Shown here in pieces: positions 1 to 64,000 of a stretch of DNA of 64,000 nt. A model generated the notes under the pieces. It had not been told where the DNA came from. It was given only the letters and a program-made list of their open reading frames with translations, and did not search any database. The stretch spans positions 62,001 through 126,000 of the forward strand of contig NZ_JAQMHX010000002.1 in NCBI RefSeq assembly GCF_028331445.1. The letters are read 5' to 3'. Made by a program: the position numbers and the translations under genes. Source of the DNA: Candidatus Phyllobacterium onerii. Lineage in GTDB: Bacteria; Pseudomonadota; Alphaproteobacteria; Rhizobiales; Rhizobiaceae. Each line of letters begins with the position of its first letter. The stretch's first letter is position 1.

Positions 1-842
1 CACTGTCGAAGAGCAAATATGCGGATTCGATCGTGGAACTCGACACCCGTATCGGCCGCATCATGGACAAGCTGCGTGAGACGGGCATGGATCGGAACAC
101 ACTCGTGTTCTACACAACCGACAACGGCGCGTGGCAGGACGTCTATCCGGATGCCGGCTACACGCCGTTCCGCGGCACCAAGGGCACAGTGCGCGAGGGC
201 GGCAACCGTGTCCCGGCCATTGCAGTGTGGCCAGGCAAGATCAAACCCGACACCAAGAACCACGAAATCCTCGGCGGCCTTGATCTCATGGCGACATTTG
301 CCGCGGCTGGCGGCGTGCCATTGCCCACCAATGATCGCGAAGACAAGCCTATCTATTTCGACAGCTATGACATGACGCCCGTCTTGACAGGGTCGGGTCC
401 TTCGCCGCGCAAGGAGTGGTTCTATTTCACTGAAAATGAACTTTCACCTGGCGCGGCCCGTGTCGGCAATTACAAGGCCGTCTTCAACCTGCGCGGCGAC
501 AACGGTCAGGAAACAGGGGGGCTTGCTGTCGACTCGAACCTTGGTTGGAAGGGCGCGGAGAAGTATGTCGCGACAGTACCGCAGGTGTTTGACCTATGGC
601 AGGATCCGCAGGAGCGCTACGACATCTTCATGAACAACTATACCGAACGTACCTGGACCATGGTGACGATTTCGGATGCGATCAACAAGCTCATGAAGAC
701 TTATGTCGAGTACCCGCCGCGGAAACTCCAGAGCGAGTCCTACAGTGGTCCTCTTACTTTGACGAGCTATCAGCGGTTCGAGTGGGCACGTCAGCAGTTG
801 GGAAAAGAAGGCATCACGCTTCCGCTACCAACAGGCAATTGA
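1..842 (+). CDS. Arylsulfatase, C-terminal part (5' end outside window)
   Basis: The reading frame is open from base 3, so the gene starts upstream of the window. The visible part carries sulfatase hallmarks: a TTDNGAW segment (the Asp-Asn pair that binds the metal in this family), then PFRGTKGT and EGGNRVPAIAVWPGK, the conserved lysine/EGG region of alkaline-phosphatase-superfamily sulfatases. The formylglycine motif (C/S-x-P-x-R) would lie upstream and cannot be seen. The C-terminal third resembles larger arylsulfatases. It would hydrolyse a sulfate ester, probably in the periplasm judging from its exported neighbours. It is followed after a strong hairpin by a secreted HAD phosphatase on the same strand. 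Substrate is unknown. Family assignment is firm; function is known only at family level. Confidence 0.88.
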   Translation, partial: LSKSKYADSIVELDTRIGRIMDKLRETGMDRNTLVFYTTDNGAWQDVYPDAGYTPFRGTKGTVREGGNRVPAIAVWPGKIKPDTKNHEILGGLDLMATFAAAGGVPLPTNDREDKPIYFDSYDMTPVLTGSGPSPRKEWFYFTENELSPGAARVGNYKAVFNLRGDNGQETGGLAVDSNLGWKGAEKYVATVPQVFDLWQDPQERYDIFMNNYTERTWTMVTISDAINKLMKTYVEYPPRKLQSESYSGPLTLTSYQRFEWARQQLGKEGITLPLPTGN

Positions 843-854
843 CACTCAAAATGA

Positions 855-876
855 ACCCCCGGTTTGAACCGGGGGT
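855..876 (+). terminator. GC-rich hairpin between sulfatase and HAD phosphatase genes
   Basis: ACCCCCGGTT and AACCGGGGGT are perfect inverted copies separated by two bases, starting 13 bases after the sulfatase stop codon. There is no T-run behind it, so it may be a weak terminator, an attenuator or an mRNA 3'-end stabiliser rather than a canonical intrinsic terminator. Confidence 0.6.
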
Positions 877-935
877 CCCTCGCTCACTCTGCTTGCGCGT
901 ATGGACACGCGTAGATGGCATTGGAGGATTTCATC

Positions 936-1943
936 ATGTTCAAAGCTCATCTTGCCAAAATTGGCTGCGCTGCAGCGCTGGGCATCGCGGCCATCCTTCT
1001 TGTCGCTGTCCCGGCCTGGGCGCAAAACGATCCGCTTCCGTCATGGAACGACACCGCACCAAAGGCGGCCATCGTCGCCTTTGTCGAGAAGGTGACCAAG
1101 GAAGGCTCAACCGACTTCGTCGCCGAGCCGGAGCGTATCGCCGTGTTCGACAATGACGGCACATTGTGGACCGAGCATCCGATGTACGTTCAGCTCGCCT
1201 TCGTCATCGACCGCGTAAAGGCCGAAGCCGCATCCCACCCCGAATGGAAGGACACACAACCATTCAAGGCGGTGCTCGAGAGTGATATGAAGACGCTGGC
1301 TGCCCTCGGAGAAAAGGGCCTGGTGGAACTTCTCATGACCACTCACGCCGGAATGACGGCCGAAGAGTTTCAAACGATCGTGACCGACTGGATGGCAACC
1401 GCGCGCGACCCGCGGTTCAAGAAACCTTACACCGAGCTTGTTTACCAGCCGATGCTCGAACTGCTCGCTTATCTGCGCGCCAATGGCTTTAAGACCTTCA
1501 TCGTATCCGGCGGCGGCATCGAGTTCATGCGGCCATGGACAGAGAAAGTCTATGGTGTTCCCCCCGAACAGGTCGTCGGTTCATCGATCAAGACGCAGTT
1601 CGAGATGAAGGACGGCTCACCGACCCTGATGCGGCTGCCGCAAGTCAACTTCATCGATGACAAAGCCGGCAAACCGGTCGGAATCAATCAGCACATCGGT
1701 CGCCGTCCCATCGCGGCGTTCGGAAATTCCGATGGCGACCTCGAGATGCTGCAGTGGACGACTTTAGGCGAAAAACCGGGATTCGGGTTGATCGTCCACC
1801 ACACGGATGCCGAACGCGAATATGCCTACGACCGGAATACGGAGTTCGGGCGCCTCGATACGGCGCTCGATGCGGCCGCCGTCAACCAGTGGACCGTTGT
1901 CGACATGAAGGCCGACTGGAAGCAGATCTTTCCTGCAAAATAG
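936..1943 (+). CDS. Secreted haloacid dehalogenase-fold phosphatase
   Basis: Predicted 335-residue protein. ATG at 936 is chosen because GGAGG lies 8 bases upstream at 923-927 and the protein then begins with a clean Sec signal peptide ending near AVPAWAQ. HAD motif I is FDNDGTLW around residues 71-78 (nucleophile Asp72, acid/base Asp74). A later FIVSGGG segment fits motif II, and AFGNSDGDLEML fits motif IV. A phosphomonoesterase acting in the periplasm is likely. It sits between an arylsulfatase and a multiheme cytochrome on the same strand, so a shared role in releasing sulfate or phosphate from an external substrate is possible but inferred. An upstream in-frame ATG at 915 lacks a good ribosome site. 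Confidence 0.85.
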   Translation: MFKAHLAKIGCAAALGIAAILLVAVPAWAQNDPLPSWNDTAPKAAIVAFVEKVTKEGSTDFVAEPERIAVFDNDGTLWTEHPMYVQLAFVIDRVKAEAASHPEWKDTQPFKAVLESDMKTLAALGEKGLVELLMTTHAGMTAEEFQTIVTDWMATARDPRFKKPYTELVYQPMLELLAYLRANGFKTFIVSGGGIEFMRPWTEKVYGVPPEQVVGSSIKTQFEMKDGSPTLMRLPQVNFIDDKAGKPVGINQHIGRRPIAAFGNSDGDLEMLQWTTLGEKPGFGLIVHHTDAEREYAYDRNTEFGRLDTALDAAAVNQWTVVDMKADWKQIFPAK

Positions 1944-1987
1944 GACGGACAGCCGGGTGACGATGGGATGCAGGTGCGGGTAAAGTT

Positions 1988-4300
1988 GTGCTGACTGTAA
2001 TGCGAAACATCCGGCTGCGTGCTCGTTCGCCTATCGCGCTTTGGACGGTCCCTTCGCTTTGCTTTCTGCTCGCATTCGCCGGGCAGGCCGTTGCCGCCGA
2101 GAATATTCCGGCTTCCGGTACTGATCCCCTGATCTCAGTACATGAGGGATTCGTAGACGAGAACACATGCACATCCTGCCACGTCAACGAGGCCGCAGCA
2201 TTCGCCAAATCGAACCACGCCAAGGCGATGGCCGTCGCCAGTGACAAGTCGGTGCGGGCAAATTTCAACAATATCAGCTTCGAACACAATGGCCTTGTTT
2301 CAACGTTCTTTCGGCAAGACAAACGCTTCTTCGTTCGCACCGAGGGACCGGACGGCAAGCAGGCAGAATTTGAAGTAAAATACACTTTTGCCTATGAACC
2401 GCTTCAGCAATATCTTGCCGACATCGGCGGTGGCAGGCTGCAGGCTCTCGACCTTGCATGGGATACCGAAAAACAGCAATGGTTCTGGCTCGGCGAAGCC
2501 AAGCCGGCAAAACCGGGATCCACATTTCATTGGACGGGGCCGTTCTACCGCTGGAACCGCACCTGCATCGACTGCCACTCAACCGATCCCCGGGCCAATT
2601 TCCAGCCGGAGACAAACGCATATAAATCGTCCTATGTCGCCACGAGCATCGGCTGTCAGTCTTGTCACGGCGCCGGCGCAAAACACGTCGCCTGGGCCGA
2701 GGAAAAATCCCGAGATGGCAAGATGTCCACTCCCTCAAATCTTGGACTATCCAAGGTCGATGCGAGTGCCTGCTTTGCCTGCCACGCAAGGCGGACCAAG
2801 CTTCTTGACGGCTATCAGCCCGGAAAGCCCTTCCTCGACTATTTCTCCCCCGCGCTGCTGCGTCCGGACCTTTATTTTCCTGACGGGCAAATTCTCGATG
2901 AGGTATTCGAATACGGCTCCTTCCAGCAGAGCAAGATGGCAAGAGCAGGCGTCACCTGTCTCGACTGCCACACCCAGCATGAAGCTGTCCTTAAAGCACA
3001 GGGCAATGCCCTGTGTACGCAATGCCATACGAAAGTGGCACCGGAGCGCTTTGCAAAATTCAATCCGGGCGGCGACTTCGACACTCCTGCCCATACGCAC
3101 CATCCCGTGGCGACCACGGGAGCGCAGTGTTCGAATTGCCATATGCCCGAGCGTACCTATATGAAGGTCGACCCACGGCGCGACCACTCCTTCGTCATTC
3201 CGCGTCCTGACCTGTCGGCAGCCTATGGTACGCCGAATGCCTGCACGACATGCCATGAGGGCAAAACCAACGCCTGGGCAGGCGACACCATGGACAAATG
3301 GTATGGCAAGGCCTGGCGTGAGCGTCCGACGCCGGCGCATGCATTTGCCGGCGCGGCACAGAACGATCCCGCGTCAATCGATGTGTTGCGAAAGATCGTT
3401 GCAAACCGTGAACAGGCGGGCATTGTCCGGGGCAGCGCGGTTGCCGCCATGAGCCGCGTCGACGGGATAGACATCGCAGCTGATGTAAAGGCGGCAGCGG
3501 AGGACCCGGATCCACTCGTCCGGCTCGGGGCCGCAGAGGGCGGCGCCAATCTGCCACCCGAACACCGGCTGGATGCGATTGGGCGCCTCCTTGCCGACGA
3601 CACACGCGCCGTGCGCGTGGCGGCTGTTACCGCTCTCGGCAGCACTCCCTCGCTCGGTCTGCTGGGTGACGCGAGAAAGAACTTCGACGCCGCGGTCCAA
3701 GACCTGCGTGCCTATGTTGAGGCCAATGCAGACGTCGCCGAGACCCAGAACAATTTTGGGACCTTTCTGTTCGGTCAGCAACGCGCTGGCGAGGCCGAAA
3801 AAGCATTCCGCCAGGCGATCGCTCTCGATCCGGGTCTCTCCGGTGCTCGCGTCAACCTTGCCGAACTTTACCGGGCGACAGGACAGAACGAAAAGTCGGA
3901 ACAGGCCTACGCAAAAGCGATCGCAGTATCACCCGATCAGGCCGATCTTCGCTATGGACACGCTCTGTCACTCGTTCGCCAAAAAGCGCTGCCAGAAGCA
4001 ATCCGGGAGCTGGACGAGGCTGTCCGGCTTGATCCCGGCAACAGCCGGTACAAGACAACGCTTGCCATTGCGCTCGATTCCGCCGGGCGCACCGAGGATG
4101 CTCTCACGGTGCTCGATGTTGCGGTTGCAGGAGGTGAAACCGACGCCAGTCTTCTCGGCGCGGCCATCCAGTATGGACTGAAGCTTCGCCGCTACCCGGA
4201 AACGTTGAAATATGCCGAAGCGCTGGCACGACAGCGGCTGGATGATCCACAACTGGCCGAACTCATTCGGCAGTTGCGCGCGGCAACAGGCGGCAAGTAA
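1988..4300 (+). CDS. Octaheme cytochrome c with HEAT-like and TPR C-terminal domains
   Basis: 770 residues from the GTG at 1988 (ATG at 2000 is the alternative; neither has a strong ribosome site). An N-terminal signal peptide ends near AGQAVAAE. Eight CxxCH haem-binding motifs are visible, with first cysteines near residues 61, 193, 223, 262, 324, 343, 381 and 419. The following section (about 450-560) is alanine-rich and helical, HEAT-like, and residues about 580-760 contain tandem TPR units (for example AEKAFRQAIALDPG). This is a periplasmic electron carrier or redox enzyme with a protein-docking tail. The stop is 3 bases from the convergent gene. The redox partner and reaction are not evident. 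Confidence 0.88.
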   Translation: MLTVMRNIRLRARSPIALWTVPSLCFLLAFAGQAVAAENIPASGTDPLISVHEGFVDENTCTSCHVNEAAAFAKSNHAKAMAVASDKSVRANFNNISFEHNGLVSTFFRQDKRFFVRTEGPDGKQAEFEVKYTFAYEPLQQYLADIGGGRLQALDLAWDTEKQQWFWLGEAKPAKPGSTFHWTGPFYRWNRTCIDCHSTDPRANFQPETNAYKSSYVATSIGCQSCHGAGAKHVAWAEEKSRDGKMSTPSNLGLSKVDASACFACHARRTKLLDGYQPGKPFLDYFSPALLRPDLYFPDGQILDEVFEYGSFQQSKMARAGVTCLDCHTQHEAVLKAQGNALCTQCHTKVAPERFAKFNPGGDFDTPAHTHHPVATTGAQCSNCHMPERTYMKVDPRRDHSFVIPRPDLSAAYGTPNACTTCHEGKTNAWAGDTMDKWYGKAWRERPTPAHAFAGAAQNDPASIDVLRKIVANREQAGIVRGSAVAAMSRVDGIDIAADVKAAAEDPDPLVRLGAAEGGANLPPEHRLDAIGRLLADDTRAVRVAAVTALGSTPSLGLLGDARKNFDAAVQDLRAYVEANADVAETQNNFGTFLFGQQRAGEAEKAFRQAIALDPGLSGARVNLAELYRATGQNEKSEQAYAKAIAVSPDQADLRYGHALSLVRQKALPEAIRELDEAVRLDPGNSRYKTTLAIALDSAGRTEDALTVLDVAVAGGETDASLLGAAIQYGLKLRRYPETLKYAEALARQRLDDPQLAELIRQLRAATGGK

Positions 4301-4303
4301 GCG

Positions 4304-5116
4304 TCATTTCGGAAAGAGAAACGTGATCGCCAGTCGCGCGCCGAATCCATCCGGTCCATTGTCCGGGCTATCGGCCCAATAGCGGACACCAGCCGAAAGT
4401 TGAATCGGCTGCTTGTTGACCTTCACGAGCTTGGACACCACGAAGTTAATCGGGACGGACCAATCTTCGGTCTGCCAATTGTAGGTGCTTTCGGTGTTGA
4501 GAGCAAAAGTCCAGGCCTTTGGTGTGGTGTAGGAAATGAACGGCTGCACGAAGGTGGCGTTTATGTCCTCACGATCATCATCACCCGCGAATGACCAGAT
4601 GTGGTTTGTCAGCGCACCAATGGTCCATGGGCCATCCTGTTTGAGGACAACGGCGGTAGGCCCAGCGCCCCACTTTTCACCGCCAAGCAAATCGTCGGTA
4701 GCAGTCGGCAAAAGAAAGACTGGACCAACGCCCCAGATGATGCCGGAAGCGGTTGGCTTCTTCGGCGAGAAGAACAGGCTTTGGGTGATATCCCCCAAAC
4801 CGAACTGATCGCCAGATGGTCCGGCGATATCATCCTGCCAGGCGATCGGCAAAATGGTTCGCGAGATGACGTTCCAGTTCTCGTTCAATGTGAACGGTAT
4901 GACGGGCTGAACGTTGACATAATACTTCTCGCCATCATTCGGACCGTACCCATTGTCGTAATTGAACTGAAACGGCACACTGATCAGCGAGGCAATGGGA
5001 TTTGACAATTTCTTGGCGAGGTCTTCGCTTGAGTCCTGTGCCCAAGCGCCACAATTCATCCCTAGCAGCGTGACTGCAGCGACCGGGATGGAAAGCCAGT
5101 TCCTGAAGATGTCCAT
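4304..5116 (-). CDS. Outer-membrane channel-like protein, phenol MetA-pathway/transporter family
   Basis: 270 residues. It begins with a signal peptide (cleavage near NCGAWAQD) and continues as alternating aromatic/polar strands ending in FLFPK, which suggests an outer-membrane beta-barrel. Segments such as FQFNYDNGYGP and GVGPVFLLPTATDD resemble proteins labelled transporter or neuromedin U in alphaproteobacterial genomes, related to the MetA-pathway porin-like family. The ATG at 5116 is preceded by an AGGGGG ribosome site. It converges on the cytochrome gene with only 3 bases between stops. A role in passage of the sulfatase cluster's substrate is inferred from position only. Confidence 0.78.
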   Translation of the reverse strand: MDIFRNWLSIPVAAVTLLGMNCGAWAQDSSEDLAKKLSNPIASLISVPFQFNYDNGYGPNDGEKYYVNVQPVIPFTLNENWNVISRTILPIAWQDDIAGPSGDQFGLGDITQSLFFSPKKPTASGIIWGVGPVFLLPTATDDLLGGEKWGAGPTAVVLKQDGPWTIGALTNHIWSFAGDDDREDINATFVQPFISYTTPKAWTFALNTESTYNWQTEDWSVPINFVVSKLVKVNKQPIQLSAGVRYWADSPDNGPDGFGARLAITFLFPK

Positions 5117-5170
5117 GTAAATTCCCCCTGCGATATCATAACATTATTCGACCGTGCGCGCCAACAACAC

Positions 5171-5608
5171 TCAATGATGATGGTCAAGTTCGCTCAGGGC
5201 AATCCTTACGTCCTGCAGGAATCGGAACAGAGCAACCACCAGAAAGCACAAGGACCCGATAAACAGGATAGCTGCTCCGGGTTCATGGCGATAACCCAAA
5301 AAGGCAACCACAAAACCAACCAACAGCAGCACTGTGATCCCGATTCCGCCGATCACCGCCATCTGCAGGGATTGATTCAACAGGATTTCGCGGCGTTTCA
5401 GACGGGCGACGTCGTCCTTAAGCCACACCCGCGCAGCGTCGTCATCGGCGATCTGATTGAGGTTCCGGATCCGGTCGGTTATCCCCGTCATCCGATTGAT
5501 CAGGATGGACACGAAAGCTGCAATTGAGGCCAGCAGAAATGCCGGAGCCACAGCATGAGAAATCATTGTCGAAAGTTGTTCGACGTTGGCGGAAATCTCG
5601 AACGGCAT
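5171..5608 (-). CDS. DUF2721 family membrane protein
   Basis: 145 residues with three hydrophobic segments: about 17-40, 84-107 and 113-133. Between the first two is a charged helix containing ITDRIRNLN and LKRREILLNQS, typical of DUF2721 proteins. It ends in SELDHHH, a short histidine tail that is natural here. No biochemical function is known for the family. It follows the outer-membrane protein gene on the same strand with a gap of 54 bases, but the contents suggest an independent unit. Confidence 0.82.
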   Translation of the reverse strand: MPFEISANVEQLSTMISHAVAPAFLLASIAAFVSILINRMTGITDRIRNLNQIADDDAARVWLKDDVARLKRREILLNQSLQMAVIGGIGITVLLLVGFVVAFLGYRHEPGAAILFIGSLCFLVVALFRFLQDVRIALSELDHHH

Positions 5609-5894
5609 TTTCGCGCTTGTCTACTATGTTGCGGAGCGGAACTGATCAACGCCGAGCATGCCACCAATAGATGATTTCAGCAAACGCACTTGCCGCTAAG
5701 GGCCTTGTGACGGCGACCCCACAGGACTAGGCTGGGATGTGATCCTGTGGAACGAAGTAGGTTCTCGTTGGATCTCCGGGTGGGGAAACAAGAATGACAC
5801 TCGATCTTCTCGCTGGTGAGCGCCCGCGAGCATTCGGTTGTAAGCCCGAATGCGATGCGCGATTGAATCAAAGTGCCATCACGGACGTTCGATC

Positions 5895-6551
5895 ATGAAC
5901 GACCCGGGCCAAACCATCCGCGACGAGCCCCGCTGGGCTCCTGCGCTCGCGATACTGGTCGTGCTCGGTCTTTTTGCGGTGCTGCCCCAACATGTGCGGG
6001 CGATGCCGGTGTGGGTTTCCTACGGCGTTGCGCTTGTGGTGATCGTGCCCATGATTGTGGTCACACTCACTGCAAACACGTCGTGGACGCGCATTGAGCG
6101 GACCGCGATCATGCTTCTTGGCGCGGCCTACGTCGCCAACACGGCAGCGGAGTTGGCGGACATGATCGGCATCATCACGCTTCATCCACCGGAAACCCGC
6201 GCCGTCTCACTGCTCTCCTCATCGCTTGCAATCTGGATCGCCAATGTTTTGACCTTCTCATTGCTTTATTGGCAAATCGATCGCGGCGGGCCATCCTCGC
6301 GAGCGAGCGGCACAACAACAAAGCCGGATTGGCTCTTTCCGCAGGCGACAGCACCCGAAGTTGCCTTACCCGACTGGCAACCATTGTTCCTCGACTACCT
6401 TTTTCTCGGATACAATACGGCGACGGCATTCAGTCCAACCGATGTACTTCCGCTTACGAGACGTGCAAAGATGCTGATGATGTTGGAGAGCACGATCTCG
6501 CTGTTGACGCTTGTCATCGTCGCCGCTCGCGCGGTCAACGCCATCCCGTAG
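5895..6551 (+). CDS. Integral membrane protein, possibly DUF1345-like
   Basis: About 218 residues from ATG 5895. A longer in-frame start at 5850 adds a polar extension, and neither start has a convincing ribosome site. There are about five hydrophobic segments. Two features, DYLFLGYNTATAFSPTDVLPLT and a C-terminal helix reading MLMMLESTISLLTL, resemble DUF1345 proteins and the pore-helix region of two-TM channel-like proteins; the TAFSPTD stretch echoes a selectivity-filter loop. No function can be assigned. It is convergent with the TonB receptor gene. Confidence 0.7.
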   Translation: MNDPGQTIRDEPRWAPALAILVVLGLFAVLPQHVRAMPVWVSYGVALVVIVPMIVVTLTANTSWTRIERTAIMLLGAAYVANTAAELADMIGIITLHPPETRAVSLLSSSLAIWIANVLTFSLLYWQIDRGGPSSRASGTTTKPDWLFPQATAPEVALPDWQPLFLDYLFLGYNTATAFSPTDVLPLTRRAKMLMMLESTISLLTLVIVAARAVNAIP

Positions 6552-6741
6552 AACGGCCAAACACAGAAAACAAGAACCGCCCCATGGAGAGCGCGAGGTG
6601 CAAGCGCTCGAGCAGCATCTTTTCAACCTGACGCAAGCTAAGCGGAAAAATCAACAGCAGAGGCGCCAACAGTTCTGCAGAAAGTTTAACAGATAATCGA
6701 ATTCAGGCCAGTCGAGTTTTCTCCGGGTACGACGCCACCTG

Positions 6742-8895
6742 CTACCAGGTTAGATGGGCTTTCAGCAACGCCTTGCGTCCTTCACCATAGGAACAAACGT
6801 AAACACCCTGGCAGCCCGATACATAGTCCTTGTCGAACAGGTTGGTGACGTTCAGATCAACACCCCAATTGTTCTTCTTGTAGCCGAGTTTCAGATCCAC
6901 CAATGCCACATCGGGAACCTTCAACGTATTCAACTGGTCGGCATAGCTAGACCCGACATAACGTACACCGCCACCAAGTGCGAGGCCTTCAAGCGCGCCA
7001 TCGAGAACAGTGTACTGGGCAAAGAGCGAGGCCTGTACTTCGGGGATCAAATAGGGCTGCTTGCCGATCAGTGCCTCGTCGGCGTCTTCCTTCACTTTCA
7101 AGTCGAGAGCAGTAAAGGCGGCCGTCAGCCTCCAGGCTTCAGTGATGTTCGCTTGTGCCTCGATTTCGAAGCCACGGGAGTTGACCTCGCCGACCTGGAA
7201 TTGCGCGTTAAACGGGCCAGTGAGCACGTTCTGCTTCGTCAAATCGAACAGCGAAGCCGTGATGAGACCGTCAAAGCTTGTCGGCTGGTATTTTACGCCG
7301 ACTTCGTATTGCTGGCCGGTTTCAGGCTTTAAAAACGCAAGATTGCTGTCGACCCCGATCTCCGGACTGAAGAATGTCGCGACGCTCGCATAGGGCGTGA
7401 TCCCATTGTCGAATTCATAGGCGATACCTGCCCTGCCGCTGGCCTGGCCATCATGCCCGTCATATTCTGGCGTGCCTTGTGCGTCCGTCGTCACATAATC
7501 GTAGCGGCCGTTCAACGTGACGAGCCAGCCATCGCCAAAGCGCAGCTGGTCTTGCGCGTAAACCCCGATCTGATGGCGCTTGACGACCTGGTCGATGTAA
7601 GGCGCGAACATGGGACCTTGAGGCACGCCATAAACGGGGTCGACTGCGCTGATGGGCGTTGATGCGCCGGTTGCCTGGATCTGATCGATGTCGAAGAACT
7701 TGTATTCCGCACCAAACAGGAGCGTGTGCTCGATGGCACCGGTCGTGACCTGGCCCACAAGCTGATTGTCGACCACGAACGAATTGACCGTCGTATCGTG
7801 CATGAAATTGATGCGCGAGAGATCGTAATTGCCGTCGATCGGCTGCGCGGAGAAGGCATCGTATCCAAATGGATATAGATTGTGTTCGCGCACGCCGCTG
7901 TAGCCATAGCGAAGGTTCTGCCGCACAGTCCAGTCATTGTCGAAAGTGTGTTCCAGTTCATAGCCGATGGAGGCTTGCTCGCGGTTATAGTCGTCGATCG
8001 ACGGCTCCGTGAAATTTGCCTTGCGATCGATCTTGCCGAAGGGCGCGTCGACTACAGTTCCATAATAGGGCAGGAAGCTGCCACCGTCATGGGTAAGGTC
8101 GAGATGCGTGTAGTTGGCAAGAATGGTGAACTTCGTCACATCATCCGGCTTCCAGGTGATACTGGGCGAAATGACCCCAAGGAAATCCTTTGAAAAATCG
8201 GTATAGTTGTCACCGCCGGATATTTTGCCGTTGATGCGATAATCGACCACGTCGGATGCCTTGTCACCGATGTCGAAACCAAGGTAGCCGTTGCCATAGC
8301 TGTTGATCCCGGTTTCGACATAACGCAGACGTTCGCCGGTCGGACGCTTGCTGATGTAGTTGACGATGCCTCCGGGATTGCTGCCGCCATAAAGCACTGC
8401 AGCAGGTCCCTTCAGAACATCGATGCGCTCAATGCCGAATGTATCGATGAAGAAGCCGCCGAAGCCGAAGCTGAAATTCTGCAATCCATCGAGATATGTC
8501 CCCTTCTGCGTCGCATCGAATCCACGGATGTAGATCCAGTTCGTGTCATTATCGACGCCGAAGGGCTGGGCAAATACGCCAGAGGTATAGCGCAGGGCCT
8601 CGTCGATTTTCTGCGCACCCTGGTCATCCATCTGTTGTCTGCCGACAACCGATACAGCCTGCGGAATTTCCGCGATGGGGGTATTTGTCTTGGAGCCGGT
8701 TGCCGAGCGCTGGGCCACATAGCCATCGATCGGACCGGTTGCAGAGCCATCTGAATTGGCCCCTTCGATGACGATCGGGTCCAGCTGGATGGACGCATTG
8801 GCGTCCTGCGCACGCGTGTCGGTTGCCGTCAGCAATACAAACGCCGCCGTCCCGCCAAGCAGCGCACCAAATGCCGACCGATAGACACCACTCAT
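6742..8895 (-). CDS. TonB-dependent siderophore receptor
   Basis: 717 residues. The signal peptide ends near TDTRAQDA. A TonB-box-like stretch (DPIVIEG) follows around residue 40. The plug domain covers about 60-170, with the typical IPQAVSVV and GFFIDTFGIERIDVLKGPAAVLYG segments, and a beta-barrel runs to a C-terminal LKAHLTW, the aromatic end expected for BAM insertion. Length fits the FhuA/FoxA-like hydroxamate receptor class, though the ligand cannot be read from sequence. It would import a ferric siderophore through the outer membrane. An AGGGG ribosome site precedes the start. The adjacent AraC regulator and siderophore-interacting reductase lie on the same strand, making a coherent iron locus. 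Confidence 0.93.
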   Translation of the reverse strand: MSGVYRSAFGALLGGTAAFVLLTATDTRAQDANASIQLDPIVIEGANSDGSATGPIDGYVAQRSATGSKTNTPIAEIPQAVSVVGRQQMDDQGAQKIDEALRYTSGVFAQPFGVDNDTNWIYIRGFDATQKGTYLDGLQNFSFGFGGFFIDTFGIERIDVLKGPAAVLYGGSNPGGIVNYISKRPTGERLRYVETGINSYGNGYLGFDIGDKASDVVDYRINGKISGGDNYTDFSKDFLGVISPSITWKPDDVTKFTILANYTHLDLTHDGGSFLPYYGTVVDAPFGKIDRKANFTEPSIDDYNREQASIGYELEHTFDNDWTVRQNLRYGYSGVREHNLYPFGYDAFSAQPIDGNYDLSRINFMHDTTVNSFVVDNQLVGQVTTGAIEHTLLFGAEYKFFDIDQIQATGASTPISAVDPVYGVPQGPMFAPYIDQVVKRHQIGVYAQDQLRFGDGWLVTLNGRYDYVTTDAQGTPEYDGHDGQASGRAGIAYEFDNGITPYASVATFFSPEIGVDSNLAFLKPETGQQYEVGVKYQPTSFDGLITASLFDLTKQNVLTGPFNAQFQVGEVNSRGFEIEAQANITEAWRLTAAFTALDLKVKEDADEALIGKQPYLIPEVQASLFAQYTVLDGALEGLALGGGVRYVGSSYADQLNTLKVPDVALVDLKLGYKKNNWGVDLNVTNLFDKDYVSGCQGVYVCSYGEGRKALLKAHLTW

Positions 8896-9067
8896 GACAA
8901 TCCCCTACTCATGTGTCCCAGAGCCAGAACGCAGCGCGTGCAATCGCTCTCCGAGAGCTCGAATATAAGTTGAGTACATATATCAAGTTTAAATTTCGGG
9001 ATTGATTGTTTCTGTTGTCTTTTGAACTTTTTTGGGCCGTTTTCGTGGTTGTCGACGTGGTCCGGCG

Positions 9068-9952
9068 CTACAACTGCCGATCCCGCCGCCAGACGGCCGG
9101 CGTCACGCCCACCACCCGCTTGAATACGCGCGTGAAATGCGCCTGATCCGAAAAACCCGCAGCGGTAGCTACGCGCGTCAGCGACGATCCGGGCTTCTCC
9201 AGCAGCACCTGCACTTTCCTGATACGGGCCCCTATCTGCCATTGATGCGGGGCAATGCCTGTCGAGGCCTTGAAGGCGTGGCTGAAGTAGGACTGCGACA
9301 GGCCTGTCAATTCCGCCAGTTCATGGAGGCGGATGCTTCGCATGCAATTGTCTTCGATATAGCGTGTGACCGCCCGCAACTGTCGCGGCGAAAGCTGGCT
9401 GCGTTGCCGTTTCTTGCCTTGCTGGATGCGAAAGAGCGCGACGAAAAGCGCCGTGGTTAGTCCATCGCCATAGAGTTCGTGCAGCGGTTCATCGTTAAGA
9501 CATTCATCGGCAATCAAGTTGGCGAGCTTTGCCACACGCTCGTCGAAAAACATCAGACGGGGTAGCTTCAATCTTTCACCGATATGATCATCGATGAAGC
9601 GGCGTTCGAAACTGGTGATGTCAAAGTGCATATCGAGATGACGCAGATACTGGATGTCATGAACCCGCCCCCATACAGGTAGGCCGGCAGGAATATAGCT
9701 CATTGGGTAAGGCACGCTGCTTCGGATAAAACCCTTTGCATGGGCGTTGAGCCCGACGCCGAAGCTGCCATCACCTGACTTGTCGAGCGTCACGAACAGG
9801 CGCGGATCCTCAGACACATATTCTCCAGCTGCATCCGGCGCGCAATTGACCGACCAGACATCGGCAACAACTCCCTGCCACGAGCGCCAGCGCAGATCGC
9901 CGATAACGGAGACCCCTTCAACCCGGCTCTTCATCCGTGGATGAAATGTCAT
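9068..9952 (-). CDS. AraC family regulator of the siderophore locus
   Basis: 294 residues. The C-terminal 100 residues carry two helix-turn-helix units: LHELAELTGLSQSYFSHAFK and the second one around VATAAGFSDQAHFTRVFKR, the AraC signature. The N-terminal half is the ligand-sensing part and is variable. Its position between a TonB receptor and a siderophore-interacting reductase suggests that it activates these genes when the ferric siderophore is present, as known for PchR/YbtA-type regulators; this is inference. It reads in the same direction as the receptor, with 172 bases between them that likely hold the receptor promoter. Confidence 0.9.
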   Translation of the reverse strand: MTFHPRMKSRVEGVSVIGDLRWRSWQGVVADVWSVNCAPDAAGEYVSEDPRLFVTLDKSGDGSFGVGLNAHAKGFIRSSVPYPMSYIPAGLPVWGRVHDIQYLRHLDMHFDITSFERRFIDDHIGERLKLPRLMFFDERVAKLANLIADECLNDEPLHELYGDGLTTALFVALFRIQQGKKRQRSQLSPRQLRAVTRYIEDNCMRSIRLHELAELTGLSQSYFSHAFKASTGIAPHQWQIGARIRKVQVLLEKPGSSLTRVATAAGFSDQAHFTRVFKRVVGVTPAVWRRDRQL

Positions 9953-9970
9953 CCCTTGCCTCTTGTGCTG

Positions 9971-11077
9971 CTATCCAGCCGTTTTCTCTTGCTGTTTTCG
10001 GGCATTATCGCCGTCAAACCCGCGGCGCCAATACGCCACCACCAGGTGTTTTTCCCTTTCAAGCTTCCGCTCATGCCGCAAATAGCTGCGAATAGCCTTG
10101 AACGCCGCGAATTCGCAGCCAGCCCAGGCAAACACACGTTTTCCGGCGGTCGGAAACGGCACCGCTTTGACGGCATCCTGCAACAGCGTCGTCGTTCCCG
10201 CTTTACGACCATTACGATGCAGCCAGACAAGATCAACATTGCCACCAGATGGCAGAAGCTGCTCTTCGAGCGGATTGTCCACTTCGATACGCACCACCGC
10301 CGTTGCAAGCGATGGAAGCCTTGCCAGGATGCGGCCGATTGCCGGAAGCGCAGTTTCATCTCCGGCCAGAAGATACCAGTCGGCCTCCGGCACGTCGCCG
10401 CCACCCGGCCCCGTCATGCCCACCAGATCACCTTGGCGGGCATTCAGGGCCCAGTCTGAACCCGGCGTTGCGTTCCCCTCATGAAGGACGATGTCGATAT
10501 CCACCTTGCCTGCGTCCGCGTCGATGTTGCGGATCGTATAGATGCGGGAGACCAGCTTGTGCGCGCCTTCAGGCCAGACCGGGCGCCCGTCTTCCCCGGT
10601 CACCGGCCATTGTGGCCGATCTTCGCCTCTCGGCGGAAACAGCAAATGGACATGCAGTCCGCCGCGTGCAAAACGCGCCAGCCTCTCTCCCTGAAGTGTC
10701 ACACGCCGCATTTGCGGCGATATATTCCTGGCGCTGACAAAGTGCATTTCCCGGAAAAATGGCGGCTGCCCGCCCGCTGCACAGTCGCCCGCCCAGACGA
10801 TCCTGGGCTTTTCCCCATTCGCCAGTTCCAGCATCTGGTTGGCGATGGCGTACTTCATATAGGCAAGGCCGGTTTCATCCTCACCCTCGGTCCGCAGCGA
10901 CAGGCTGTCATCATCCGCCTCGATGGTTGCTGTGCCGAACGGAAGAGCGATGCGCCCCTTGCGCGCGGCAAGCGACACATCGCCATGCTCGGAGAAGTAA
11001 TCTGTCAGCCGCTTGAGAAAATGATCCGGTGTCGACACAATCACACGCGCGGTCGCACTCAAGCGGATTTCCGGCAT
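9971..11077 (-). CDS. Siderophore-interacting FAD reductase with N-terminal DUF2218 domain
   Basis: 368 residues. Residues 1 to about 95 match a DUF2218 domain. Residues about 115-235 are an FAD-binding barrel with the RIYT motif (in VSRIYTIRNID), and about 240-360 form the NAD(P)H-binding SIP domain with GDETALPAIGRIL and AGCEFAAFKAIRSYL. The enzyme would reduce ferric siderophore in the cytoplasm and release Fe(II) after uptake through the neighbouring receptor. It is 18 bases upstream of the AraC regulator gene and probably cotranscribed with it. DUF2218-SIP fusions are common in rhizobia. Confidence 0.9.
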   Translation of the reverse strand: MPEIRLSATARVIVSTPDHFLKRLTDYFSEHGDVSLAARKGRIALPFGTATIEADDDSLSLRTEGEDETGLAYMKYAIANQMLELANGEKPRIVWAGDCAAGGQPPFFREMHFVSARNISPQMRRVTLQGERLARFARGGLHVHLLFPPRGEDRPQWPVTGEDGRPVWPEGAHKLVSRIYTIRNIDADAGKVDIDIVLHEGNATPGSDWALNARQGDLVGMTGPGGGDVPEADWYLLAGDETALPAIGRILARLPSLATAVVRIEVDNPLEEQLLPSGGNVDLVWLHRNGRKAGTTTLLQDAVKAVPFPTAGKRVFAWAGCEFAAFKAIRSYLRHERKLEREKHLVVAYWRRGFDGDNARKQQEKTAG

Positions 11078-11190
11078 CTCAAACCCCGTGTAGAAACTGC
11101 ACCAAGGTGCGATATCGGGTGCTTAATCGTAATAATATGATAAATCAAGTCATGTTTATGACGGCGATGGTTTTACTCGCCTCTTCAAAG

Positions 11191-11225
11191 TGCCGGGCAC
11201 AAACATATTCGCCTGGTGCCCGGCA
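11191..11225 (-). terminator. Inverted repeat downstream of amino-acid-binding protein gene
   Basis: TGCCGGGCA and TGCCCGGCA form a perfect 9-bp stem with a 17-base loop, starting 12 bases past the stop codon of the minus-strand binding-protein gene. The trailing T-run on that strand is weak, while the plus strand has TTTTC after it. It probably ends the ABC transporter transcript. Confidence 0.6.
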
Positions 11226-11236
11226 TTTTCATTCGA

Positions 11237-12091
11237 TCAGAGTGGCGTGACGTCGAAGCCAAACCACTTCTGCGACAATGTTTTAATCGTGCCATCGGCC
11301 TTGGCTTCATCGATTGCCTTGTCGAACATCACTTTCAGTTCCGGCTCGTTCTTGCGCAGACCGACAGAGCTGCCTTTGCCCAGGAACCCGCCCTGAAAGC
11401 GCGGACCAGCGACAGTCATCCCCTCATTGCCCGGCTTGGCGGCTGATGTGGTGAGATAGGCCATGGAGGCCATGACGAGATCGACACGGCCTGCAGCGAG
11501 ATCAAGGTCGTGCTGCTCGGTGGTCTTGTACTCACGAACCTCGACAACGTCCTTCAAGTATTTCTCGACGAAGGTCGCACCTGTCGAGGCGGTCTGGACG
11601 CCGATGGTCTTGCCTTGCAGGAGTGGCTTCAGCTTCTCCAACGCGCTGATGGCACCTGCCTCATTGGATGCCAACGAGAAGACTTCGCCCTTGAATTCCA
11701 TGCCTGCCAAAGGGCTTGATTTCAACGTTGCGAAAGCTTGGCCGGTGGAACCGTAGGACTGGCTGAAGTCGATGATCTGCTCACGCTTGGCGGTCGCCGA
11801 CATGCCCGACATGATGGCATCGAATTTACCGGCATTGAGCGCGGGGATCATCCCGTCGAAGTCCTGGACGACAATCCGGCACTCGACTTTCATGTGATCG
11901 CAAAGATATTTCGAAAGCTCGATCTCGTAACCGTCGAGTGTTCCGTCGGGCTTGGTGAAGTTGTAGGGCTTGAATGCCCCTTCCGTAGCGATGGTAATCT
12001 GTGTCCATTTCTTGGCTTCCGCGTGGGCGGCGGACGAAAAGACCAACGCCGACAGCAGCAGTGCTTTCAGGGTGAGCATTGCATATTTCAT
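11237..12091 (-). CDS. Polar amino-acid ABC transporter substrate-binding protein (first copy)
   Basis: 284 residues. A signal peptide ends near SSAAHAEA. The mature part begins with WTQITIATEGAFKPYNF and DGYEIELSKYLC, and contains FDAIMSGMSATAKREQIIDFS, the classic SBP_bac_3 signature of the lysine/arginine/ornithine/octopine binding proteins. It would capture a cationic or opine-like amino acid in the periplasm. It is the last gene of a minus-strand unit that also encodes the ATPase, two permeases and a second binding protein. Start at 12091 is supported by AAGGGG about 11 bases upstream. Confidence 0.9.
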   Translation of the reverse strand: MKYAMLTLKALLLSALVFSSAAHAEAKKWTQITIATEGAFKPYNFTKPDGTLDGYEIELSKYLCDHMKVECRIVVQDFDGMIPALNAGKFDAIMSGMSATAKREQIIDFSQSYGSTGQAFATLKSSPLAGMEFKGEVFSLASNEAGAISALEKLKPLLQGKTIGVQTASTGATFVEKYLKDVVEVREYKTTEQHDLDLAAGRVDLVMASMAYLTTSAAKPGNEGMTVAGPRFQGGFLGKGSSVGLRKNEPELKVMFDKAIDEAKADGTIKTLSQKWFGFDVTPL

Positions 12092-12129
12092 TTCCAGGTA
12101 TTCCCCTTTTTGGATTGCGGCTGATCAAT

Positions 12130-12912
12130 TCAGCCTTTGATAAACTGTTTGAACCGTTCGGATTTCGAGTTGACAAAAACATGTTCCGGCCGGCCGTCCT
12201 CCTCGACGAGGCCCTTGTGCAGGAAGACGACGCGGCTTGAGACATCGCGGGCAAAGCCCATTTCGTGGGTGACCACCAGCATGGTGCGGCCCTCTTCGGC
12301 CAGACCACGCATGACGCGCAGCACTTCGCCGACAAGCTCCGGATCGAGCGCCGAGGTGGGTTCGTCGAAGAGCATAACCTTCGGCCGCATGGCGAGGGCA
12401 CGCGCTATTGCAGCGCGTTGCTGCTGGCCACCCGACAGATGCGAGGGATAGTGATCGCGCTTTTCAGCGATGCCGACCTTCGCAAGAAGGGCTTCAGCCT
12501 CTTCGACGCACTCTTTGCGCGGGCGCTTCTGCACGTGGATCGGCGCTTCGATGACATTTTCCAGGATTGTCTTGTGCGACCACAAGTTGAAGCTCTGGAA
12601 CACCATGCCGAGCTGTGAGCGAATACGTTCGACCTGCGCCTGGTCCGCCGGCCGGCTTTTGCCATCGCGCGTGCGCTGCATGCGGATCGTCTCGTCGCCA
12701 ACCGTTACGTCCCCGGAATCGGGCACTTCGAGAAGGTTGATGCAGCGGAGCAGGGTCGACTTGCCGGAACCTGAAGACCCGAGGATCGAGACGACTTCGC
12801 CTTCGCGTGCGCGTAAGGAAATCCCTTTCAGGACTTCGACATTGCCGAAACTCTTGTGCAGATCCTTGACGTCGAGCGCCATTGGTGTGGTCGCAGGCAC
12901 TTGAGCGTTCAT
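12130..12912 (-). CDS. Polar amino-acid ABC transporter ATP-binding protein
   Basis: 260 residues from ATG 12912, chosen because AGGAG lies just upstream and the start overlaps the permease stop as ATGA. Walker A is GSSGSGKST near residue 40, the Q-loop is MVFQSFNLW, the signature is LSGGQQQR, and Walker B is [14 protein letters not shown] with the H-loop VTHEMGF. This matches HisP/OccP-type ATPases. It powers import with the two permeases encoded immediately upstream. The open frame continues 108 codons upstream of the chosen start, but that extension is out-of-frame permease sequence and is not expected to be translated. Confidence 0.93.
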
Positions 12913-13628
12913 TTGCTCTCTCCTTGAACGGGGGTCCGCAGTCGCGGCGCGCGAAGATGCGGGCTCAACATGTATTCGACGACATGCACCAGCCGCGTGA
13001 GCAGGAAATTGATGGTCAGGTAAATCACCCCAGCGACGATGAAGACCTCGATGGCGCGGTAGGTCTCCGAGATGATTTTCGCGGCAACCCCGGTGACTTC
13101 CATCAGTGTAATGATCGAGGCAAGCGATGTCGCCTTGACCATGGAAATCATCTCGTTGCCATATCCCGGCAATGCCTGCCGGATAGCAAGCGGCAGGACA
13201 ATCCGCCGGAAAACCATAAAGCGTGGCATGCCGCACGCACGCGCAGCTTCTATCTGGCCATGCGAAACCGACACGAGCCCGCCGCGGATGATCTCACTGG
13301 CATAGGCGGCGGTGTTCAGCGTCAATGCGATGACGGCGCACCAGTAGGGCTCGCGCAATATCGGCCACAACATGGTGTGTCGCACCGCCGGAAACTGGCT
13401 GAGCCCGTAATAGATGAGGAATATTTGCACCAATAGTGGCGTGCCGCGAAACACGAACACGTAGAACCGGGCAAACCAGTCGAGAACTCGGACCCCGGAA
13501 AGCCGAAGCAGTGCCAGACCTAAGGCGAGAAAAGCGCCGAGCAGGATTGACGTGGCAGCGAGTTGCAGCGTCAGTGGAATAGCCGCAACCAGGCTGATGA
13601 ACGTTTCAAGCGTAAATGTCCAATCCAT
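12909..13628 (-). CDS. Amino-acid ABC transporter permease (HisM-like)
   Basis: 239 residues from ATG 13628, which has AGGAGG upstream and overlaps the previous gene's stop by one base (TGATG). It has about five transmembrane segments and the EAA loop [29 protein letters not shown], split here by convention as the ATPase-docking region. It pairs with the HisQ-like permease to form the channel. Translational coupling at both ends indicates a single polycistronic message. Confidence 0.91.
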
Positions 13629-14347
13629 CAGTTCCTCCTGACGCCGCGTGAGAAGTAGCGCTCGGACCATTGCAGCAGCGCACCGGAGAAGGTCGAGATC
13701 GTCAGGTAAATCGCGCCGGCAACGACATAGAAGTTGAAAGGCATTCCAGTTGATCCGGCCCCCACCTGGGCCTGCCGCAGCAATTCAGCCACACCCGTAA
13801 TCGAAACGAGAGCCGATTCCTTCAAAACGACCTGCCAGACATTTCCCATGCCGGGCAGCGCATGGCGTAGCGTCAATGGTGCGATAATTCGCCTGAACCG
13901 CAACGCGCGCGACATGCCGCAAGCGATAGCCGCTTCTATTTCACCTTTGTGCACGGCCTTGAATGCCCCGCGAAACACCTCCGTCTGCTGGGCGCCCGAC
14001 GTGATGCCAACCGCCAAAGCACCGGCCAGAAAACCGGGAAAACCGATAAACCCCTCCGAGCCGAAAAAACGCCCGATCGCTGTTACCGCCGCACTCCCGC
14101 CGAAATAGAACAGGTAGATGACGAGAAGATCGGGAATGCCGCGCAGTACGGTGGTGTATCCGTCAGCGATCGCCCGTATTGTCCTGCCGCCGGATATCTT
14201 TGCCCAAGCGCCGAATGTGCCAATGATCGAACCGATCAGAAAACCGGATATAGCGATGAGAACCGTCATCCAGGCTCCGGCGAGAAGAGCTGCACCCCAC
14301 CCTCCCGGTCCAAAGCTGATGACGTCAAGGAAATCCGGCTGGTTCAT
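13628..14347 (-). CDS. Amino-acid ABC transporter permease (HisQ-like)
   Basis: 239 residues from ATG 14347; a GTG three codons upstream is possible. It has about five transmembrane segments, the TVLRGIPDLLVIYLFYFGG stretch typical of the HisMQ permease family, and an EAA loop around AAIACGMSRALRFRR. It acts with the HisM-like partner and the shared ATPase. It is separated from the second binding-protein gene by about 70 bases. Confidence 0.9.
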   Translation of the reverse strand: MNQPDFLDVISFGPGGWGAALLAGAWMTVLIAISGFLIGSIIGTFGAWAKISGGRTIRAIADGYTTVLRGIPDLLVIYLFYFGGSAAVTAIGRFFGSEGFIGFPGFLAGALAVGITSGAQQTEVFRGAFKAVHKGEIEAAIACGMSRALRFRRIIAPLTLRHALPGMGNVWQVVLKESALVSITGVAELLRQAQVGAGSTGMPFNFYVVAGAIYLTISTFSGALLQWSERYFSRGVRRN

Positions 14348-14417
14348 GGCCCACACGATCCGGCTTCACAAAGACGATTGAACGGCATATCTGTGCCCTA
14401 CTCTTGAAACTGCGCGT

Positions 14418-15269
14418 TCAATTCCCGCTGAAAGTTGGCGTGAGATCGAGCTTGCTCCACTTTTCTGAAAGCGTCTTGATCACGCCTGCCTCAGCAGCAG
14501 ATTTGATCGCAGCATCGAACTTTTCGCGAAGATCGGCCTCTCCCTTGCGCGTGCCAAGCGCCACTTCCGTTGCAAGCATGGCGCCTTTGATAAGAGGGCC
14601 AGACATCTGCAGATCCTCATTGCCTGGCTTGGCCAACATCGAGGTTGCGTATACGCCGCTGTCGAAACCCGCATCAATACGTCCTGCCTTCAGGTCGAGA
14701 TCGCGTTCGGGTGAACTCTTATAGGTGCGGACCGTAACTGCATTGCCAAAATAGGATTGAATAAGCTGTTCCTGGCTCGTCGAGCCGACAACGCCAACAG
14801 ACTTGCCCTTGAGCTCCTTGCCAATCTCGGCCATCACAGGATCGGCCTTGGGATGATCGTTAAGATTAAGGCGCGTGCCTATCATGGGGAGCGCGGCAAC
14901 CGTTCCATCTTTAAGAGTGAGGAAACTGGCAACGCCGCTCGCATAGGGAACCGTGAAGTCGACGACCTGCTTGCGCTTTTCGTTGATGCCGAGCGTCATG
15001 ACGAGATCGAACTTCCCGGCGTTCAGACTGGGGATAAGGCTTGTCCATTCGCCGGTGATGAGCTCACATTCGACCTTGGCCCGCGTGCACAGGTCCTGGA
15101 TCAGGTCGACATCGAAGCCCGACAATTTACCCCCGGAGTCAATCATGTTCCAGGGCGGAAAGGCACCTTCGATCCCCACTTTGACATGGGTCCAGTCCTT
15201 GGCGTTTGCCGCCGTACCCGTGCATGACAAGGCGGCGGCTATGATGGCCAACAGCAATTTCTTCTTCAT
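14418..15269 (-). CDS. Polar amino-acid ABC transporter substrate-binding protein (second copy)
   Basis: 283 residues from ATG 15269, which has AAGGGGA upstream. A signal peptide ends near GTAANAKD. The mature start WTHVKVGIEGAFPPWNM and the KFDLVMTLGINEKRKQVVDF stretch identify another SBP_bac_3 protein. It is clearly different from the copy at the 3' end of the same unit, so the transporter can probably accept two ligand classes through the same permease. The gene is first in the transporter unit, downstream of two hydrolase genes. Confidence 0.9.
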   Translation of the reverse strand: MKKKLLLAIIAAALSCTGTAANAKDWTHVKVGIEGAFPPWNMIDSGGKLSGFDVDLIQDLCTRAKVECELITGEWTSLIPSLNAGKFDLVMTLGINEKRKQVVDFTVPYASGVASFLTLKDGTVAALPMIGTRLNLNDHPKADPVMAEIGKELKGKSVGVVGSTSQEQLIQSYFGNAVTVRTYKSSPERDLDLKAGRIDAGFDSGVYATSMLAKPGNEDLQMSGPLIKGAMLATEVALGTRKGEADLREKFDAAIKSAAEAGVIKTLSEKWSKLDLTPTFSGN

Positions 15270-15335
15270 CTTTATTCCCCTTATTTTGGACGCCACAAGG
15301 CCTCGTTTTTTTCGCGCACTGTTGTCAGGCCGCGT

Positions 15336-17012
15336 TCAGATCAGCACCGCCTCCAGTTCCGCATTGGCTTCCCGCAAGGCATGGGAAATGCGATTGCGCG
15401 TTTGACGCGCGTGCACGACATAAAACGGCAGCTCGGCCGAACCTTGCGGATGCCGCGCAAGTTGCCTTATCCCCTCCAATGATGGCCAGGCCGGATGCGG
15501 CAACGCTGAATCGTGATGGAAGCGCTCGCCGGTCGTATAGTTGAGCGGGACAAGCCGCCGCGATGCGCGCATGAGCGCGGCATTGATCCGCAAGGCTTCC
15601 GCATCCGTAACGGTCTTCGATGTCGCAAGCAGGCTTGCCGCATTGTCCCGGAGAGCTGACACACCAGTTTGGAGCGCGCTGATATCCAACCTATCGCCGA
15701 GCTGTTGCGCGAGGTGCGCGATTTCGTCAGAGAAAGCACCGGCGTAAGCCGTATAATCATAAGGCAGGATACGAGACGTCAGCAGCTGTCGCAGAACCCG
15801 AAGAACGATACTCGTATCGCGAACAAGGTTCTTCGGATCGATATGCTCCATCGTGTCATGCGGCGTATGCCACCACCAGCCGAGCGCCGTCAGCATCTTC
15901 ACAGGTCCCGGCGGCTGATGGCTGAGACTTCCCAACATCGAGGGAATGCCAATACCCCAGAAAGACTGGTCAGCAGCCCGGCCATGGCGACGCCCGACAT
16001 GTTTCTGGCCGCTGATGGCTTCGACTGCATCGAAAACCACTGCCTTCAACTCATCGACCACACCTGAATTGGTGAGTACGCTTGCTCCGTCACCGCCCGT
16101 CGAGTCCACATTGACGTGGGCGATACAGCGCTGCTCCAGCTCGCTCCAGTACTCATCCGCATACCATGCCGAACCTGAATAGCGCCCATGCGAGTGGCCC
16201 GACCAGAAGCAGATGCGGAGCCCTCTGCGCCATTCGCCGCGATGAGCGGCCAGCAGGCGCGCAGCCTCCAGCATCGTCGCATTGGCGCCGCCATTATCCA
16301 TGACGCCGTAGTGCCATGTGTCGTGATGGCCCGAGAAAAGCACAAACGGCTCATCTGCTTGGGCGGCCAAGGAACTCAATTCGGCGACCAGCAGAGGTGT
16401 TTTGCGCCAGCCGGTATCGACCTCGGTCTGCATGGAGACATTGACCGCCTCCCCCAGTTCGCAGCGCCTGCGCAGTTCCGCCCCTTCATCATTCGGTATG
16501 GAACAGATGACCGTTGACGGGAGATTTGGGCGTGTATGCTGTGAGGGGCTGCCCCACACAGGTGACACACACATTTCGTAGAGATGTTCGTTGGGACTAA
16601 TATGAAGCTGGCCGATCGCCCCGGCGGCGCTGGCAAGCGCAGCAACCTCTTCAGTCGCTATGCCATCGACAAGGACGACTTTTCCGGAAACTTTCGCAGC
16701 GCTGAACTTTGCCGCTGTGCCTTCGCCCACGTAGACCAGTTCAGCCGAAACGCCAGGCGTGGAAACGGACATCGAATGGGTGATGCAGGGCAGCATCCTG
16801 CCACCCACAATGACACGTGCCCTGCCCGGCAAGCTGATAAAGGCATCGTGCTGGGCAAGCTGGGTGTTATAGCCATACCCCTCCATCTGCGCTTGCAGAT
16901 AGCGGAAGCTTTCAAGTTCTTCAGCCGAACCGGACAGTTTTACTCTGCGCGAAAACTCGCGAATATGGTGCATCAGTTTGTCCGTGTCCGGTTCAACGCC
17001 TGTCTCAGACAT
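15336..17012 (-). CDS. M28-family-like exopeptidase homologue with altered active site
   Basis: 558 residues from ATG 17012, which has a GGAG site and overlaps the upstream gene by 8 bases. A PA-like region (about 70-190) is followed by the M28 fold: LFSGHHDTWHYG (His230, Asp231) and MDNGGANATMLEAARLL (Asp239) supply the first metal ligands. Where classic M28 enzymes have an Glu-Glu pair before a GS motif, this protein reads SGHSHGRYSGS (about 271-281), so the catalytic base is not obvious. No signal peptide is seen, so it is probably cytoplasmic. It may cleave an amino-acid conjugate imported by the adjacent ABC transporter, or have a non-peptidase role. Confidence 0.78.
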   Translation of the reverse strand: MSETGVEPDTDKLMHHIREFSRRVKLSGSAEELESFRYLQAQMEGYGYNTQLAQHDAFISLPGRARVIVGGRMLPCITHSMSVSTPGVSAELVYVGEGTAAKFSAAKVSGKVVLVDGIATEEVAALASAAGAIGQLHISPNEHLYEMCVSPVWGSPSQHTRPNLPSTVICSIPNDEGAELRRRCELGEAVNVSMQTEVDTGWRKTPLLVAELSSLAAQADEPFVLFSGHHDTWHYGVMDNGGANATMLEAARLLAAHRGEWRRGLRICFWSGHSHGRYSGSAWYADEYWSELEQRCIAHVNVDSTGGDGASVLTNSGVVDELKAVVFDAVEAISGQKHVGRRHGRAADQSFWGIGIPSMLGSLSHQPPGPVKMLTALGWWWHTPHDTMEHIDPKNLVRDTSIVLRVLRQLLTSRILPYDYTAYAGAFSDEIAHLAQQLGDRLDISALQTGVSALRDNAASLLATSKTVTDAEALRINAALMRASRRLVPLNYTTGERFHHDSALPHPAWPSLEGIRQLARHPQGSAELPFYVVHARQTRNRISHALREANAELEAVLI

Positions 17013-18429
17013 CCGTATTCTCCGGCAATGGCGGCTCGACGTCATCCGGTATGGGATTGATGAACGGCGTCCCATCCAGACGCTGCCGATGGTCGGCCCT
17101 GGCGGCTTCGATGAAATTCGGGTTGGCAAGGAGCTCGATGGCTGTCGCGGCCATCACTTTCGCCGCATGTTCCATGCCCTTGTGCGCCGCAGGAAGCTTG
17201 CCTTGGGCCACCAGCTGCCATGAATGTCCCGGGGTGCCGATGGCATAGGTCGCCCCGCGCATCTGCACGGTAGGGACGACCCAGCTCACTGTTCCTACAT
17301 CCGTCGAGCCGACGATTGATCCGTCGCCGCTTTCGGGAGGGAAAATGCTGTCACACAGCGCCTGGCCCTTCTTGGGCATGACGTTAAACCGCTTGTAGGA
17401 GGATACGATGTCCTCTTGCGAGAACGTTTCCTGAAATTTCCGCGCAGTCGCATGATCGGCTTCGTTGAAATCCGGCGGGCCGAGGCGCTCCAGCTGCGAA
17501 TGCATCAAGGCTTCGAGCGGCGTGTTGCCGACAAGATTGGCATCGCCACTGATAATGCGGCTGCGTACGGTGGTTTCGGTCATGAGAGCCGCGCCATCCG
17601 CGACCTTCTTGACCCGCGCAACAAGGCTGTTGAGTTCGGGCAGGTCACGCGCCCGCACCAGATAACGTACCGTTGCCCGGGCCTGAACGACATTCGGTGC
17701 GGAGCCACCCGTGTCGGTAACGGCATAGTGGATACGTGCGCTCGATGGCATATGCTCACGCATGTAGTTCACACCGACATTCATCAATTCGACAGCATCC
17801 AAAGCGCTGCGACCCAGATGCGGCGTTGCCGAGGCGTGCGACGCACGGCCGCTGAAATGGAAATTGATTTCGTTGCAGGCAAGCGAGATTGGATTGTTCA
17901 CACCGGCAAAGGCCGCTGGATGCCAGGAAATTGCAATGTCGACGTCGTCGAACACCCCGGCACGCACCATGAAGCCCTTGGACGAGCCGCCCTCTTCAGC
18001 GGGACAGCCGTAGTAACGTACGCGCCCCTTCAGTCGGTTTTTCGCCAGATAGGCCTTGACCGCAGCCGCCGCCAGCATCGATCCTGACCCAAGAAGGTTG
18101 TGGCCACAGCCATGGCCATTCCCGCCTTCGACCAATGGCCGCTCTTCGGCCAGTCCTGCAACCTGGCTGAGACCGGGGAGCGCGTCGAATTCACCGAGAA
18201 TGGCGATGATTGGTCCGCCTTCTCCTGCTTCACCCATGACTGCCGTCGGCAGATTGGCGATACCGCGGGTGACGCGAAACCCTTCCTTTTCGAGCAGATG
18301 GGCGTGCTCTTCCGACGAGCGGTATTCTTCGTAGTTCGTCTCTGGCATCTCCCATATGCGATCGCTCAATTCAAAGAACGCATCGCGCTTGGCTTCGACG
18401 ATTTCCCAGACTTCTCCCGAATTTCTCAT
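17005..18429 (-). CDS. M20 amidohydrolase, AbgB-like (aminobenzoyl-glutamate hydrolase family)
   Basis: 474 residues. M20D features are visible: ILGEFDALPGL near residue 80, GHGCGHNLLGSGS (metal-binding Cys-Gly-His) near 110, and CPAEEGGSSKG (catalytic Glu pair) near 145, with a lid domain between. It resembles AbgB, which cleaves p-aminobenzoyl-glutamate or similar N-acyl amino acids. Its start codon faces the divergent GntR regulator gene across about 165 bases containing a palindromic operator candidate. It overlaps the M28-like gene by 8 bases, so the two hydrolases are coexpressed. An abgT homologue lies about 6 kb away at 24.2 kb. Confidence 0.87.
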   Translation of the reverse strand: MRNSGEVWEIVEAKRDAFFELSDRIWEMPETNYEEYRSSEEHAHLLEKEGFRVTRGIANLPTAVMGEAGEGGPIIAILGEFDALPGLSQVAGLAEERPLVEGGNGHGCGHNLLGSGSMLAAAAVKAYLAKNRLKGRVRYYGCPAEEGGSSKGFMVRAGVFDDVDIAISWHPAAFAGVNNPISLACNEINFHFSGRASHASATPHLGRSALDAVELMNVGVNYMREHMPSSARIHYAVTDTGGSAPNVVQARATVRYLVRARDLPELNSLVARVKKVADGAALMTETTVRSRIISGDANLVGNTPLEALMHSQLERLGPPDFNEADHATARKFQETFSQEDIVSSYKRFNVMPKKGQALCDSIFPPESGDGSIVGSTDVGTVSWVVPTVQMRGATYAIGTPGHSWQLVAQGKLPAAHKGMEHAAKVMAATAIELLANPNFIEAARADHRQRLDGTPFINPIPDDVEPPLPENTDV

Positions 18430-18464
18430 GATGTCCCGATTGGCTGTTTTATGATAGTAACCAA

Positions 18465-18478
18465 AATTGGAACCAATT
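18465..18478. promoter_or_regulatory. Palindromic operator candidate for the GntR regulator
   Basis: AATTGG-AA-CCAATT is a perfect 6-bp inverted repeat with a two-base centre, lying between the divergent abgB-like and GntR genes. A partly overlapping CCAA-AA-TTGG repeat lies at 18461-18470. GntR-family dimers usually bind short palindromes in such positions, so it is a plausible site controlling both directions. Confidence 0.5.
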
Positions 18479-18594
18479 TAGACTCAAATATTTTTTACGC
18501 AACCTCTGGGTAAAATTATTTGTCTGGCGTACATCTCGTAAGGGACAACGGCCCTAAAGAGATATGCATTTCGATGGAATATGGGGAAAGACGC

Positions 18595-19227
18595 ATGAGT
18601 GAAGCGAAAGCGAAAACAAGGTCACAGCTCAAAGTCGTCGATGTTACCGATTTGATCCTGCACGATATTCTTGCTGGCGTGCTCGCTCCGGGCGTGTGGC
18701 TGAAACAGATCGATCTCGAACAGCGCTACCAGAGCACCAGACCGGAAGTGCGGCGTGCACTCGACAGGCTGGTACAAAGACGTCTGGTCGAACATGTTCC
18801 CAATCGCGGTTACCACGTGTTCGAGCCCGATGGCCGCCAGGCAATGGAAGTGAGCGACATTCGTGTCATCCTTGAAACGGCGGTCGCGGACAAGATCATT
18901 GCCAATGCCTCCGAACTGACGACGAAAAAGCTCCGCGACCTTGCACACCGTTTTGACGATCTCATCATGAACGGAACGATGATCGAACTTTACGAAGCCA
19001 ATCTCGCCTTCCACCGCGAATTGCTTGCGCTTTGCGGCAACAGCGAACTGGTGAACCTTGTTACCGAAATCCGCCAAAGGACGTCGTCGGCGCCGGTGTC
19101 ACAGTGGAAAACACGCGCACGGATTGAACAATCGTCGCGGGAGCATCACCAGATGATCGATGCTCTGGCAGCGAAGGATATCGAAGAACTGAAACGTGTG
19201 ACCGTAACGCACATCAGGCAGATGTAA
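18595..19227 (+). CDS. GntR family regulator, FCD-type
   Basis: 210 residues from ATG 18595, preceded by a GGGGA site; longer in-frame starts at 18574 and 18520 are less likely. The N-terminal winged helix contains ILAGVLAPGVWLKQIDLEQRY and RPEVRRALDRL, and the C-terminal helical FCD domain carries AFHRELLALCGNSEL and REHHQMIDAL, with histidines that usually bind a metal or ligand. Divergent from the transporter/hydrolase unit, which it probably represses until the transported amino-acid derivative is present. Confidence 0.87.
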   Translation: MSEAKAKTRSQLKVVDVTDLILHDILAGVLAPGVWLKQIDLEQRYQSTRPEVRRALDRLVQRRLVEHVPNRGYHVFEPDGRQAMEVSDIRVILETAVADKIIANASELTTKKLRDLAHRFDDLIMNGTMIELYEANLAFHRELLALCGNSELVNLVTEIRQRTSSAPVSQWKTRARIEQSSREHHQMIDALAAKDIEELKRVTVTHIRQM

Positions 19228-19274
19228 ACGGCTGCGCTCTGTCACATTTTGATATTGTCCCTGTTGCAAATCAT

Positions 19275-19290
19275 ATAAGTCTGTGCTTAT
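19275..19290 (+). promoter_or_regulatory. ArsR-type operator candidate
   Basis: ATAAG-TCTGTG-CTTAT is a perfect 5-bp inverted repeat ending 9 bases before the ArsR start codon. Size, spacing and location fit autorepression by the ArsR protein. It would also control the translationally coupled SRPBCC gene. Confidence 0.5.
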
Positions 19291-19299
19291 GTATTTTGC

Positions 19300-19614
19300 A
19301 TGAGTGAACCGGAATTTTTCAAGGCGCTGGCCGACCCGACAAGACGTGCCGTCTTCGAACGGCTGGCCGATGGCGAGATGAACGCCACGGACTTGCGGCA
19401 GGGATTTGACCTGTCGCAGCCGGCCATGTCGCAGCATCTGGCTGTCCTGCGCACGGCTGGACTGATCGCAGAACAGAAACATGGCAGGAATGTTCTCTAT
19501 CGGATCAATCCCGATGGCGTAGCGCGCATCCATCAATGGCTTAGCCGCTACAATGCGTTCTGGCCAGGCCGTGTGGATGACCTGAAGCAGCTTCTCAAGG
19601 AGATGGATCAATGA
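19300..19614 (+). CDS. ArsR family winged-helix regulator
   Basis: 104 residues. The whole protein is an ArsR winged helix: LADPTRRAVFERLADGE, then the recognition-helix region DLSQPAMSQHLAVLRTAGL, then the wing KHGRNVLYRI. The metal-binding ELCVCDL motif is absent, so a metal sensor of the ArsR/SmtB kind is unlikely. Its stop overlaps the start of an SRPBCC gene (ATGA). This pair is a common arrangement in which the regulator controls a START-like, small-molecule-binding protein. Confidence 0.88.
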   Translation: MSEPEFFKALADPTRRAVFERLADGEMNATDLRQGFDLSQPAMSQHLAVLRTAGLIAEQKHGRNVLYRINPDGVARIHQWLSRYNAFWPGRVDDLKQLLKEMDQ

Positions 19615-19967
19615 CACGCAAAACCGATGCGAGCATAAATCTCACTTATGAACTGGAGGCTGCTCCATCTAAAGTGTGGCGAGCTTTGACCGTACCGGAA
19701 TATGTGTCGCAATGGCTGAAGCGACCCCCGGGCAAGGACGATGCTCCGGAGAAAACTACGCTGGAGCCACCCTTCGAACTCCATCTGATTTCCGCCGATC
19801 CTGATACGCGCGTGCGCTATAGAATCAGGGACAACGATGCCATTAGTGTCGTTACATTCCAAATCGGGGCGAATGGTACTGGCGGCACCACCTTCAGCAT
19901 TGTGCATGAACTTGCGATGAGCGCCGCCAACGGCAATTGCCAGAAACCTCTGCGCGCAGCAGCCTAA
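19611..19967 (+). CDS. SRPBCC (AHSA1-like) domain protein
   Basis: 118 residues. It begins with [25 protein letters not shown], the start of an AHSA1-type START-like fold, and ends in a helical [12 protein letters not shown] segment. It is somewhat short for the family (about 140 residues) but has the expected beginning and end. Such proteins bind hydrophobic ligands; the ligand is unknown. Start overlaps the ArsR stop, indicating translational coupling. Confidence 0.82.
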
Positions 19968-20005
19968 AAAGTACAACCCGGAACACCACTGAAAGGAGTT
20001 CGCCT

Positions 20006-20638
20006 ATGCGCGACATGATGCAACTCGTCCCTATGGTCGTGGAACAATCCAGCCGCGGCGAACGATCATTCGATATTTACTCACGCTTGCTACGTGAACG
20101 CATCGTGTTCCTGAATGGTGAGGTCGAGGATCAAATGGCAGCACTCATCTGCGCGCAATTGCTGTTTCTGGAATCGGAAAGCCACACGAAGCCGGTTTCA
20201 ATGTACATAAACTCGCCCGGCGGGGTCATCACCAGTGGTCTGGCGATCTACGACACGATGCAGTTCATCACATGCCCCGTCGCAACCTTATGCATGGGAA
20301 CTGCACGGTCCATGGGTTCCTTCCTCCTGATGGCGGGTGAACCCGGTCAGCGCACTGCATTGGCCAATTCAAGTCTTCATGTGCATCAGCCACTCGGCGG
20401 ATTCCAGGGACAGGCCTCGGACATTTTCATCCATGCGGAAGAAATGCGCCAAACCAAGCACCGAATGATCAGCCTCTACGCGCAGCATTGCGGGCGCTCG
20501 TTCGAGGATGTGGAAAAGACATTGGATCGAGATCATTTCATGACGGCGCAGGAAGCCAGAAAATGGGGCCTTGTTGACACGGTTCTGTCAAAGCGGCCTG
20601 AGGTTGAGCTCTCCCCTACCGGCAGGCCCTTTGATTGA
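20006..20638 (+). CDS. clpP: Accessory ATP-dependent Clp protease proteolytic subunit
   Basis: 210 residues from ATG 20006, with AAAGGAG at 19992-19998. The fold follows Clp[21 protein letters not shown], then the nucleophile region [12 protein letters not shown] (Ser in RSM), [13 protein letters not shown] (catalytic His) and [20 protein letters not shown] (Asp region). The triad is intact. It differs from the housekeeping enzyme in having GTARSM instead of GQAASM, and no clpX or clpA gene is nearby. Rhizobia usually encode several ClpP paralogues, so this is probably a secondary, condition-specific subunit. Confidence 0.92.
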
Positions 20639-20659
20639 TCCCCAATGCGGATATACAGC

Positions 20660-20874
20660 GCGGGTGTGAGAAGCGGCTTGGGGCTTGCAATCTTACCCGA
20701 GTACTGCATTGCCGCGAGAACTCTTCGGCGGCGATGTCACCAAGATGCTTCAGGACTACCGGGTGCCAAAACGCGAAATCACAGCGCTTATTCCTCACGG
20801 AGCCCGATTGCCCTACAATCAAGGTGATACTGGATTATTTGCATTCCCGGCTTCCCGATGGAGCGACCGGTTAA
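20660..20874 (+). pseudogene. LysR-family regulator, C-terminal remnant with frameshifts
   Basis: Three successive frames each give a piece of a LysR effector domain: AGVRSGLGLAILPEY, then LFGGDVTKMLQDYRVP with IPHGARLPY, then KVILDYLHSRLP ending at a stop. In order they reproduce the last 70 residues of a LysR protein, so at least two indels have broken the gene and the N-terminal DNA-binding part is gone. It lies just after clpP and before the convergent SLC13 gene. Confidence 0.72.
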
Positions 20875-21006
20875 TCATTCCTGGAAGACTGCTAGCAGCC
20901 GCCTCCCGCCTCGCCGCTATTACTGTCGGGCGACATTTTGGATTTTGCCTACGCCTTCGATTTCAACGAACAGCCGGTCGCCATCGCCCATCGTCAAGAC
21001 CTCTTA

Positions 21007-22839
21007 TCAGAAACGCCAGATCAGGGGCACGATGAAGACAGAAACCACAAAAAACCAGATCAGCAGTGGCAAGCCGAGCTTCCAGTAATCGCTGAAAGCG
21101 TAGCCGCCCGGCCCCATCACCATCAGGTTCGTCGGCGTGGCGATCGGTGTCAGGAACGCCGCTGCCGCCGCCACCGCCGTGCTCATGAGCACGGGACGGG
21201 GCGAAATGCCCATTGCCGCTGCAGCCGCCACACCGATCGGGATGACGATCAGAGCCGTTGCCGTGTTGCTGATGAGCTGGCCCATGATCGCGGTCAGGAT
21301 GAACAAGCCAGCAAGCAGCGCTACCGGTCCGGCATCGCCGACGAGATTGACAAGATGTTCCGCCATCAGCTTTGCCGCCCCAGTTTCCACCATCGCGGTG
21401 GAAAGCGGCATCATCGCGCCCACGAGGATCACCGTCGTCCAGCCAATCGCACGATAGGCCTGCTCCACATTCATGATGCCTGACAACACGATCGCACCGG
21501 CAGCAAGCAGTCCGGATACCGCCGGCGGCACAATGCCGGTCGCAAGAAGCAAGACCATTGCAGTCAAGATGATGATGGCCTGGCGCGCGCCCGGGCCCAT
21601 GGGAACGGCCTGACGACGTACCAGTTCGGGTGAATTGACGACCAGAACGTCTGGATCGTCGAGGTGAACGTCAAGAGCTTTCCAGGTTCCCTGCAGCAGC
21701 ATGGTGTCACCCGCTTGCAGCTCGATACCACCTGCGCCCTTGGCTTTGATGGCGGCGGTTTCCAAACCTGGGCGCTGCACCGCCAGAACGATCAGATCTC
21801 CACTTTCGGTGACCATGCCGGGGAAAACTTTTTCCCCGATAAGACCCGAGCGTGGCGGGATGACGACTTCAGCAAGCCCGGAGCTGCGATTGAACAGCGT
21901 GTCCTCGCCTTGCCCGGCCGCCTTCTCATCCCGAAACGCAAGATGCATCTGGGCCGCGAATGCCGCGGCCGCGTCACCTTCACCGCGTATCAGAAGATGG
22001 TCTCCCTCAGCGACCAGGGGCCTGCGCAGCGGCCCGGCCGTTTCGCCCTCCTGTATGGCGACCAGCTGCAGCCCCGGATGCGCGGATAGAGCGACTTCAG
22101 ATGATGGCACGCCGACAAAAGGTGAGCTTGCCCGGACCCGCAACTGGTAGATTCCGCTGGCGAGCCCATATTGCTCGACCAGGGTCTTGGCGTGGCGGCT
22201 AAAATCGGCTGGCATGGTGGCGCCGTTGCGCTCGGGAAGCAGCTGTTTTCCGAACAGCACGATGATGACCATGGTTCCTGCCAAAAGTGGCACGCCCACA
22301 AGCGCGAATTCGAAGAAGCCGAAGCCGCCGAACCCCGCGTCAAGCCCGGCTTCGGAAACCAGCACGTTTACCGGCGTTCCGGTCAGCGCAAGCATGGAGC
22401 CAGCATGCGCGGAGAAAACCAGCGGCATGAGCAATTGCGACGAATTACGCTTGAGGCGGACGGCAATAACAACCACTACGGGAAGCAGCGCTGCGACAGC
22501 GCCGTTGACGCTGATCAGGGCGGTCAGCAGCGAAACCAGCCCCATCTTCAGCAGCAAAAGCCGCGTCCGGCTTTCTTCGCCAGCACCACGGATGAGCAAC
22601 TGCCCGGCCCAGGCGGTGACTCCGGTTACCTCCAGCCCGGAGCTGACGACAAAGAGTGACGCAATGAAGACCACCGCCGGATCACCGAAGCCACCAAGCG
22701 CCTGGTTAATCGTCAGCACGCCGGTCGCCCACAGGGCCAATGCGGTCAGCATGGCCACAACGACAACTGGCAATTTGTTCCAGACGAACAGGACGACGGC
22801 AACGGCTATAATGGCGGCGGTGTATGCTATCGGGCTCAA
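21007..22839 (-). CDS. SLC13 family permease with two TrkA-C domains
   Basis: 610 residues from a TTG start preceded by a GAGG site. The topology is the DASS/SLC13 plan: hydrophobic segments 1-205, two soluble RCK_C (TrkA-C) domains about 215-400, then further membrane segments to the end. The paired motifs SANTAT-like region (QLISNTATALIVIPIG) and PIATPTNLMVMGPG mark the substrate and Na+ sites. Substrate could be a dicarboxylate, sulfate or a related anion. It is transcribed with the peptidase T-like gene in the same direction, about 130 bases downstream of it. Confidence 0.87.
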   Translation of the reverse strand: MSPIAYTAAIIAVAVVLFVWNKLPVVVVAMLTALALWATGVLTINQALGGFGDPAVVFIASLFVVSSGLEVTGVTAWAGQLLIRGAGEESRTRLLLLKMGLVSLLTALISVNGAVAALLPVVVVIAVRLKRNSSQLLMPLVFSAHAGSMLALTGTPVNVLVSEAGLDAGFGGFGFFEFALVGVPLLAGTMVIIVLFGKQLLPERNGATMPADFSRHAKTLVEQYGLASGIYQLRVRASSPFVGVPSSEVALSAHPGLQLVAIQEGETAGPLRRPLVAEGDHLLIRGEGDAAAAFAAQMHLAFRDEKAAGQGEDTLFNRSSGLAEVVIPPRSGLIGEKVFPGMVTESGDLIVLAVQRPGLETAAIKAKGAGGIELQAGDTMLLQGTWKALDVHLDDPDVLVVNSPELVRRQAVPMGPGARQAIIILTAMVLLLATGIVPPAVSGLLAAGAIVLSGIMNVEQAYRAIGWTTVILVGAMMPLSTAMVETGAAKLMAEHLVNLVGDAGPVALLAGLFILTAIMGQLISNTATALIVIPIGVAAAAAMGISPRPVLMSTAVAAAAAFLTPIATPTNLMVMGPGGYAFSDYWKLGLPLLIWFFVVSVFIVPLIWRF

Positions 22840-22967
22840 TCGCTCAATTCCTCATTTGGCCCTGACCGGGCTTTTTAGTCGCCCAGCAGTTTGGCCGTCG
22901 ATGCCTGCTGGCATCCGAGTTTTTCCTTCACGGATGGCTCCGGCCGTCAGACGGCCTCGCAGGACTA

Positions 22968-24167
22968 TCAGTCATCAAGCGTCGCCATGAGCACGCCGAT
23001 ACGGCAGCCCTTTTCAAACTCCGGAAGGCTTACATACTCCTTGATGGTATGAATCTCGGCCTGGCCGGAACCGATGGTAATGGTGGGAACGCCATGCTTG
23101 TCGAGCCAGTTGGCGTCCAGGCCGCCATTGGAGAATACCAAGACTGGCTCGATGCCGAGCGTCTTGAGCGCCTTGGTCGCACGCTGTACGATCGGAGTGT
23201 CCTTGCCGAGTTCGAACGGTGGATAGGAAGTCACATGGCTGAATTTCAGCTCCGCAGTGTCGCCCGCGTCATCGGTGACCTCACTTTGCGCTTTGATGAA
23301 CGCTTCTTCGTAACCTTTGGCGATCTTCGTCGCGAAGGTGGATTCGGGACTGCGGGCCTCGCCCTTGATGAAGGCATAGTCGGTCACGACGTTGGTCGCG
23401 TCGCCTGCGGGTTTGTTGTCCTTGCCGCCGAAGATACCGACATTGCTCGTGCCGCGACCGTCTGACTTGACAACCTTGCCGAACCAGCCGGCCCGGCGTG
23501 CTTCGGCAAGAGCCATCGCACCGACCATCGTTGCCGATATGCCCTTTTCCGGCGCAACGCCGGCATGCGAGGCACGCCCGGTGATTTCCGCTTCCCAATT
23601 CTCCTGGCCGACAGCGCCGATGATCAGATCGGATGCCATCTGGCCATCGACATTGATGCACATGACCGCGCCGCCGAGATCGGCCGGATTAAGTTCCCGC
23701 GCACCATGCAGCCCGCTTTCCTCGCGCACGGTGAACAGCAGCGTGATCGGCGGATGCGGCAGCTTGTTCTTGATAAGAGTTTCGGCGACGACGACGAGAA
23801 CCGCGACGCCAGTCCGGGCATCGCCGCCAAGCGCGGTGGTGCCGTCCGAGACGATACGGTCCCCCTCGCGGCGCGGCTTTGCCCCTGCGCAGAGCGGCAC
23901 GGTGTCGAGGTGCGTGGAAAAGAGAAGCCGCGGTCCTGGCCGAGTTCCGGGCAGATCAACGATCAGATTGCCCGTTTCGGTCGGGAGCGGAATACGTTTG
24001 TTGGCCTCGTCAAAACGAATGGCCGACTCCGGCACGCCGACCTTCTTCAGAGCGTCGCTGACCGCAGCGGCAATATTGGCTTCTTGTCCGGTGACGCCCT
24101 CGACCGAGAGGAAACGCATCAGGTGATCTTCCGCCGCCGCGACATCAAGGGGAATAGAGTTGCTCAT
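22968..24167 (-). CDS. M20 metallopeptidase, peptidase T-like
   Basis: 399 residues from ATG 24167 (an ATG three codons upstream lacks a ribosome site). Zinc-ligand segments are in order: FSTHLDTVPLC (His, Asp), TTALGGDARTGVAVL (bridging Asp), FTVREESGLHGARE (Glu-Glu), a dimerisation insert, and a final EIHTIKEYVS (His). This is the layout of peptidase T-like tripeptidases and related M20 enzymes. Located 46 bases downstream of abgT on the same strand, it may process the imported peptide or aminobenzoyl-glutamate-like compound. Confidence 0.88.
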   Translation of the reverse strand: MSNSIPLDVAAAEDHLMRFLSVEGVTGQEANIAAAVSDALKKVGVPESAIRFDEANKRIPLPTETGNLIVDLPGTRPGPRLLFSTHLDTVPLCAGAKPRREGDRIVSDGTTALGGDARTGVAVLVVVAETLIKNKLPHPPITLLFTVREESGLHGARELNPADLGGAVMCINVDGQMASDLIIGAVGQENWEAEITGRASHAGVAPEKGISATMVGAMALAEARRAGWFGKVVKSDGRGTSNVGIFGGKDNKPAGDATNVVTDYAFIKGEARSPESTFATKIAKGYEEAFIKAQSEVTDDAGDTAELKFSHVTSYPPFELGKDTPIVQRATKALKTLGIEPVLVFSNGGLDANWLDKHGVPTITIGSGQAEIHTIKEYVSLPEFEKGCRIGVLMATLDD

Positions 24168-24212
24168 GACATCCATCCGATCATTTTGTTGTAATCGCTA
24201 AGATAGCGTTCG

Positions 24213-25763
24213 TCACAGGCCCCACGGCAGCCCGAGGGCCTTCCAGACGGCAAACAGAGCCGTCCACAGCACGAATATCAAAACGACATAGGGGAGCATC
24301 AGCGAGACTATGGTGCCGACGCCTGCGGACTTGTCGTATTTCTGGGCGAAGCCGACGACGAGTGCAAAATAGGCGTTGAGCGGGGTGATCGCGTTCATTG
24401 GCGAGTCACCAACGCGATAGGCTGCAAGGACTGCCTCCGGCTCGACCCCGAGCTTCATCAGCAGCGGCACGAAGACGGGAGCGAAGATCGCCCACTTTGC
24501 AATTGCGCCGGTCAGCAACAGATCGATGATCGCGACAACGACGATAAAGCCAATCAGCAGTGGCAGGGCCCCGATATTTGCCGCCTGGAGCGCACCGGAA
24601 AGGCTGAGCGCCATGACCGTGCCTATGTTGGTGTAGGTAAAATAGGCGACGAACTGGCTGAGGACGAAGAACAGGAAGATTGTACCGCCCATATTCTTGA
24701 TCGATTTCTCGATGGCAGCGATCACCTCCGACAGTGTCCGCAAGGTGCCGGCGCCGATGCCGTAGGTCCACCCTGTCACCAGAAAGAGGAGCATGATGAG
24801 CGCGATCAGGCCGTTCATGAATGGGGAACTGCCAATCAGCTCGCCGGTTTCAGGATTGCGCAACGGCGCGCCACTGGGAAGCGTCAACAGCAGGAACACC
24901 ACCACCAGACCGATGAGCCCGTAGAGTGCAAACCGCAATCCGCGTGACTCCTGCTCGCTCAGCACGGCCCCCTGATCTGGAACAGCGCCGTCAGCTGCTG
25001 CCTCCGGCTTGTATTCCCCAAGCCGGGGCGAGATCATGCGGTCGGTGATGAATGCTATGAGGAAAGTGAGGAAGATCACGGACGCGATGGAGAACCAGAC
25101 ATTTGATGCCAGCCCGATCGATCGATTGGGATCGACCAGCCGTGCCGCATCGTTGGTGAATTCCACGAGGACTGCATCAAGTGGTTTAATCAGCATGTTG
25201 ACGGTGAAAGCACCGGCAACTGCTGCAAAACCGAGCGCCAGACCAGCCAGCGGATGTCTTCCGACTGCCAGATAGGCGACGCCGGCGAGCGGTATAAGCA
25301 CCAGATAACCGGCATCTGCTGCGATACTTGCAAGGATGCCCACGAAGGCCAGGATATAGGTCAGGGCCCAACGCGGTGAAACGATGACGAGCTTGCGTAT
25401 CAGTGCCGTGACCAGACCGGACTCCTCTGCTACACCCGCGCCGATCATGGCGGCGATCATCAGCCCCACCGCCGTGAAACTCATGAAGTTGGGAATGAGC
25501 GAGGAGTAGAGGAAGCGAATGCCTTCCACGTTCAGAAGGCTGCGTATTTCCGTTGAAGCGGTTTCGATCTCGTGGGTGTCCGGATTGATGCGCTCAAAGC
25601 TGACCGCCGCCCCGAAGGCACCGAGAATGGCAGACAGGACGATAACAATGCCAATCAGGATGAGGAAGATGATGACGGGATGGGGAACCATGTTTCCCAC
25701 TCTCTCGACACCATCCAGCAGCCTTTGCATCACGGTCTTTGGCGCGGTATTGGCAGTGGTCAT
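24213..25763 (-). CDS. abgT: AbgT family transporter (p-aminobenzoyl-glutamate/antibiotic exporter family)
   Basis: 516 residues from ATG 25763, supported by GGGAG upstream. About a dozen hydrophobic segments with RVGNMVPHPVIIFLILI at the start and the paired ARTNS-like/ISPLN region VGDSPMNAITPLNAYF near residue 430 mark the AbgT family. In E. coli AbgT imports p-aminobenzoyl-glutamate, while other members export sulfonamides. Genes for a peptidase T-like enzyme (adjacent) and an AbgB-like hydrolase (at 17 kb) suggest import and cleavage of a folate breakdown product or related conjugate. Confidence 0.88.
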   Translation of the reverse strand: MTTANTAPKTVMQRLLDGVERVGNMVPHPVIIFLILIGIVIVLSAILGAFGAAVSFERINPDTHEIETASTEIRSLLNVEGIRFLYSSLIPNFMSFTAVGLMIAAMIGAGVAEESGLVTALIRKLVIVSPRWALTYILAFVGILASIAADAGYLVLIPLAGVAYLAVGRHPLAGLALGFAAVAGAFTVNMLIKPLDAVLVEFTNDAARLVDPNRSIGLASNVWFSIASVIFLTFLIAFITDRMISPRLGEYKPEAAADGAVPDQGAVLSEQESRGLRFALYGLIGLVVVFLLLTLPSGAPLRNPETGELIGSSPFMNGLIALIMLLFLVTGWTYGIGAGTLRTLSEVIAAIEKSIKNMGGTIFLFFVLSQFVAYFTYTNIGTVMALSLSGALQAANIGALPLLIGFIVVVAIIDLLLTGAIAKWAIFAPVFVPLLMKLGVEPEAVLAAYRVGDSPMNAITPLNAYFALVVGFAQKYDKSAGVGTIVSLMLPYVVLIFVLWTALFAVWKALGLPWGL

Positions 25764-26385
25764 TTCATGTCTCCCGTTAAGCCAACGGATTACGCCGAGT
25801 TGTTCGAATGACACCAAGGTGAGATGGCGCGGTTTCCTGGGCTTTGCTCAATCTGTGGTCGCCAAGACGACAAGCCATGGCCGACGGCGCCCTCCTGCTA
25901 CATCCCGCCAAAGCATCGTAGAGATCGTTCGCGGGTGAACCGCCAATCATCGGATCAGGTACCCGATGCCGGCTCCCCTTTCAGGTATCGCGCTTGCAAG
26001 CGACAGGCGGAAAGATGAAACTGAAACACCTCCTCTATCCCTATGTGAGGTCACCAATTTCGCGGCGTGCGACAAGCGCCGCAAGCGCAATGATGCGAAT
26101 ATAGTGGTGCTCCAATTATCTGTGATAGGCATGGAATCCCAAAAACAAGCTCTCAGTTCAAATTTCCCGTATTTCCTGCCGTGACCGCACCGAGGGTATC
26201 CCGCCTGTGCCAGGATCGCCTATTGATTGGCCATCGCCTCAACAACGAATAATTGACGACTGGATAGTTAGTATCACCGTGACACCAGTTGGAAATTGAC
26301 ATCACTCTTCAACAAGACAGGGTGTCTATGCATTGCGTCACTGCGGTCGACTTCAAACTGCCATCTCTCTTCGATGGGGAATCCG
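25764..26385. other. Gene-free interval upstream of abgT and the membrane hydrolase
   Basis: No ORF here has a credible ribosome site, family resemblance or length. The interval must hold the promoters of the divergent abgT and membrane-hydrolase genes. No clear palindrome or terminator was found. Confidence 0.6.
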
Positions 26386-28062
26386 ATGAAAGCTTATATT
26401 TCAGTCTTGGCAAAGTCGTTCTCCGCCATTGGTCTGCTTGTCGGTATTCTCTTCTTTGCCGCATCCCTTACGCCTAGCCTCATGCCACGCTCTTTCCTGG
26501 TTCAGGGTGCGCTCTCCGGGTTTTGTGCAGCGCTCGGCTATGGCGTGGGTGTGGCAGCGGTGTGGCTCTGGCGCTATCTGGAAATTCCAGTTCCAAGCGC
26601 GCGGGGTCAGAAAGCGGCCAAATGGATTGCTGTCATCCTGTGTATCGGAACCGCCGGCGTTTTTCTGTGGAAGGCCGCCGAATGGCAAAACACCGTGCGG
26701 AGCGTCATGGGACTTGGGCCGGTCGAAAGCGTGGAACCAATTGAACTTGCAGCTATTGCGCTCGGTATTTTTCTGGTGGTCATTCTGCTCGCCCGCCTCT
26801 TCAAGCGGACATTCCGGCTTTTCTCGCACTGGCTGAACCGCCTCGTGCCGCGCCGTGTTTCCAAGGTCATCGGCGGTGTTCTGGCGGTAGTACTCTTCTG
26901 GTCGGTGGCGCAGGGCGTCTTGTTCAAGGTCGTCTTGCGTATGGTCGACACATCCTTTCGCGAACTCGATGCCAGGATCGATGACGGCTCGGTACGCCCC
27001 TCGGATCCCACAAAACCTGGCGGTCCAGGCTCGGTCCTCGACTGGCAGGACCTCGGGCGGCAAGGGCGCGCGTTTATCGCATCTGGACCTACCGGTGCGC
27101 AGATCGGCAGTTTCTTCAACGCAAAAGCGCTGGATCCCGTTCGTGTCTATGTCGGGTTGAATTCCGCGGAAACGGTCGATGAACGAGCGCGCCTCGCGCT
27201 TGAAGAATTGAAGCGTGATGGCGGGTTCGAACGAGCGGCGTTGATTGTCATCGTTCCCACGGGAACAGGATGGGTCGATCCGGAGGGTATCGACACGGTC
27301 GAGTACCTACATCATGGCGATATCGCCAGCGTCGCCGTGCAATATTCCTATCTCAGCAGTTGGCTATCCTTGCTCGTGGAACCGGGCTACGGCGCCGAAG
27401 CAGGCCAGGCGCTGTTTCGCGAAGTATACCGCCACTGGACTACGCTCCCGCGTGACAGCCGACCCAAACTGTACTTGTATGGCCTGAGCCTCGGCGCGAT
27501 GAACTCCGAACTTTCAGCCCATCTCTACGATATTATCGGCGATCCTTTCCAAGGCGCCCTGTGGAGCGGTCCCCCTTTCCAGAGCCGCATTTGGAACTCC
27601 GTGACGGCAAGCCGAAATCCTGGTTCGCCGGCATGGCTGCCGCGCTTCCGCGACGGTTCGATCATACGGTTCACCAACCAGAACAACGCGCTCGATATTC
27701 CCGGCGCCGTCTGGGGACCGCTTCGCATCGTCTATCTCCAATATGCCAGCGATCCTGTGACGTTCTTCGATTTTCACGCGCTCTATCGAGAGCCGGATTG
27801 GATGAAGAGCCCGCGTGGTCCCGATGTCTCGCCAAGCCTCCGCTGGATTCCAGGGGTCACAATGCTGCAGCTCCTGTTCGACATGGCCATCGCCACGACC
27901 TCGCCGATGGGATACGGTCATGTCTACGCTCCGGAGCATTACATCGACGGCTGGGTTGCCGTTACCGCCCCGCAGAATATTGGGCCGGAAGATGTTTCTC
28001 GCCTGAAGGCATTTTTCTTCGAACGGTCGCGGAGCGCCGACAATCCGCCACCAAGCGATTGA
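26386..28062 (+). CDS. Membrane-anchored alpha/beta hydrolase (Abhydrolase_9-like)
   Basis: 558 residues from ATG 26386, with GGGGA upstream. About four hydrophobic segments in the first 200 residues (for example GLLVGILFFAASLTPSL and WIAVILCIGTAGVFLW) anchor the protein in the inner membrane. The C-terminal region is a hydrolase whose nucleophile elbow is YGLSLGAMNSE (GxSxG). The N-terminal TPSLMPR motif is typical of this family. Substrate unknown; lipid or ester hydrolysis at the membrane surface is plausible. No operon partner. Confidence 0.85.
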   Translation: MKAYISVLAKSFSAIGLLVGILFFAASLTPSLMPRSFLVQGALSGFCAALGYGVGVAAVWLWRYLEIPVPSARGQKAAKWIAVILCIGTAGVFLWKAAEWQNTVRSVMGLGPVESVEPIELAAIALGIFLVVILLARLFKRTFRLFSHWLNRLVPRRVSKVIGGVLAVVLFWSVAQGVLFKVVLRMVDTSFRELDARIDDGSVRPSDPTKPGGPGSVLDWQDLGRQGRAFIASGPTGAQIGSFFNAKALDPVRVYVGLNSAETVDERARLALEELKRDGGFERAALIVIVPTGTGWVDPEGIDTVEYLHHGDIASVAVQYSYLSSWLSLLVEPGYGAEAGQALFREVYRHWTTLPRDSRPKLYLYGLSLGAMNSELSAHLYDIIGDPFQGALWSGPPFQSRIWNSVTASRNPGSPAWLPRFRDGSIIRFTNQNNALDIPGAVWGPLRIVYLQYASDPVTFFDFHALYREPDWMKSPRGPDVSPSLRWIPGVTMLQLLFDMAIATTSPMGYGHVYAPEHYIDGWVAVTAPQNIGPEDVSRLKAFFFERSRSADNPPPSD

Positions 28063-28213
28063 CCGCTTGTTCAATGTCCAGTCGACCTTCGCAGGAAAAA
28101 GAAACACAATGCATAGCTGTGGGATTCATGGCTAATCTCTTCGACGTGTCGGGCACGATATAGTTTTTTGCAGCGCGTCCCAGCGTTAGTCACCCTAGAG
28201 AACCGGAGGCAAC

Positions 28214-28705
28214 ATGTCTGATCTTATCGTGATCGTCTATCCCACCGAACCCAAAGCCGAAGAGGTGCGCAATCGTCTCCTCGAACTCCAGAAAGAATAT
28301 CTGATCACGCTTGGCGACGCTGTCATCGCCACAAAGACAGATGCGGGCAAAATCAAGCTCAACCAGTTGGTGAGCACGACAGCCGCCGGCGCGGTATCCG
28401 GCAGTTTCTGGGGTCTGCTGATTGGCGTCCTCTTTCTCAATCCGCTGATCGGCGCCGCAGTCGGGGCGGCATCTGGTGCCCTCGGCGGGGCATTGACGGA
28501 TGTTGGCATAAACGACAACTTCATGAAGGATCTCGCAGCCAATATTCAGCCTGGAAATGCCGCCCTGTTCGTGCTCGTGCAGTCGATGACGGCTGACAAG
28601 GTCCTGAAGGACATTTCGCATTACGGCGGTGTTGTTCTCAAAACTTCGTTGGATGAAACCAAGGAGCAGGTTTTGCGCGACGCCTTGCAAAAGGCCACAT
28701 CTTGA
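28214..28705 (+). CDS. DUF1269 family membrane protein
   Basis: 163 residues with GGAGG 5 bases before the start. The N-terminal IVIVYPTEPKAEEVRNRLLEL segment and the central glycine zipper (GLLIGVLFLNPLIGAAVGAA, with GALGGAL) are typical of DUF1269, proteins related to stress-response and glycine-zipper membrane proteins. The C-terminal half is amphipathic. Function unproven. It may be expressed with the following AI-2E-family permease, 173 bases away. Confidence 0.85.
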   Translation: MSDLIVIVYPTEPKAEEVRNRLLELQKEYLITLGDAVIATKTDAGKIKLNQLVSTTAAGAVSGSFWGLLIGVLFLNPLIGAAVGAASGALGGALTDVGINDNFMKDLAANIQPGNAALFVLVQSMTADKVLKDISHYGGVVLKTSLDETKEQVLRDALQKATS

Positions 28706-28878
28706 CCTTAGACAGTAGGGCACAGTCCATGTGCTCACCCGCAGGACCCATCTTCCGGATCGTTATCGAGATGGTTTGCGGAGCCGACGGGCGAATGGCC
28801 GTGGTCCATTGGCCAGGGTCTTTGCCTTGCGCTTCCGGGTAGGCCGGGATCATTGGGTTTGGGGCGGGTAGGCAAGGC

Positions 28879-29925
28879 ATGGCAGTTCAATATGCAAAAC
28901 CGATGATCGGCTACCTCGCGACCGGCATCCTGGTTCTCGCGCTGCTTCGTTTCGGCCAGGCAATCTTCATACCGTTCGCCTTCTCCCTTTTCGTCATCGC
29001 CCTCGTTGCGCCACTCCAGATCAGGTTGCAGCGCTGGGTGCCCAAACTGCTTGCCCTGTTTGTGACGCTCTCTTCAACAATCTTCATCATCGTCGCCGTC
29101 GGATCCTCGGTGACGTGGGGTCTCAGCAGGCTTGGCCAATGGCTTTTCCTCAATGCCCGCAGGTTCCAGGATGTCTATGTCCACTGGACCGACTGGCTGG
29201 AGGAACACGGCATTGCCATCGCAGGTCCACTCGCCGACCGTTTCGACGTGACATGGCTGGTGAGCTTTACCCAGGGGTTGGCCGGGCGCCTCAATAGTTT
29301 CGCGGGATTTGCCTTGCTGGTCTTTGTTTTCGTCATGCTCGGTCTCCTGGAAATAGAGGATTTCGCCAAGCGTCTTCGCTCTCCCGCGCTACAACCGCAG
29401 GGCATGAACATGCTCCATGCCAATCGCGAAATTTCAATGAAATTGCGCCGGTTCATGCTCGTGCGCACGTTTGCCAGCATCTTGACCGGGTTGATCGTCT
29501 GGGCATTCGCCTATTTCGCAGGCCTCGAACTGGCGGCTGCCTGGGGCGCAATTGCCTTCACCCTCAACTACATACCGTTCCTTGGACCGTTCGTAGCGAC
29601 TGTCCTGCCGACGCTTTTTGCCATAGGCCAATTTGATTCCTGGCAGATGGCTCTGGCTGTCTTTGTCGGACTGAACCTGATCCAGTTTCTGATCGGTAGC
29701 TATCTTGAACCCCGTTTAACCGGCGCATCCTTGGCAATTTCGCCTTTCGCCGTCATTTTTTCGGTATTCTTCTGGAGCTTCATGTGGGGGGTGCCAGGCG
29801 CATTCATTGGCGTCCCCATTCTAATCGCGTTCCTTATCTACTGCGAGAAATCGTCCGTGGCGAAATGGATTGCCGTGTTGCTGTCGGCAAAGGCTTTTGA
29901 CAATTCCGACAGAACTTCGATGTAA
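28879..29925 (+). CDS. AI-2E family transporter
   Basis: 348 residues with about eight hydrophobic segments in the family pattern: a group of three near residues 1-90, a soluble insert, and a final group including LNYIPFLGPFVATVLPTLFA and a VPGAFIGVPILIAFL stretch. Members export autoinducer-2 (TqsA) or move Na+/H+, so the substrate cannot be assigned. Start is preceded by a GTAGG-like site. Confidence 0.86.
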   Translation: MAVQYAKPMIGYLATGILVLALLRFGQAIFIPFAFSLFVIALVAPLQIRLQRWVPKLLALFVTLSSTIFIIVAVGSSVTWGLSRLGQWLFLNARRFQDVYVHWTDWLEEHGIAIAGPLADRFDVTWLVSFTQGLAGRLNSFAGFALLVFVFVMLGLLEIEDFAKRLRSPALQPQGMNMLHANREISMKLRRFMLVRTFASILTGLIVWAFAYFAGLELAAAWGAIAFTLNYIPFLGPFVATVLPTLFAIGQFDSWQMALAVFVGLNLIQFLIGSYLEPRLTGASLAISPFAVIFSVFFWSFMWGVPGAFIGVPILIAFLIYCEKSSVAKWIAVLLSAKAFDNSDRTSM

Positions 29926-30118
29926 TTTCGAACACCTTCAGGTAGAGAGACCACCGTTTGTGCAACTCGTTTCGTAACAGTTACGTACTGAACAGACCGC
30001 AATGGTTGTGCCACACTTGTGAAGTCGAGCATTTGTAACTGCGCGATACCTTATTCTTGTGGTTTTTTGGAGCAGCCGTGCCTGTACTTCCCCCAACAAA
30101 ATGGATCGAAGTACTACT

Positions 30119-31342
30119 ATGCTCGTCTCTAACAATGAGACAGCGCCACCTATTTTGCACGTTGTTCCGGGTACGACAAATGGTGAAATCATGAACGCGC
30201 ATGATCATATCGCACCATCGGATATATCGCTCGATCGAAACTTTGCACACGCGGCAGCGGCATCTGCCATCAACGGCCCTCCTCCCCAACCGAAGCGGTC
30301 GTCTTCCGGCGCATTCTCCATTCCCGCGTTCAAGTTCGATACCAGCGGCGTGCCGATTGACCATCAGTATGAATCCTGGCGCAAAAGCTTCTCATCGATG
30401 CTCGAGCTTGGCGAATGCAGGGACAGGTCCCGCGGTTTTGAAGGAAAGCAGACGGTCTGGGATCTCGGCAGCCTGGCATTCTCGCGGATCAGAACCGGCG
30501 CACTCGAGTTTGCAAGTGTTCCAGGTCATGCGCGCAGGGAAGCGCTCGATCACTGGACATTGACCCTTCCACTCGACGGTTCGATCAGCACCGAGGGCCC
30601 GGCAGGAAGCTTTCAAGGCGGCGCCGGTATCGTCCAGGTTCATTCGCTGGGACGCTGGTTTGAGGGGAGTGTAACAGATAGCGACATGCTGGTGCTGTTT
30701 GTTCCCCGAGATTCCGATCCAGAAGTGGCACATGCCCTCAGCGCTTCCGAGTTCTCCACAGTCGACACCGCGATGGGCCGGCTATTGTCCGACTATTTCA
30801 TCGGACTGGCCAAGCGGCTGCCAGCGGTCGAGGCGGACAATCTCCCTGAACTCGTTGGCGCGACGCAGGCGATGATCCGGGCCTGCCTGCTGCCATCTCC
30901 AGGCAACATCGAGGAGGCTCAGGCACCTATCGCCCGCGTGTTGCTCGAAAAGGCACGCCGCGTAGTGCAATCCAGATTGTTCGATCCATTGTTCAATGCC
31001 AAGGTCTTGCGGCGTGAACTCGCGATTTCACGCACCGGGCTTTATCGAATGTTCGAGCCATTCGGTGGCGTGATGCATTACCTGCAGCACCAGCGGCTCC
31101 TCGATGCACACGCAGCATTGGCCGACCCGAACGACAAACGTCGTATCATCGAGATCGCTGAGCAACGATGTTTCAGTGATGGCGCAGAGTTCAGCCGGGC
31201 ATTCAAGAGGGAGTTCGGCTATACGCCAAGCGAAGTGAGAGCGGGCCGCAAGAGCAGTTGGCCGAGCAGGCCAGCCGGCGAAATCTCCACCGCAGCTCCT
31301 GAAGAACGCCTCGGATTGCTGCTACGCAAGCTTCATGGTTGA
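30119..31342 (+). CDS. AraC-type regulator with AraC-binding-like sensing domain
   Basis: About 407 residues; several in-frame starts exist (GTG 30059, ATG 30101, 30119, and 30191 which has GGTGA upstream), so the N-terminus is unsettled. The first 80 residues are low-complexity. A central region reading FDTSGVPIDHQYESWRKSFS and DHWTLTLPLDG resembles the AraC-binding-like domain. The C-terminal HTH contains LRRELAISRTGLYRMFEP and CFSDGAEFSRAFKREFG. Target genes unknown: neighbours on both sides are membrane proteins. Confidence 0.85.
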   Translation: MLVSNNETAPPILHVVPGTTNGEIMNAHDHIAPSDISLDRNFAHAAAASAINGPPPQPKRSSSGAFSIPAFKFDTSGVPIDHQYESWRKSFSSMLELGECRDRSRGFEGKQTVWDLGSLAFSRIRTGALEFASVPGHARREALDHWTLTLPLDGSISTEGPAGSFQGGAGIVQVHSLGRWFEGSVTDSDMLVLFVPRDSDPEVAHALSASEFSTVDTAMGRLLSDYFIGLAKRLPAVEADNLPELVGATQAMIRACLLPSPGNIEEAQAPIARVLLEKARRVVQSRLFDPLFNAKVLRRELAISRTGLYRMFEPFGGVMHYLQHQRLLDAHAALADPNDKRRIIEIAEQRCFSDGAEFSRAFKREFGYTPSEVRAGRKSSWPSRPAGEISTAAPEERLGLLLRKLHG

Positions 31343-31366
31343 TCTGCACCAACGATGAGGTTTTCG

Positions 31367-31492
31367 ATGCGTCATGATGATCTGGACGAGCGGCTGAGAC
31401 AACTGGGCGTGAACGTCGGGCCCTTCACATTCACCGTACTGTTCCTGATCGGTGTTGCAGCTGCGATCGCAATTGGTTGGTTCCTGTATTAG
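31367..31492 (+). CDS. Small single-pass membrane protein (41 residues)
   Basis: Predicted 41-residue ORF with GATGAGG six bases before ATG 31367. The first half is charged (MRHDDLDERLRQLGVNVG) and the second half is one hydrophobic helix ending in GWFLY. This composition, the ribosome site and the position between two real genes make it a credible small membrane protein. No family recognised. Confidence 0.5.
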   Translation: MRHDDLDERLRQLGVNVGPFTFTVLFLIGVAAAIAIGWFLY

Positions 31493-31564
31493 CGGTCGCG
31501 CTGCCGGTGGTTGAAATTGTGCATTTTGACCGCCCTGTCCGCAATGCCGAAGGGGATGATTCCA

Positions 31565-32071
31565 ATGTTTGAAAATGACGACTGGAAGCTCGCTATCGAA
31601 GATACGCGATTTCGGCAGAATGCGATCGTTGCTCTCATATCTTCGAGCAATAACCAGGCGCTGGGACTTCTCCGGCTATTTTCCGTCATCGCCCTTGCCA
31701 CGGCGACCGGCGCTGTTACGTCCCTTGCTGCAGGCGAGTTTTCTCCAACGGTTGGCTGGGAACTGGCGTCCTTGACGCTGGTTTTGGTGTGGTCGTCCTG
31801 GCAGTGCTTTCAGGCCCTCGAAGTCGGGGACATCGATCTACCTGGTCGCAATGCCGAATTCTGGCTGCTCGCCGCCGACAACGAAAACGACCGGCCCACA
31901 TTTTCCCGCCAATACCTCGAAATCTTCAAAGAACGGTACCAGACGAACCGCCGGGTAAGCGAACGGCAAGCCCGCGCGCTCCGAAAAGCAAAGCTGGGGG
32001 GAATAATAGCACCGCTGATTGGCATAGCCGTGGGCGCGGTCCTGGCTTTCTTCCAGGCATATTCTCTTTGA
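31565..32071 (+). CDS. Hypothetical membrane protein
   Basis: 168 residues from ATG 31565, with AGGGG at 31551-31555. Two hydrophobic segments about 30-90, a polar stretch rich in Asn/Asp/Arg (about 100-140) and a C-terminal hydrophobic helix ending in AFFQAYSL. I do not recognise a family. It follows the 41-residue ORF on the same strand. Confidence 0.65.
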   Translation: MFENDDWKLAIEDTRFRQNAIVALISSSNNQALGLLRLFSVIALATATGAVTSLAAGEFSPTVGWELASLTLVLVWSSWQCFQALEVGDIDLPGRNAEFWLLAADNENDRPTFSRQYLEIFKERYQTNRRVSERQARALRKAKLGGIIAPLIGIAVGAVLAFFQAYSL

Positions 32072-32386
32072 ACCTGGAGAAGGCCGGCGAGCAGTTGGCT
32101 TCTTTGACAGCGCTTTGTCCCGGCGGCTGTGAGGAATTGAGCGGCCTTCAAAACTACATCGCAAACAGGGGCATTGACTATGGATGCGCAGGCGGTGAAG
32201 CCGCCTGCTTCTCTCCCAATGTATATGCTAATGCTGGGTCGTGATGTCGGCAACCTGGATCATTGCCGCTAACACGGCGCGTTCTTTCGTGCATCCCTAC
32301 GCTCCGGGCAGCCGCAACTACCGGTTTGCTTCTTATTTGGGCGCCGCGAACAGCCATTACCTCGCAGCGACTGCAGGTCTGATGGG
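32072..32386. other. Gene-free interval with a hairpin
   Basis: No credible gene. GCAGGCGG and CCGCCTGC form an 8-bp stem at 32188-32208 with a five-base loop, without a clear T-run. It may weakly terminate transcription coming from the hypothetical membrane protein gene. Confidence 0.5.
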
Positions 32387-32830
32387 CTATTCGTTGATCT
32401 CCGGCTCGACGAGCCTTGCCAAGTTTTTCAGCGACTCCTGCCATCCGAGATAACAAGCCTCCGGTGGAATGACGTCCGGCACGCCCGCCTGTGTTATATG
32501 GAGCTCGGTCCCGACCGACACTTTGGCCAGCGTCACAGTTACTTCCATTTCGCCAGGCAGGTTCGGGTCGTCGAATTTGTCCGTGTACCGCAACCGTTCA
32601 CCAGGAACCAGCTCGAGATATTCGCCACCAAACGCGTGGCTATTGCCAGTCGTAAAGTTCCGGAAGGACATTTTGAACGTGCCGCCGACCTTCGGCTCTG
32701 AGTGATGCACAGTACAAGCAAAACCGTTGGGGGGAAGCCACTTGGCGAGCGCGTCTGCCTCGATGAAGGCCCGATAAACCTTGTCCGGACTTGTTGCCAG
32801 AACGCGGTGCAAACGTATGGTATTCGGCAT
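32387..32830 (-). CDS. SRPBCC (AHSA1-like) domain protein
   Basis: 147 residues from ATG 32830, with GGAGG upstream. HRVLATSPDKVYRAFIEADALAKWLPPNGF at the start (quoted in part), a FTTGNSHAFGGEY loop, and a C-terminal GWQESLKNLARLVE helix give a full-length AHSA1-type START-like fold. Such proteins bind hydrophobic small molecules or act as Hsp90 co-chaperone-like domains; the ligand is unknown. It is not near an ArsR gene, unlike the other SRPBCC protein at 19.6 kb. Confidence 0.87.
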   Translation of the reverse strand: MPNTIRLHRVLATSPDKVYRAFIEADALAKWLPPNGFACTVHHSEPKVGGTFKMSFRNFTTGNSHAFGGEYLELVPGERLRYTDKFDDPNLPGEMEVTVTLAKVSVGTELHITQAGVPDVIPPEACYLGWQESLKNLARLVEPEINE

Positions 32831-33111
32831 GGTTGTGATCCTCCATAATTTGCCGGAACAGGCCCCTAGGACGAGCGAGACTTTGCCAATCCGACACCGT
32901 TGTTGAAAAAAGTTTGCGCGACCGCAGACGAGCTGCCGGCGCTCTAGCGAGTTCGCACGCCCCGAACCGATCAGAAGTGCTGCTGTAACCCGCACCTTCT
33001 TATTTTTTTGACCACAATTCACGCTGGTTTCACGCTGCAATAACAGTGGAATTGTATTCCCCGTAAGTCAGCCAGCTTAGCCGACGTCAAGCAAATGATG
33101 GGAGCGGAATA

Positions 33112-35103
33112 GTGTACAACATTTCGGGAATAAGCGTTCCTGTTTACCCGCTGGGGCTCCCAATACACGCAAACGTATTGCCAAAGTTGTGTTTTGTGCC
33201 AAAGTTAGAGCGAGAGCCCAAGCACAAGCAAGATAAAGCAATCCAAGAGGCTACTCGGGGACCCACGCTGATGGACCGCAGTCAGCACAGCGAAGCGGCT
33301 TATCGCATGTACCTTATTGGACCCTTCGCGATCACTGATCCGGAGGGCAAGGTTCTGACGCCCAAATCCCAAAAGTCCCAAGCGATCCTTGCCATGCTGG
33401 CGGTCTCCCTAAGGGGATCACGTTCGAGAGTTTGGCTTCGTGACAAGCTTTGGAGCGACAGGCCTGAAGACCAGGCCTCTGCCAGTCTTCGCCAGGCACT
33501 GCTCGATATCCGGAAATGCCTGGGTGATGCACGCGATATCCTGGTGGCTGACAAGAACACCGTCTCGCTTCGCATGGACCGCATACGGCTGGATATCGAC
33601 GAAATCCTGACCGAGGGCCATCCAGCAGGAAATGACGAACTGGCTGCTGAACATTTTCTCGAAGGGGTCGACGTCAGAGACGCTGAATTCGAGGAGTGGC
33701 TTACACTGGAGCGACAGGTCTGGCAGCGTCGCTACGATGAAGGACAATTCCAGCAAAAATTTGAACCTAAGCTTGAGCTGGCGCGTCAGAACCAGGAACC
33801 GACGCCACTCGTTCCTTTAACGGCAATCAATCCGGGCAAGAATAGTGGTGGGACTGGGAATGGAGCGGCGAACGATAAAGCCAGTGACTCGAGTTCCAGC
33901 GTCAGTTCGCGGCAATGGGTTGTCGCGATCTTGCCCTCGCGCATCGCCGGACAAAGTGAAAATGGACAGATTCTTGCGGCGGGAGTGACTAATCTCATCG
34001 CAAAATCGCTTGTTGAGGGAACTGATATCCGTGTCACTGATTTTTCCTTCGGCGCAGGGCCTGGGGCGAACTCGTCGAATGATGTTGGACCGGGCAACGA
34101 GATCTCGCTGGCAACAGCCCTCGGCATACAGCTGGAACTGACGCTCGCCAGTCAAACCGCCCTTATCGTGGTGAGCATTGTGCGTTTGGCCGATCATAGC
34201 CTGATCTGGAAAGACAGTTGCATCGCTGATCGCCCGCCCCTGGAAAGAGGCGAAACCAGTCAGTTGCATGGGCTGATCAATCACTTAATCGATGAAGTCA
34301 ACGGGAGCTTTCTTTTCCGCGGCGAAGGCGGAAAGCTCGAGCGCGAAACCACTATGATCGAGGCGGTCAACTCGGTCTTTCGATTGTCTCGGGGGGATCT
34401 CGATAGAGCCGAACGCATCCTCCACAACATTGCTGCTGAGCGGCCCTCCTCCTCAGTCTATGCCTGGCTCGCCTTTATCAGGACTTTCCGCGTTGGACAG
34501 CGTTTCAATGCCTACGATTCCACCATAGTCGAAGAAGCCCAATTCTACGCCCGTAAGGCATTGGAGTTGGATGCTAACAATTCCATCGCACTTGCTCTCG
34601 TTGGACACGTCCATTCATTCTTGTTTTGCGAATACGACTATGCCGCCGGACTATTCGAGCGCGCAATCAAGCTCAACCCGGCACAACCGCTCGGTTGGGA
34701 TCTTTATTCCATGTTGCATTGTTATGCCGGGCAGCCTGAAAAGGCGTTGGCCATGGCTAACTGGGTCCAGAACCTTGGATTTTACAGCGTGCACAAATAT
34801 TACTTCGACACGACCAAGTGCATCAGTGCAGCTCTGGCCGGCGATCACGCAGCCGCCATTTCTGCGGGTGAAGACGCGCTGAAGATGCGTCCTGATTTCA
34901 ATTCTCTCTTGCGCTACATGGCAGCAAGTCATGCACATCGGGACGAGATGGAGTTGGCGGGAAAGTATGTAGAGCGGCTCGAGGCTGTCGAACCGAATTT
35001 CTCGATCGAGTCGCTCAAGGACAATCGCTACCCGCTGTTAAAAACTGGGGGAGGCAAGATGCTGATCGCCGGGCTTACCAAGGCCGGTGTCAAGCTTCGG
35101 TAA
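33112..35103 (+). CDS. SARP-type winged-helix regulator with C-terminal TPR region
   Basis: 663 residues from GTG 33112, which has GGGAG seven bases upstream; ATG 33271 is an alternative. An N-terminal winged-helix DNA-binding domain covers about 64-160 (YLIGPFAITD, SQAILAMLAVSL, LWSDRPEDQASASLRQALLDI), as in SARP/OmpR-type regulators of the BTAD class. The middle (about 270-370) resembles the soluble sensor segment of adenylate-cyclase-like and SARP regulators, with VVAILPSRIAGQSENGQI. The last 250 residues contain TPR-like repeats (for example LEQ-type AIKLNPAQPLGWDLYSML). It probably controls the downstream haloperoxidase-like and protease genes. Confidence 0.82.
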   Translation: MYNISGISVPVYPLGLPIHANVLPKLCFVPKLEREPKHKQDKAIQEATRGPTLMDRSQHSEAAYRMYLIGPFAITDPEGKVLTPKSQKSQAILAMLAVSLRGSRSRVWLRDKLWSDRPEDQASASLRQALLDIRKCLGDARDILVADKNTVSLRMDRIRLDIDEILTEGHPAGNDELAAEHFLEGVDVRDAEFEEWLTLERQVWQRRYDEGQFQQKFEPKLELARQNQEPTPLVPLTAINPGKNSGGTGNGAANDKASDSSSSVSSRQWVVAILPSRIAGQSENGQILAAGVTNLIAKSLVEGTDIRVTDFSFGAGPGANSSNDVGPGNEISLATALGIQLELTLASQTALIVVSIVRLADHSLIWKDSCIADRPPLERGETSQLHGLINHLIDEVNGSFLFRGEGGKLERETTMIEAVNSVFRLSRGDLDRAERILHNIAAERPSSSVYAWLAFIRTFRVGQRFNAYDSTIVEEAQFYARKALELDANNSIALALVGHVHSFLFCEYDYAAGLFERAIKLNPAQPLGWDLYSMLHCYAGQPEKALAMANWVQNLGFYSVHKYYFDTTKCISAALAGDHAAAISAGEDALKMRPDFNSLLRYMAASHAHRDEMELAGKYVERLEAVEPNFSIESLKDNRYPLLKTGGGKMLIAGLTKAGVKLR

Positions 35104-35130
35104 TTCTTCCTCAATCAAAATTCGGCTCGA

Positions 35131-36087
35131 ATGGATGAAGGATACGCGAAAATGGTCAACGTTGCTGCGCAATCGCCGCTGATACAGTTCCTGAACAATT
35201 TTCGATTTGAGGTCGATGCCGATCATGTATCGCCCTGCCCACCTTTGCCGTTCGCTGAGGTTGACGCAGCGGTGGATGGGGCCGGTATCAACATCCCGGG
35301 GGCACCTCTAGCCGGAGCCGCCACGGCGAGCGGCGGTGTTGCCAACAAATCGGTGCTGAACAAATCCTCGCTGAACAAGAACAAGAACAAGAACAAAACC
35401 TCATTCGGCGGAATCAGCACCGGCAATGCACAGTTGATACCTGCATTCCAGTTGCGCAGGCTCCACCAACAGCCTTCCCGGAACGCTTTTACCACCGCCG
35501 CTCGGTTTACGTGGGAGATGCTCGACATTACTCCACCTCCAGGCCCGGATTTCAGTCGCCTTGAAACCAAAGTGATGCTGTCGATGCAGAAGCGCGACCG
35601 CGAAAGGGCCAGACGACTCCCGGATATTCAACAGGAAGCTTCGCTATCGGTCGGCGAGTTTACACGACCTCTCTATATCGAGAACATAGCCGGGTTCGAA
35701 CAGACCGAGGGGCTTTTTCAGAGCATCCTGACCGCTTGCGAATATGTTGGGCTCATTTACAAGAATAAATTCAATCGGTTGCGACCCAGTCAGTTTGAAC
35801 CGCGACTGCGACCGCTTCTGGCAGTTCCAGCGCACGAATCCTTCCAAAGCAATCATGCATTCCAATGCTTTTCCATTGTGTTTGCATTCAACACGATCCT
35901 TCCTGAGCATCCAGCGACCGAAGAGTTGGCGCGAATTGCTCAGAATGTTGCAGAGAATCGAGAATGGGCCGGCCTGCATTATCCGAGCGATACGAAAGCA
36001 GGACGTGATCTGGCCCGCCGGTTTGCTCCTTATCTGAGAGATGCGTTCGCCGCCACGTACAACGCGGTACACAAGGAATGGGTGTGA
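35131..36087 (+). CDS. PAP2/vanadium haloperoxidase-fold enzyme
   Basis: 318 residues from ATG 35131; ATG 35152, which has GAAGGA upstream, would give 311. The three active-site motifs of the PAP2/vanadium-haloperoxidase superfamily are present: K211-x6-R218-P219, a QSNH242 in place of PSGH, and R277-x5-H283-x3-D287. The residues around the central His differ from canonical acid phosphatases. No signal peptide, so probably cytoplasmic. A lysine/asparagine-rich linker (about 72-90) carries an AACAAG repeat. It could be a haloperoxidase, a phosphatase or an inactive relative; follows the SARP regulator by 27 bases. Confidence 0.78.
   Translation: MDEGYAKMVNVAAQSPLIQFLNNFRFEVDADHVSPCPPLPFAEVDAAVDGAGINIPGAPLAGAATASGGVANKSVLNKSSLNKNKNKNKTSFGGISTGNAQLIPAFQLRRLHQQPSRNAFTTAARFTWEMLDITPPPGPDFSRLETKVMLSMQKRDRERARRLPDIQQEASLSVGEFTRPLYIENIAGFEQTEGLFQSILTACEYVGLIYKNKFNRLRPSQFEPRLRPLLAVPAHESFQSNHAFQCFSIVFAFNTILPEHPATEELARIAQNVAENREWAGLHYPSDTKAGRDLARRFAPYLRDAFAATYNAVHKEWV
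35346..35399 (+). repeat. In-frame Asn-Lys repeat within the haloperoxidase-like gene
   Basis: A degenerate array of AACAA(G/A) hexamers encodes a run rich in Asn-Lys pairs (NKNKNKNK and neighbours). It looks like a slippage-prone microsatellite that lengthens a flexible linker; unit number may vary between strains. Confidence 0.6.
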
Positions 36088-36125
36088 AGAAAGTGCATTC
36101 ATCTTCAGTGGTTCCTCTAGGGTAA

Positions 36126-37838
36126 ATGAGGTTACAGATGGCCCTCCAATCAGACAACACGAAGGCTGCGCCTGCCGGCTACTATTATCTCTGGCATTTG
36201 GCTGCTCTGGGAGTGATTACGGCGGACTTCGGATCTTCGAGTGGTTCGATTCCCCCCAACAATGAAAGTGCGCTGCGCATCACGCCTTCTCCTGTTATTT
36301 CCGGTTCTGTCTGGGACACCCTTGCAGAGGTGGCTGCGATCTCGCCTGCGAGGGTGGCGCTCATTGACGTCGGCATATCTCCAGATCACCCGAACCTGGC
36401 AACCCGGATCGATCAGAATGCCTCTATTGACCTGGCAACGCACAGATACGGTGCGCGTGCGTTGGCCATCCTCGACGATACAAATAGTTCCTACAAGGAA
36501 GAGAAACAGGCGTTCTTTGCCGAACTCGACATATCCGGACTCGGCAACCTCGGACTATCGGTTGATGACAAGGAATACCTGGATGATATTGTGGCGGAGT
36601 ATGCTGGTTCCTATGGCGTATTGCGCCGGATTCTCGATTCGAACACCATGTTCGCCGCTCACGGCACTGCCTGTGCCGGTTTAATCGTGGCCGAGCCCGC
36701 CGCATTGGCCACGGAAGACAGCGAAATCCTGTCTCCACCAGAAGACATCTTTACGAATCCCGATTCAACCGAGACCCATCCCAACAAAAATCCCAACCTG
36801 TTACCGTATTTTGGCGCTGATCCTTTTTCGCGCCTCGTCAACATTACGACTTCGTTCGAAGACAATCCTGTGCAGTTCATCGCCGCACTCCTTTATGCGT
36901 ATTTGCAGAACGTTGACGTCATCGTCATGCCCCGCGGCATACCCGATCCGAAGCGAAGCGCCATTGAGCCCAAGAACGAATTGAAGGCCGACTTGGAGCG
37001 CTGGGCCAATCGTGATGCTGCGGATCTATTTGCACGCATCGCCCTGGCAGAACAGGGACCGGCGGAACTCGAGCCCAAGGCAACGCAGCTGGGTTCCAAT
37101 CCGGACCGCATATGGACGATCCTGGAACATTTGATCATTGCTGTGAGCCGAAAGATTCCGGTGATCTGCGCTGCCGGCAACAGTGGCGAAAGCCAGCTGA
37201 TCTATCCGGCGAGCCTCGCAGCTCCCGACAACGGGATCATCGCGGTCGGCGCCGTCACGGTTGAAGGTTTCCGGTCCGGCTATAGCAATTATGGCGAAGG
37301 TCTAACGCTCGTTGCGCCCTCTGATGATGGGGAGGTCTTCAATCGCCATCAATTGCGGATCAATCGGCTGTCACCCTTGATCGCCAAGCATCAATATAAC
37401 GCGGATCCCGGCAAGGAATATTGCTATTCGCAGTTCAGCCTTCTCAGCACAGACCTTCCGGGGGTCTTTGGTTATGATGAAGGAAAAGCTCCCTGGTCCT
37501 CACTGCTTCCCTCTGCCAATAATCCCGGCATTGGTGGCGGTTACTATACCAGCTTTGGCGGCACGTCCGGGGCCGCAGCCTTGGTCGGCGGCGTCGCGGC
37601 TCTCGTACAACGGGCCCATCGTGCCGTTCACGGTGGGTCAGGCAGGCTAGACGGTATAGCCGTCAAGTCTATCCTCGAGGAAGCGTCCAGCCGAAGCAGC
37701 AATGTTGGACCGGGTTTTCGTCCCCTCACCCCCGACTGCATGAATGCGGACAATGAAGATGTCATCGATTCCAGGTATTTCTTTGGAGCGGGACTTCTTA
37801 ACGCCGCCGCCGCTGTCGATGTCGTGTTGAACAGTTGA
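36126..37838 (+). CDS. Subtilisin-like (S8) serine protease without signal peptide
   Basis: 570 residues from ATG 36126; ATG 36138 is also possible. The catalytic triad is intact: Asp81 in ALIDVGISPDHPN, His179 in HGTACAGLI, and Ser481 in GGTSGAAALVGG. Asn352 in CAAGNSGES supplies the oxyanion hole. No Sec signal or obvious prodomain is seen, and large inserts lie between Asp and His and before the Ser. It is 38 bases downstream of the haloperoxidase-like gene. An intracellular protease working with, or processing, the neighbouring proteins is possible; substrate unknown. Confidence 0.85.
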   Translation: MRLQMALQSDNTKAAPAGYYYLWHLAALGVITADFGSSSGSIPPNNESALRITPSPVISGSVWDTLAEVAAISPARVALIDVGISPDHPNLATRIDQNASIDLATHRYGARALAILDDTNSSYKEEKQAFFAELDISGLGNLGLSVDDKEYLDDIVAEYAGSYGVLRRILDSNTMFAAHGTACAGLIVAEPAALATEDSEILSPPEDIFTNPDSTETHPNKNPNLLPYFGADPFSRLVNITTSFEDNPVQFIAALLYAYLQNVDVIVMPRGIPDPKRSAIEPKNELKADLERWANRDAADLFARIALAEQGPAELEPKATQLGSNPDRIWTILEHLIIAVSRKIPVICAAGNSGESQLIYPASLAAPDNGIIAVGAVTVEGFRSGYSNYGEGLTLVAPSDDGEVFNRHQLRINRLSPLIAKHQYNADPGKEYCYSQFSLLSTDLPGVFGYDEGKAPWSSLLPSANNPGIGGGYYTSFGGTSGAAALVGGVAALVQRAHRAVHGGSGRLDGIAVKSILEEASSRSSNVGPGFRPLTPDCMNADNEDVIDSRYFFGAGLLNAAAAVDVVLNS

Positions 37839-37860
37839 CGCAGAGGCCAACAAAACATCC

Positions 37861-37895
37861 AAAAAGGACCCGCCCGCGGGTCCTTTTTATGTTTT
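37861..37895 (+). terminator. Intrinsic terminator after the S8 protease gene
   Basis: AAAAAGGACCCG and CGGGTCCTTTTT form a perfect 12-bp stem with a four-base loop (37861-37888), starting 22 bases after the stop codon. The flanking AAAACAT/ATGTTTT can extend it. The stem itself supplies the T-run. It ends the SARP-haloperoxidase-protease unit. Confidence 0.88.
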
Positions 37896-38025
37896 GTCCT
37901 GCATTTTTGACGGTGCATTGACGGTCAGACAGCGCTCGAGAGACGCCTCCTCCGGTAATATTAGATCAATACTTCGGTAAATCCGGAGATCAAGTCGATC
38001 AAATAGACTGCAGGAGGGAAAACCG

Positions 38026-38280
38026 ATGTCAACAGTTCTTACCAGAAAATACCGGTGGTCATCATTTGCCAGATTGATCAAGCGGCCGAAATTGCCAACG
38101 GGTTTGTGCCTCACTTACAAAAGCGTCAAAGCATCCATGGAGCGGGAGATCCGACTTATTCATATCTCGATCCTAACTCCAGTGCACAGACCCGTTTTTC
38201 GACCGTGTCCAATTGTCAACAACGTGACTGGGCAGCACCGGCAACGGACATGCCGCGGCAGTTCTCGCTATTTTCGATAA
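38026..38280 (+). CDS. Doubtful small ORF with strong ribosome site (84 residues)
   Basis: ATG 38026 has an AGGAGGG site 7 bases upstream, an unusually strong signal, but the protein is basic and has no recognisable fold. A second frame over the same stretch (from about 38055) reads VVIICQIDQAAEIANGFV and looks more protein-like, so the region may be a frameshifted or decayed gene. Treat as unresolved. Confidence 0.3.
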   Translation: MSTVLTRKYRWSSFARLIKRPKLPTGLCLTYKSVKASMEREIRLIHISILTPVHRPVFRPCPIVNNVTGQHRQRTCRGSSRYFR

Positions 38281-38333
38281 GCCCGTCTGAAGCGGGTATT
38301 TGCCTGGCAATTCATAATCGGAGCTCGACGAAC

Positions 38334-38570
38334 ATGGTTTTAAAGCGTGAAATATCGATAGACGACTGGGAAGCATTGAACCGCCTGTCACAGGGCGAAA
38401 CGATCCGGCGAATAGATGGTCGCGCGGTTCAACGCCTAACTGAGATCGGCGCACTGCGTAGCAGAGGAGGAGAAATCAAACTCTCCTACGCCGCAATGCA
38501 GCTTTTGATCGAACGCTCGGCACGTATTTGCCGCGCTCGAAACGGCAACAGCAAAACGTGGTGCAATTGA
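38334..38570 (+). CDS. Hypothetical small protein (78 residues)
   Basis: Predicted 78 residues from ATG 38334, with GGAG ten bases upstream. Helical and charged: ISIDDWEALNRLSQGE and AMQLLIERSARIC are the clearest parts. No family recognised. It lies just upstream of a LuxR-type regulator on the same strand. The open frame extends further upstream to 38055, so the true start is uncertain. Confidence 0.4.
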   Translation: MVLKREISIDDWEALNRLSQGETIRRIDGRAVQRLTEIGALRSRGGEIKLSYAAMQLLIERSARICRARNGNSKTWCN

Positions 38571-38620
38571 ATTTCAATGTTGCAAGCACGTGTCAATGAG
38601 TAGTTTTTGGGGACAAGAAA

Positions 38621-39376
38621 ATGTCAGGAATTATGTATGAACGAATACCGGATGCTGATCACGCCGTTTACAATCGGCATGCGGCGGCCCGCCGTGCAGC
38701 GTTCCACATCGCATCGACAGAACCCCGTCCACAACGGACCCTTGCCATTATTGACGGACGTGCCATTGCTCGAGAGCATCTTTCGAGGGGGCTTATATCG
38801 AATGGACTTGGACTGCGCTTGGCCACATATGGCTCTGTGAACGATATAGAGGCATATGAAGCAGCGGCATTGTCAGTCATCCTTGTATGCGTCGACGACT
38901 CCAGATTCATGGATAATTCCATTGTGCTAGAAATCGGGGCGCTTGTACGAAGATTTCCGAAAGTCCCAGTCATTGTTCAGGCGGGCCTGTGCGGATTTCA
39001 GCAAATCCTGAGCGTTCTCCAGCAAGGTGCCCATGGTTACCTTCCAGGCAATGCCGGAATATCTGTTTGCATCGAAGCAATATCGATGGCGTTGGCAGGT
39101 GGTGTTTTCGTCGCGGCCAAGAACCGGCATGATATGCAAAGCATCCTCGGAACCAACCCTCATCCGTCCAAGCGTTTGGAAATGTTCACACGACGGGAAC
39201 GTGAGGTCATCGAAGTCCTGCGGCAGGGAAAGGCAAACAAAACGATTGCCTATGCCCTCAGGCTTGCTCCAAACACTGTGAAAGTTCACGTTCGAAATAT
39301 CCTCAAGAAGGTTCGGGCGACGAACCGGGCGGAAGCAATTTACAAAATCAACGCCATGTTTGATGAGATCGCATAG
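38621..39376 (+). CDS. LuxR-type response regulator-like protein
   Basis: 251 residues with GGGGA upstream of ATG 38621. The C-terminal LuxR HTH is clear: FTRREREVIEVLRQGKANKT and APNTVKVHVRNILKKVRA. The N-terminal half resembles a receiver domain (FPKVPVIVQAGLCGFQQIL and GAHGYLPGN), but its first acidic pocket reads IIDGR instead of the usual Asp pair, so phosphorylation is doubtful and it may be an orphan regulator. It is flanked by a terminator on each side. Confidence 0.87.
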   Translation: MSGIMYERIPDADHAVYNRHAAARRAAFHIASTEPRPQRTLAIIDGRAIAREHLSRGLISNGLGLRLATYGSVNDIEAYEAAALSVILVCVDDSRFMDNSIVLEIGALVRRFPKVPVIVQAGLCGFQQILSVLQQGAHGYLPGNAGISVCIEAISMALAGGVFVAAKNRHDMQSILGTNPHPSKRLEMFTRREREVIEVLRQGKANKTIAYALRLAPNTVKVHVRNILKKVRATNRAEAIYKINAMFDEIA

Positions 39377-39430
39377 AGCGTCGCAGAAAAAAGAACGCCG
39401 TTGGGGGCGACGGGGGCCGCTCCCGCATCT

Positions 39431-39460
39431 GACCCTCCCTCTTGTGGGAGGGTCTTTTTT
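39431..39460 (+). terminator. Intrinsic terminator after the LuxR-type gene
   Basis: GACCCTCCC and GGGAGGGTC form a perfect 9-bp stem with a six-base loop, followed by six T. It lies 55 bases past the LuxR-type stop codon. Confidence 0.88.
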
Positions 39461-40516
39461 GCACGCGCCTGTATCTAAGATGCGATTCGAGACGAGACAT
39501 TATGCGATTTCCGAGCTTCGCTACTATGCTGTCGGCGCCCGGATCTCGCATAGCCGGATTTCGTCGGCCTACGGGCTACTGCCCCGCCACCGTCGGAATC
39601 CGAGGCTCATCCTTGCTGCTCTGGCGGCTTGCCAACGCAACGGCCAAAGCCTGTGCAAGACACATCGGGGCCGCGCGAGAGCGTGAAAACGTATATTCAT
39701 GTTCGGGGACAGGGAAAAGAACATGCGCAGACAAATCATGGTGTATGGCTGGTGCGGATTCAAAGTGTGACGTTGAACCCACTGGTCACTGTCAATCAGT
39801 CCGACATGCAGAAAGTTGACCAGAATACCATGCGTCTTGACCATGACCGGTATGACGCCAGAAAGACGAGCGATACGAACCGCAGCATCTATCGCCAACC
39901 TCTTGAAATATTTGCTTTGAACGTCATTGAGCGGACTTGGATGCCGTCGTTGATCAAGGCACCGGGGGAGGAAGAGATGCGAAGGATCGATGTGGGGTTG
40001 GAGGAGGACTACAAGCGAACGATGTACTAGAAAGCATCTGACCACGGATCCGATCATGCCACAGAAATGGCAGGGAGGCACGGTGGCGGCGCCACAGGTC
40101 GAAATAGGTCGGTAGCTGCCGGACGGCAAAGCGCCCGCATTTTCGCCGTTTCAGAGAGCGCCTGACTTTGCCAAAAGCGGTCACTTATTCGAATGGTCGA
40201 TCAAGCGCGGCCTCCACAGCGTCGCCGAGTTTGGGTATCATCAGCACTGTCAATGAAGGTATGAAGCTAAAGGCACGCGAGTAACAGAGTTGGGGCTCAC
40301 TGGTTGGCCAAGAAACAGCCACCTTCTGGGAGTTGCAGCCTTAGTGGGCCGCTGTCACCGCTCTCGCATGAAGACCGATAGGTACTTGTCGCGCCGGTTC
40401 GCGGGGCAGATGGTCAGAAGGGTTCCCCGTGCTCGTTGTGGCCGATGTGCGATCGTTTGATTATTGACTTCCGAGGGGTCTATCCCTCAGATAAATAGAG
40501 ACCCCACGGAGGCAGG
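39461..40516. other. About 1 kb without a supported gene
   Basis: Several frames are open, the best being a plus-strand ORF at 39629-40030 and a minus-strand ORF at 39569-40129, but they contradict each other and none shows a ribosome site or a recognised family. The stretch may contain decayed sequence. The GGAGG that starts the kinase gene lies at its right end. Confidence 0.5.
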
Positions 40517-42343
40517 ATGCTCCACGACCGCACAGACGTGACACGCGAAGACAACAACATGGCGGAGCTCATTCGCGACTACGACTGGGCGACCACAAGC
40601 CTCGGTCCAATATCCTCGTGGCCGATCCCGCTGAAGTGCGCAGTTGATCTTGCGTTGCCGTCCCAGGCGCAGATTGTCATATTTTGCGGCCCGGATTTCG
40701 TTGCGATCTACAACGATGCCTATTCCCCCAGCATTGGCACCAAACACCCAGCCGCCCTCGGAAGACCCGCGAAAGAAAACTGGGCCGAGCTTTGGGAAGA
40801 CCTCGAGCCGATGCTTCGCCGCGTACTCGAGAACGGCGAAACTGTTACGGCAAAGGACAGGCCATTCTACATCGAGCGTCCGGTGCCGGAAACGGTGTAT
40901 TTCGACATTTCCTATTCGCCCATCTTTGACGCCGATGGAAAAGTGCTCGCGGTTTTCTGCATCGTCAACGAGACGACCGATCGGGTGGGTTACGAGGTCG
41001 CGCTCCGTAGAAGCGAGGAGCGCCTACGCTCAATGATCGAGCACACGATGGTTGGTGTCATCCAAACTGATCTGCAAGGACACCTATCGTTCATAAATCC
41101 AGGATTTTGCCAAATTGTCGGCTATACGCGAGAGGAATTGCTGACGCTAACGCTGAAGGACATAACCCACCCTGAAGATCTGCCCGAGGACATGGCGCAA
41201 GTTCGGAACCTTGGTGTGGAGGGCAAGAGCTTCGTGATTGAAAAGCGCTATGTACGGAAAGACGGCACTCCGATCTGGGTTTCCAATCATGTCTCAGCCG
41301 TGAAGGATCCCGATGGCAGGGTCCGGGAAGCCGTCGCGGTGGTCGTCGATATCACCGCACGTCGTCGTGCATTAGAAGTCGAACGACGCTTGGCAGCGAT
41401 AATCTCATCGTCGGAAGATGCCATCCTTGGAATTGACCTAAACATGATGATAACGGATTGGAACCGCGGAGCGGAGAAGGTCTACGGATACATGGCTGAT
41501 GAAGTTCTGGGCAAGTCCGTTACCATCCTCATACCGAACGATCGGATCGATGAGGAAAGACGTATCATCGACCGCATCAAGGCTGGGGAGCGAGTTGATC
41601 CGCACGATACCGTCCGACGTCACAAGAGCGGCCGCGAGGTTCACGTTTCGTTATCCGTTTCGCCCATCTACGATGCTTATGGCCGCATCGTTGGGGCTTC
41701 GAAAAATGCCCGAGACATCAGCGTGCGCATTGAAGCCGAGCGAACGAAAAACGTTCTCATCGCCGAACTAAACCACCGCGTCAAAAATGTGTTGGCGACC
41801 GTCACTGCCATTGCGAGGCAGACCTTTGGTAAAGCGACCGACCTCGAACTTGCCAGCGCCACATTCGAGGCGCGTTTGCAATCGCTGGCTCGAGCGCACG
41901 ATCTCCTCACCCATGGCGACTGGCAGAGTGCCAGTTTGGAACGCCTCGTCCGCGAAGCAGTCGCGCCTTACCCCTCCGATCGTTTTCAGATCGAAGGTCC
42001 CGAAATTTCCGCTCCGCCGAAACTGGTGGTCGCACTGTCACTCATCCTACATGAACTCTCCACCAACGCTGCAAAATATGGACCGTTGTCGACGGACACT
42101 GGACAGGTGAGCGTCGCTTGGTCGGTGGTGCGGACCGGGGAACGGAAGCTGCTGTTAGACTGGGTCGAAAGCGGAGGGCCTCCCGTCGCTTCGCCGACAC
42201 GCAGAGGATTTGGCTCGCGATTGATCCAGGGGCTCTTGTCGGCAGAGCGCGGCGGCCAGGTTGAGATGATCTACGCTCCTTCCGGATTTCGATGTCATGT
42301 CCAGGCGTCGCTGAGCGCCGAGTGGGCGGCCGATAACAACTAA
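40517..42343 (+). CDS. PAS-domain histidine kinase of the HWE family
   Basis: 608 residues with GGAGG just before ATG 40517. An N-terminal PAS-like domain (about 20-155) is followed by two clear PAS domains (about 165-285, with VGYTREELLTLTLKDITHPED, and 290-405, with DAILGIDLNMMITDWNRGAEK; quoted in part). The phosphoacceptor is His420 in ELNHRVKNVLATV, typical of HWE/HisKA_2 kinases, and the WVE signature lies in LLLDWVESGGPP before the ATP lid. It is a cytoplasmic sensor; PAS ligand and cognate regulator are not visible. No response-regulator gene adjoins it. Confidence 0.9.
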   Translation: MLHDRTDVTREDNNMAELIRDYDWATTSLGPISSWPIPLKCAVDLALPSQAQIVIFCGPDFVAIYNDAYSPSIGTKHPAALGRPAKENWAELWEDLEPMLRRVLENGETVTAKDRPFYIERPVPETVYFDISYSPIFDADGKVLAVFCIVNETTDRVGYEVALRRSEERLRSMIEHTMVGVIQTDLQGHLSFINPGFCQIVGYTREELLTLTLKDITHPEDLPEDMAQVRNLGVEGKSFVIEKRYVRKDGTPIWVSNHVSAVKDPDGRVREAVAVVVDITARRRALEVERRLAAIISSSEDAILGIDLNMMITDWNRGAEKVYGYMADEVLGKSVTILIPNDRIDEERRIIDRIKAGERVDPHDTVRRHKSGREVHVSLSVSPIYDAYGRIVGASKNARDISVRIEAERTKNVLIAELNHRVKNVLATVTAIARQTFGKATDLELASATFEARLQSLARAHDLLTHGDWQSASLERLVREAVAPYPSDRFQIEGPEISAPPKLVVALSLILHELSTNAAKYGPLSTDTGQVSVAWSVVRTGERKLLLDWVESGGPPVASPTRRGFGSRLIQGLLSAERGGQVEMIYAPSGFRCHVQASLSAEWAADNN

Positions 42344-42399
42344 CCGTCAATCGCATAGAAGGTCGGCCCTCCATTCGGTGGTGGCGGCCAGCCGCTCAC

Positions 42400-42418
42400 A
42401 GCGGAAATCATTTCCGCT
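42400..42418 (+). terminator. Hairpin downstream of the HWE kinase gene
   Basis: AGCGGAAA and TTTCCGCT form a perfect 8-bp stem with a three-base loop, about 57 bases past the kinase stop. No T-run follows, so it is a weak terminator candidate. Confidence 0.4.
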
Positions 42419-42616
42419 TAACGACCTCAAATCGTCATTTATGGGGGCTCCGTCCGTCCCTATAAGCGGACACCGCAGCTCATCGTGCGGCCACCTTCTG
42501 TTATAAGTTTTAATGCTCATCAACCTGCGTCGTGGTCATCGCGCGGCCTCGATTTGGAGGAAGCTCAGTTCGAATCTTCGCTATTTGGTACATTCCTTCT
42601 CGCCCAGACAATGCGT

Positions 42617-42850
42617 TCAGATGATCCGTTCGATGGTCAAGGGAAACGTCCCGCGCACAAGCAACGCCTCGAAATCGAAGCGTCCGAGCCGGATCAGCCC
42701 ACCGGAATAGCTGTAGTCGGCGTAGAACATTGCGAGATTGCCCCACGGCGAGAAGCAGCAGAGGTCGCCTGGCGCCTCGTTGCCCAATGGACCACTCGCG
42801 TCCTCCGTCAGCTTACGGGGGAGATTTTCAACATAGCCACGATCGTTGCA
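42617..42850 (-). pseudogene. Cyclophilin-like domain protein, C-terminal remnant
   Basis: On the minus strand the frame encodes LPRKLT, GDLCCFSPWGNLAMFYADY and GLIRLGRFDFEALL, the conserved C-terminal half of the bacterial cyclophilin-like (Cyclophil_like) family. The N-terminal beta strands are not visible upstream in any obvious form, so the gene seems truncated or heavily decayed. A short intact protein starting at an internal Met cannot be ruled out. Confidence 0.6.
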
Positions 42851-43044
42851 GCGATACATCTCCGCCATGAATAAATTAGCCTGCCGGAGTGTGGTGCACG
42901 AGGATTCCATCTGTTCCTTAAACTGTATGGCCGCGTCTGCGATCTCGATAACAGTAAAACCTCGAGGTTCATCGCGAAGGAAAGTCGAGCAAGCATTACA
43001 CAGTTCGTGTATCGTTAGGCCATCACCATGCGAGGGGAATGGAG

Positions 43045-44649
43045 ATGACCGAAGCTGCAAAGCGATATCCCAGGTATATCCGCGTTTTGTGCCTGCAACT
43101 TCTCTTTGGGGTAGTGTTGGTGGGCATTGCGCCAATTGCCAGCCAGGGCCAGTCCTTCGAGCACGCCACAAAAGACAAGATCTTGGCAGCTTTGCCAAAG
43201 TTGGAAGAGGCGGCGCAACACGTCATCGCCAATGGCGGGGTTCCGGGTATTTCTATTGCCGTCGTCTATCAGGATGAGGTGGTCTACTTGAAGGGCTTCG
43301 GCGTCAGGGAAGAAGGCAAGAGTGATCTGGTTGACGCCGATACGGTGTTTCAACTTGCCTCGTTCTCCAAGCCGATGGCCTCGACCGTCGTAGCGGCGAT
43401 TGTGAGCGAAGGGGTGGCAAGCTGGGATTCACCGATTGTCGACATCGATCCGTCCTTCCAGCTTTACGACGCCTATCCGACGGCACAAGTGACCGTGCGC
43501 GATCTCTTCTCTCACCGCAGCGGCCTCCCCGGAGGGGCCGGAAACGAACTCGAAGAGATCGGCTATGACCGCGACGCCATTCTTCAACGGCTCCGCCAGG
43601 TCAAGCCGGAGAGCAGCTTTCGATCCGGCTACTCCTACAGCAATTTCGGCCTTACAGCGGGCGCGGTCGCTGTGGCCAAGGCGGCAGGCATGAGCTGGGA
43701 GGATGCGGCAGAGGCGAAGCTCTATAAACCGCTTGGAATGTCATCAACCAGCTCGCGCTACGCCGATTTCCTGACGCGATTAAACCGCGCCACCCTCCAC
43801 GTTCCGCTCGACGGCAAATGGCGCGCGCTGGCCAAACGCGATCCCGACGCGCAGTCACCCGCAGGCGGCGTCAGCTCCAATGCGAGTGATCTCGCTCAAT
43901 GGATCCGGCTTGAGCTCGCCAATGGCAATTATGATGGCAAGCCCCTGATAGACGCAGAAGCGATCAGCCAGACCCATATGCCGCTGGTGGCGCGCGGCAA
44001 GAACCCGGTGACCGGCGGATGGTCGTTCTACGGACTTGGCTGGAATGTGGAGTATGGCCGTTACGGCGAAGTTTGGGGCCATGCCGGCGCCTTCAGCACC
44101 GGCGCTCGAACGGTGGTCAGTTTGCTTCCGACAGAGGAACTCGGCATCGTTGTCCTTACCAACGCCTTCCCAACCGGCGTGCCCGAGGGTCTTGCCGACA
44201 CGTTCTTCGAGCTCGTGATGATCGGAAAGACGACAAAGGATTGGGTTATCGAGTGGAACAACATCTACGGGCAGCTCTTTGGACCGGCGATCGAGGCCGC
44301 GATCAAGCATTACGGGACACCGCCCGCCTCCCCGCTGCCAGCGCTGCCGCTGTCTGCCTATGCCGGTACCTACTTCAATCCTTATATTGGCAGAGCAGTC
44401 GTTGCCGAAAAAGACGGCACGCTCGAAATTCGCCTTGGGCCCGAAGGCAAGTCGGTTTTCCCGCTCAGCCATTTTGACAGAGACCTTTACACCTACCGGC
44501 CATCCGCGGAGATGCCGACCATGCCCGTTGCGGTCACGTTCGAAATTGGGTCAGATCAAAAGGCGGCCCAGGTCACGATCGACGACCTGAACGAGCTTGG
44601 ACTTGGCGTGCTGACTCGCATCGAGACCGATCGCCCCGCATCGCCTTAG
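43045..44649 (+). CDS. Beta-lactamase-fold serine hydrolase (class C/penicillin-binding-like)
   Basis: 534 residues from ATG 43045, which has AGGGG seven bases upstream; ATG 43039 is too close to that site. A signal peptide ends near IASQGQS. The serine motif S106-F-S-K109 in QLASFSKPMAS, the second motif Y198-S-N200, and a third HAG (WGHAGAFSTG) give the class C beta-lactamase/DD-peptidase fold. An extra C-terminal domain of about 130 residues follows. Periplasmic hydrolysis of an ester or amide is likely; it may not be a true beta-lactamase. Confidence 0.86.
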   Translation: MTEAAKRYPRYIRVLCLQLLFGVVLVGIAPIASQGQSFEHATKDKILAALPKLEEAAQHVIANGGVPGISIAVVYQDEVVYLKGFGVREEGKSDLVDADTVFQLASFSKPMASTVVAAIVSEGVASWDSPIVDIDPSFQLYDAYPTAQVTVRDLFSHRSGLPGGAGNELEEIGYDRDAILQRLRQVKPESSFRSGYSYSNFGLTAGAVAVAKAAGMSWEDAAEAKLYKPLGMSSTSSRYADFLTRLNRATLHVPLDGKWRALAKRDPDAQSPAGGVSSNASDLAQWIRLELANGNYDGKPLIDAEAISQTHMPLVARGKNPVTGGWSFYGLGWNVEYGRYGEVWGHAGAFSTGARTVVSLLPTEELGIVVLTNAFPTGVPEGLADTFFELVMIGKTTKDWVIEWNNIYGQLFGPAIEAAIKHYGTPPASPLPALPLSAYAGTYFNPYIGRAVVAEKDGTLEIRLGPEGKSVFPLSHFDRDLYTYRPSAEMPTMPVAVTFEIGSDQKAAQVTIDDLNELGLGVLTRIETDRPASP

Positions 44650-44821
44650 CTTCGCTCCCGCAGCCAAGAGCCATCTTGGAAGCGCCTGGAACGTAGCTTG
44701 AATGGAGGTTATACCTCGGCCACATTCACGCGCTCGGCAAGCCCGCCGAAACCAGAGACGTGGCGGCGGTATCCCCACGAACATTGTCCCCAGTGAAAAT
44801 TACCCCATCTTTCACGAGACC

Positions 44822-45231
44822 ATGGCTGAACTTCAATTGAGCATGCCGGACGCAATCATTGAGACAGATTTCTCCGTCATCGAGTCCATCAATTGCGATC
44901 CTGTTCGTATAGGACAGCTGGTTTCCAATCCTTGGAAATGCTTTTAGCCATGGCGATCTGAGCCAACCCGCGAGGCTCAACGCGTGGACCGATAATGATG
45001 GTTTGGGACTCTGTTTCAAATGCCGGGGCGGCGATCCCGGCTGAAGTACTGGACCGACTCTTTCAACCTTTTCCAGGGGCGAAGTTCGGGACAAAAGGCA
45101 AGGTCTGGGCCTTCCACATCGCTTCGGAGATAGGCAAGGCCCATGGCGGAACCCTGACTGTTCAATCAACAGATGCGGAAACCCGGTTTACGTTTCTCAT
45201 GCCGACCTCGCCGATGTCAAATGATGGGTGA
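44822..45231 (+). pseudogene. Sensor histidine kinase, decayed C-terminal half
   Basis: Pieces in three frames together spell a HATPase domain: INCDPVRIGQLVSN, then LGNAFSHGDLSQPARLNAW, then VSNAGAAIPAEVLDRLFQPF, ASEIGKAHGGTLTVQSTDAE and FTFLMP. The N box (INCDP...LVSN) and G boxes are broken by at least two indels and the ATP lid is damaged (PGAKFGTKGKVW in place of a GLGLGL-type stretch). The upstream kinase sensor part is missing. Confidence 0.75.
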
Positions 45232-45357
45232 GTGATAGAACTCGCCCGAAGCTGCCAGCCGCGCAACATGTGGCGGAGGTGACTATCGTGTCCCTCGCGG
45301 GAACATCGAATTGCCCCTTGCGTTGACTTGCCAGGACGCGGAACCTATCTACGATTC

Positions 45358-45987
45358 ATGCCCAAGGAAGAGAAGAATGACATCGAGCTCATCAGAACCT
45401 GGACATTGCCATCGGCGGCGACGCTCGGATCATCCGTGCGTGCGAAAGGCATCCTTTTGGAGATCCGGGCACGGCTCCCGACGCCATCGAAGAAATCACT
45501 CATCCTCGACGCCGGGACACTCGTACTAGCGATGTCAGCCAATGCAAAGCCGGAATTTCAGGCCGCTGTGGGCATGGTCTCTTCTGGAATGAAGGATATT
45601 GAGAACTTTCCGGTGATCCCTCGAGAAATTCAGGACATCCTGACCATCAAGCCGAGCGAGAGGCATCGGTGGCTCGCCGATGGCCGACTTCCCAGCGCAG
45701 GGACTCGGACAGTACGGCTAGCGGGCCGGGCCAGGAAGATCACCTTTCACGTTTTCGACCCTAGGGTTGTCGAAGACCTCCTCGACAGAGGCGTGGTCGA
45801 TCAATGGCGTGAAGAGGACGCGATGGCGGCGTCCGAGAACCGACGTCGGGCTGCCTACAAAGCGAAGCTGACGCGGTTGTTGAAGAAGCGTTCGGATTCT
45901 GCGTCGTCACCACAAGCCGGCTTGGAGGGAGCAACGGCAAATCTGGCCGACTGGGAGGAGTTCAGTCGCGACGGCCTTTTGCGGTAA
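45358..45987 (+). CDS. Hypothetical protein, conserved in rhizobia
   Basis: 209 residues from ATG 45358 (TTG 45328 also possible; neither has a strong ribosome site). No hydrophobic segment or known domain. The middle (ERHRWLADGRLPSAG and RKITFHVFDPRVVEDLLD) and a basic C-terminal region rich in Lys/Arg (about 160-185) look like a DNA- or protein-binding protein. I have seen similar sequences in rhizobial genomes as uncharacterised proteins, but cannot name a family. Confidence 0.6.
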   Translation: MPKEEKNDIELIRTWTLPSAATLGSSVRAKGILLEIRARLPTPSKKSLILDAGTLVLAMSANAKPEFQAAVGMVSSGMKDIENFPVIPREIQDILTIKPSERHRWLADGRLPSAGTRTVRLAGRARKITFHVFDPRVVEDLLDRGVVDQWREEDAMAASENRRRAAYKAKLTRLLKKRSDSASSPQAGLEGATANLADWEEFSRDGLLR

Positions 45988-46397
45988 TCCCCTATATTGT
46001 GAAGCGTCATAATCGATATGCCGAGCCTCGGCGGTAGCGCCATTCAATTGCAACTCGGCATCAGCAGGGCGAAAGCCGCTCACGCCGGAGATTCGGACGC
46101 GGCACTGTGGCCTCCAAAGACATTCGGGAGTCTGATGCGGGCGTACCGGCTGTCAGAAAGATGAATGGGAGCCCGGTTCGTGGCGGGGGTGGTATGGGGC
46201 CGAGCGTATCAGCCATGATGTGCGGGAAGGATCAAGGGCAGCTCCGAATGAGTTCGAAACCCAAACAACCGTGAAGCGGCCGCGGGGTTCGACGCGCATC
46301 ATGGTTATTCAGCAATAACCTTAAGTTGAAATGGCTGTTGATCAGTAACGACTCGATTTTTAATGGTCCTTTGACGTTTGTCGCAAGCGAACGTCCC

Positions 46398-46446
46398 GAC
46401 CCAGCGCCGCGGAGTCCACAAGCCATGCGGGCTGGGTCTTTTCATT
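46398..46446 (+). terminator. Candidate intrinsic terminator
   Basis: GACCCAGC pairs with GCTGGGTC (8 bp, 25-base loop), followed by a T-rich TCTTTTCATTTT tail. It reads on the plus strand, about 410 bases after the nearest upstream gene, so it may end an unannotated transcript. Confidence 0.55.
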
Positions 46447-46562
46447 TTCCCTTCGAAAGGGGACTATTCTGACTTTGCTTTAGGGAAACCCCTGATTGTC
46501 GCGTCTTCTGTTCAAGCGTAAATTATCCCGGCAGGCAAAGGCCCACCCCGTCCCGCGCCTCC

Positions 46563-46596
46563 CGCCGCCGCGGCTAAAGCCCGGCGGCGTCTTTTT
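46563..46596 (+). terminator. Candidate intrinsic terminator
   Basis: CGCCGCCG pairs with CGGCGGCG, the loop can form an inner GGCT/AGCC stem, and TCTTTTTA follows. It is a strong terminator-like structure about 40 bases before the XRE regulator start, with no protein gene immediately upstream to terminate. Confidence 0.6.
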
Positions 46597-46636
46597 ACTT
46601 AGCAATATTTAATTGGCGCATGGTTCACTCGGCGGG

Positions 46637-46894
46637 ATGGTAACGTTAACTCGTAAATCGGCAGCAGCCAGCATTGATAAAGACCTTGGCGCAAAGCTGA
46701 GGGTCGTTCGCTTGGCCGCTGGCCTTTCTCAATCAGAGCTTGGCGAACTTATGGGCTTTTCGCACTCGCAAGTGCAAAAGTACGAGATGGGGAAGAACCG
46801 CATGGCCGTCTCTACTCTGGTGCAGTTTTGCAAGGTGCTTAAGCAGGACCCTATGGCGTTCCTTGGTGATCACTTCCACCGGCGGTGGCGCTGA
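46637..46894 (+). CDS. XRE family helix-turn-helix regulator
   Basis: 85 residues from ATG 46637 (a TTG at 46613 would extend it by eight). The whole protein is an HTH_3 domain: KLRVVRLAAGLSQSELGELMGFSHSQVQKYEMGKNRM (quoted in part), followed by a helix VSTLVQFCKVLKQDP. It stops soon afterwards, so it is shorter than related rhizobial regulators, which continue by 40 or more residues; it may be a natural minimal repressor or a truncated one. Follows two terminator-like hairpins. Confidence 0.75.
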   Translation: MVTLTRKSAAASIDKDLGAKLRVVRLAAGLSQSELGELMGFSHSQVQKYEMGKNRMAVSTLVQFCKVLKQDPMAFLGDHFHRRWR

Positions 46895-47311
46895 TGCCAA
46901 TATCGAAAAGCTACTCGGCAATTGCCGAAAGGGTCACCGATCATCCTTCTTTTCAGTGATCGCCGAGGCAAGGTCGGCTTTGGGTCAGACTCAGACATCA
47001 CGGCAGCCGACTTAAACGACTGCTTTCGCAGGATTGTTCTTGAAAGCTGCCTGACCGGAAATCGGCCCTATCTCGGTCATTTGATGGCGTCGATTCAGTG
47101 GCCGCTATAGCCTTGATGCAGAGTAGAATGGGCACATCCGCTATCTAGCCACCTAACAATCCAAGATAATAGTTTACCGGACGGTCGCTTATTGGGGATC
47201 TGACGTCAAATGCTCACCTTGAGCGAAATCTAACCGCAGACCCGGTTTTCTAAAGTGCAGATACCAGACGAGCCATTGTGTGCCTCATCATCAACGCCTT
47301 CAGGTACACCA
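46895..47311. other. Gene-free interval
   Basis: No ORF with a ribosome site or recognised family. I see no clear hairpin or repeat. Confidence 0.5.
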
Positions 47312-48658
47312 TCAAGCTGAAATCTCGATATCGATAAAGCCCCGATCGCGCAACATATCTTCCAAATCCGTTCGCAGAGGCTGAGGGGAGGCAAACCAGG
47401 TTTGCTCGAACTCGTCGAACTTGTTAATCAGCGACGTATTGATATGGGCGCTTTTGAACGCCCTGGCATAGTCCCGCTTGGTCGCAACCCTGCTGCCGAG
47501 CTCCACGAGCAAATCCGCCTTCGGTATGGTTTTGTATTGACCCCGCCGGGTAGAAACGCCGGCGGACGCGATTGGGTTACCATTCTTCGGCAGGATGGCG
47601 TTCAAAATGTCGAGCGGCTCATTTGGCTTGGCGGGGTCGCGCAGCAGATTGTCATTCCATGGTGTGGCGTTTTCGCTGCCATGATGGCCGATTTTCAGAA
47701 AGTCCAGCGGTTTGGCCAACACGGGATGTCGCTTGTTCCACATGACATTCCACGAACCGTTGGCCTCGCCTTCATCATAACGCGCGTCCCATTCAGCATC
47801 GCCGACAAATAGCAGCCGCTTACCCTTCCATTCTATGAGCAGAACGACGCTGGTATTGTTCGTTACCTTGCCATCGAGATCGGCGAAGGCGAGTGCTGTC
47901 GACAGCATTCGAGACTGCAACCGCCGGAAATCGGCCGTGGCGATATTGGTCGGGAGAGACGTTGATTTTGCAGGCGCCGTGTTCGGCGGCGTGGATCTTG
48001 CAACGACGTCCATGAGGGACATAAAACCGTGCATTGACGGGTTTTCGGATTTGCCCAGATAATAAAGGTCAATGTCTTTTTCCGGTCCAAGGATCCGCAA
48101 TACTGCATTTTTCATGGGCAGCTTGAGCTTGTCATCGGTGTCCATGCCAGCATGAACATAGACCGGCTTGATGTTGTTTTTGACGGGAATGATGTTTTGC
48201 AATGTCTCCATCGCCACATCGTTCGTTGCTGCATAGGCCGCGAAGAGACCTTCCAGTTCCGGACTGAAGTTGAGGCGCTGCGCCTGCTTGATCATGCCGC
48301 CAGCGAAGGCATGGAGCTGTTGGGCGTTCTTGGCCTCCGGGTGATCGGGATCCATCGCGGCGCTCATCCACAATGAACCGACCGAAAAGTCAGCCCAGAG
48401 ATCCGGCGTGAAACCCAGGATATGGTCCTTGTGCTGATGCGTGACAATGAGCAGATCAAGCCACTTCTTGGCTCCATCGTCAGGCAGCATGATCTTCAGC
48501 TTTTCGAGCGCGGCTGCGAGGTAGTCCATGCCGCTTAGCGATCCGCAATCGATGAGAATGTGAAAATCGCGACCATCCTCATGCCCTTCCGGAATCCGGC
48601 AATAGATGCAGTCGCCAAGACCGACGTCAAACATGCGTATCAGGAGCTTACCTGCCAT
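47312..48658 (-). CDS. ComEC-like metallo-beta-lactamase-fold hydrolase
   Basis: 448 residues with GGAGG upstream of ATG 48658. The MBL fold is clear: IRMFDVGLGDCIYC at the start, VTHQHKDHILG with His74, His76, Asp78 and His79, later LLFVGDAEWDARY and LKIGHHGSENATPWN. This is the arrangement of ComEC/Rec2-like MBL proteins, but there are no membrane segments or signal peptide. Metal-dependent hydrolysis of a phosphodiester is plausible. The start lies inside the 3' end of the peptidase gene (19-base overlap), so both are coexpressed. Confidence 0.85.
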   Translation of the reverse strand: MAGKLLIRMFDVGLGDCIYCRIPEGHEDGRDFHILIDCGSLSGMDYLAAALEKLKIMLPDDGAKKWLDLLIVTHQHKDHILGFTPDLWADFSVGSLWMSAAMDPDHPEAKNAQQLHAFAGGMIKQAQRLNFSPELEGLFAAYAATNDVAMETLQNIIPVKNNIKPVYVHAGMDTDDKLKLPMKNAVLRILGPEKDIDLYYLGKSENPSMHGFMSLMDVVARSTPPNTAPAKSTSLPTNIATADFRRLQSRMLSTALAFADLDGKVTNNTSVVLLIEWKGKRLLFVGDAEWDARYDEGEANGSWNVMWNKRHPVLAKPLDFLKIGHHGSENATPWNDNLLRDPAKPNEPLDILNAILPKNGNPIASAGVSTRRGQYKTIPKADLLVELGSRVATKRDYARAFKSAHINTSLINKFDEFEQTWFASPQPLRTDLEDMLRDRGFIDIEISA

Positions 48659-50505
48659 TGCCGGCCTCCAATGTCGTCGTCCTCGATATCGTCGTGAATG
48701 GCAAAATGCGGCGAAAGCTGAAAACGCACTTCGCCGTCGACGCGGTAGAACCCGAATGGCGGGATGGCTCGGGCCAGGAGACCAAGCTCGCCGCCGACGG
48801 TCTCGCCGATCATGCCTGATTTGATCCGTGCTGCCAGAGCATCGAGAAATGCCTCGCGACGCTTGCGCCCGGCGTTGCGCTCGGCGCGTTGCCCGGGGCT
48901 GTTACCAAGCTCCTCGCTGCCGGGTTTGCGTGCCCAATGGATCTGGTTGCCATTCTGGTCCAGGACGAGCGTTGCGCCACACAGCATACTCGTTCGCTCA
49001 TCGGCAAAGCGACCGAAGCGCTCGCCCTCGAGTGCGACATCTTCCCGCCATATGTATTGCACGACGATCTGGTCGGGGAGTTGCCGCGATTCCGTCGTCA
49101 GCTTTTTGGCGCGAACGATCTCGGTGATGATGAGGTCGGCGTTGAGGGGAATGAACAGATCGGCACGATTGTCATCGAGAAAACGATAGGCACCGCCGCG
49201 CGATGCACCGATCGAGTCGATGTCATGGTAAATGGTCAGTTCAGGACGATTGAAGACAGCGTCCGGTTCCAGGAGGAACGCGCGATCCGCTTCATCGAGA
49301 ATACCGCGCTCGACAAATACACTGAACATCATCTCGCGATAGCCATCGGGATCAGTTGGATTTGACACCTCTTCGGCGCGCAACAGCGCCAAAGCATAGT
49401 CACGGAACTCAACTTCGCATGGCGGCAGAAAATCCAGCGGCTGTATCGCCATCATCTGCATGCGCTGGATCGTGTACCAGAAGGCATTCGGCAGTGATGG
49501 CTTGCTCTTCGGATTATCCTTATTGCGTTGGTCCATGCGATCCTTGTACTTGCCGAAAAGCCTGACCATGATGTCGAAACAGGCTCCCGTCAGCACCTGC
49601 GAAATGCGGTGAGGCTGGAGATCGTTCCTTATGTCACTCATTGTCAATTGGTTAGCGGCGGTGCGCAGATATGGCTGACCGATGACCGCATTGCCGAACT
49701 CCTGTGCCAAGGATGACAACAGCGTTCCACCAGCAAGGTCAGCGCTCTCCTTGATCATCGCTTTACGGAAATCATTGTTGCGGAAGGCCATGAGGATAGC
49801 GGTCAAATCGCCAACGAACTCGTGGAAGCCTGCCGTTTGCGGCAAAACGGATTCATAGTAACAGGGTCTCAACCCGTCCAAAACCGCGTGACCGAATTCG
49901 TGATTGACGATGTCGCTGGACTGGCAGGTGAAGATGCGCCCATCCTGCCCGTCGAACCAGTAAAATTGCAGCGATTTACTCTGACGATCATAATAGGCGT
50001 TTTCGCCGTAGCCGGCATGCGGCACCACAATCAGCCGGTTGCCTTCGAAAGCCCAGGTAATCCGGCGGCCAAGAGCAAAGCCGCTCTCGAAAAAGTCGAG
50101 CGTATGCTGGACGGTTGCCCACACGCTGAGTTGGCGAAACTGCGGTAGCTTTCTGGTGTTCTCGTCGAGGAGACGCCCGTTCGGTGCGACGAAGGCATTG
50201 GCCTTGCTGTCCCAGACAGCCGGCGGCATCAGGGTGTTGGAGGTGGCATCGTAATCGACCACCGCAAAACGTGCACTGGTCGGTCCGTCCCGCAACCCCG
50301 GCTCCCAGGGCACAAAGAAGTTCTGATCAATGGCCGCAGCAGGATTGTTCTTCGCCACAAGCGGATCTTTGAAATAGACAGCGATTTGCAGGCGAAGGTC
50401 AGTGTCCTTCTGCACCTCCAGCGGCAAGAAACGCCGTGCACCATAGAGCCTCCGGCGCGTTTCCGGCGAAAGCCGGTGCCTGTTTTCCGGGGCTTTTCTC
50501 GCCAT
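48640..50505 (-). CDS. Gluzincin-type zinc peptidase homologue (HExxH, M4-like)
   Basis: 621 residues from ATG 50505, with AGGAG upstream; a longer frame to 50535 is less likely. The zinc motif H202-E-F-G-H206 in NHEFGHAVLD is followed by Glu229 in FHEFVGDLTA, the spacing expected of the gluzincins (thermolysin-like). The C-terminal 250 residues are acidic and basic mixed, with no known domain; RRLYGARRFLPLEVQKDTD near the start suggests an N-terminal regulatory part. No signal peptide. Probably an intracellular metallopeptidase, perhaps one that acts on a partner protein. Middle gene of the nuclease-peptidase-MBL operon. Confidence 0.75.
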   Translation of the reverse strand: MARKAPENRHRLSPETRRRLYGARRFLPLEVQKDTDLRLQIAVYFKDPLVAKNNPAAAIDQNFFVPWEPGLRDGPTSARFAVVDYDATSNTLMPPAVWDSKANAFVAPNGRLLDENTRKLPQFRQLSVWATVQHTLDFFESGFALGRRITWAFEGNRLIVVPHAGYGENAYYDRQSKSLQFYWFDGQDGRIFTCQSSDIVNHEFGHAVLDGLRPCYYESVLPQTAGFHEFVGDLTAILMAFRNNDFRKAMIKESADLAGGTLLSSLAQEFGNAVIGQPYLRTAANQLTMSDIRNDLQPHRISQVLTGACFDIMVRLFGKYKDRMDQRNKDNPKSKPSLPNAFWYTIQRMQMMAIQPLDFLPPCEVEFRDYALALLRAEEVSNPTDPDGYREMMFSVFVERGILDEADRAFLLEPDAVFNRPELTIYHDIDSIGASRGGAYRFLDDNRADLFIPLNADLIITEIVRAKKLTTESRQLPDQIVVQYIWREDVALEGERFGRFADERTSMLCGATLVLDQNGNQIHWARKPGSEELGNSPGQRAERNAGRKRREAFLDALAARIKSGMIGETVGGELGLLARAIPPFGFYRVDGEVRFQLSPHFAIHDDIEDDDIGGRQWQVSS

Positions 50506-50513
50506 CAGATCTC

Positions 50514-51104
50514 CTATGCCTGCTCCGCCGAACAATCACCCTTAGCAAAGGCGTCGTTCAAGGTTTTGGCAAGGCGCAAACCCGCCCGACTAAGTAGTGT
50601 GTCAAGAACTGGAAGATTTTCACGTCGATAGTCGTCGTCGAGCAAACCATTGGCTGGGACCAAGCGCCCTTCTTCGCCGATGGCGTGCAGAGGTTGGTGC
50701 AGGTCACCCACGAAATGCACGAGAAATTCAAGCGCGCGCTGGCGTGGTTCGAGTGGAAGAGAGGGACAGGCAACAATACTGAGCTGTCTGTTTATAGCGG
50801 CGATGATGCAATCACTATCCGACGCATCAAGAACGCAGTCGCGCGCGGGATCATAACCGGGAGCTATTCGAGGGATATCGACCAAGTGCCATCTGGTGGT
50901 GGTCTTGTCGCGAGCCCGTTCGTCGTCGGCCCAACTGGCAATTGGGGCCAACGACGAGCCGCTGCCAGGCAAGTCTGCGACACGCTGCAATGTCAGAGGG
51001 GTTAGCCGACTTTGGGCGATTTCGGCGATGATGGAATGACCCCAGGCGAAGGCCACATTCGTGGCGGCGAACAGAAGCGCGACAGTCAATGCAATGCGGC
51101 GCAT
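50514..51104 (-). CDS. S1/P1-like nuclease, secreted, with degenerate C-terminal metal site
   Basis: 196 residues. A signal peptide is cleaved at AFA/WGHS, leaving the N-terminal Trp and His that ligate zinc in S1/P1 nucleases. Asp59 (SWAD), His72 (WHLVD), His129, Asp133 and His139 (LVHFVGDLHQPLH) match the remaining ligands. The usual GD-GGN and NLHxxWD segments are missing: the expected NLH reads NLPVLD, and the protein is shorter than the 260-300 residues typical of the family. Activity may be reduced or altered. The stop is 8 bases before the peptidase start. Confidence 0.78.
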   Translation of the reverse strand: MRRIALTVALLFAATNVAFAWGHSIIAEIAQSRLTPLTLQRVADLPGSGSSLAPIASWADDERARDKTTTRWHLVDIPRIAPGYDPARDCVLDASDSDCIIAAINRQLSIVACPSLPLEPRQRALEFLVHFVGDLHQPLHAIGEEGRLVPANGLLDDDYRRENLPVLDTLLSRAGLRLAKTLNDAFAKGDCSAEQA

Positions 51105-51298
51105 TCCCGAAGCCCTCCTCTCTTAAATCATGCTCTGGAATACTCCATCAAATGGTTGTCATGATCAAGCAGCTTGCAACTGCGGGTAGTTATGATTGTC
51201 GTCCGGGAGAGGAAGAACGCAGTCGGCATTACCCACGAACGATGCCGTGTACCCACGCGACAGGGAAGCCCAAGCCATACGACTGGAAGGTCAACCTT

Positions 51299-52051
51299 CT
51301 AGCTGGCCATGGAGCGGTACAGCCAGTCACCGTAGCGCATCGAACCAATATGCGTGTCGTTGAGTGGAAGCAGTGTGTCGTCATTTAATTCAACGCCGTA
51401 GTAGCGCGCGCTGTTGTCGGTAATGACCTGGCGTGTATCTTCGTTTGCTGCGAGGTGGATACGAGCAATTTCATCGAGCCCAAACTGCTCGGGCCCGCTG
51501 ATCTCCACGGTACCATTCCTTGCCGCCCCCCTCGCCAATTCTGTCAGCATTTCGGCGACGTTGTGGGCAGCTATTGGCCTTACCGATGCCGACGGGAGCC
51601 GAAAGGCATCTTCCTCTGCCCCCATGTCGACCACGCCGCTGATAAACTCGAAGAATTGCGTGGAATGGAGGATGGTGAAGGGTCTCCGCGCTGCCCGGAT
51701 AAGATTTTCCTGCACCATCTTCGCACGGAAATAATCGCTCTCGACAAGGCGAGGTGTCCCCACCACGGAAAGCGCGACGTAGTGCCTGACCCCGGTCTCT
51801 GCTGAGGCGGCCAACAAGTTCCGGGTAGACGTCTTGAAGAAATCCAGGGCCGAGTCATCACCGAACGACTCGGCGTTGGTGACGTCGATGACAACATCAG
51901 CTCCCGTCATAGCTTCCCTGAGACCTTTCCCCGTCACGCTGTTGATTCCGAGGGAAGTGGATGCCGCTGCCACTTCGGCGCCTACCTGTTCAAGTTTTTC
52001 CACGAGGTGCGTCCCGACGCGTCCTGTCGCTCCCATAACCGTAACTCTCAT
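51299..52051 (-). CDS. NmrA-like NAD(P)-binding oxidoreductase (first copy)
   Basis: 250 residues from ATG 52051, with GAGG upstream. The N-terminal VTVMGATGRVGTHLV is a Rossmann GxxGxxG motif; later AAAS-like region and FTILHSTQFFEFISG fit the atypical short-chain dehydrogenase/NmrA family. Paralogue of the gene at 52.6 kb, with the same ALSVVGTPRL and HSTQF segments. Likely a quinone or aldehyde reductase, or a redox sensor; substrate unknown. Confidence 0.85.
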   Translation of the reverse strand: MRVTVMGATGRVGTHLVEKLEQVGAEVAAASTSLGINSVTGKGLREAMTGADVVIDVTNAESFGDDSALDFFKTSTRNLLAASAETGVRHYVALSVVGTPRLVESDYFRAKMVQENLIRAARRPFTILHSTQFFEFISGVVDMGAEEDAFRLPSASVRPIAAHNVAEMLTELARGAARNGTVEISGPEQFGLDEIARIHLAANEDTRQVITDNSARYYGVELNDDTLLPLNDTHIGSMRYGDWLYRSMAS

Positions 52052-52138
52052 CAACTTGATCCTCTCGCAGCTGTTGCTTGGCGCGCCCGATACGAAGCGA
52101 CGACCGGCAGACCATTGGATCCGCCATCGTAGCGAATG

Positions 52139-52546
52139 TCACTTCACCGGCATGACAACCGGAGCGTCCTTGGTCTTGAGCAAAACGACGATGAATTTCG
52201 CGGGTTCAGTCGTGCTCGCGTTGCGGCTGACCAGGTGAATGTCGGAAGGGCTTTCGTAGAAGGTGTCTCCCGGTGACAAGGTGACCTCCTTTTCTCCCTT
52301 GACCTGCATCACGATCGAGCCCTCGAGGACATAGACGAATGCATTTGCGTCGTGCTTGTGAATGGGTGAAGAGCCTCCGCCCTCATACACCACCGATATC
52401 ATCAGGCCCTCCTTTCCGGGATAATTCGGCAGGTCCTTTTGCATGAGGGGCGTGACTTTTGCACCATCTTCAGCAGCAACGGCCGGCAAGGTGCCGAGCA
52501 GGCAAGCTGAAGCCGACACAAACAGCGTTAACAAAGCTGACTTCAT
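52139..52546 (-). CDS. Cupin-domain protein with signal peptide
   Basis: 135 residues. A signal peptide (cleavage near AVAAED) precedes a cupin: GSSPIHKHDANAFVYVLEGSI (metal-binding His pair and Glu) and GDTFYESPSDIHLV (second His). A periplasmic metal-binding cupin with an unknown substrate. Between the two oxidoreductase genes on the same strand, so probably part of the same unit. Confidence 0.85.
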   Translation of the reverse strand: MKSALLTLFVSASACLLGTLPAVAAEDGAKVTPLMQKDLPNYPGKEGLMISVVYEGGGSSPIHKHDANAFVYVLEGSIVMQVKGEKEVTLSPGDTFYESPSDIHLVSRNASTTEPAKFIVVLLKTKDAPVVMPVK

Positions 52547-52618
52547 TGTCGTAATCCCTTTGGTTGTTGATTCATGTGCCTTCGACCTGGGCCAAAGACA
52601 GATTGTTCGATGGTTGGC

Positions 52619-53374
52619 TCAATTCGGCTGTTGAGAGTGACGGAGCCAATCCTCGAAGCCCACTTTGCCGAGGCGCGCACCGTTGCCGGGCACGATCGAC
52701 TGATCGTTGAGTTCGGACCCGAAATAACGCGCATGGACATCTGCCTCGACCGTCCGCGGATCGTTGGCCGCTTTCAGATACCGGGCAATGATTTCATTCA
52801 TGGGAGCGCGCTCGGGACCCGCAATCTCGATCGTCCCGTTGAGCGGCTTGCCGACGGCTACGTCTGCCATCGCGTCGGCAACGTCGTCCGATGCGATGGG
52901 CTGGAAGGCCGCAGGAGACAGGCGAGCAACGGTGCCGACGGTTGCTTCATCGGCGATGCCCTTCAGAAATTCCATAAACTGGGTGGAATGAACGATTGTG
53001 TATGGAATGGGCGATTCCTTGATGAGCCTCTCCTGGGCAAGTTTAGCCCTGAAGTAGCCATTTTCCGGCAGCCGCTCCGTTCCCACGATAGAAAGGGCAA
53101 TGTGGTGCTTTACACCAGCCTTGGCTTCTGCGGCGAGCAAATTGCGGCCCGATGTTTCGAAAAATTCGAGCACAGCCTTGTCTTCCCACGAAGGCGCATT
53201 TGCAAGGTCAACAACCACCTCGGCGCCGACCAGCGCATCCGCCAGGCCTTCGCCGGTGATGGTGTTGACGCCGGTGTTCGGCGATACGGCGAGAACCTCG
53301 TGGCCTTTATTGCGCAGACGTACGGCGGTCTTGGATCCGATGAGCCCGGTTCCACCGATAATAACAATTTTCAT
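52619..53374 (-). CDS. NmrA-like NAD(P)-binding oxidoreductase (second copy)
   Basis: 251 residues. IVIIGGTGLIGSKTAVRL is the Rossmann motif, and ALSIVGTERLPENGYFRAKL and HSTQFMEFLKG match the paralogue at 51.3 kb (roughly half of residues identical by eye). An atypical SDR/NmrA protein. Its start faces the divergent Rrf2 regulator gene, about 416 bases away, which is a common arrangement for regulators of such oxidoreductases. Confidence 0.85.
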   Translation of the reverse strand: MKIVIIGGTGLIGSKTAVRLRNKGHEVLAVSPNTGVNTITGEGLADALVGAEVVVDLANAPSWEDKAVLEFFETSGRNLLAAEAKAGVKHHIALSIVGTERLPENGYFRAKLAQERLIKESPIPYTIVHSTQFMEFLKGIADEATVGTVARLSPAAFQPIASDDVADAMADVAVGKPLNGTIEIAGPERAPMNEIIARYLKAANDPRTVEADVHARYFGSELNDQSIVPGNGARLGKVGFEDWLRHSQQPN

Positions 53375-53766
53375 AACTTATCTCCTCGTTGTGGCCTTTG
53401 GGGCTGATAACTCTATCGCTTCCAAGCATGGCTGGGGAGACAAAAACATTCCATCGTGCAAGGGGGTGGGCCGCTCTAATCGCCAGGGTTAGTCGACCCA
53501 TCCTCAAGTTTAGGAACCTGCGACACGAGGGCTAGCGATCGGGACGCGAGCAGTCCATTTCGAGATGGGTCTGTGCGGTGTGGATTGCAGCAAAAGGCCA
53601 TAGCTGCCATCGGATTTCATTGCGAGCGTCGTCCGCACCGGCTGTGTTGTGATATCCAGATTTCAATGCTGTTTTCGCCGGCCAGCTGCCTGGTATCATC
53701 GGATCCCCTTGTAGATTCGTCCGCTGAACGAAAGTCCGCAGCACAAAAAACCTCTGGCATTTTATA
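53375..53766. other. Divergent intergenic region between oxidoreductase and Rrf2 genes
   Basis: No gene is supported. The interval must carry the promoters for both directions. The only clear palindrome is at its right end, entered separately. Confidence 0.5.
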
Positions 53767-53778
53767 ACACGGACGTGT
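53767..53778 (+). promoter_or_regulatory. Palindrome next to the Rrf2 ribosome site
   Basis: ACACG-GA-CGTGT is a perfect 5-bp inverted repeat immediately before the AGGAGAGG ribosome site at 53779-53786. A bound Rrf2 protein could block its own transcription or translation. Confidence 0.4.
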
Positions 53779-53790
53779 AGGAGAGGTGTT

Positions 53791-54420
53791 ATGACCAACC
53801 CGACAAAGCCCAGGGATCTCATTAATACAGCGGCCCACAGTGCCCGGCCGCCGAGCCTGTATGGCGCGACGGTCGAATATGGCATCCACTGCATGATGTA
53901 TTTGATCCAGCCGCGTGCAAAGCCCGTGAGCAGCCGTGATCTTGCCGAACTGCAAGGCGTTCCAGTGACATTGATGGCGAGAATTATGCCGCGGCTTGAA
54001 AAAGCCGGGATCGTTGTTTCGACCAGTGGCATCAATGGCGGATATAGGCTTGCCAAGGAGCCACGGGAGGTAACGGTGCTCGATATTGTCGATGCCATCG
54101 ATGGCCGCAAAAATCTCTTCGACTGCAAGGATGTGCGCGAGAATTGCCTTCTGTTTGGCGGCGCGCCGCCAGCCTGGATAACCAAAGGCGTGTGCGGGAT
54201 TCACGCTGTGATGCTGCGTGCCCAAAAAAGCATGCGCAAGGAGATGGCGCGCACGACGCTTGAAGACCTTTCGGGGGCCTTTGGTGGCCTGGCTCCAGCA
54301 CAGTTTGGCGAAGACGTCGGTGCATGGCTCGACAATCGCGCGACGAACCGGGAAGTTACGCGCATTTCGGCAGTCAAGGACAGTTCAAGGAAAAGAGTAC
54401 GGCGCGGTCAGCAGGACTAG
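53791..54420 (+). CDS. Rrf2 family regulator with cysteine cluster
   Basis: 209 residues with an AGGAGAGG site. The winged helix reads YGIHCMMYLIQPRAKPVSSRDLAE and MPRLEKAGIVVSTSGINGGYRL (quoted in part). Three cysteines follow (FDCKDVRENC, then GVCGIH), the spacing used by Rrf2 proteins such as IscR/NsrR to hold an Fe-S cluster. The C-terminal 60 residues are an extension rich in basic residues. It probably senses redox or NO stress and controls the divergent NmrA-like genes. Confidence 0.88.
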   Translation: MTNPTKPRDLINTAAHSARPPSLYGATVEYGIHCMMYLIQPRAKPVSSRDLAELQGVPVTLMARIMPRLEKAGIVVSTSGINGGYRLAKEPREVTVLDIVDAIDGRKNLFDCKDVRENCLLFGGAPPAWITKGVCGIHAVMLRAQKSMRKEMARTTLEDLSGAFGGLAPAQFGEDVGAWLDNRATNREVTRISAVKDSSRKRVRRGQQD

Positions 54421-54463
54421 GCGTCGCAACCGTAAAGCTGCGCAATGCATTGGAGAATGGAAA

Positions 54464-55141
54464 ATGAACATTTCTTTGGGAAATGCAATCGCCACCATTG
54501 AAGCTCGTCCCGAGACGGAACCCCTGGTGCTGGTCGTGGATGATGATGAATCGGTGCGGCTCTCGATCTGTGAATTGCTGGAATCGGTGGACATTGAAAC
54601 GGCGGGGTTTGGCTCCACCCAGGCCCTGTTGGACGCGGACATTCTGGACAGACCAGGCTGCATGATTCTCGACGTGCGAATGCCAGGTGCTAGCGGTCTT
54701 GATTTCCAGACCCGCCTGGCCGCCAATGGTATCTCTGCCTCCATCATCTTTCTGACCGGTCATGGCGACATTCCAATGACAGTTCAGGCGATGAAGGCAG
54801 GTGCGATCGAATTTCTGACCAAGCCTGTGCGCGATCAGACCCTGCTCGATGCGGTAAACAAGGCCATTGAAATTGACAAGGAGAGGCGCGCCGAGCAACT
54901 CACAACCAAGGCGAATATGGCGCTTTATGCGACGCTCACCCTTCGTGAGCGTCAAGTCATGGAAGCCGTGGTGCGGGGTGCACTGAGCAAACAGATCGCA
55001 TTCGATCTCAACATTTCAGAAATCACGGTCAAGCTTCATCGCAGCAGTGTGATGCGCAAGATGAAGACGCCCTTCATCACCCATCTTGTTCGCGCCTGGC
55101 AGTCGATACCAGCGGATATGCGTGATGACTACCGGGCCTAG
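54464..55141 (+). CDS. FixJ-like response regulator
   Basis: 225 residues from ATG 54464, with GGAG eight bases upstream. The receiver domain starts LVLVVDDDESVRL and has the phosphoacceptor Asp70 in CMILDVRMPG, with GHGDIPMTVQAMKAGAIEFLTKP (quoted in part) completing it. The C-terminal LuxR HTH has LTLRERQVMEAVVRGALSKQ. This is the FixJ/NarL layout. Kinase partner could be the PAS kinase at 55.7 kb. Confidence 0.9.
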   Translation: MNISLGNAIATIEARPETEPLVLVVDDDESVRLSICELLESVDIETAGFGSTQALLDADILDRPGCMILDVRMPGASGLDFQTRLAANGISASIIFLTGHGDIPMTVQAMKAGAIEFLTKPVRDQTLLDAVNKAIEIDKERRAEQLTTKANMALYATLTLRERQVMEAVVRGALSKQIAFDLNISEITVKLHRSSVMRKMKTPFITHLVRAWQSIPADMRDDYRA

Positions 55142-55191
55142 ACTTTCGTATGGATTTGATGAGGCAGTGATCAAGCAGATACTAAACCGCC

Positions 55192-55632
55192 GTGACGAAA
55201 GTCCGCTGTGTGAAAGTTTGCGAATTGACCCTTACCCCAATCATTGCAGTCGTCGACGACGATTTGAGTATTTGCAACGCCTTGGCCGAATTGCTCGAGG
55301 TGTTCGATTTCAAGTGCCAGATCTTCGACCGTCCGGAAAAGTTTCTGGCTGCACATACAAGAGGGCGCTTCGACTGCCTCATCACCGATCTCAACATGAA
55401 AGGCATGAGCGGACTGGAGCTTCAGGAGAAGCTGTCTGCCACCGATCCCGACTTGCCCATCATCTTCATGTCGGCCCAATTAGCCCCCGAAGCAAAGGCC
55501 CGGGCACTGCGTCTCGGCGCCGTCGCCTTTTTGAATAAGCCGATCAGTGACGATGTTCTACACGGGCACATCATGTCCGCTCTCAATCGACGATCAATGG
55601 ATAAGCCGGATGATTTGCCCCGAGAGCCGTAA
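55192..55632 (+). CDS. Lone receiver-domain response regulator
   Basis: 146 residues from GTG 55192 (start uncertain; a weak one). A single receiver domain: IIAVVDDDLSICNALAELL, Asp66 in CLITDLNMKGMSG, IIFMSAQLAPEAKA and AFLNKPI. It has no output domain, so it may act as a phosphate sink, a phosphorelay step, or a CheY-like partner of the adjacent kinase. It lies 51 bases after the FixJ-like gene and 51 bases before the kinase gene. Confidence 0.8.
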   Translation: MTKVRCVKVCELTLTPIIAVVDDDLSICNALAELLEVFDFKCQIFDRPEKFLAAHTRGRFDCLITDLNMKGMSGLELQEKLSATDPDLPIIFMSAQLAPEAKARALRLGAVAFLNKPISDDVLHGHIMSALNRRSMDKPDDLPREP

Positions 55633-55683
55633 CAGTACCGTTGCATCGAATTAAACATTGACCATCGCCCGGAGAGGTCGCCA

Positions 55684-57420
55684 ATGGATTCCGTTGATCA
55701 CCCCATCGAAAAAGGCAAACCGCCTACGCAGGCTGCTATCGGACAGGTTGCCTACTGGCAATTCAATGTGACGCGCGCACGAGCTTTGCTTGAAAGCATG
55801 GATGCAGCCTGCCCCGGCGGGGATCAGGAATGGCAACCTGATCGATTGGATATGTTGCTCTCTGCCGTCCGGATTTTGGACGTCAACGATGAAGCAATCC
55901 GTCTGTTCGGCCTGCCCGCAGACCGGGACAAAGTATTGGACCGTCCAATTACAAGCCTCTGGCCCGAACAAAGCCGTGCTGCCCTCGGCGATCTGCTCAC
56001 AACCATCGCCGCCTCTGCTCATAAAGGAACGGTAACACGAGAAATCCCCACCGTGGGGCGGTTGCAGCATGTCGTGCTGACAGGCTGGAAGGCTTTTGAT
56101 CCAAGATGCGCGGACACCGTATTCGTCTCTGTCAGGGCAACCTTGAATGCACCGAATGCTGTCATCGAACTCGAAGCGAGCCAAAAACGCTATCGGAACA
56201 TGATTTCCTCCCTGCCCATTCCTGTCTGGCAGATCGACGCCCGGCCGGCAGGGCGCATATTTGACCGCCTTCGCGCCAATGGCATCACTGACATGGCCTC
56301 ATATTCGGACGAACATCCAGAGATCGTCAAACTTGCATGCGATATCGTACACGTTTTCGACGTCAACAAAGAGGCCATGGTCCTTTTCGGCGGGAAGCAC
56401 CGCTCAGAATTCATCGGGTCGGTAAAATACCTGTTTTCAACCACACCCGGCGCGACGAAACGCGTGATGCTGGCGCATTTTTCAGGTGTCAGGAATCATG
56501 TGGAGGAATTGAAGGTAAGGACCTTCGATGGCCGGCTGCTCGATGTACTGTTGTTGATGACCTTCCCGGTACCAGGCGAGCGCCTCGATACGACAATCCT
56601 CATGATGATCGACAACACCGCTCGCCTTGAAGCAGAGGCCAAATTACGAAAAATCGAAGCCGACTTTTCCCATGCAGCGCGTCTTTCCACATTGGGCGAA
56701 ATGACGACATCGATAGCGCATGAAATCAAGCAGCCGCTTTCGGCCATCCTGATGAACGCTCAGACGAGCCTGCGATATCTCAGGCGGGCCGAGCCAAATC
56801 TTGGCAAGGTAGACATCCTCACATCCCGTGTCGTTGAAAGCGCACAGCGCGCGGGCGACATTATCGGCCGGATTCAGGATATGGCCGGCAAGCGTGAGGC
56901 CACCTCTACCTTGCTTGATTTCAATGATGTCATTCGTCAGTGCGTGGTGTTCCTCCGCCACGAAAGCGAGGATAAGGATGTCGTCATTACGACGAAGCTG
57001 CACCAGGATCTTCCCGCTGTCCGGGGTGATCGCATCCAGCTGCAACAGGTGATCGTCAACTTGATCGTTAACAGCATCCAAGCCATGAAGACGGCGCCTC
57101 AAATGCAACGCGACATTTTTCTCGAAACGCGACTGGACGAGAACGCTCGTGTCGAATTCTCGATCAGGGATACAGGGACTGGTATCCCGGTTGATCATTT
57201 AGATCAGATATTCGATGGATTCTTTACAACAAAGGAAGGCGGGCTGGGCATAGGGCTGGCCATCTGCCAGTCAATTATCAAAGCTCACGGCGGGGAGATA
57301 GCTGCTTCAAACCATCCAGAAGGTGGAGCGATGTTCGGTTTCTCAATTCCGGCAACAGCCAAGGGTCACCTTCAAAGTGCCCAGTCGCTCGGTACGTCCT
57401 TGAGCGACAGGACGACATAG
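55684..57420 (+). CDS. PAS-domain sensor histidine kinase
   Basis: 578 residues with GGAGAGG upstream. The N-terminal part (about 20-320) contains two PAS-like regions, without an obvious haem signature. HisKA phosphoacceptor is His346 in TSIAHEIKQPLSAIL. The HATPase domain follows: LIVNSIQAMKTA (N box), RDTGTGIP (G1), GGLGIGLAI (G2). A cytoplasmic kinase, with no membrane segments. It is transcribed with the two response regulators. Confidence 0.88.
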   Translation: MDSVDHPIEKGKPPTQAAIGQVAYWQFNVTRARALLESMDAACPGGDQEWQPDRLDMLLSAVRILDVNDEAIRLFGLPADRDKVLDRPITSLWPEQSRAALGDLLTTIAASAHKGTVTREIPTVGRLQHVVLTGWKAFDPRCADTVFVSVRATLNAPNAVIELEASQKRYRNMISSLPIPVWQIDARPAGRIFDRLRANGITDMASYSDEHPEIVKLACDIVHVFDVNKEAMVLFGGKHRSEFIGSVKYLFSTTPGATKRVMLAHFSGVRNHVEELKVRTFDGRLLDVLLLMTFPVPGERLDTTILMMIDNTARLEAEAKLRKIEADFSHAARLSTLGEMTTSIAHEIKQPLSAILMNAQTSLRYLRRAEPNLGKVDILTSRVVESAQRAGDIIGRIQDMAGKREATSTLLDFNDVIRQCVVFLRHESEDKDVVITTKLHQDLPAVRGDRIQLQQVIVNLIVNSIQAMKTAPQMQRDIFLETRLDENARVEFSIRDTGTGIPVDHLDQIFDGFFTTKEGGLGIGLAICQSIIKAHGGEIAASNHPEGGAMFGFSIPATAKGHLQSAQSLGTSLSDRTT

Positions 57421-57712
57421 TCCCTCATATTATTTAATCTCTCGTCGCAGCCGCATCATCGCAGCTTCAAACCGATGTGGCACGCCAGCAGCGATGCCGA
57501 TAAAGCCACCATTGAGGTCATCATCAAGGATACTTCACTTTCTTGTCCGATGGCATGGGGCCGACACATCTGCCTGGAAACAATCTCGGAGTTGAGCGAT
57601 AATAAAGGTGGCTAAACTGCCCGCCATGGCGTGCTGAACCATGCCCGAGAGCGAGGCATGTTCTCCAGCTATACCACGCCACAGGGTGGGGTCGAACAGC
57701 AGGGAGGTGATC

Positions 57713-58546
57713 ATGAAGAAACTGGAGAACGCGGTAGCAAGTCACTACGGCAGAGCGGGACTGCTGGAGGCCATTTTGGCTGGACTGAAGACCCTTGGGG
57801 CTGATCTGGACAATCTCCAGCCCATTGATCTGGCACCCGTTGACGAGTTTCACACAGCCGGCCGGTTGACCACGGTCAAGGCGCTGAAGATGATGCCGCT
57901 CAAGGCGGGAATGCACGTACTGGACGCCGGATGCGGCCTTGGTGGAACAGCACGGGTACTGGCGAAAGAATATGGGTGCCGTGTCACCGGTATCGATCTC
58001 ACACCGCAATATGTCGAGGTTGCCCGGGCCCTAACCGACCGGATGCAGCTCACTGGACGGTGCGCTTTTGAAGTTGGCAGTGTCACCTCGATGCCGTTTC
58101 CGGATGCTGTGTTCGACGCGGCCGTGAGTTTTCACGCGGCCATGAATATCCGCGAGCGCGACAGATTCTACGCCGAATTGGCCCGCGTGATGCGGTCCGG
58201 CGCACCGCTATGCGTGTTCGACGTCATGAAGGGTCCGGCGCCAGGTATGATCTACCCCGAGCCGTGGGCGGAAACCGAGGAAACTAGTTTCTTGAAGTCC
58301 CCCGCGGAGACAAGTGACCTCCTCGTCGATGCCGGATTTCTTATCGACAAAGAGGACAGCCGGCGGACGTTTGCGATCCAATACTTTCGAGAAGTCTTGG
58401 CGAAGGCTGCCAGTGCAAACGCCCCTCCACCCCTGGGGCTTCACCTTTTGACCGGAACCAACGCACCTGAAAAGTTCTCAAACTACGCAAAAGCGCTTGA
58501 TAACCATCAGATCGATCCTGTGATCCTTATTGCACGGCGCAAATGA
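57713..58546 (+). CDS. SAM-dependent methyltransferase (class I)
   Basis: 277 residues from ATG 57713, with GGGAGG five bases upstream. The SAM-binding motif is LDAGCGLGGTARVLA near residue 68, with later VTGIDLTPQYVEVA, SVTSMPFPDAVFDAAVS and MNIRERDRFYAELARVM. This is a typical methyltransferase of the UbiE/Methyltransf_11 type. Substrate unknown; not in an evident operon. Confidence 0.86.
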   Translation: MKKLENAVASHYGRAGLLEAILAGLKTLGADLDNLQPIDLAPVDEFHTAGRLTTVKALKMMPLKAGMHVLDAGCGLGGTARVLAKEYGCRVTGIDLTPQYVEVARALTDRMQLTGRCAFEVGSVTSMPFPDAVFDAAVSFHAAMNIRERDRFYAELARVMRSGAPLCVFDVMKGPAPGMIYPEPWAETEETSFLKSPAETSDLLVDAGFLIDKEDSRRTFAIQYFREVLAKAASANAPPPLGLHLLTGTNAPEKFSNYAKALDNHQIDPVILIARRK

Positions 58547-58595
58547 CCCGCTTCGACATTGGCCGGAGGCACATGAGGAAGCGCTATTGATATCC

Positions 58596-58838
58596 TTAGG
58601 CGTTGGCCTCAACCAAAGCGACCCCTAGTATACTCGAGCGTTTCTTGAGCGTATCGATCAGTTCCTCGATGCGGGCTGTCCGTATAGGATCCAGTGCGGA
58701 TGTGGGTTCGTCGAGCAGAAGAACCTCAGGGCGCAGCGCAATGCCACGTGCAATACCAAGGCGTTGTTGCTGCCCACCAAAGCGACTCAGGCCGCTCGCC
58801 AGCAACTTGTCCCTGACCTCGTCCCATAGTGTTAACGA
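58596..58838 (-). pseudogene. Phosphate ABC transporter ATPase (PstB-like) fragment
   Basis: The minus strand reads [42 protein letters not shown] and [12 protein letters not shown], the central part of PstB. Walker A is missing upstream and the end after LKK diverges into [14 protein letters not shown], so both ends are cut. The signature SGGQ has become FGGQ. A truncated remnant. Confidence 0.8.
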
Positions 58839-59026
58839 AAGTCCGGAGGACCCTTCAGTTGTTGTGACCTCAGCGAAAGTTGGTTGTCCAGGTCGACAAA
58901 TGCCCCCAGAAAACTATCGCAGCGACTGCAAACGATGGCACTGGAATCGCACAAGTTGCGCCGCACCGCAATCATGATCGCTTTGCAGTTTTGACATTCA
59001 AATTCAGGATAATCGAAATTTGCCAT
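58832..59026 (-). CDS. Small zinc-ribbon-like protein (64 residues)
   Basis: Two CxxC pairs (CQNC near residue 11 and CSRC near 33) give a zinc-ribbon-like 64-residue protein. No Shine-Dalgarno sequence precedes the ATG, and the 3' end overlaps the pstB remnant. The composition looks real, but expression is uncertain. Confidence 0.45.
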
Positions 59027-59156
59027 AGGAGAATTTTATTACAGTTCTATCCGATGCGCGATTCAGGAATTTCGGCTAGGATGCGCCAGGCATGCCGCTT
59101 CGGTGGCAGTCATCGTGCGGCAAAGTCTGATAGTACCCAGCCATTCCCAGCATTTG

Positions 59157-60515
59157 TCAGCGCAGGCGTTCGAACATCACAGCGCAATTGTCGATGCGCT
59201 CTATGCCGCGCATGTCAGTGAGCAGTGAGGCCATACTTTCTCGATTGTTACGAACAGTCAGCCGATGAAACTTGTTATCAAGGTCGGCACCTGAAAACGG
59301 AGTTTCCGGACAACCGAGAAAGCTCTCCGCCTCGCGGAGATACACGCGGCCATCAGTCAGGCGCACTTCCATGCCGACACCCCAACCCTTTGGCCGTCCC
59401 CCTGTCAAAACGATGCTGCGAGCGAGCCCGATGATTGCGCTATCTGTCAAGATATCATCAGAGAAAACGTCAGGATCGTCCACGTTGCGGAATGCTGAAA
59501 CGGCAAGTGAGAACGGCACGGAATATTGTGCCAGCATCAAATCATCAGGCTGTCTTTCAGCATGATGGGAGAGGATTTTGTCGGAAACCGACAGCGACAG
59601 GTCTTTGATCATGTTGCCGTCGAAGTTGTGCTCGATCATGAGTTCCTTCAGCAACTGGATTGGCGTTTGTGCGGTAACGTGACAGGCATACCTCTTGAAG
59701 CACAGCTTTTCGATTTCGTAGGTTTCGCGGAGGCCCTTTGTTAAAAGGCTAGGATCCGAACGCTTACAGAATACATCCAAGACACCAAAAGGTCCTTCCA
59801 GCACCCCTGACGGAGCTTCAAAACCGCCCTTGGCAAGCATTGCGGCCATGATGCCTGCCTCCGCCGCCCGTCCAAGGTGGAGGCGCTTGACCATCCCCCC
59901 TTCGCTGCTCTTGGCAAACTTTAGAATTCCCCCGGTCATGGAGGCGGCGAGACCAAACGCATTGTTGAGCTGTCTGGTATCGAGCCTCAGCAGTCGACCT
60001 GCCGCGGCTGCGGCCCCGAAGGGACCAGTAATACCAGGCGCGTGAAAGCCTATTGCTTCGGGTGTGTGTAGCGTCGCACTCCCTATTCTGAACATCACTT
60101 CACAACCCGCGACGATGGCAGCGACAAGATCTTTGCCACTCGATCCTTCCGATAGCGCCACCATCAACGCGGGAAGGGCAACTGTTGCACCAGGATGCAC
60201 GCCGGCACCTGGCTTGCGCAGGCAATCAAGCTCAAAAGCGTGCGAGAATGCGCCGAGGCACAGCGCAGCCTGAGCGGCAGGCATGCCACTCGTCAAAGCG
60301 CCAGGAAGGATACAAGAACCCTCCCTATTCGATGCGTTCGCATATTCCATGATCATACGCGACCAGGGTTTTGTGCTTCCATGGACAGCACAGGCCACTG
60401 CATCGATGAGGCAAGATTTTGCCAGCGCCACAATATGTTCGGGAAGATCAGCATACCGTACGCCAGACGCATAGTCAGCGAGTGATGTCGTAGCGTCGAG
60501 TTGGTGGTGCTTCAA
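59157..60515 (-). CDS. MmgE/PrpD family protein (2-methylcitrate dehydratase-like)
   Basis: 452 residues. The MmgE/PrpD fold is recognised by the N-terminal IVALAKSCLIDAVACAVHGS, GAFSHAFELDCLRKPGAGVHPG and GPFGAAAAAGRLL segments, plus a C-terminal half with KRYACHVTAQTPIQLL. Family members dehydrate 2-methylcitrate, isomerise or epimerise related acids (IDS epimerase, aconitate decarboxylase). Its stop marks the 3' end of a minus-strand operon; it starts with an ATGA overlap with the lyase gene. The neighbouring lyase suggests a citrate-like substrate. Confidence 0.86.
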   Translation of the reverse strand: MKHHQLDATTSLADYASGVRYADLPEHIVALAKSCLIDAVACAVHGSTKPWSRMIMEYANASNREGSCILPGALTSGMPAAQAALCLGAFSHAFELDCLRKPGAGVHPGATVALPALMVALSEGSSGKDLVAAIVAGCEVMFRIGSATLHTPEAIGFHAPGITGPFGAAAAAGRLLRLDTRQLNNAFGLAASMTGGILKFAKSSEGGMVKRLHLGRAAEAGIMAAMLAKGGFEAPSGVLEGPFGVLDVFCKRSDPSLLTKGLRETYEIEKLCFKRYACHVTAQTPIQLLKELMIEHNFDGNMIKDLSLSVSDKILSHHAERQPDDLMLAQYSVPFSLAVSAFRNVDDPDVFSDDILTDSAIIGLARSIVLTGGRPKGWGVGMEVRLTDGRVYLREAESFLGCPETPFSGADLDNKFHRLTVRNNRESMASLLTDMRGIERIDNCAVMFERLR

Positions 60516-61432
60516 GAGATTGTCCCGAGCTTGTATTTTCGGTCTATCTCCTCGTCGGGCAAGAACCGCTTTTCAATATCCAGATAGCGAGAATAGCCCA
60601 TCAGGTCAGTGATCGTTTCCATGTCGACCACCAGATCGGGACGCTCGACCATATCTTTTTGTTCGATGGCTTCGCGCATTACGTGCAATGCCTGCTGCAT
60701 ACCGTGGATCGCTGCGGCGGGGAGTAATCGGGACAGGCTGACCCAGCGTACGCCAAGCGACCTCAAGGATTGAATAGACATGAGCGGTGTCGTGGCGCGC
60801 GTTCGAATACCAAAGCCCATATTGATGCGAACCGGAATTTTCACCGCCGCAACAATACGCTCGATATCTTCGTGTCCGCGTACGGCATCAGGGAAGATCG
60901 CGTCCGCTCCAGCTGCCTCATAGGCTTTGGCACGTTTGACCGCGCCCTCGATACCTTCGATGGCAATCGCATCGGTCCGCGCGATGATCATGAAATCCGA
61001 TCCGGACGAAGCCGACTTTGCGGATCTGATCTTTCCGACCATCTCTTCCGTATCAATAACCTGCTTACCCGCCACGTGACCGCATCGTTTCGGTGATACC
61101 TGATCCTCGATGCTGACGGCGGACACTCCTGCCCGCACGAATGCTTCTACCACATAGTGCACGGTGGCAGCATTGCCGTATCCCGTTTCGGCATCCGCGG
61201 AGATCGGCACGGACGTTGCGTCGACGATGGCACGGCAGGCTTCGCTATTATCGCGCATCGAGAAAATCCCGACGTCCGGGAGCCCGAGCCGAGAGTTCAC
61301 CAGGCCTGCGCCAGTAGTCGACAAAAGGGAGAAACCCGCGCGCTCGGCCAAACGCGCGCTATATCCATCATAAACGCCTGGAGACACGATGATGTCGTTC
61401 TCTTCCAACAGTGCGCGAACGGTCCTTCGCAT
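60512..61432 (-). CDS. Methylisocitrate lyase-like protein (ICL/PEP mutase superfamily)
   Basis: 306 residues. The ICL-superfamily signature S-P-K115-R116-C117-G118-H119 is intact; the cysteine is the catalytic residue of isocitrate/methylisocitrate lyases and is absent in PEP mutases. Other signs: SADAETGYGNA (metal site), IEDQ, and IARTDA. Length and motif fit PrpB-like lyases, which cleave 2-methylisocitrate into pyruvate and succinate. Its place beside a PrpD-like gene and a tricarboxylate transporter supports a lyase function, though not the exact substrate. Confidence 0.85.
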   Translation of the reverse strand: MRRTVRALLEENDIIVSPGVYDGYSARLAERAGFSLLSTTGAGLVNSRLGLPDVGIFSMRDNSEACRAIVDATSVPISADAETGYGNAATVHYVVEAFVRAGVSAVSIEDQVSPKRCGHVAGKQVIDTEEMVGKIRSAKSASSGSDFMIIARTDAIAIEGIEGAVKRAKAYEAAGADAIFPDAVRGHEDIERIVAAVKIPVRINMGFGIRTRATTPLMSIQSLRSLGVRWVSLSRLLPAAAIHGMQQALHVMREAIEQKDMVERPDLVVDMETITDLMGYSRYLDIEKRFLPDEEIDRKYKLGTIS

Positions 61433-61442
61433 ACTCTAGTCC

Positions 61443-62531
61443 TCAATTGCGGATGGACTGCAGGAACATTTCGGAGGAGAGCCGTTCGCCGACTCCCGCC
61501 TTTTGCGCCCGCTCGAACAATAGCCCGGCGATGGCAGCGAATTGGACACCATGAATATTTCCTCTTTCGGAGAATGTGATCTGATCGTCATTCTGCCTCC
61601 CAAGAGCAGGGTCTTGGATCAGTGCTGCAAAGCTGACATGGCGGTCAGCCGGAATATTGGCATATCGCCCGGTGCCGCCATGCGCAGCTTTACCCCCGGA
61701 CTGCGAGAAGGTAATGCATTCTCCCTCGAAGCTGACGTCAGGCAGTTCTGCTGGCGCAGGCGCCGTGCCAAAGCGAAGTGCCTTGCCGATCTTCGCATTT
61801 GCTGCCTGATCAAGCGCACCTCCGATGCAGGTGACATGCATTCCTGGCTTCAGATATTCGCCATGGATAACCGGACCGATTGCGCTTGCACAGGACGACA
61901 CAACGTCCGCCCCTTCATAAACCATTTCGGGAGATTCGACGGCGACCGCATCGATATCGTGCGAGCGTTTTATTTCGTCGGCAAAGTTTTCACGATTCTG
62001 CCGGTTGGGGCTGTATATCCGGATCTTGTCCACCCGGCGCACTTTGGAAACCGCCGCCACATGGGCCCGGGCCATACCGCCAGAGCCCAATATCCCGACA
62101 ACATGGGCATTTTCCCGCGCCATGTAGCGTATCCCCAACGCAGAATCGGCTCCAACACGCATCTTCTGCAGCAGCCCGTCATGTAGGATAGCAAGAAGCT
62201 CGCCGTTGCCGCGATTGAAGAGCAGGACCAGCCCCATATAAGTGCCGGGTTCAACACAGTATTTGTCCTTCCGCGCTTTCCCGTCGAGCAAGCTGCGCGT
62301 AACCACGTCCGACTTGATGCGCAGGGCGGCATATTTGTCCGACATGCCGACCGCCAGCCCCAACTGATAGTTCATTTGGGGTGTCATCTCCGCCGACTGA
62401 ATATCGATGCGCGGTGCGCAGATGCCATCCTCTCCTAGAGCATAGGCCCTGTAGGCTTTGTCCAGCGATTCGATAAACTCCGCCGGCGCTATCAGAGGCT
62501 CGAGATCAACATTATTCAAAAGCAGGGTCAT
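61443..62531 (-). CDS. Ornithine cyclodeaminase/mu-crystallin family protein
   Basis: 362 residues from ATG 62531, with a weak TAGGA site; the frame extends further upstream without need. It has the OCD fold with the NAD-binding GILGSGGMARAHVAA motif near residue 136, the MRVGADSALGIRYMA stretch before it, and a PAEFIESLDKAYRAYA N-terminal region. OCD-family enzymes include ketimine reductases and amino-acid dehydrogenases, so a role in amino acid or imine metabolism is possible. It lies between the TctAB and lyase genes in one operon. Confidence 0.87.
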   Translation of the reverse strand: MTLLLNNVDLEPLIAPAEFIESLDKAYRAYALGEDGICAPRIDIQSAEMTPQMNYQLGLAVGMSDKYAALRIKSDVVTRSLLDGKARKDKYCVEPGTYMGLVLLFNRGNGELLAILHDGLLQKMRVGADSALGIRYMARENAHVVGILGSGGMARAHVAAVSKVRRVDKIRIYSPNRQNRENFADEIKRSHDIDAVAVESPEMVYEGADVVSSCASAIGPVIHGEYLKPGMHVTCIGGALDQAANAKIGKALRFGTAPAPAELPDVSFEGECITFSQSGGKAAHGGTGRYANIPADRHVSFAALIQDPALGRQNDDQITFSERGNIHGVQFAAIAGLLFERAQKAGVGERLSSEMFLQSIRN

Positions 62532-62541
62532 AGAGTTGTTC

Positions 62542-64000
62542 CTAACCAAAAGGTTCCGGCATCGTGATGTATTCGCGAAGGTACCCTGGAGCAAATGGTA
62601 CCTGGAAAACATAGTTGGCCATCAGGATGAAGGCGAGAAGACCCAAGGCCAGCAGCAGGCTGAACAGGATCGATGCTCCCGCAATTTTCCGGAGGAAGAA
62701 AAACACATAGATCGGCGCCGCGATTACGAAACCCACTATGTAGGCCAGGGCAGGGAGGGCAGCCAGGAGACCGGCAATGTAGAGCGTGGATTTGCTGGTC
62801 GAGTCCTCTGCTGCCATCTCTGCGTCGGCGTCAAGGAAGAGCCCTGGAACCTTGCTGCCCCTCAGCATTCTGATGGTCGTGATCAGCAAAAGGATCGCAG
62901 TGATGGCCGCCACGGTGAGTGGGAAGATGCTTGCCAAAAACTTGTACTGCGTTGCGTCCACGCCCACCGCTATAGCAAACAGAAGCAGCGCAATCGTGAA
63001 CGCCACCTGGGGCCAGATGTTGATGCGGGAGATATGGGTCGGCTCCATATTGCCGCCGGACGTACGCACCTTGCTGCGCATTGCATAACCGATGGATAGC
63101 ATTGCCAGCACAAGGACACCGATGGCGATTGGCCGCTCGAATATCTCCATCCCGTAGATCTGAACCGTCCGATAGAGCGATGATTCCAGCCTTTGCGACA
63201 AAACCAACCCGATAAGCAACGCGGCGCGGGACCAACCGAAGCGCTTCATGTAAATGCCAACTACACCGACAACGAGCAGAGCCAGAATATCACCCCAATC
63301 GATCTTCGCCTGATACGCCGACATGAAGATCATCACGATAATAAACGGAGCGATGAGGACGAAACGGATAGCGGTCAGGGATGCGATGGGGCGAGCCAGG
63401 ATCATGCTGATGGCCGTGCCGAGCACGTTTGAAATCGCCAGTGACCAGATGATCAGATAAATGAGATCGACGTGATTGGTGACCATATCGCGGCCGGGTG
63501 TGATGCCTATGACGACCAAGCCGCCCATAAATACAGCCATCGAGCCGGAACTCGGTATACCGAAGAAGAGCGTTGGGATGAGATCGGCGCTGTCCTTGGC
63601 ATTGTTGGCTGATTCAGGTCCGATAACACCGCGCACGTCACCTTTGCCAAACTCACTGCGGTCCTTGCTGGACTGCACGGTATGTGCGTATGAAATCCAG
63701 CCGACCACACCGCCGCCGAGCCCGGGCAGAACCCCGATCAATGACCCCAGCAGCGAGCACCGGATCACCAGCCAGAAATTTTTGATCACATCACGAATAC
63801 CGGTAATCCAGCCCTCGCCCACCAAGGCTTTTTGTGCGATGGAGCCGCCTTGCTGGCGCATCACGTCGACGACCTCGGGAAGTGCGAAGGCTCCGAGAGC
63901 CACGATTACCAGCGGTATGCCGTCGGAGAGATAGATGGTGTCGAGCGTGAAGCGATATTCCGCCGTGGCCTGTGAGGAACCGATCGTGCCCAAAAGCAGA
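62542..64000 (-). CDS. Tripartite tricarboxylate transporter permease, TctA-TctB fusion (5' end outside window)
   Basis: The frame is open to the window edge; 486 residues are visible. The first about 310 form the TctA domain, with GVLPGLGGGVVGWISY and FFGIPSSGSMAVFMGG as characteristic segments. After a short linker containing GNMEPTHISRINIWPQ there is a TctB-like domain with about five hydrophobic segments. Separate tctA and tctB genes are usual, so a single fused permease is notable. With a periplasmic TctC (not seen here) it would import citrate-like tricarboxylates. Confidence 0.85.
   Translation of the reverse strand, partial: LLLGTIGSSQATAEYRFTLDTIYLSDGIPLVIVALGAFALPEVVDVMRQQGGSIAQKALVGEGWITGIRDVIKNFWLVIRCSLLGSLIGVLPGLGGGVVGWISYAHTVQSSKDRSEFGKGDVRGVIGPESANNAKDSADLIPTLFFGIPSSGSMAVFMGGLVVIGITPGRDMVTNHVDLIYLIIWSLAISNVLGTAISMILARPIASLTAIRFVLIAPFIIVMIFMSAYQAKIDWGDILALLVVGVVGIYMKRFGWSRAALLIGLVLSQRLESSLYRTVQIYGMEIFERPIAIGVLVLAMLSIGYAMRSKVRTSGGNMEPTHISRINIWPQVAFTIALLLFAIAVGVDATQYKFLASIFPLTVAAITAILLLITTIRMLRGSKVPGLFLDADAEMAAEDSTSKSTLYIAGLLAALPALAYIVGFVIAAPIYVFFFLRKIAGASILFSLLLALGLLAFILMANYVFQVPFAPGYLREYITMPEPFG

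Follow-up and report, generated by a model that had tools for sequence, protein, structure and literature searches.

Three neighbouring genes of Candidatus Phyllobacterium onerii, which code for a regulator, a PAP2-fold enzyme and an S8 protease, belong to a set that recurs in alpha- and betaproteobacteria. Throughout this set the PAP2 protein carries an exact tandem repeat near its N-terminus, the unit of which differs between lineages. The three families are physically linked, and the array is present in linked PAP2 proteins and absent from the unlinked ones examined. Such a recurrent trio with a lineage-varying repeat peptide suggests a dedicated three-part system. The reading preferred here, with a probability of roughly 35%, is a cytoplasmic three-component module, namely a sensor-controlled, protease-gated hydrolase with a homotypic assembly tail.

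A linked set with an exact repeat that is selected, yet rewritten from lineage to lineage, fits no system found in the searched literature. It raises the question of what needs or reads identical repeats of freely changing sequence. The answer could bring to light signalling by peptides, self-assembling tails or enzymes gated by a protease in Gram-negative bacteria, also in symbionts such as Rhizobium johnstonii 3841. An earlier note on this DNA had recognised no described system of the same composition; likewise, no description of a sensor, array-PAP2 and protease system was found in the searches made of open-access literature.

The window is the whole stretch of 64,000 nucleotides in which the genes lie. 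All three open reading frames are on the forward strand, separated by 27 and 38 bases, as the earlier note had described. The regulator occupies positions 33112-35103, with a likely real start at the ATG at 33271. This start, which would give a protein of 610 amino acids, is probably the true one; the homologue in P. zundukense is annotated at 606 amino acids. The PAP2 gene (35131-36087) and the S8 gene (36126-37838) are recognised as open reading frames and by Pfam. The S8 gene is followed by a terminator-like site of the intrinsic type at 37861-37888 (+), made of a 12-bp stem and a T-rich tail. Beyond it lies a 78-residue open reading frame (38334-38570, +) with a homologue at the equivalent place in P. 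zundukense, which is probably outside the operon.

The unit proposed in the earlier note would have no separate promoters between its genes, and none was found. Only two sigma-70-like matches were seen, compared with a mean of 4.2 in shuffled sequence, and the single match on the forward strand (36565-36592) lies within the S8 gene. The earlier note had seen no signal peptides, and none of the three translations has a hydrophobic N-terminal stretch when judged by eye.

The array of the window is an (NK)4 repeat at positions 35374-35397 (+), residues 82-89 of the PAP2 protein. It is preceded by VANKSVLNKSSL, and looser xxNK units start ahead of it at 35338. The array had gone unmentioned in the earlier note. 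Across relatives the array is an N-terminal tandem repeat of one unit of 2-5 residues. Thirty-three distinct units were counted, in perfect runs of 8-51 residues (median 18); the window's run, of 8 residues, is among the shortest. Besides NK, the units include NR, GGA, GGH, GGV, GGI, GGF, LNG, LGS, AGM, GMH, MT, NSF, TGN, SGGE, GGNWF, QTQ and others.

Variation within the arrays is mostly silent. Over 79 arrays and 1854 codons there are 25 amino-acid-changing variants against 780 synonymous ones, the former being undercounted because arrays were detected as perfect runs and extended solely into units that deviate at no more than one position. Sixty-five of the 79 arrays have no amino-acid change and 14 have at least one. 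To judge from these codons, the arrays are conserved at the protein level. DNA slippage as the sole origin of the arrays is ruled out by the synonymous variation.

The number and the identity of the units do change. In Phaeobacter plasmids and strains the NSF unit is present in 5, 6 or 7 copies, that is, in whole-unit steps, and GGH is present in 8 and 17 copies in two loci from draft assemblies (L055 and L056) whose PAP2 domains are 99% identical. Switches from one unit to another occur among related rows, as in GVT/AGV, GGF/NSF and GSL/GSF. In the GVT/AGV pair the S8 proteins are 82% identical and the regulators 85%. A switch of unit between such similar partners is a sign that neither the protease nor the regulator reads the unit. 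When 21 same-unit pairs were compared with 380 different-unit pairs, all of them non-independent, same-unit pairs showed no excess in similarity for the protease (+0.009) and a slight one for the regulator (+0.058), giving no clear signal of co-variation between the unit and either partner.

Evidence for the linkage comes from several searches. A scan of genome contigs with the PAP2 protein gave at least 14 loci, all with the order regulator-PAP2-S8 on one strand; since the scan was seeded by peptide patterns drawn from the query, the NK repeat among them, it covers close relatives only. The genera include Phyllobacterium, Rhizobium, Neorhizobium, Pseudorhizobium, Aminobacter, Mesorhizobium, Roseovarius and Aliiroseovarius, together with a Rhizobiales isolate. 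The nearest named relative among the matches listed is Phyllobacterium bourgognense, with a PAP2 protein 90% identical. In a plasmid collection, 100 of 72,556 records matched the PAP2 query, 66 of them at a query coverage of at least 80%; a plasmid search with a FGGNW-type PAP2 protein gave no matches. PAP2 matches were also found in 62 of 397 genomes at the level of the order, many of them ordinary PAP2 proteins, and in 216 of 398 at the level of the phylum. Stretches were extended around 40 matches from the order search, 20 from the phylum search and 19 from searches of genera, leaving out weaker matches, which include most of those from the phylum. The S8 gene is present in 9 of the 20 genomes searched in the window's genus, its own genome counted, and the module is thus accessory.

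The linkage is still seen where the PAP2 proteins are no more than about 25-30% identical, in both alpha- and betaproteobacteria. A regulator lies within 600 bases of the PAP2 gene in 79 rows, and in 76 of these a protease is present too. Annotated examples are Phaeobacter inhibens P66 (winged helix, PAP2, S8) and Roseibium aggregatum (cyclase, PAP2, S8); betaproteobacterial ones are found in Paraburkholderia phymatum and Caballeronia zhejiangensis. In some distant relatives the regulator, or the regulator and the protease, lie on the strand opposite to PAP2 (L054-L057, L065, L066, L079, L080, L161, L162, L164, L166 and L214), and one transcript for all three genes can therefore not be the rule everywhere. 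The types of protein that fill the regulator and protease slots can be swapped.

The array, the regulator and the protease tend to be found together or not at all. After five duplicate loci and PAP2 rows below 50 bits were dropped, 91 PAP2 rows remained, of which 76 have all three features, 11 have none and four are mixed. Recurrent linkage, which had been proposed as support for a functional unit, is thus strongly supported, by these rows as well as by the contig scan, and homologues scattered through genomes were not found. The association of array with regulator has a Fisher p of 3e-12, a value that ignores kinship among rows, many of which are closely related (34 of 79 arrays are NK). Two of the mixed rows combine an array with a regulator. 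One of them, L058, lies at the end of a contig and shows a weak and partial match to S8; the other, L168, has no recognised protease but adjoins a protein of 983 residues with no Pfam match. L046 has the regulator alone, with neither array nor detected protease, and L167 has array and protease, with a regulator-like gene on the opposite strand at a distance of about 2 kb. Of 20 PAP2 loci sampled later, from outside the earlier extension, three have all three features (with A4-like proteases), 16 have none, and one (L245) has a regulator-like neighbour without array or protease.

Among the proteins modelled, arrays are also specific to the PAP2 protein. Among rows above 100 bits, duplicates retained, arrays of at least 8 residues occur in 84 of 86 rows of the PAP2 model. 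They occur in none of the regulators (0/53 and 0/34), the S8 proteases (0/42, 0/35 and 0/4) or the A4 proteases (0/2), nor in the accessory HEXXH (0/17) and ThiF (0/18) proteins. As a background, 5 of 1823 other open reading frames of at least 200 residues in the same stretches have a tandem run of at least 9 residues within their first 160.

The regulator had been labelled a SARP protein, a label that fits only partly. Its N-terminus matches the AfsR model weakly (24.4 bits, residues 47-164), while the BTAD domain (PF03704) is not listed for it at E 0.1 and its C-terminal half is CadC-like with TPRs. A winged-helix (SARP-like) DNA-binding domain at about residues 60-200 is followed by a CadC-like/TolB-like domain and then by a TPR superhelix. 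In Pfam the TPR repeats are matched with each model below its own cut-off, and in a fold search the C-terminal half came closest to the periplasmic domain of CadC and to TPR superhelices. The regulator of one relative (L047) does have BTAD (5.6e-6). Across loci the CadC-like/TPR half is constant and the front end varies, being a winged helix in some loci and a class III cyclase in others. Of 97 loci, 63 have a winged helix according to the analysis's own model, 22 have a cyclase and 12 are unassigned. Nine of these 12 are from Phaeobacter and Parasedimentitalea plasmids or other close kin; one of the 12 that was tested, L191, contains Trans_reg_C.

The middle protein had been described as having a PAP2/haloperoxidase fold. 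The motif K-x6-RP ... SxH ... R-x5-H is intact (K211, R218, S240-N241-H242, R277, H283), and the Pfam match to PAP2 (E 3.8e-6) scores 27.1 bits, marginally below the gathering score of 27.2. The catalytic K, R, H, R and H are conserved in all 95 aligned rows, 91 of which bear an array; the active-site serine position is Ser in 91 of the 95 and another residue in four. This motif is common to PAP2 phosphatases too. Among solved structures, soluble class A acid phosphatases rather than haloperoxidases come nearest: 7f17 is matched with a profile E of 8.5e-28 and a Foldseek E of 3.6e-8 (TM 0.75 of target), and the best haloperoxidase matches are weaker, at 1.8e-12 by profile and 9.2e-4 by fold. 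The haloperoxidase label as such is unsupported; the protein is a putative phosphatase. In the AlphaFold monomer model the domain is confident and residues 41-101, including the array, have pLDDT below 50, so that a tail of about this extent is probably disordered.

The third protein matches Peptidase_S8 (Pfam, E 3.1e-18) and has the complete catalytic triad claimed for it (D81, H179, S481), plus N352. Its N-terminus contains a conserved YYYLWHL motif. The S8 motif patterns are present in the correct order in 70 of 76 rows; among the remaining six are two that are pieces of a single gene (L179). Another protease family can fill this slot: Peptidase A4 does so in L053 and L154 by Pfam, and an A4-like protease in L241, L242 and L243 by the analysis's own model. 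In a search of the class for S8b relatives, all five strong matches adjoin a PAP2-array gene (L213, L214, L159 of G697, and L162 and L165 of G537), and two weaker ones (L215, L216) have no PAP2 neighbour.

Some loci have further genes. In 17 of 34 NK loci an aKG-HExxH-type gene comes directly after S8, and ThiF lies downstream of it. These 17 loci form exactly one supported branch (100/97), the Rhizobium and Neorhizobium loci; in one of them (L184) the HEXXH gene is in fragments. The HExxH protein of R. johnstonii 3841 matches TIGR04267, the aKG-HExxH peptide hydroxylase, at E 1.7e-21. The window's genome has no such gene, and an HExxH/RiPP pathway was rejected as the core of the system because the gene is missing there and in every second NK locus. 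No separate precursor peptide common to all loci was found downstream of ThiF; one candidate was set aside as a small open reading frame confined to four R. leguminosarum-type loci (L032, L033, L034 and L085). No exporter is present among the gene families common to most loci. Genes of an ABC-ATPase group were seen in 9 of 30 loci, at distances that differ.

In the proposed module, the sensor-regulator, with a DNA-binding or cyclase output and a CadC-like/TPR sensory half, would control a soluble PAP2-type hydrolase. Identical repeats of neighbouring enzyme copies would pack against each other, and the module's own endopeptidase (usually S8, A4 in certain lineages) would act on the array or tail, releasing or activating the enzyme. 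The model predicts a tail that assembles and is cut by the protease, a regulator that acts on its own operon, an enzyme with phosphatase activity, and three proteins that stay in the cytoplasm. With such packing every unit would have to match, yet the whole array could be switched with the partners unchanged. An assembly tail is therefore preferred over peptide release and zymogen control on account of the unit switching and of the protease similarity, which shows no excess in same-unit pairs; similar partners across switched arrays suit self-recognition of identical tails. The joint presence or absence of array, regulator and protease also counts for the assembly tail, as do the protease slot that is kept despite a change of family and the locus L046, which lacks both an array and a detected protease. 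The restriction of arrays to the PAP2 protein, their mostly silent variation and the conserved catalytic residues count for it as well. Against it, units that range from GGA to NK, MT and QTQ have no obvious common packing mode. Further points against are the exceptions L168, L058 and L245, the non-serine active sites and the amino-acid changes in some arrays. The low-confidence modelled tail can be listed on both sides. The HExxH and ThiF genes fit a peptide product better.

Such a peptide product is the subject of a tentative alternative, in which the array is an enzyme-fused multi-copy precursor. The protease would free peptides such as NK, GGA or LGS, the HExxH and ThiF enzymes would tailor them in Rhizobium and Neorhizobium, and the TPR half would sense them. 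Exact repeats next to a protease suggest sequence-specific use, as in a multi-copy peptide, and the repeats are constrained in amino acids with lineage-specific units. A protease is near almost all regulator-bearing rows, and the TIGR04267 enzyme and ThiF lie downstream. There are precedents: two HEXXH enzymes hydroxylate several successive Gln residues in Pseudomonas RiPPs (PMC12636437), and protease-cut propeptides with several pheromone copies are known in the RRNPPA family of Bacillota (PMC11343458). However, the families common to most loci include no exporter, the HEXXH gene has the restricted distribution given above, same-unit pairs show no excess of protease similarity and a slight one for the regulator, and GGA-like units offer scant side-chain chemistry for modification. 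A more specific version is unlikely as it stands: the array would be an in-cis peptide precursor cut by S8 or A4, with lineage-specific peptides that are sensed by the TPR regulator or cyclase and hydroxylated by aKG-HExxH in Rhizobium and Neorhizobium. If true, bacteria would have a peptide system of a novel class, a Gram-negative analogue of pheromones with rapidly switching specificity.

Control of the enzyme without assembly is similarly improbable. Here the tail would be a protease handle or a degradation-resisting sequence that sets the amount of active PAP2, which is consistent with the low-confidence tail, the adjacent protease and the whole-unit copy-number variation among Phaeobacter strains; it leaves the exact upkeep of each unit unexplained. 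An oxidant or antagonism pathway based on a vanadium haloperoxidase has in its favour the intact motif, a weak fold likeness to 4cit and NapH3, and the profile matches to algal bromoperoxidases, of which the strongest is the one quoted above. It is very doubtful, given that class A acid phosphatases are the closest structures and that no secretion signal is visible. The PADLOC 2023 models returned just 'subtilase' for the S8 protein (17.4 bits, E 5.9e-4) and nothing for the other two proteins at E 0.1. A defence system was rejected on this result, and the antagonistic or stress-activated role suggested in the earlier note is left unsupported. Finally, the genes might be chance neighbours with unrelated functions and repeats made by slippage. 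Whole-unit copy changes among close strains show that slippage-like events do occur; nothing was found that favours chance linkage. The idea is hardly credible in the face of the linkage and repeat statistics, the synonymous variants and a regulator profile that matches just 8 times in the whole 6.0-Mb genome, the window's regulator included.

The receptors of the RRNPPA family are TPR proteins. The module resembles RRNPPA systems with duplicated propeptides (PMC11343458) in its putative cytoplasmic peptide receptor, protease and repeated units, and differs in showing no export signal, in having units fused to an enzyme and in being proteobacterial. The window's regulator differs too, its nearest fold match being CadC rather than RRNPPA. 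Measured against the aKG-HExxH RiPP clusters (PMC12636437), the likeness is that HExxH and ThiF adjoin the module in one Rhizobium/Neorhizobium branch; unlike those clusters, the module has no conserved separate precursor, and HExxH is absent from the window's genome.

The regulator shares a winged helix and a CadC-like/TPR half with CadC/ToxR-like and SARP/AfsR regulators. It differs from them in having no transmembrane segment visible by eye, and in that BTAD is not listed for the window's protein. Vanadium-dependent haloperoxidases (4cit, and NapH3, 8cxl) share the superfamily and common residues with the PAP2 protein, and match it less well in fold and sequence than acid phosphatases do. 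Closest to the enzyme among solved structures are the class A non-specific acid phosphatases (PhoN/PhoC; 7f17, 1d2t), which have the same soluble PAP2 fold and catalytic motif. Compared with these, the PAP2 protein of the window has no signal peptide visible as a hydrophobic N-terminus by eye, and it has instead an N-terminal repeat array together with a linked regulator and protease.

Beyond the terminator-like site that follows the trio, the window carries a 78-amino-acid open reading frame (38334-38570) and a gene for a LuxR-type regulator (38621-39376). In P. zundukense the trio is likewise followed by a 78-amino-acid open reading frame and a response regulator.

In some relatives, genes of the locus are broken. 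In a Phyllobacterium relative (locus L179, genome G816), the S8 protease gene is split into two reading frames (5643-7359 of that locus), unlike those of the regulator and the PAP2-fold enzyme, which are open. On plasmid pW43B of Parasedimentitalea marina (L205), both the PAP2 and S8 frames are interrupted, yet the upstream tandem array of NSF units can still be read. In locus L184 (genome G421), the trio is open and ThiF is present, both beside an aKG-HExxH-type gene that is found downstream of S8 only as fragments.

At one locus the annotation misses the array. In R. johnstonii 3841 (L085), the open PAP2 frame begins at 9977, ahead of the gene as publicly annotated (10196-11008). Because the annotated start was placed 3' of the NK array, the annotated PAP2 protein lacks it.
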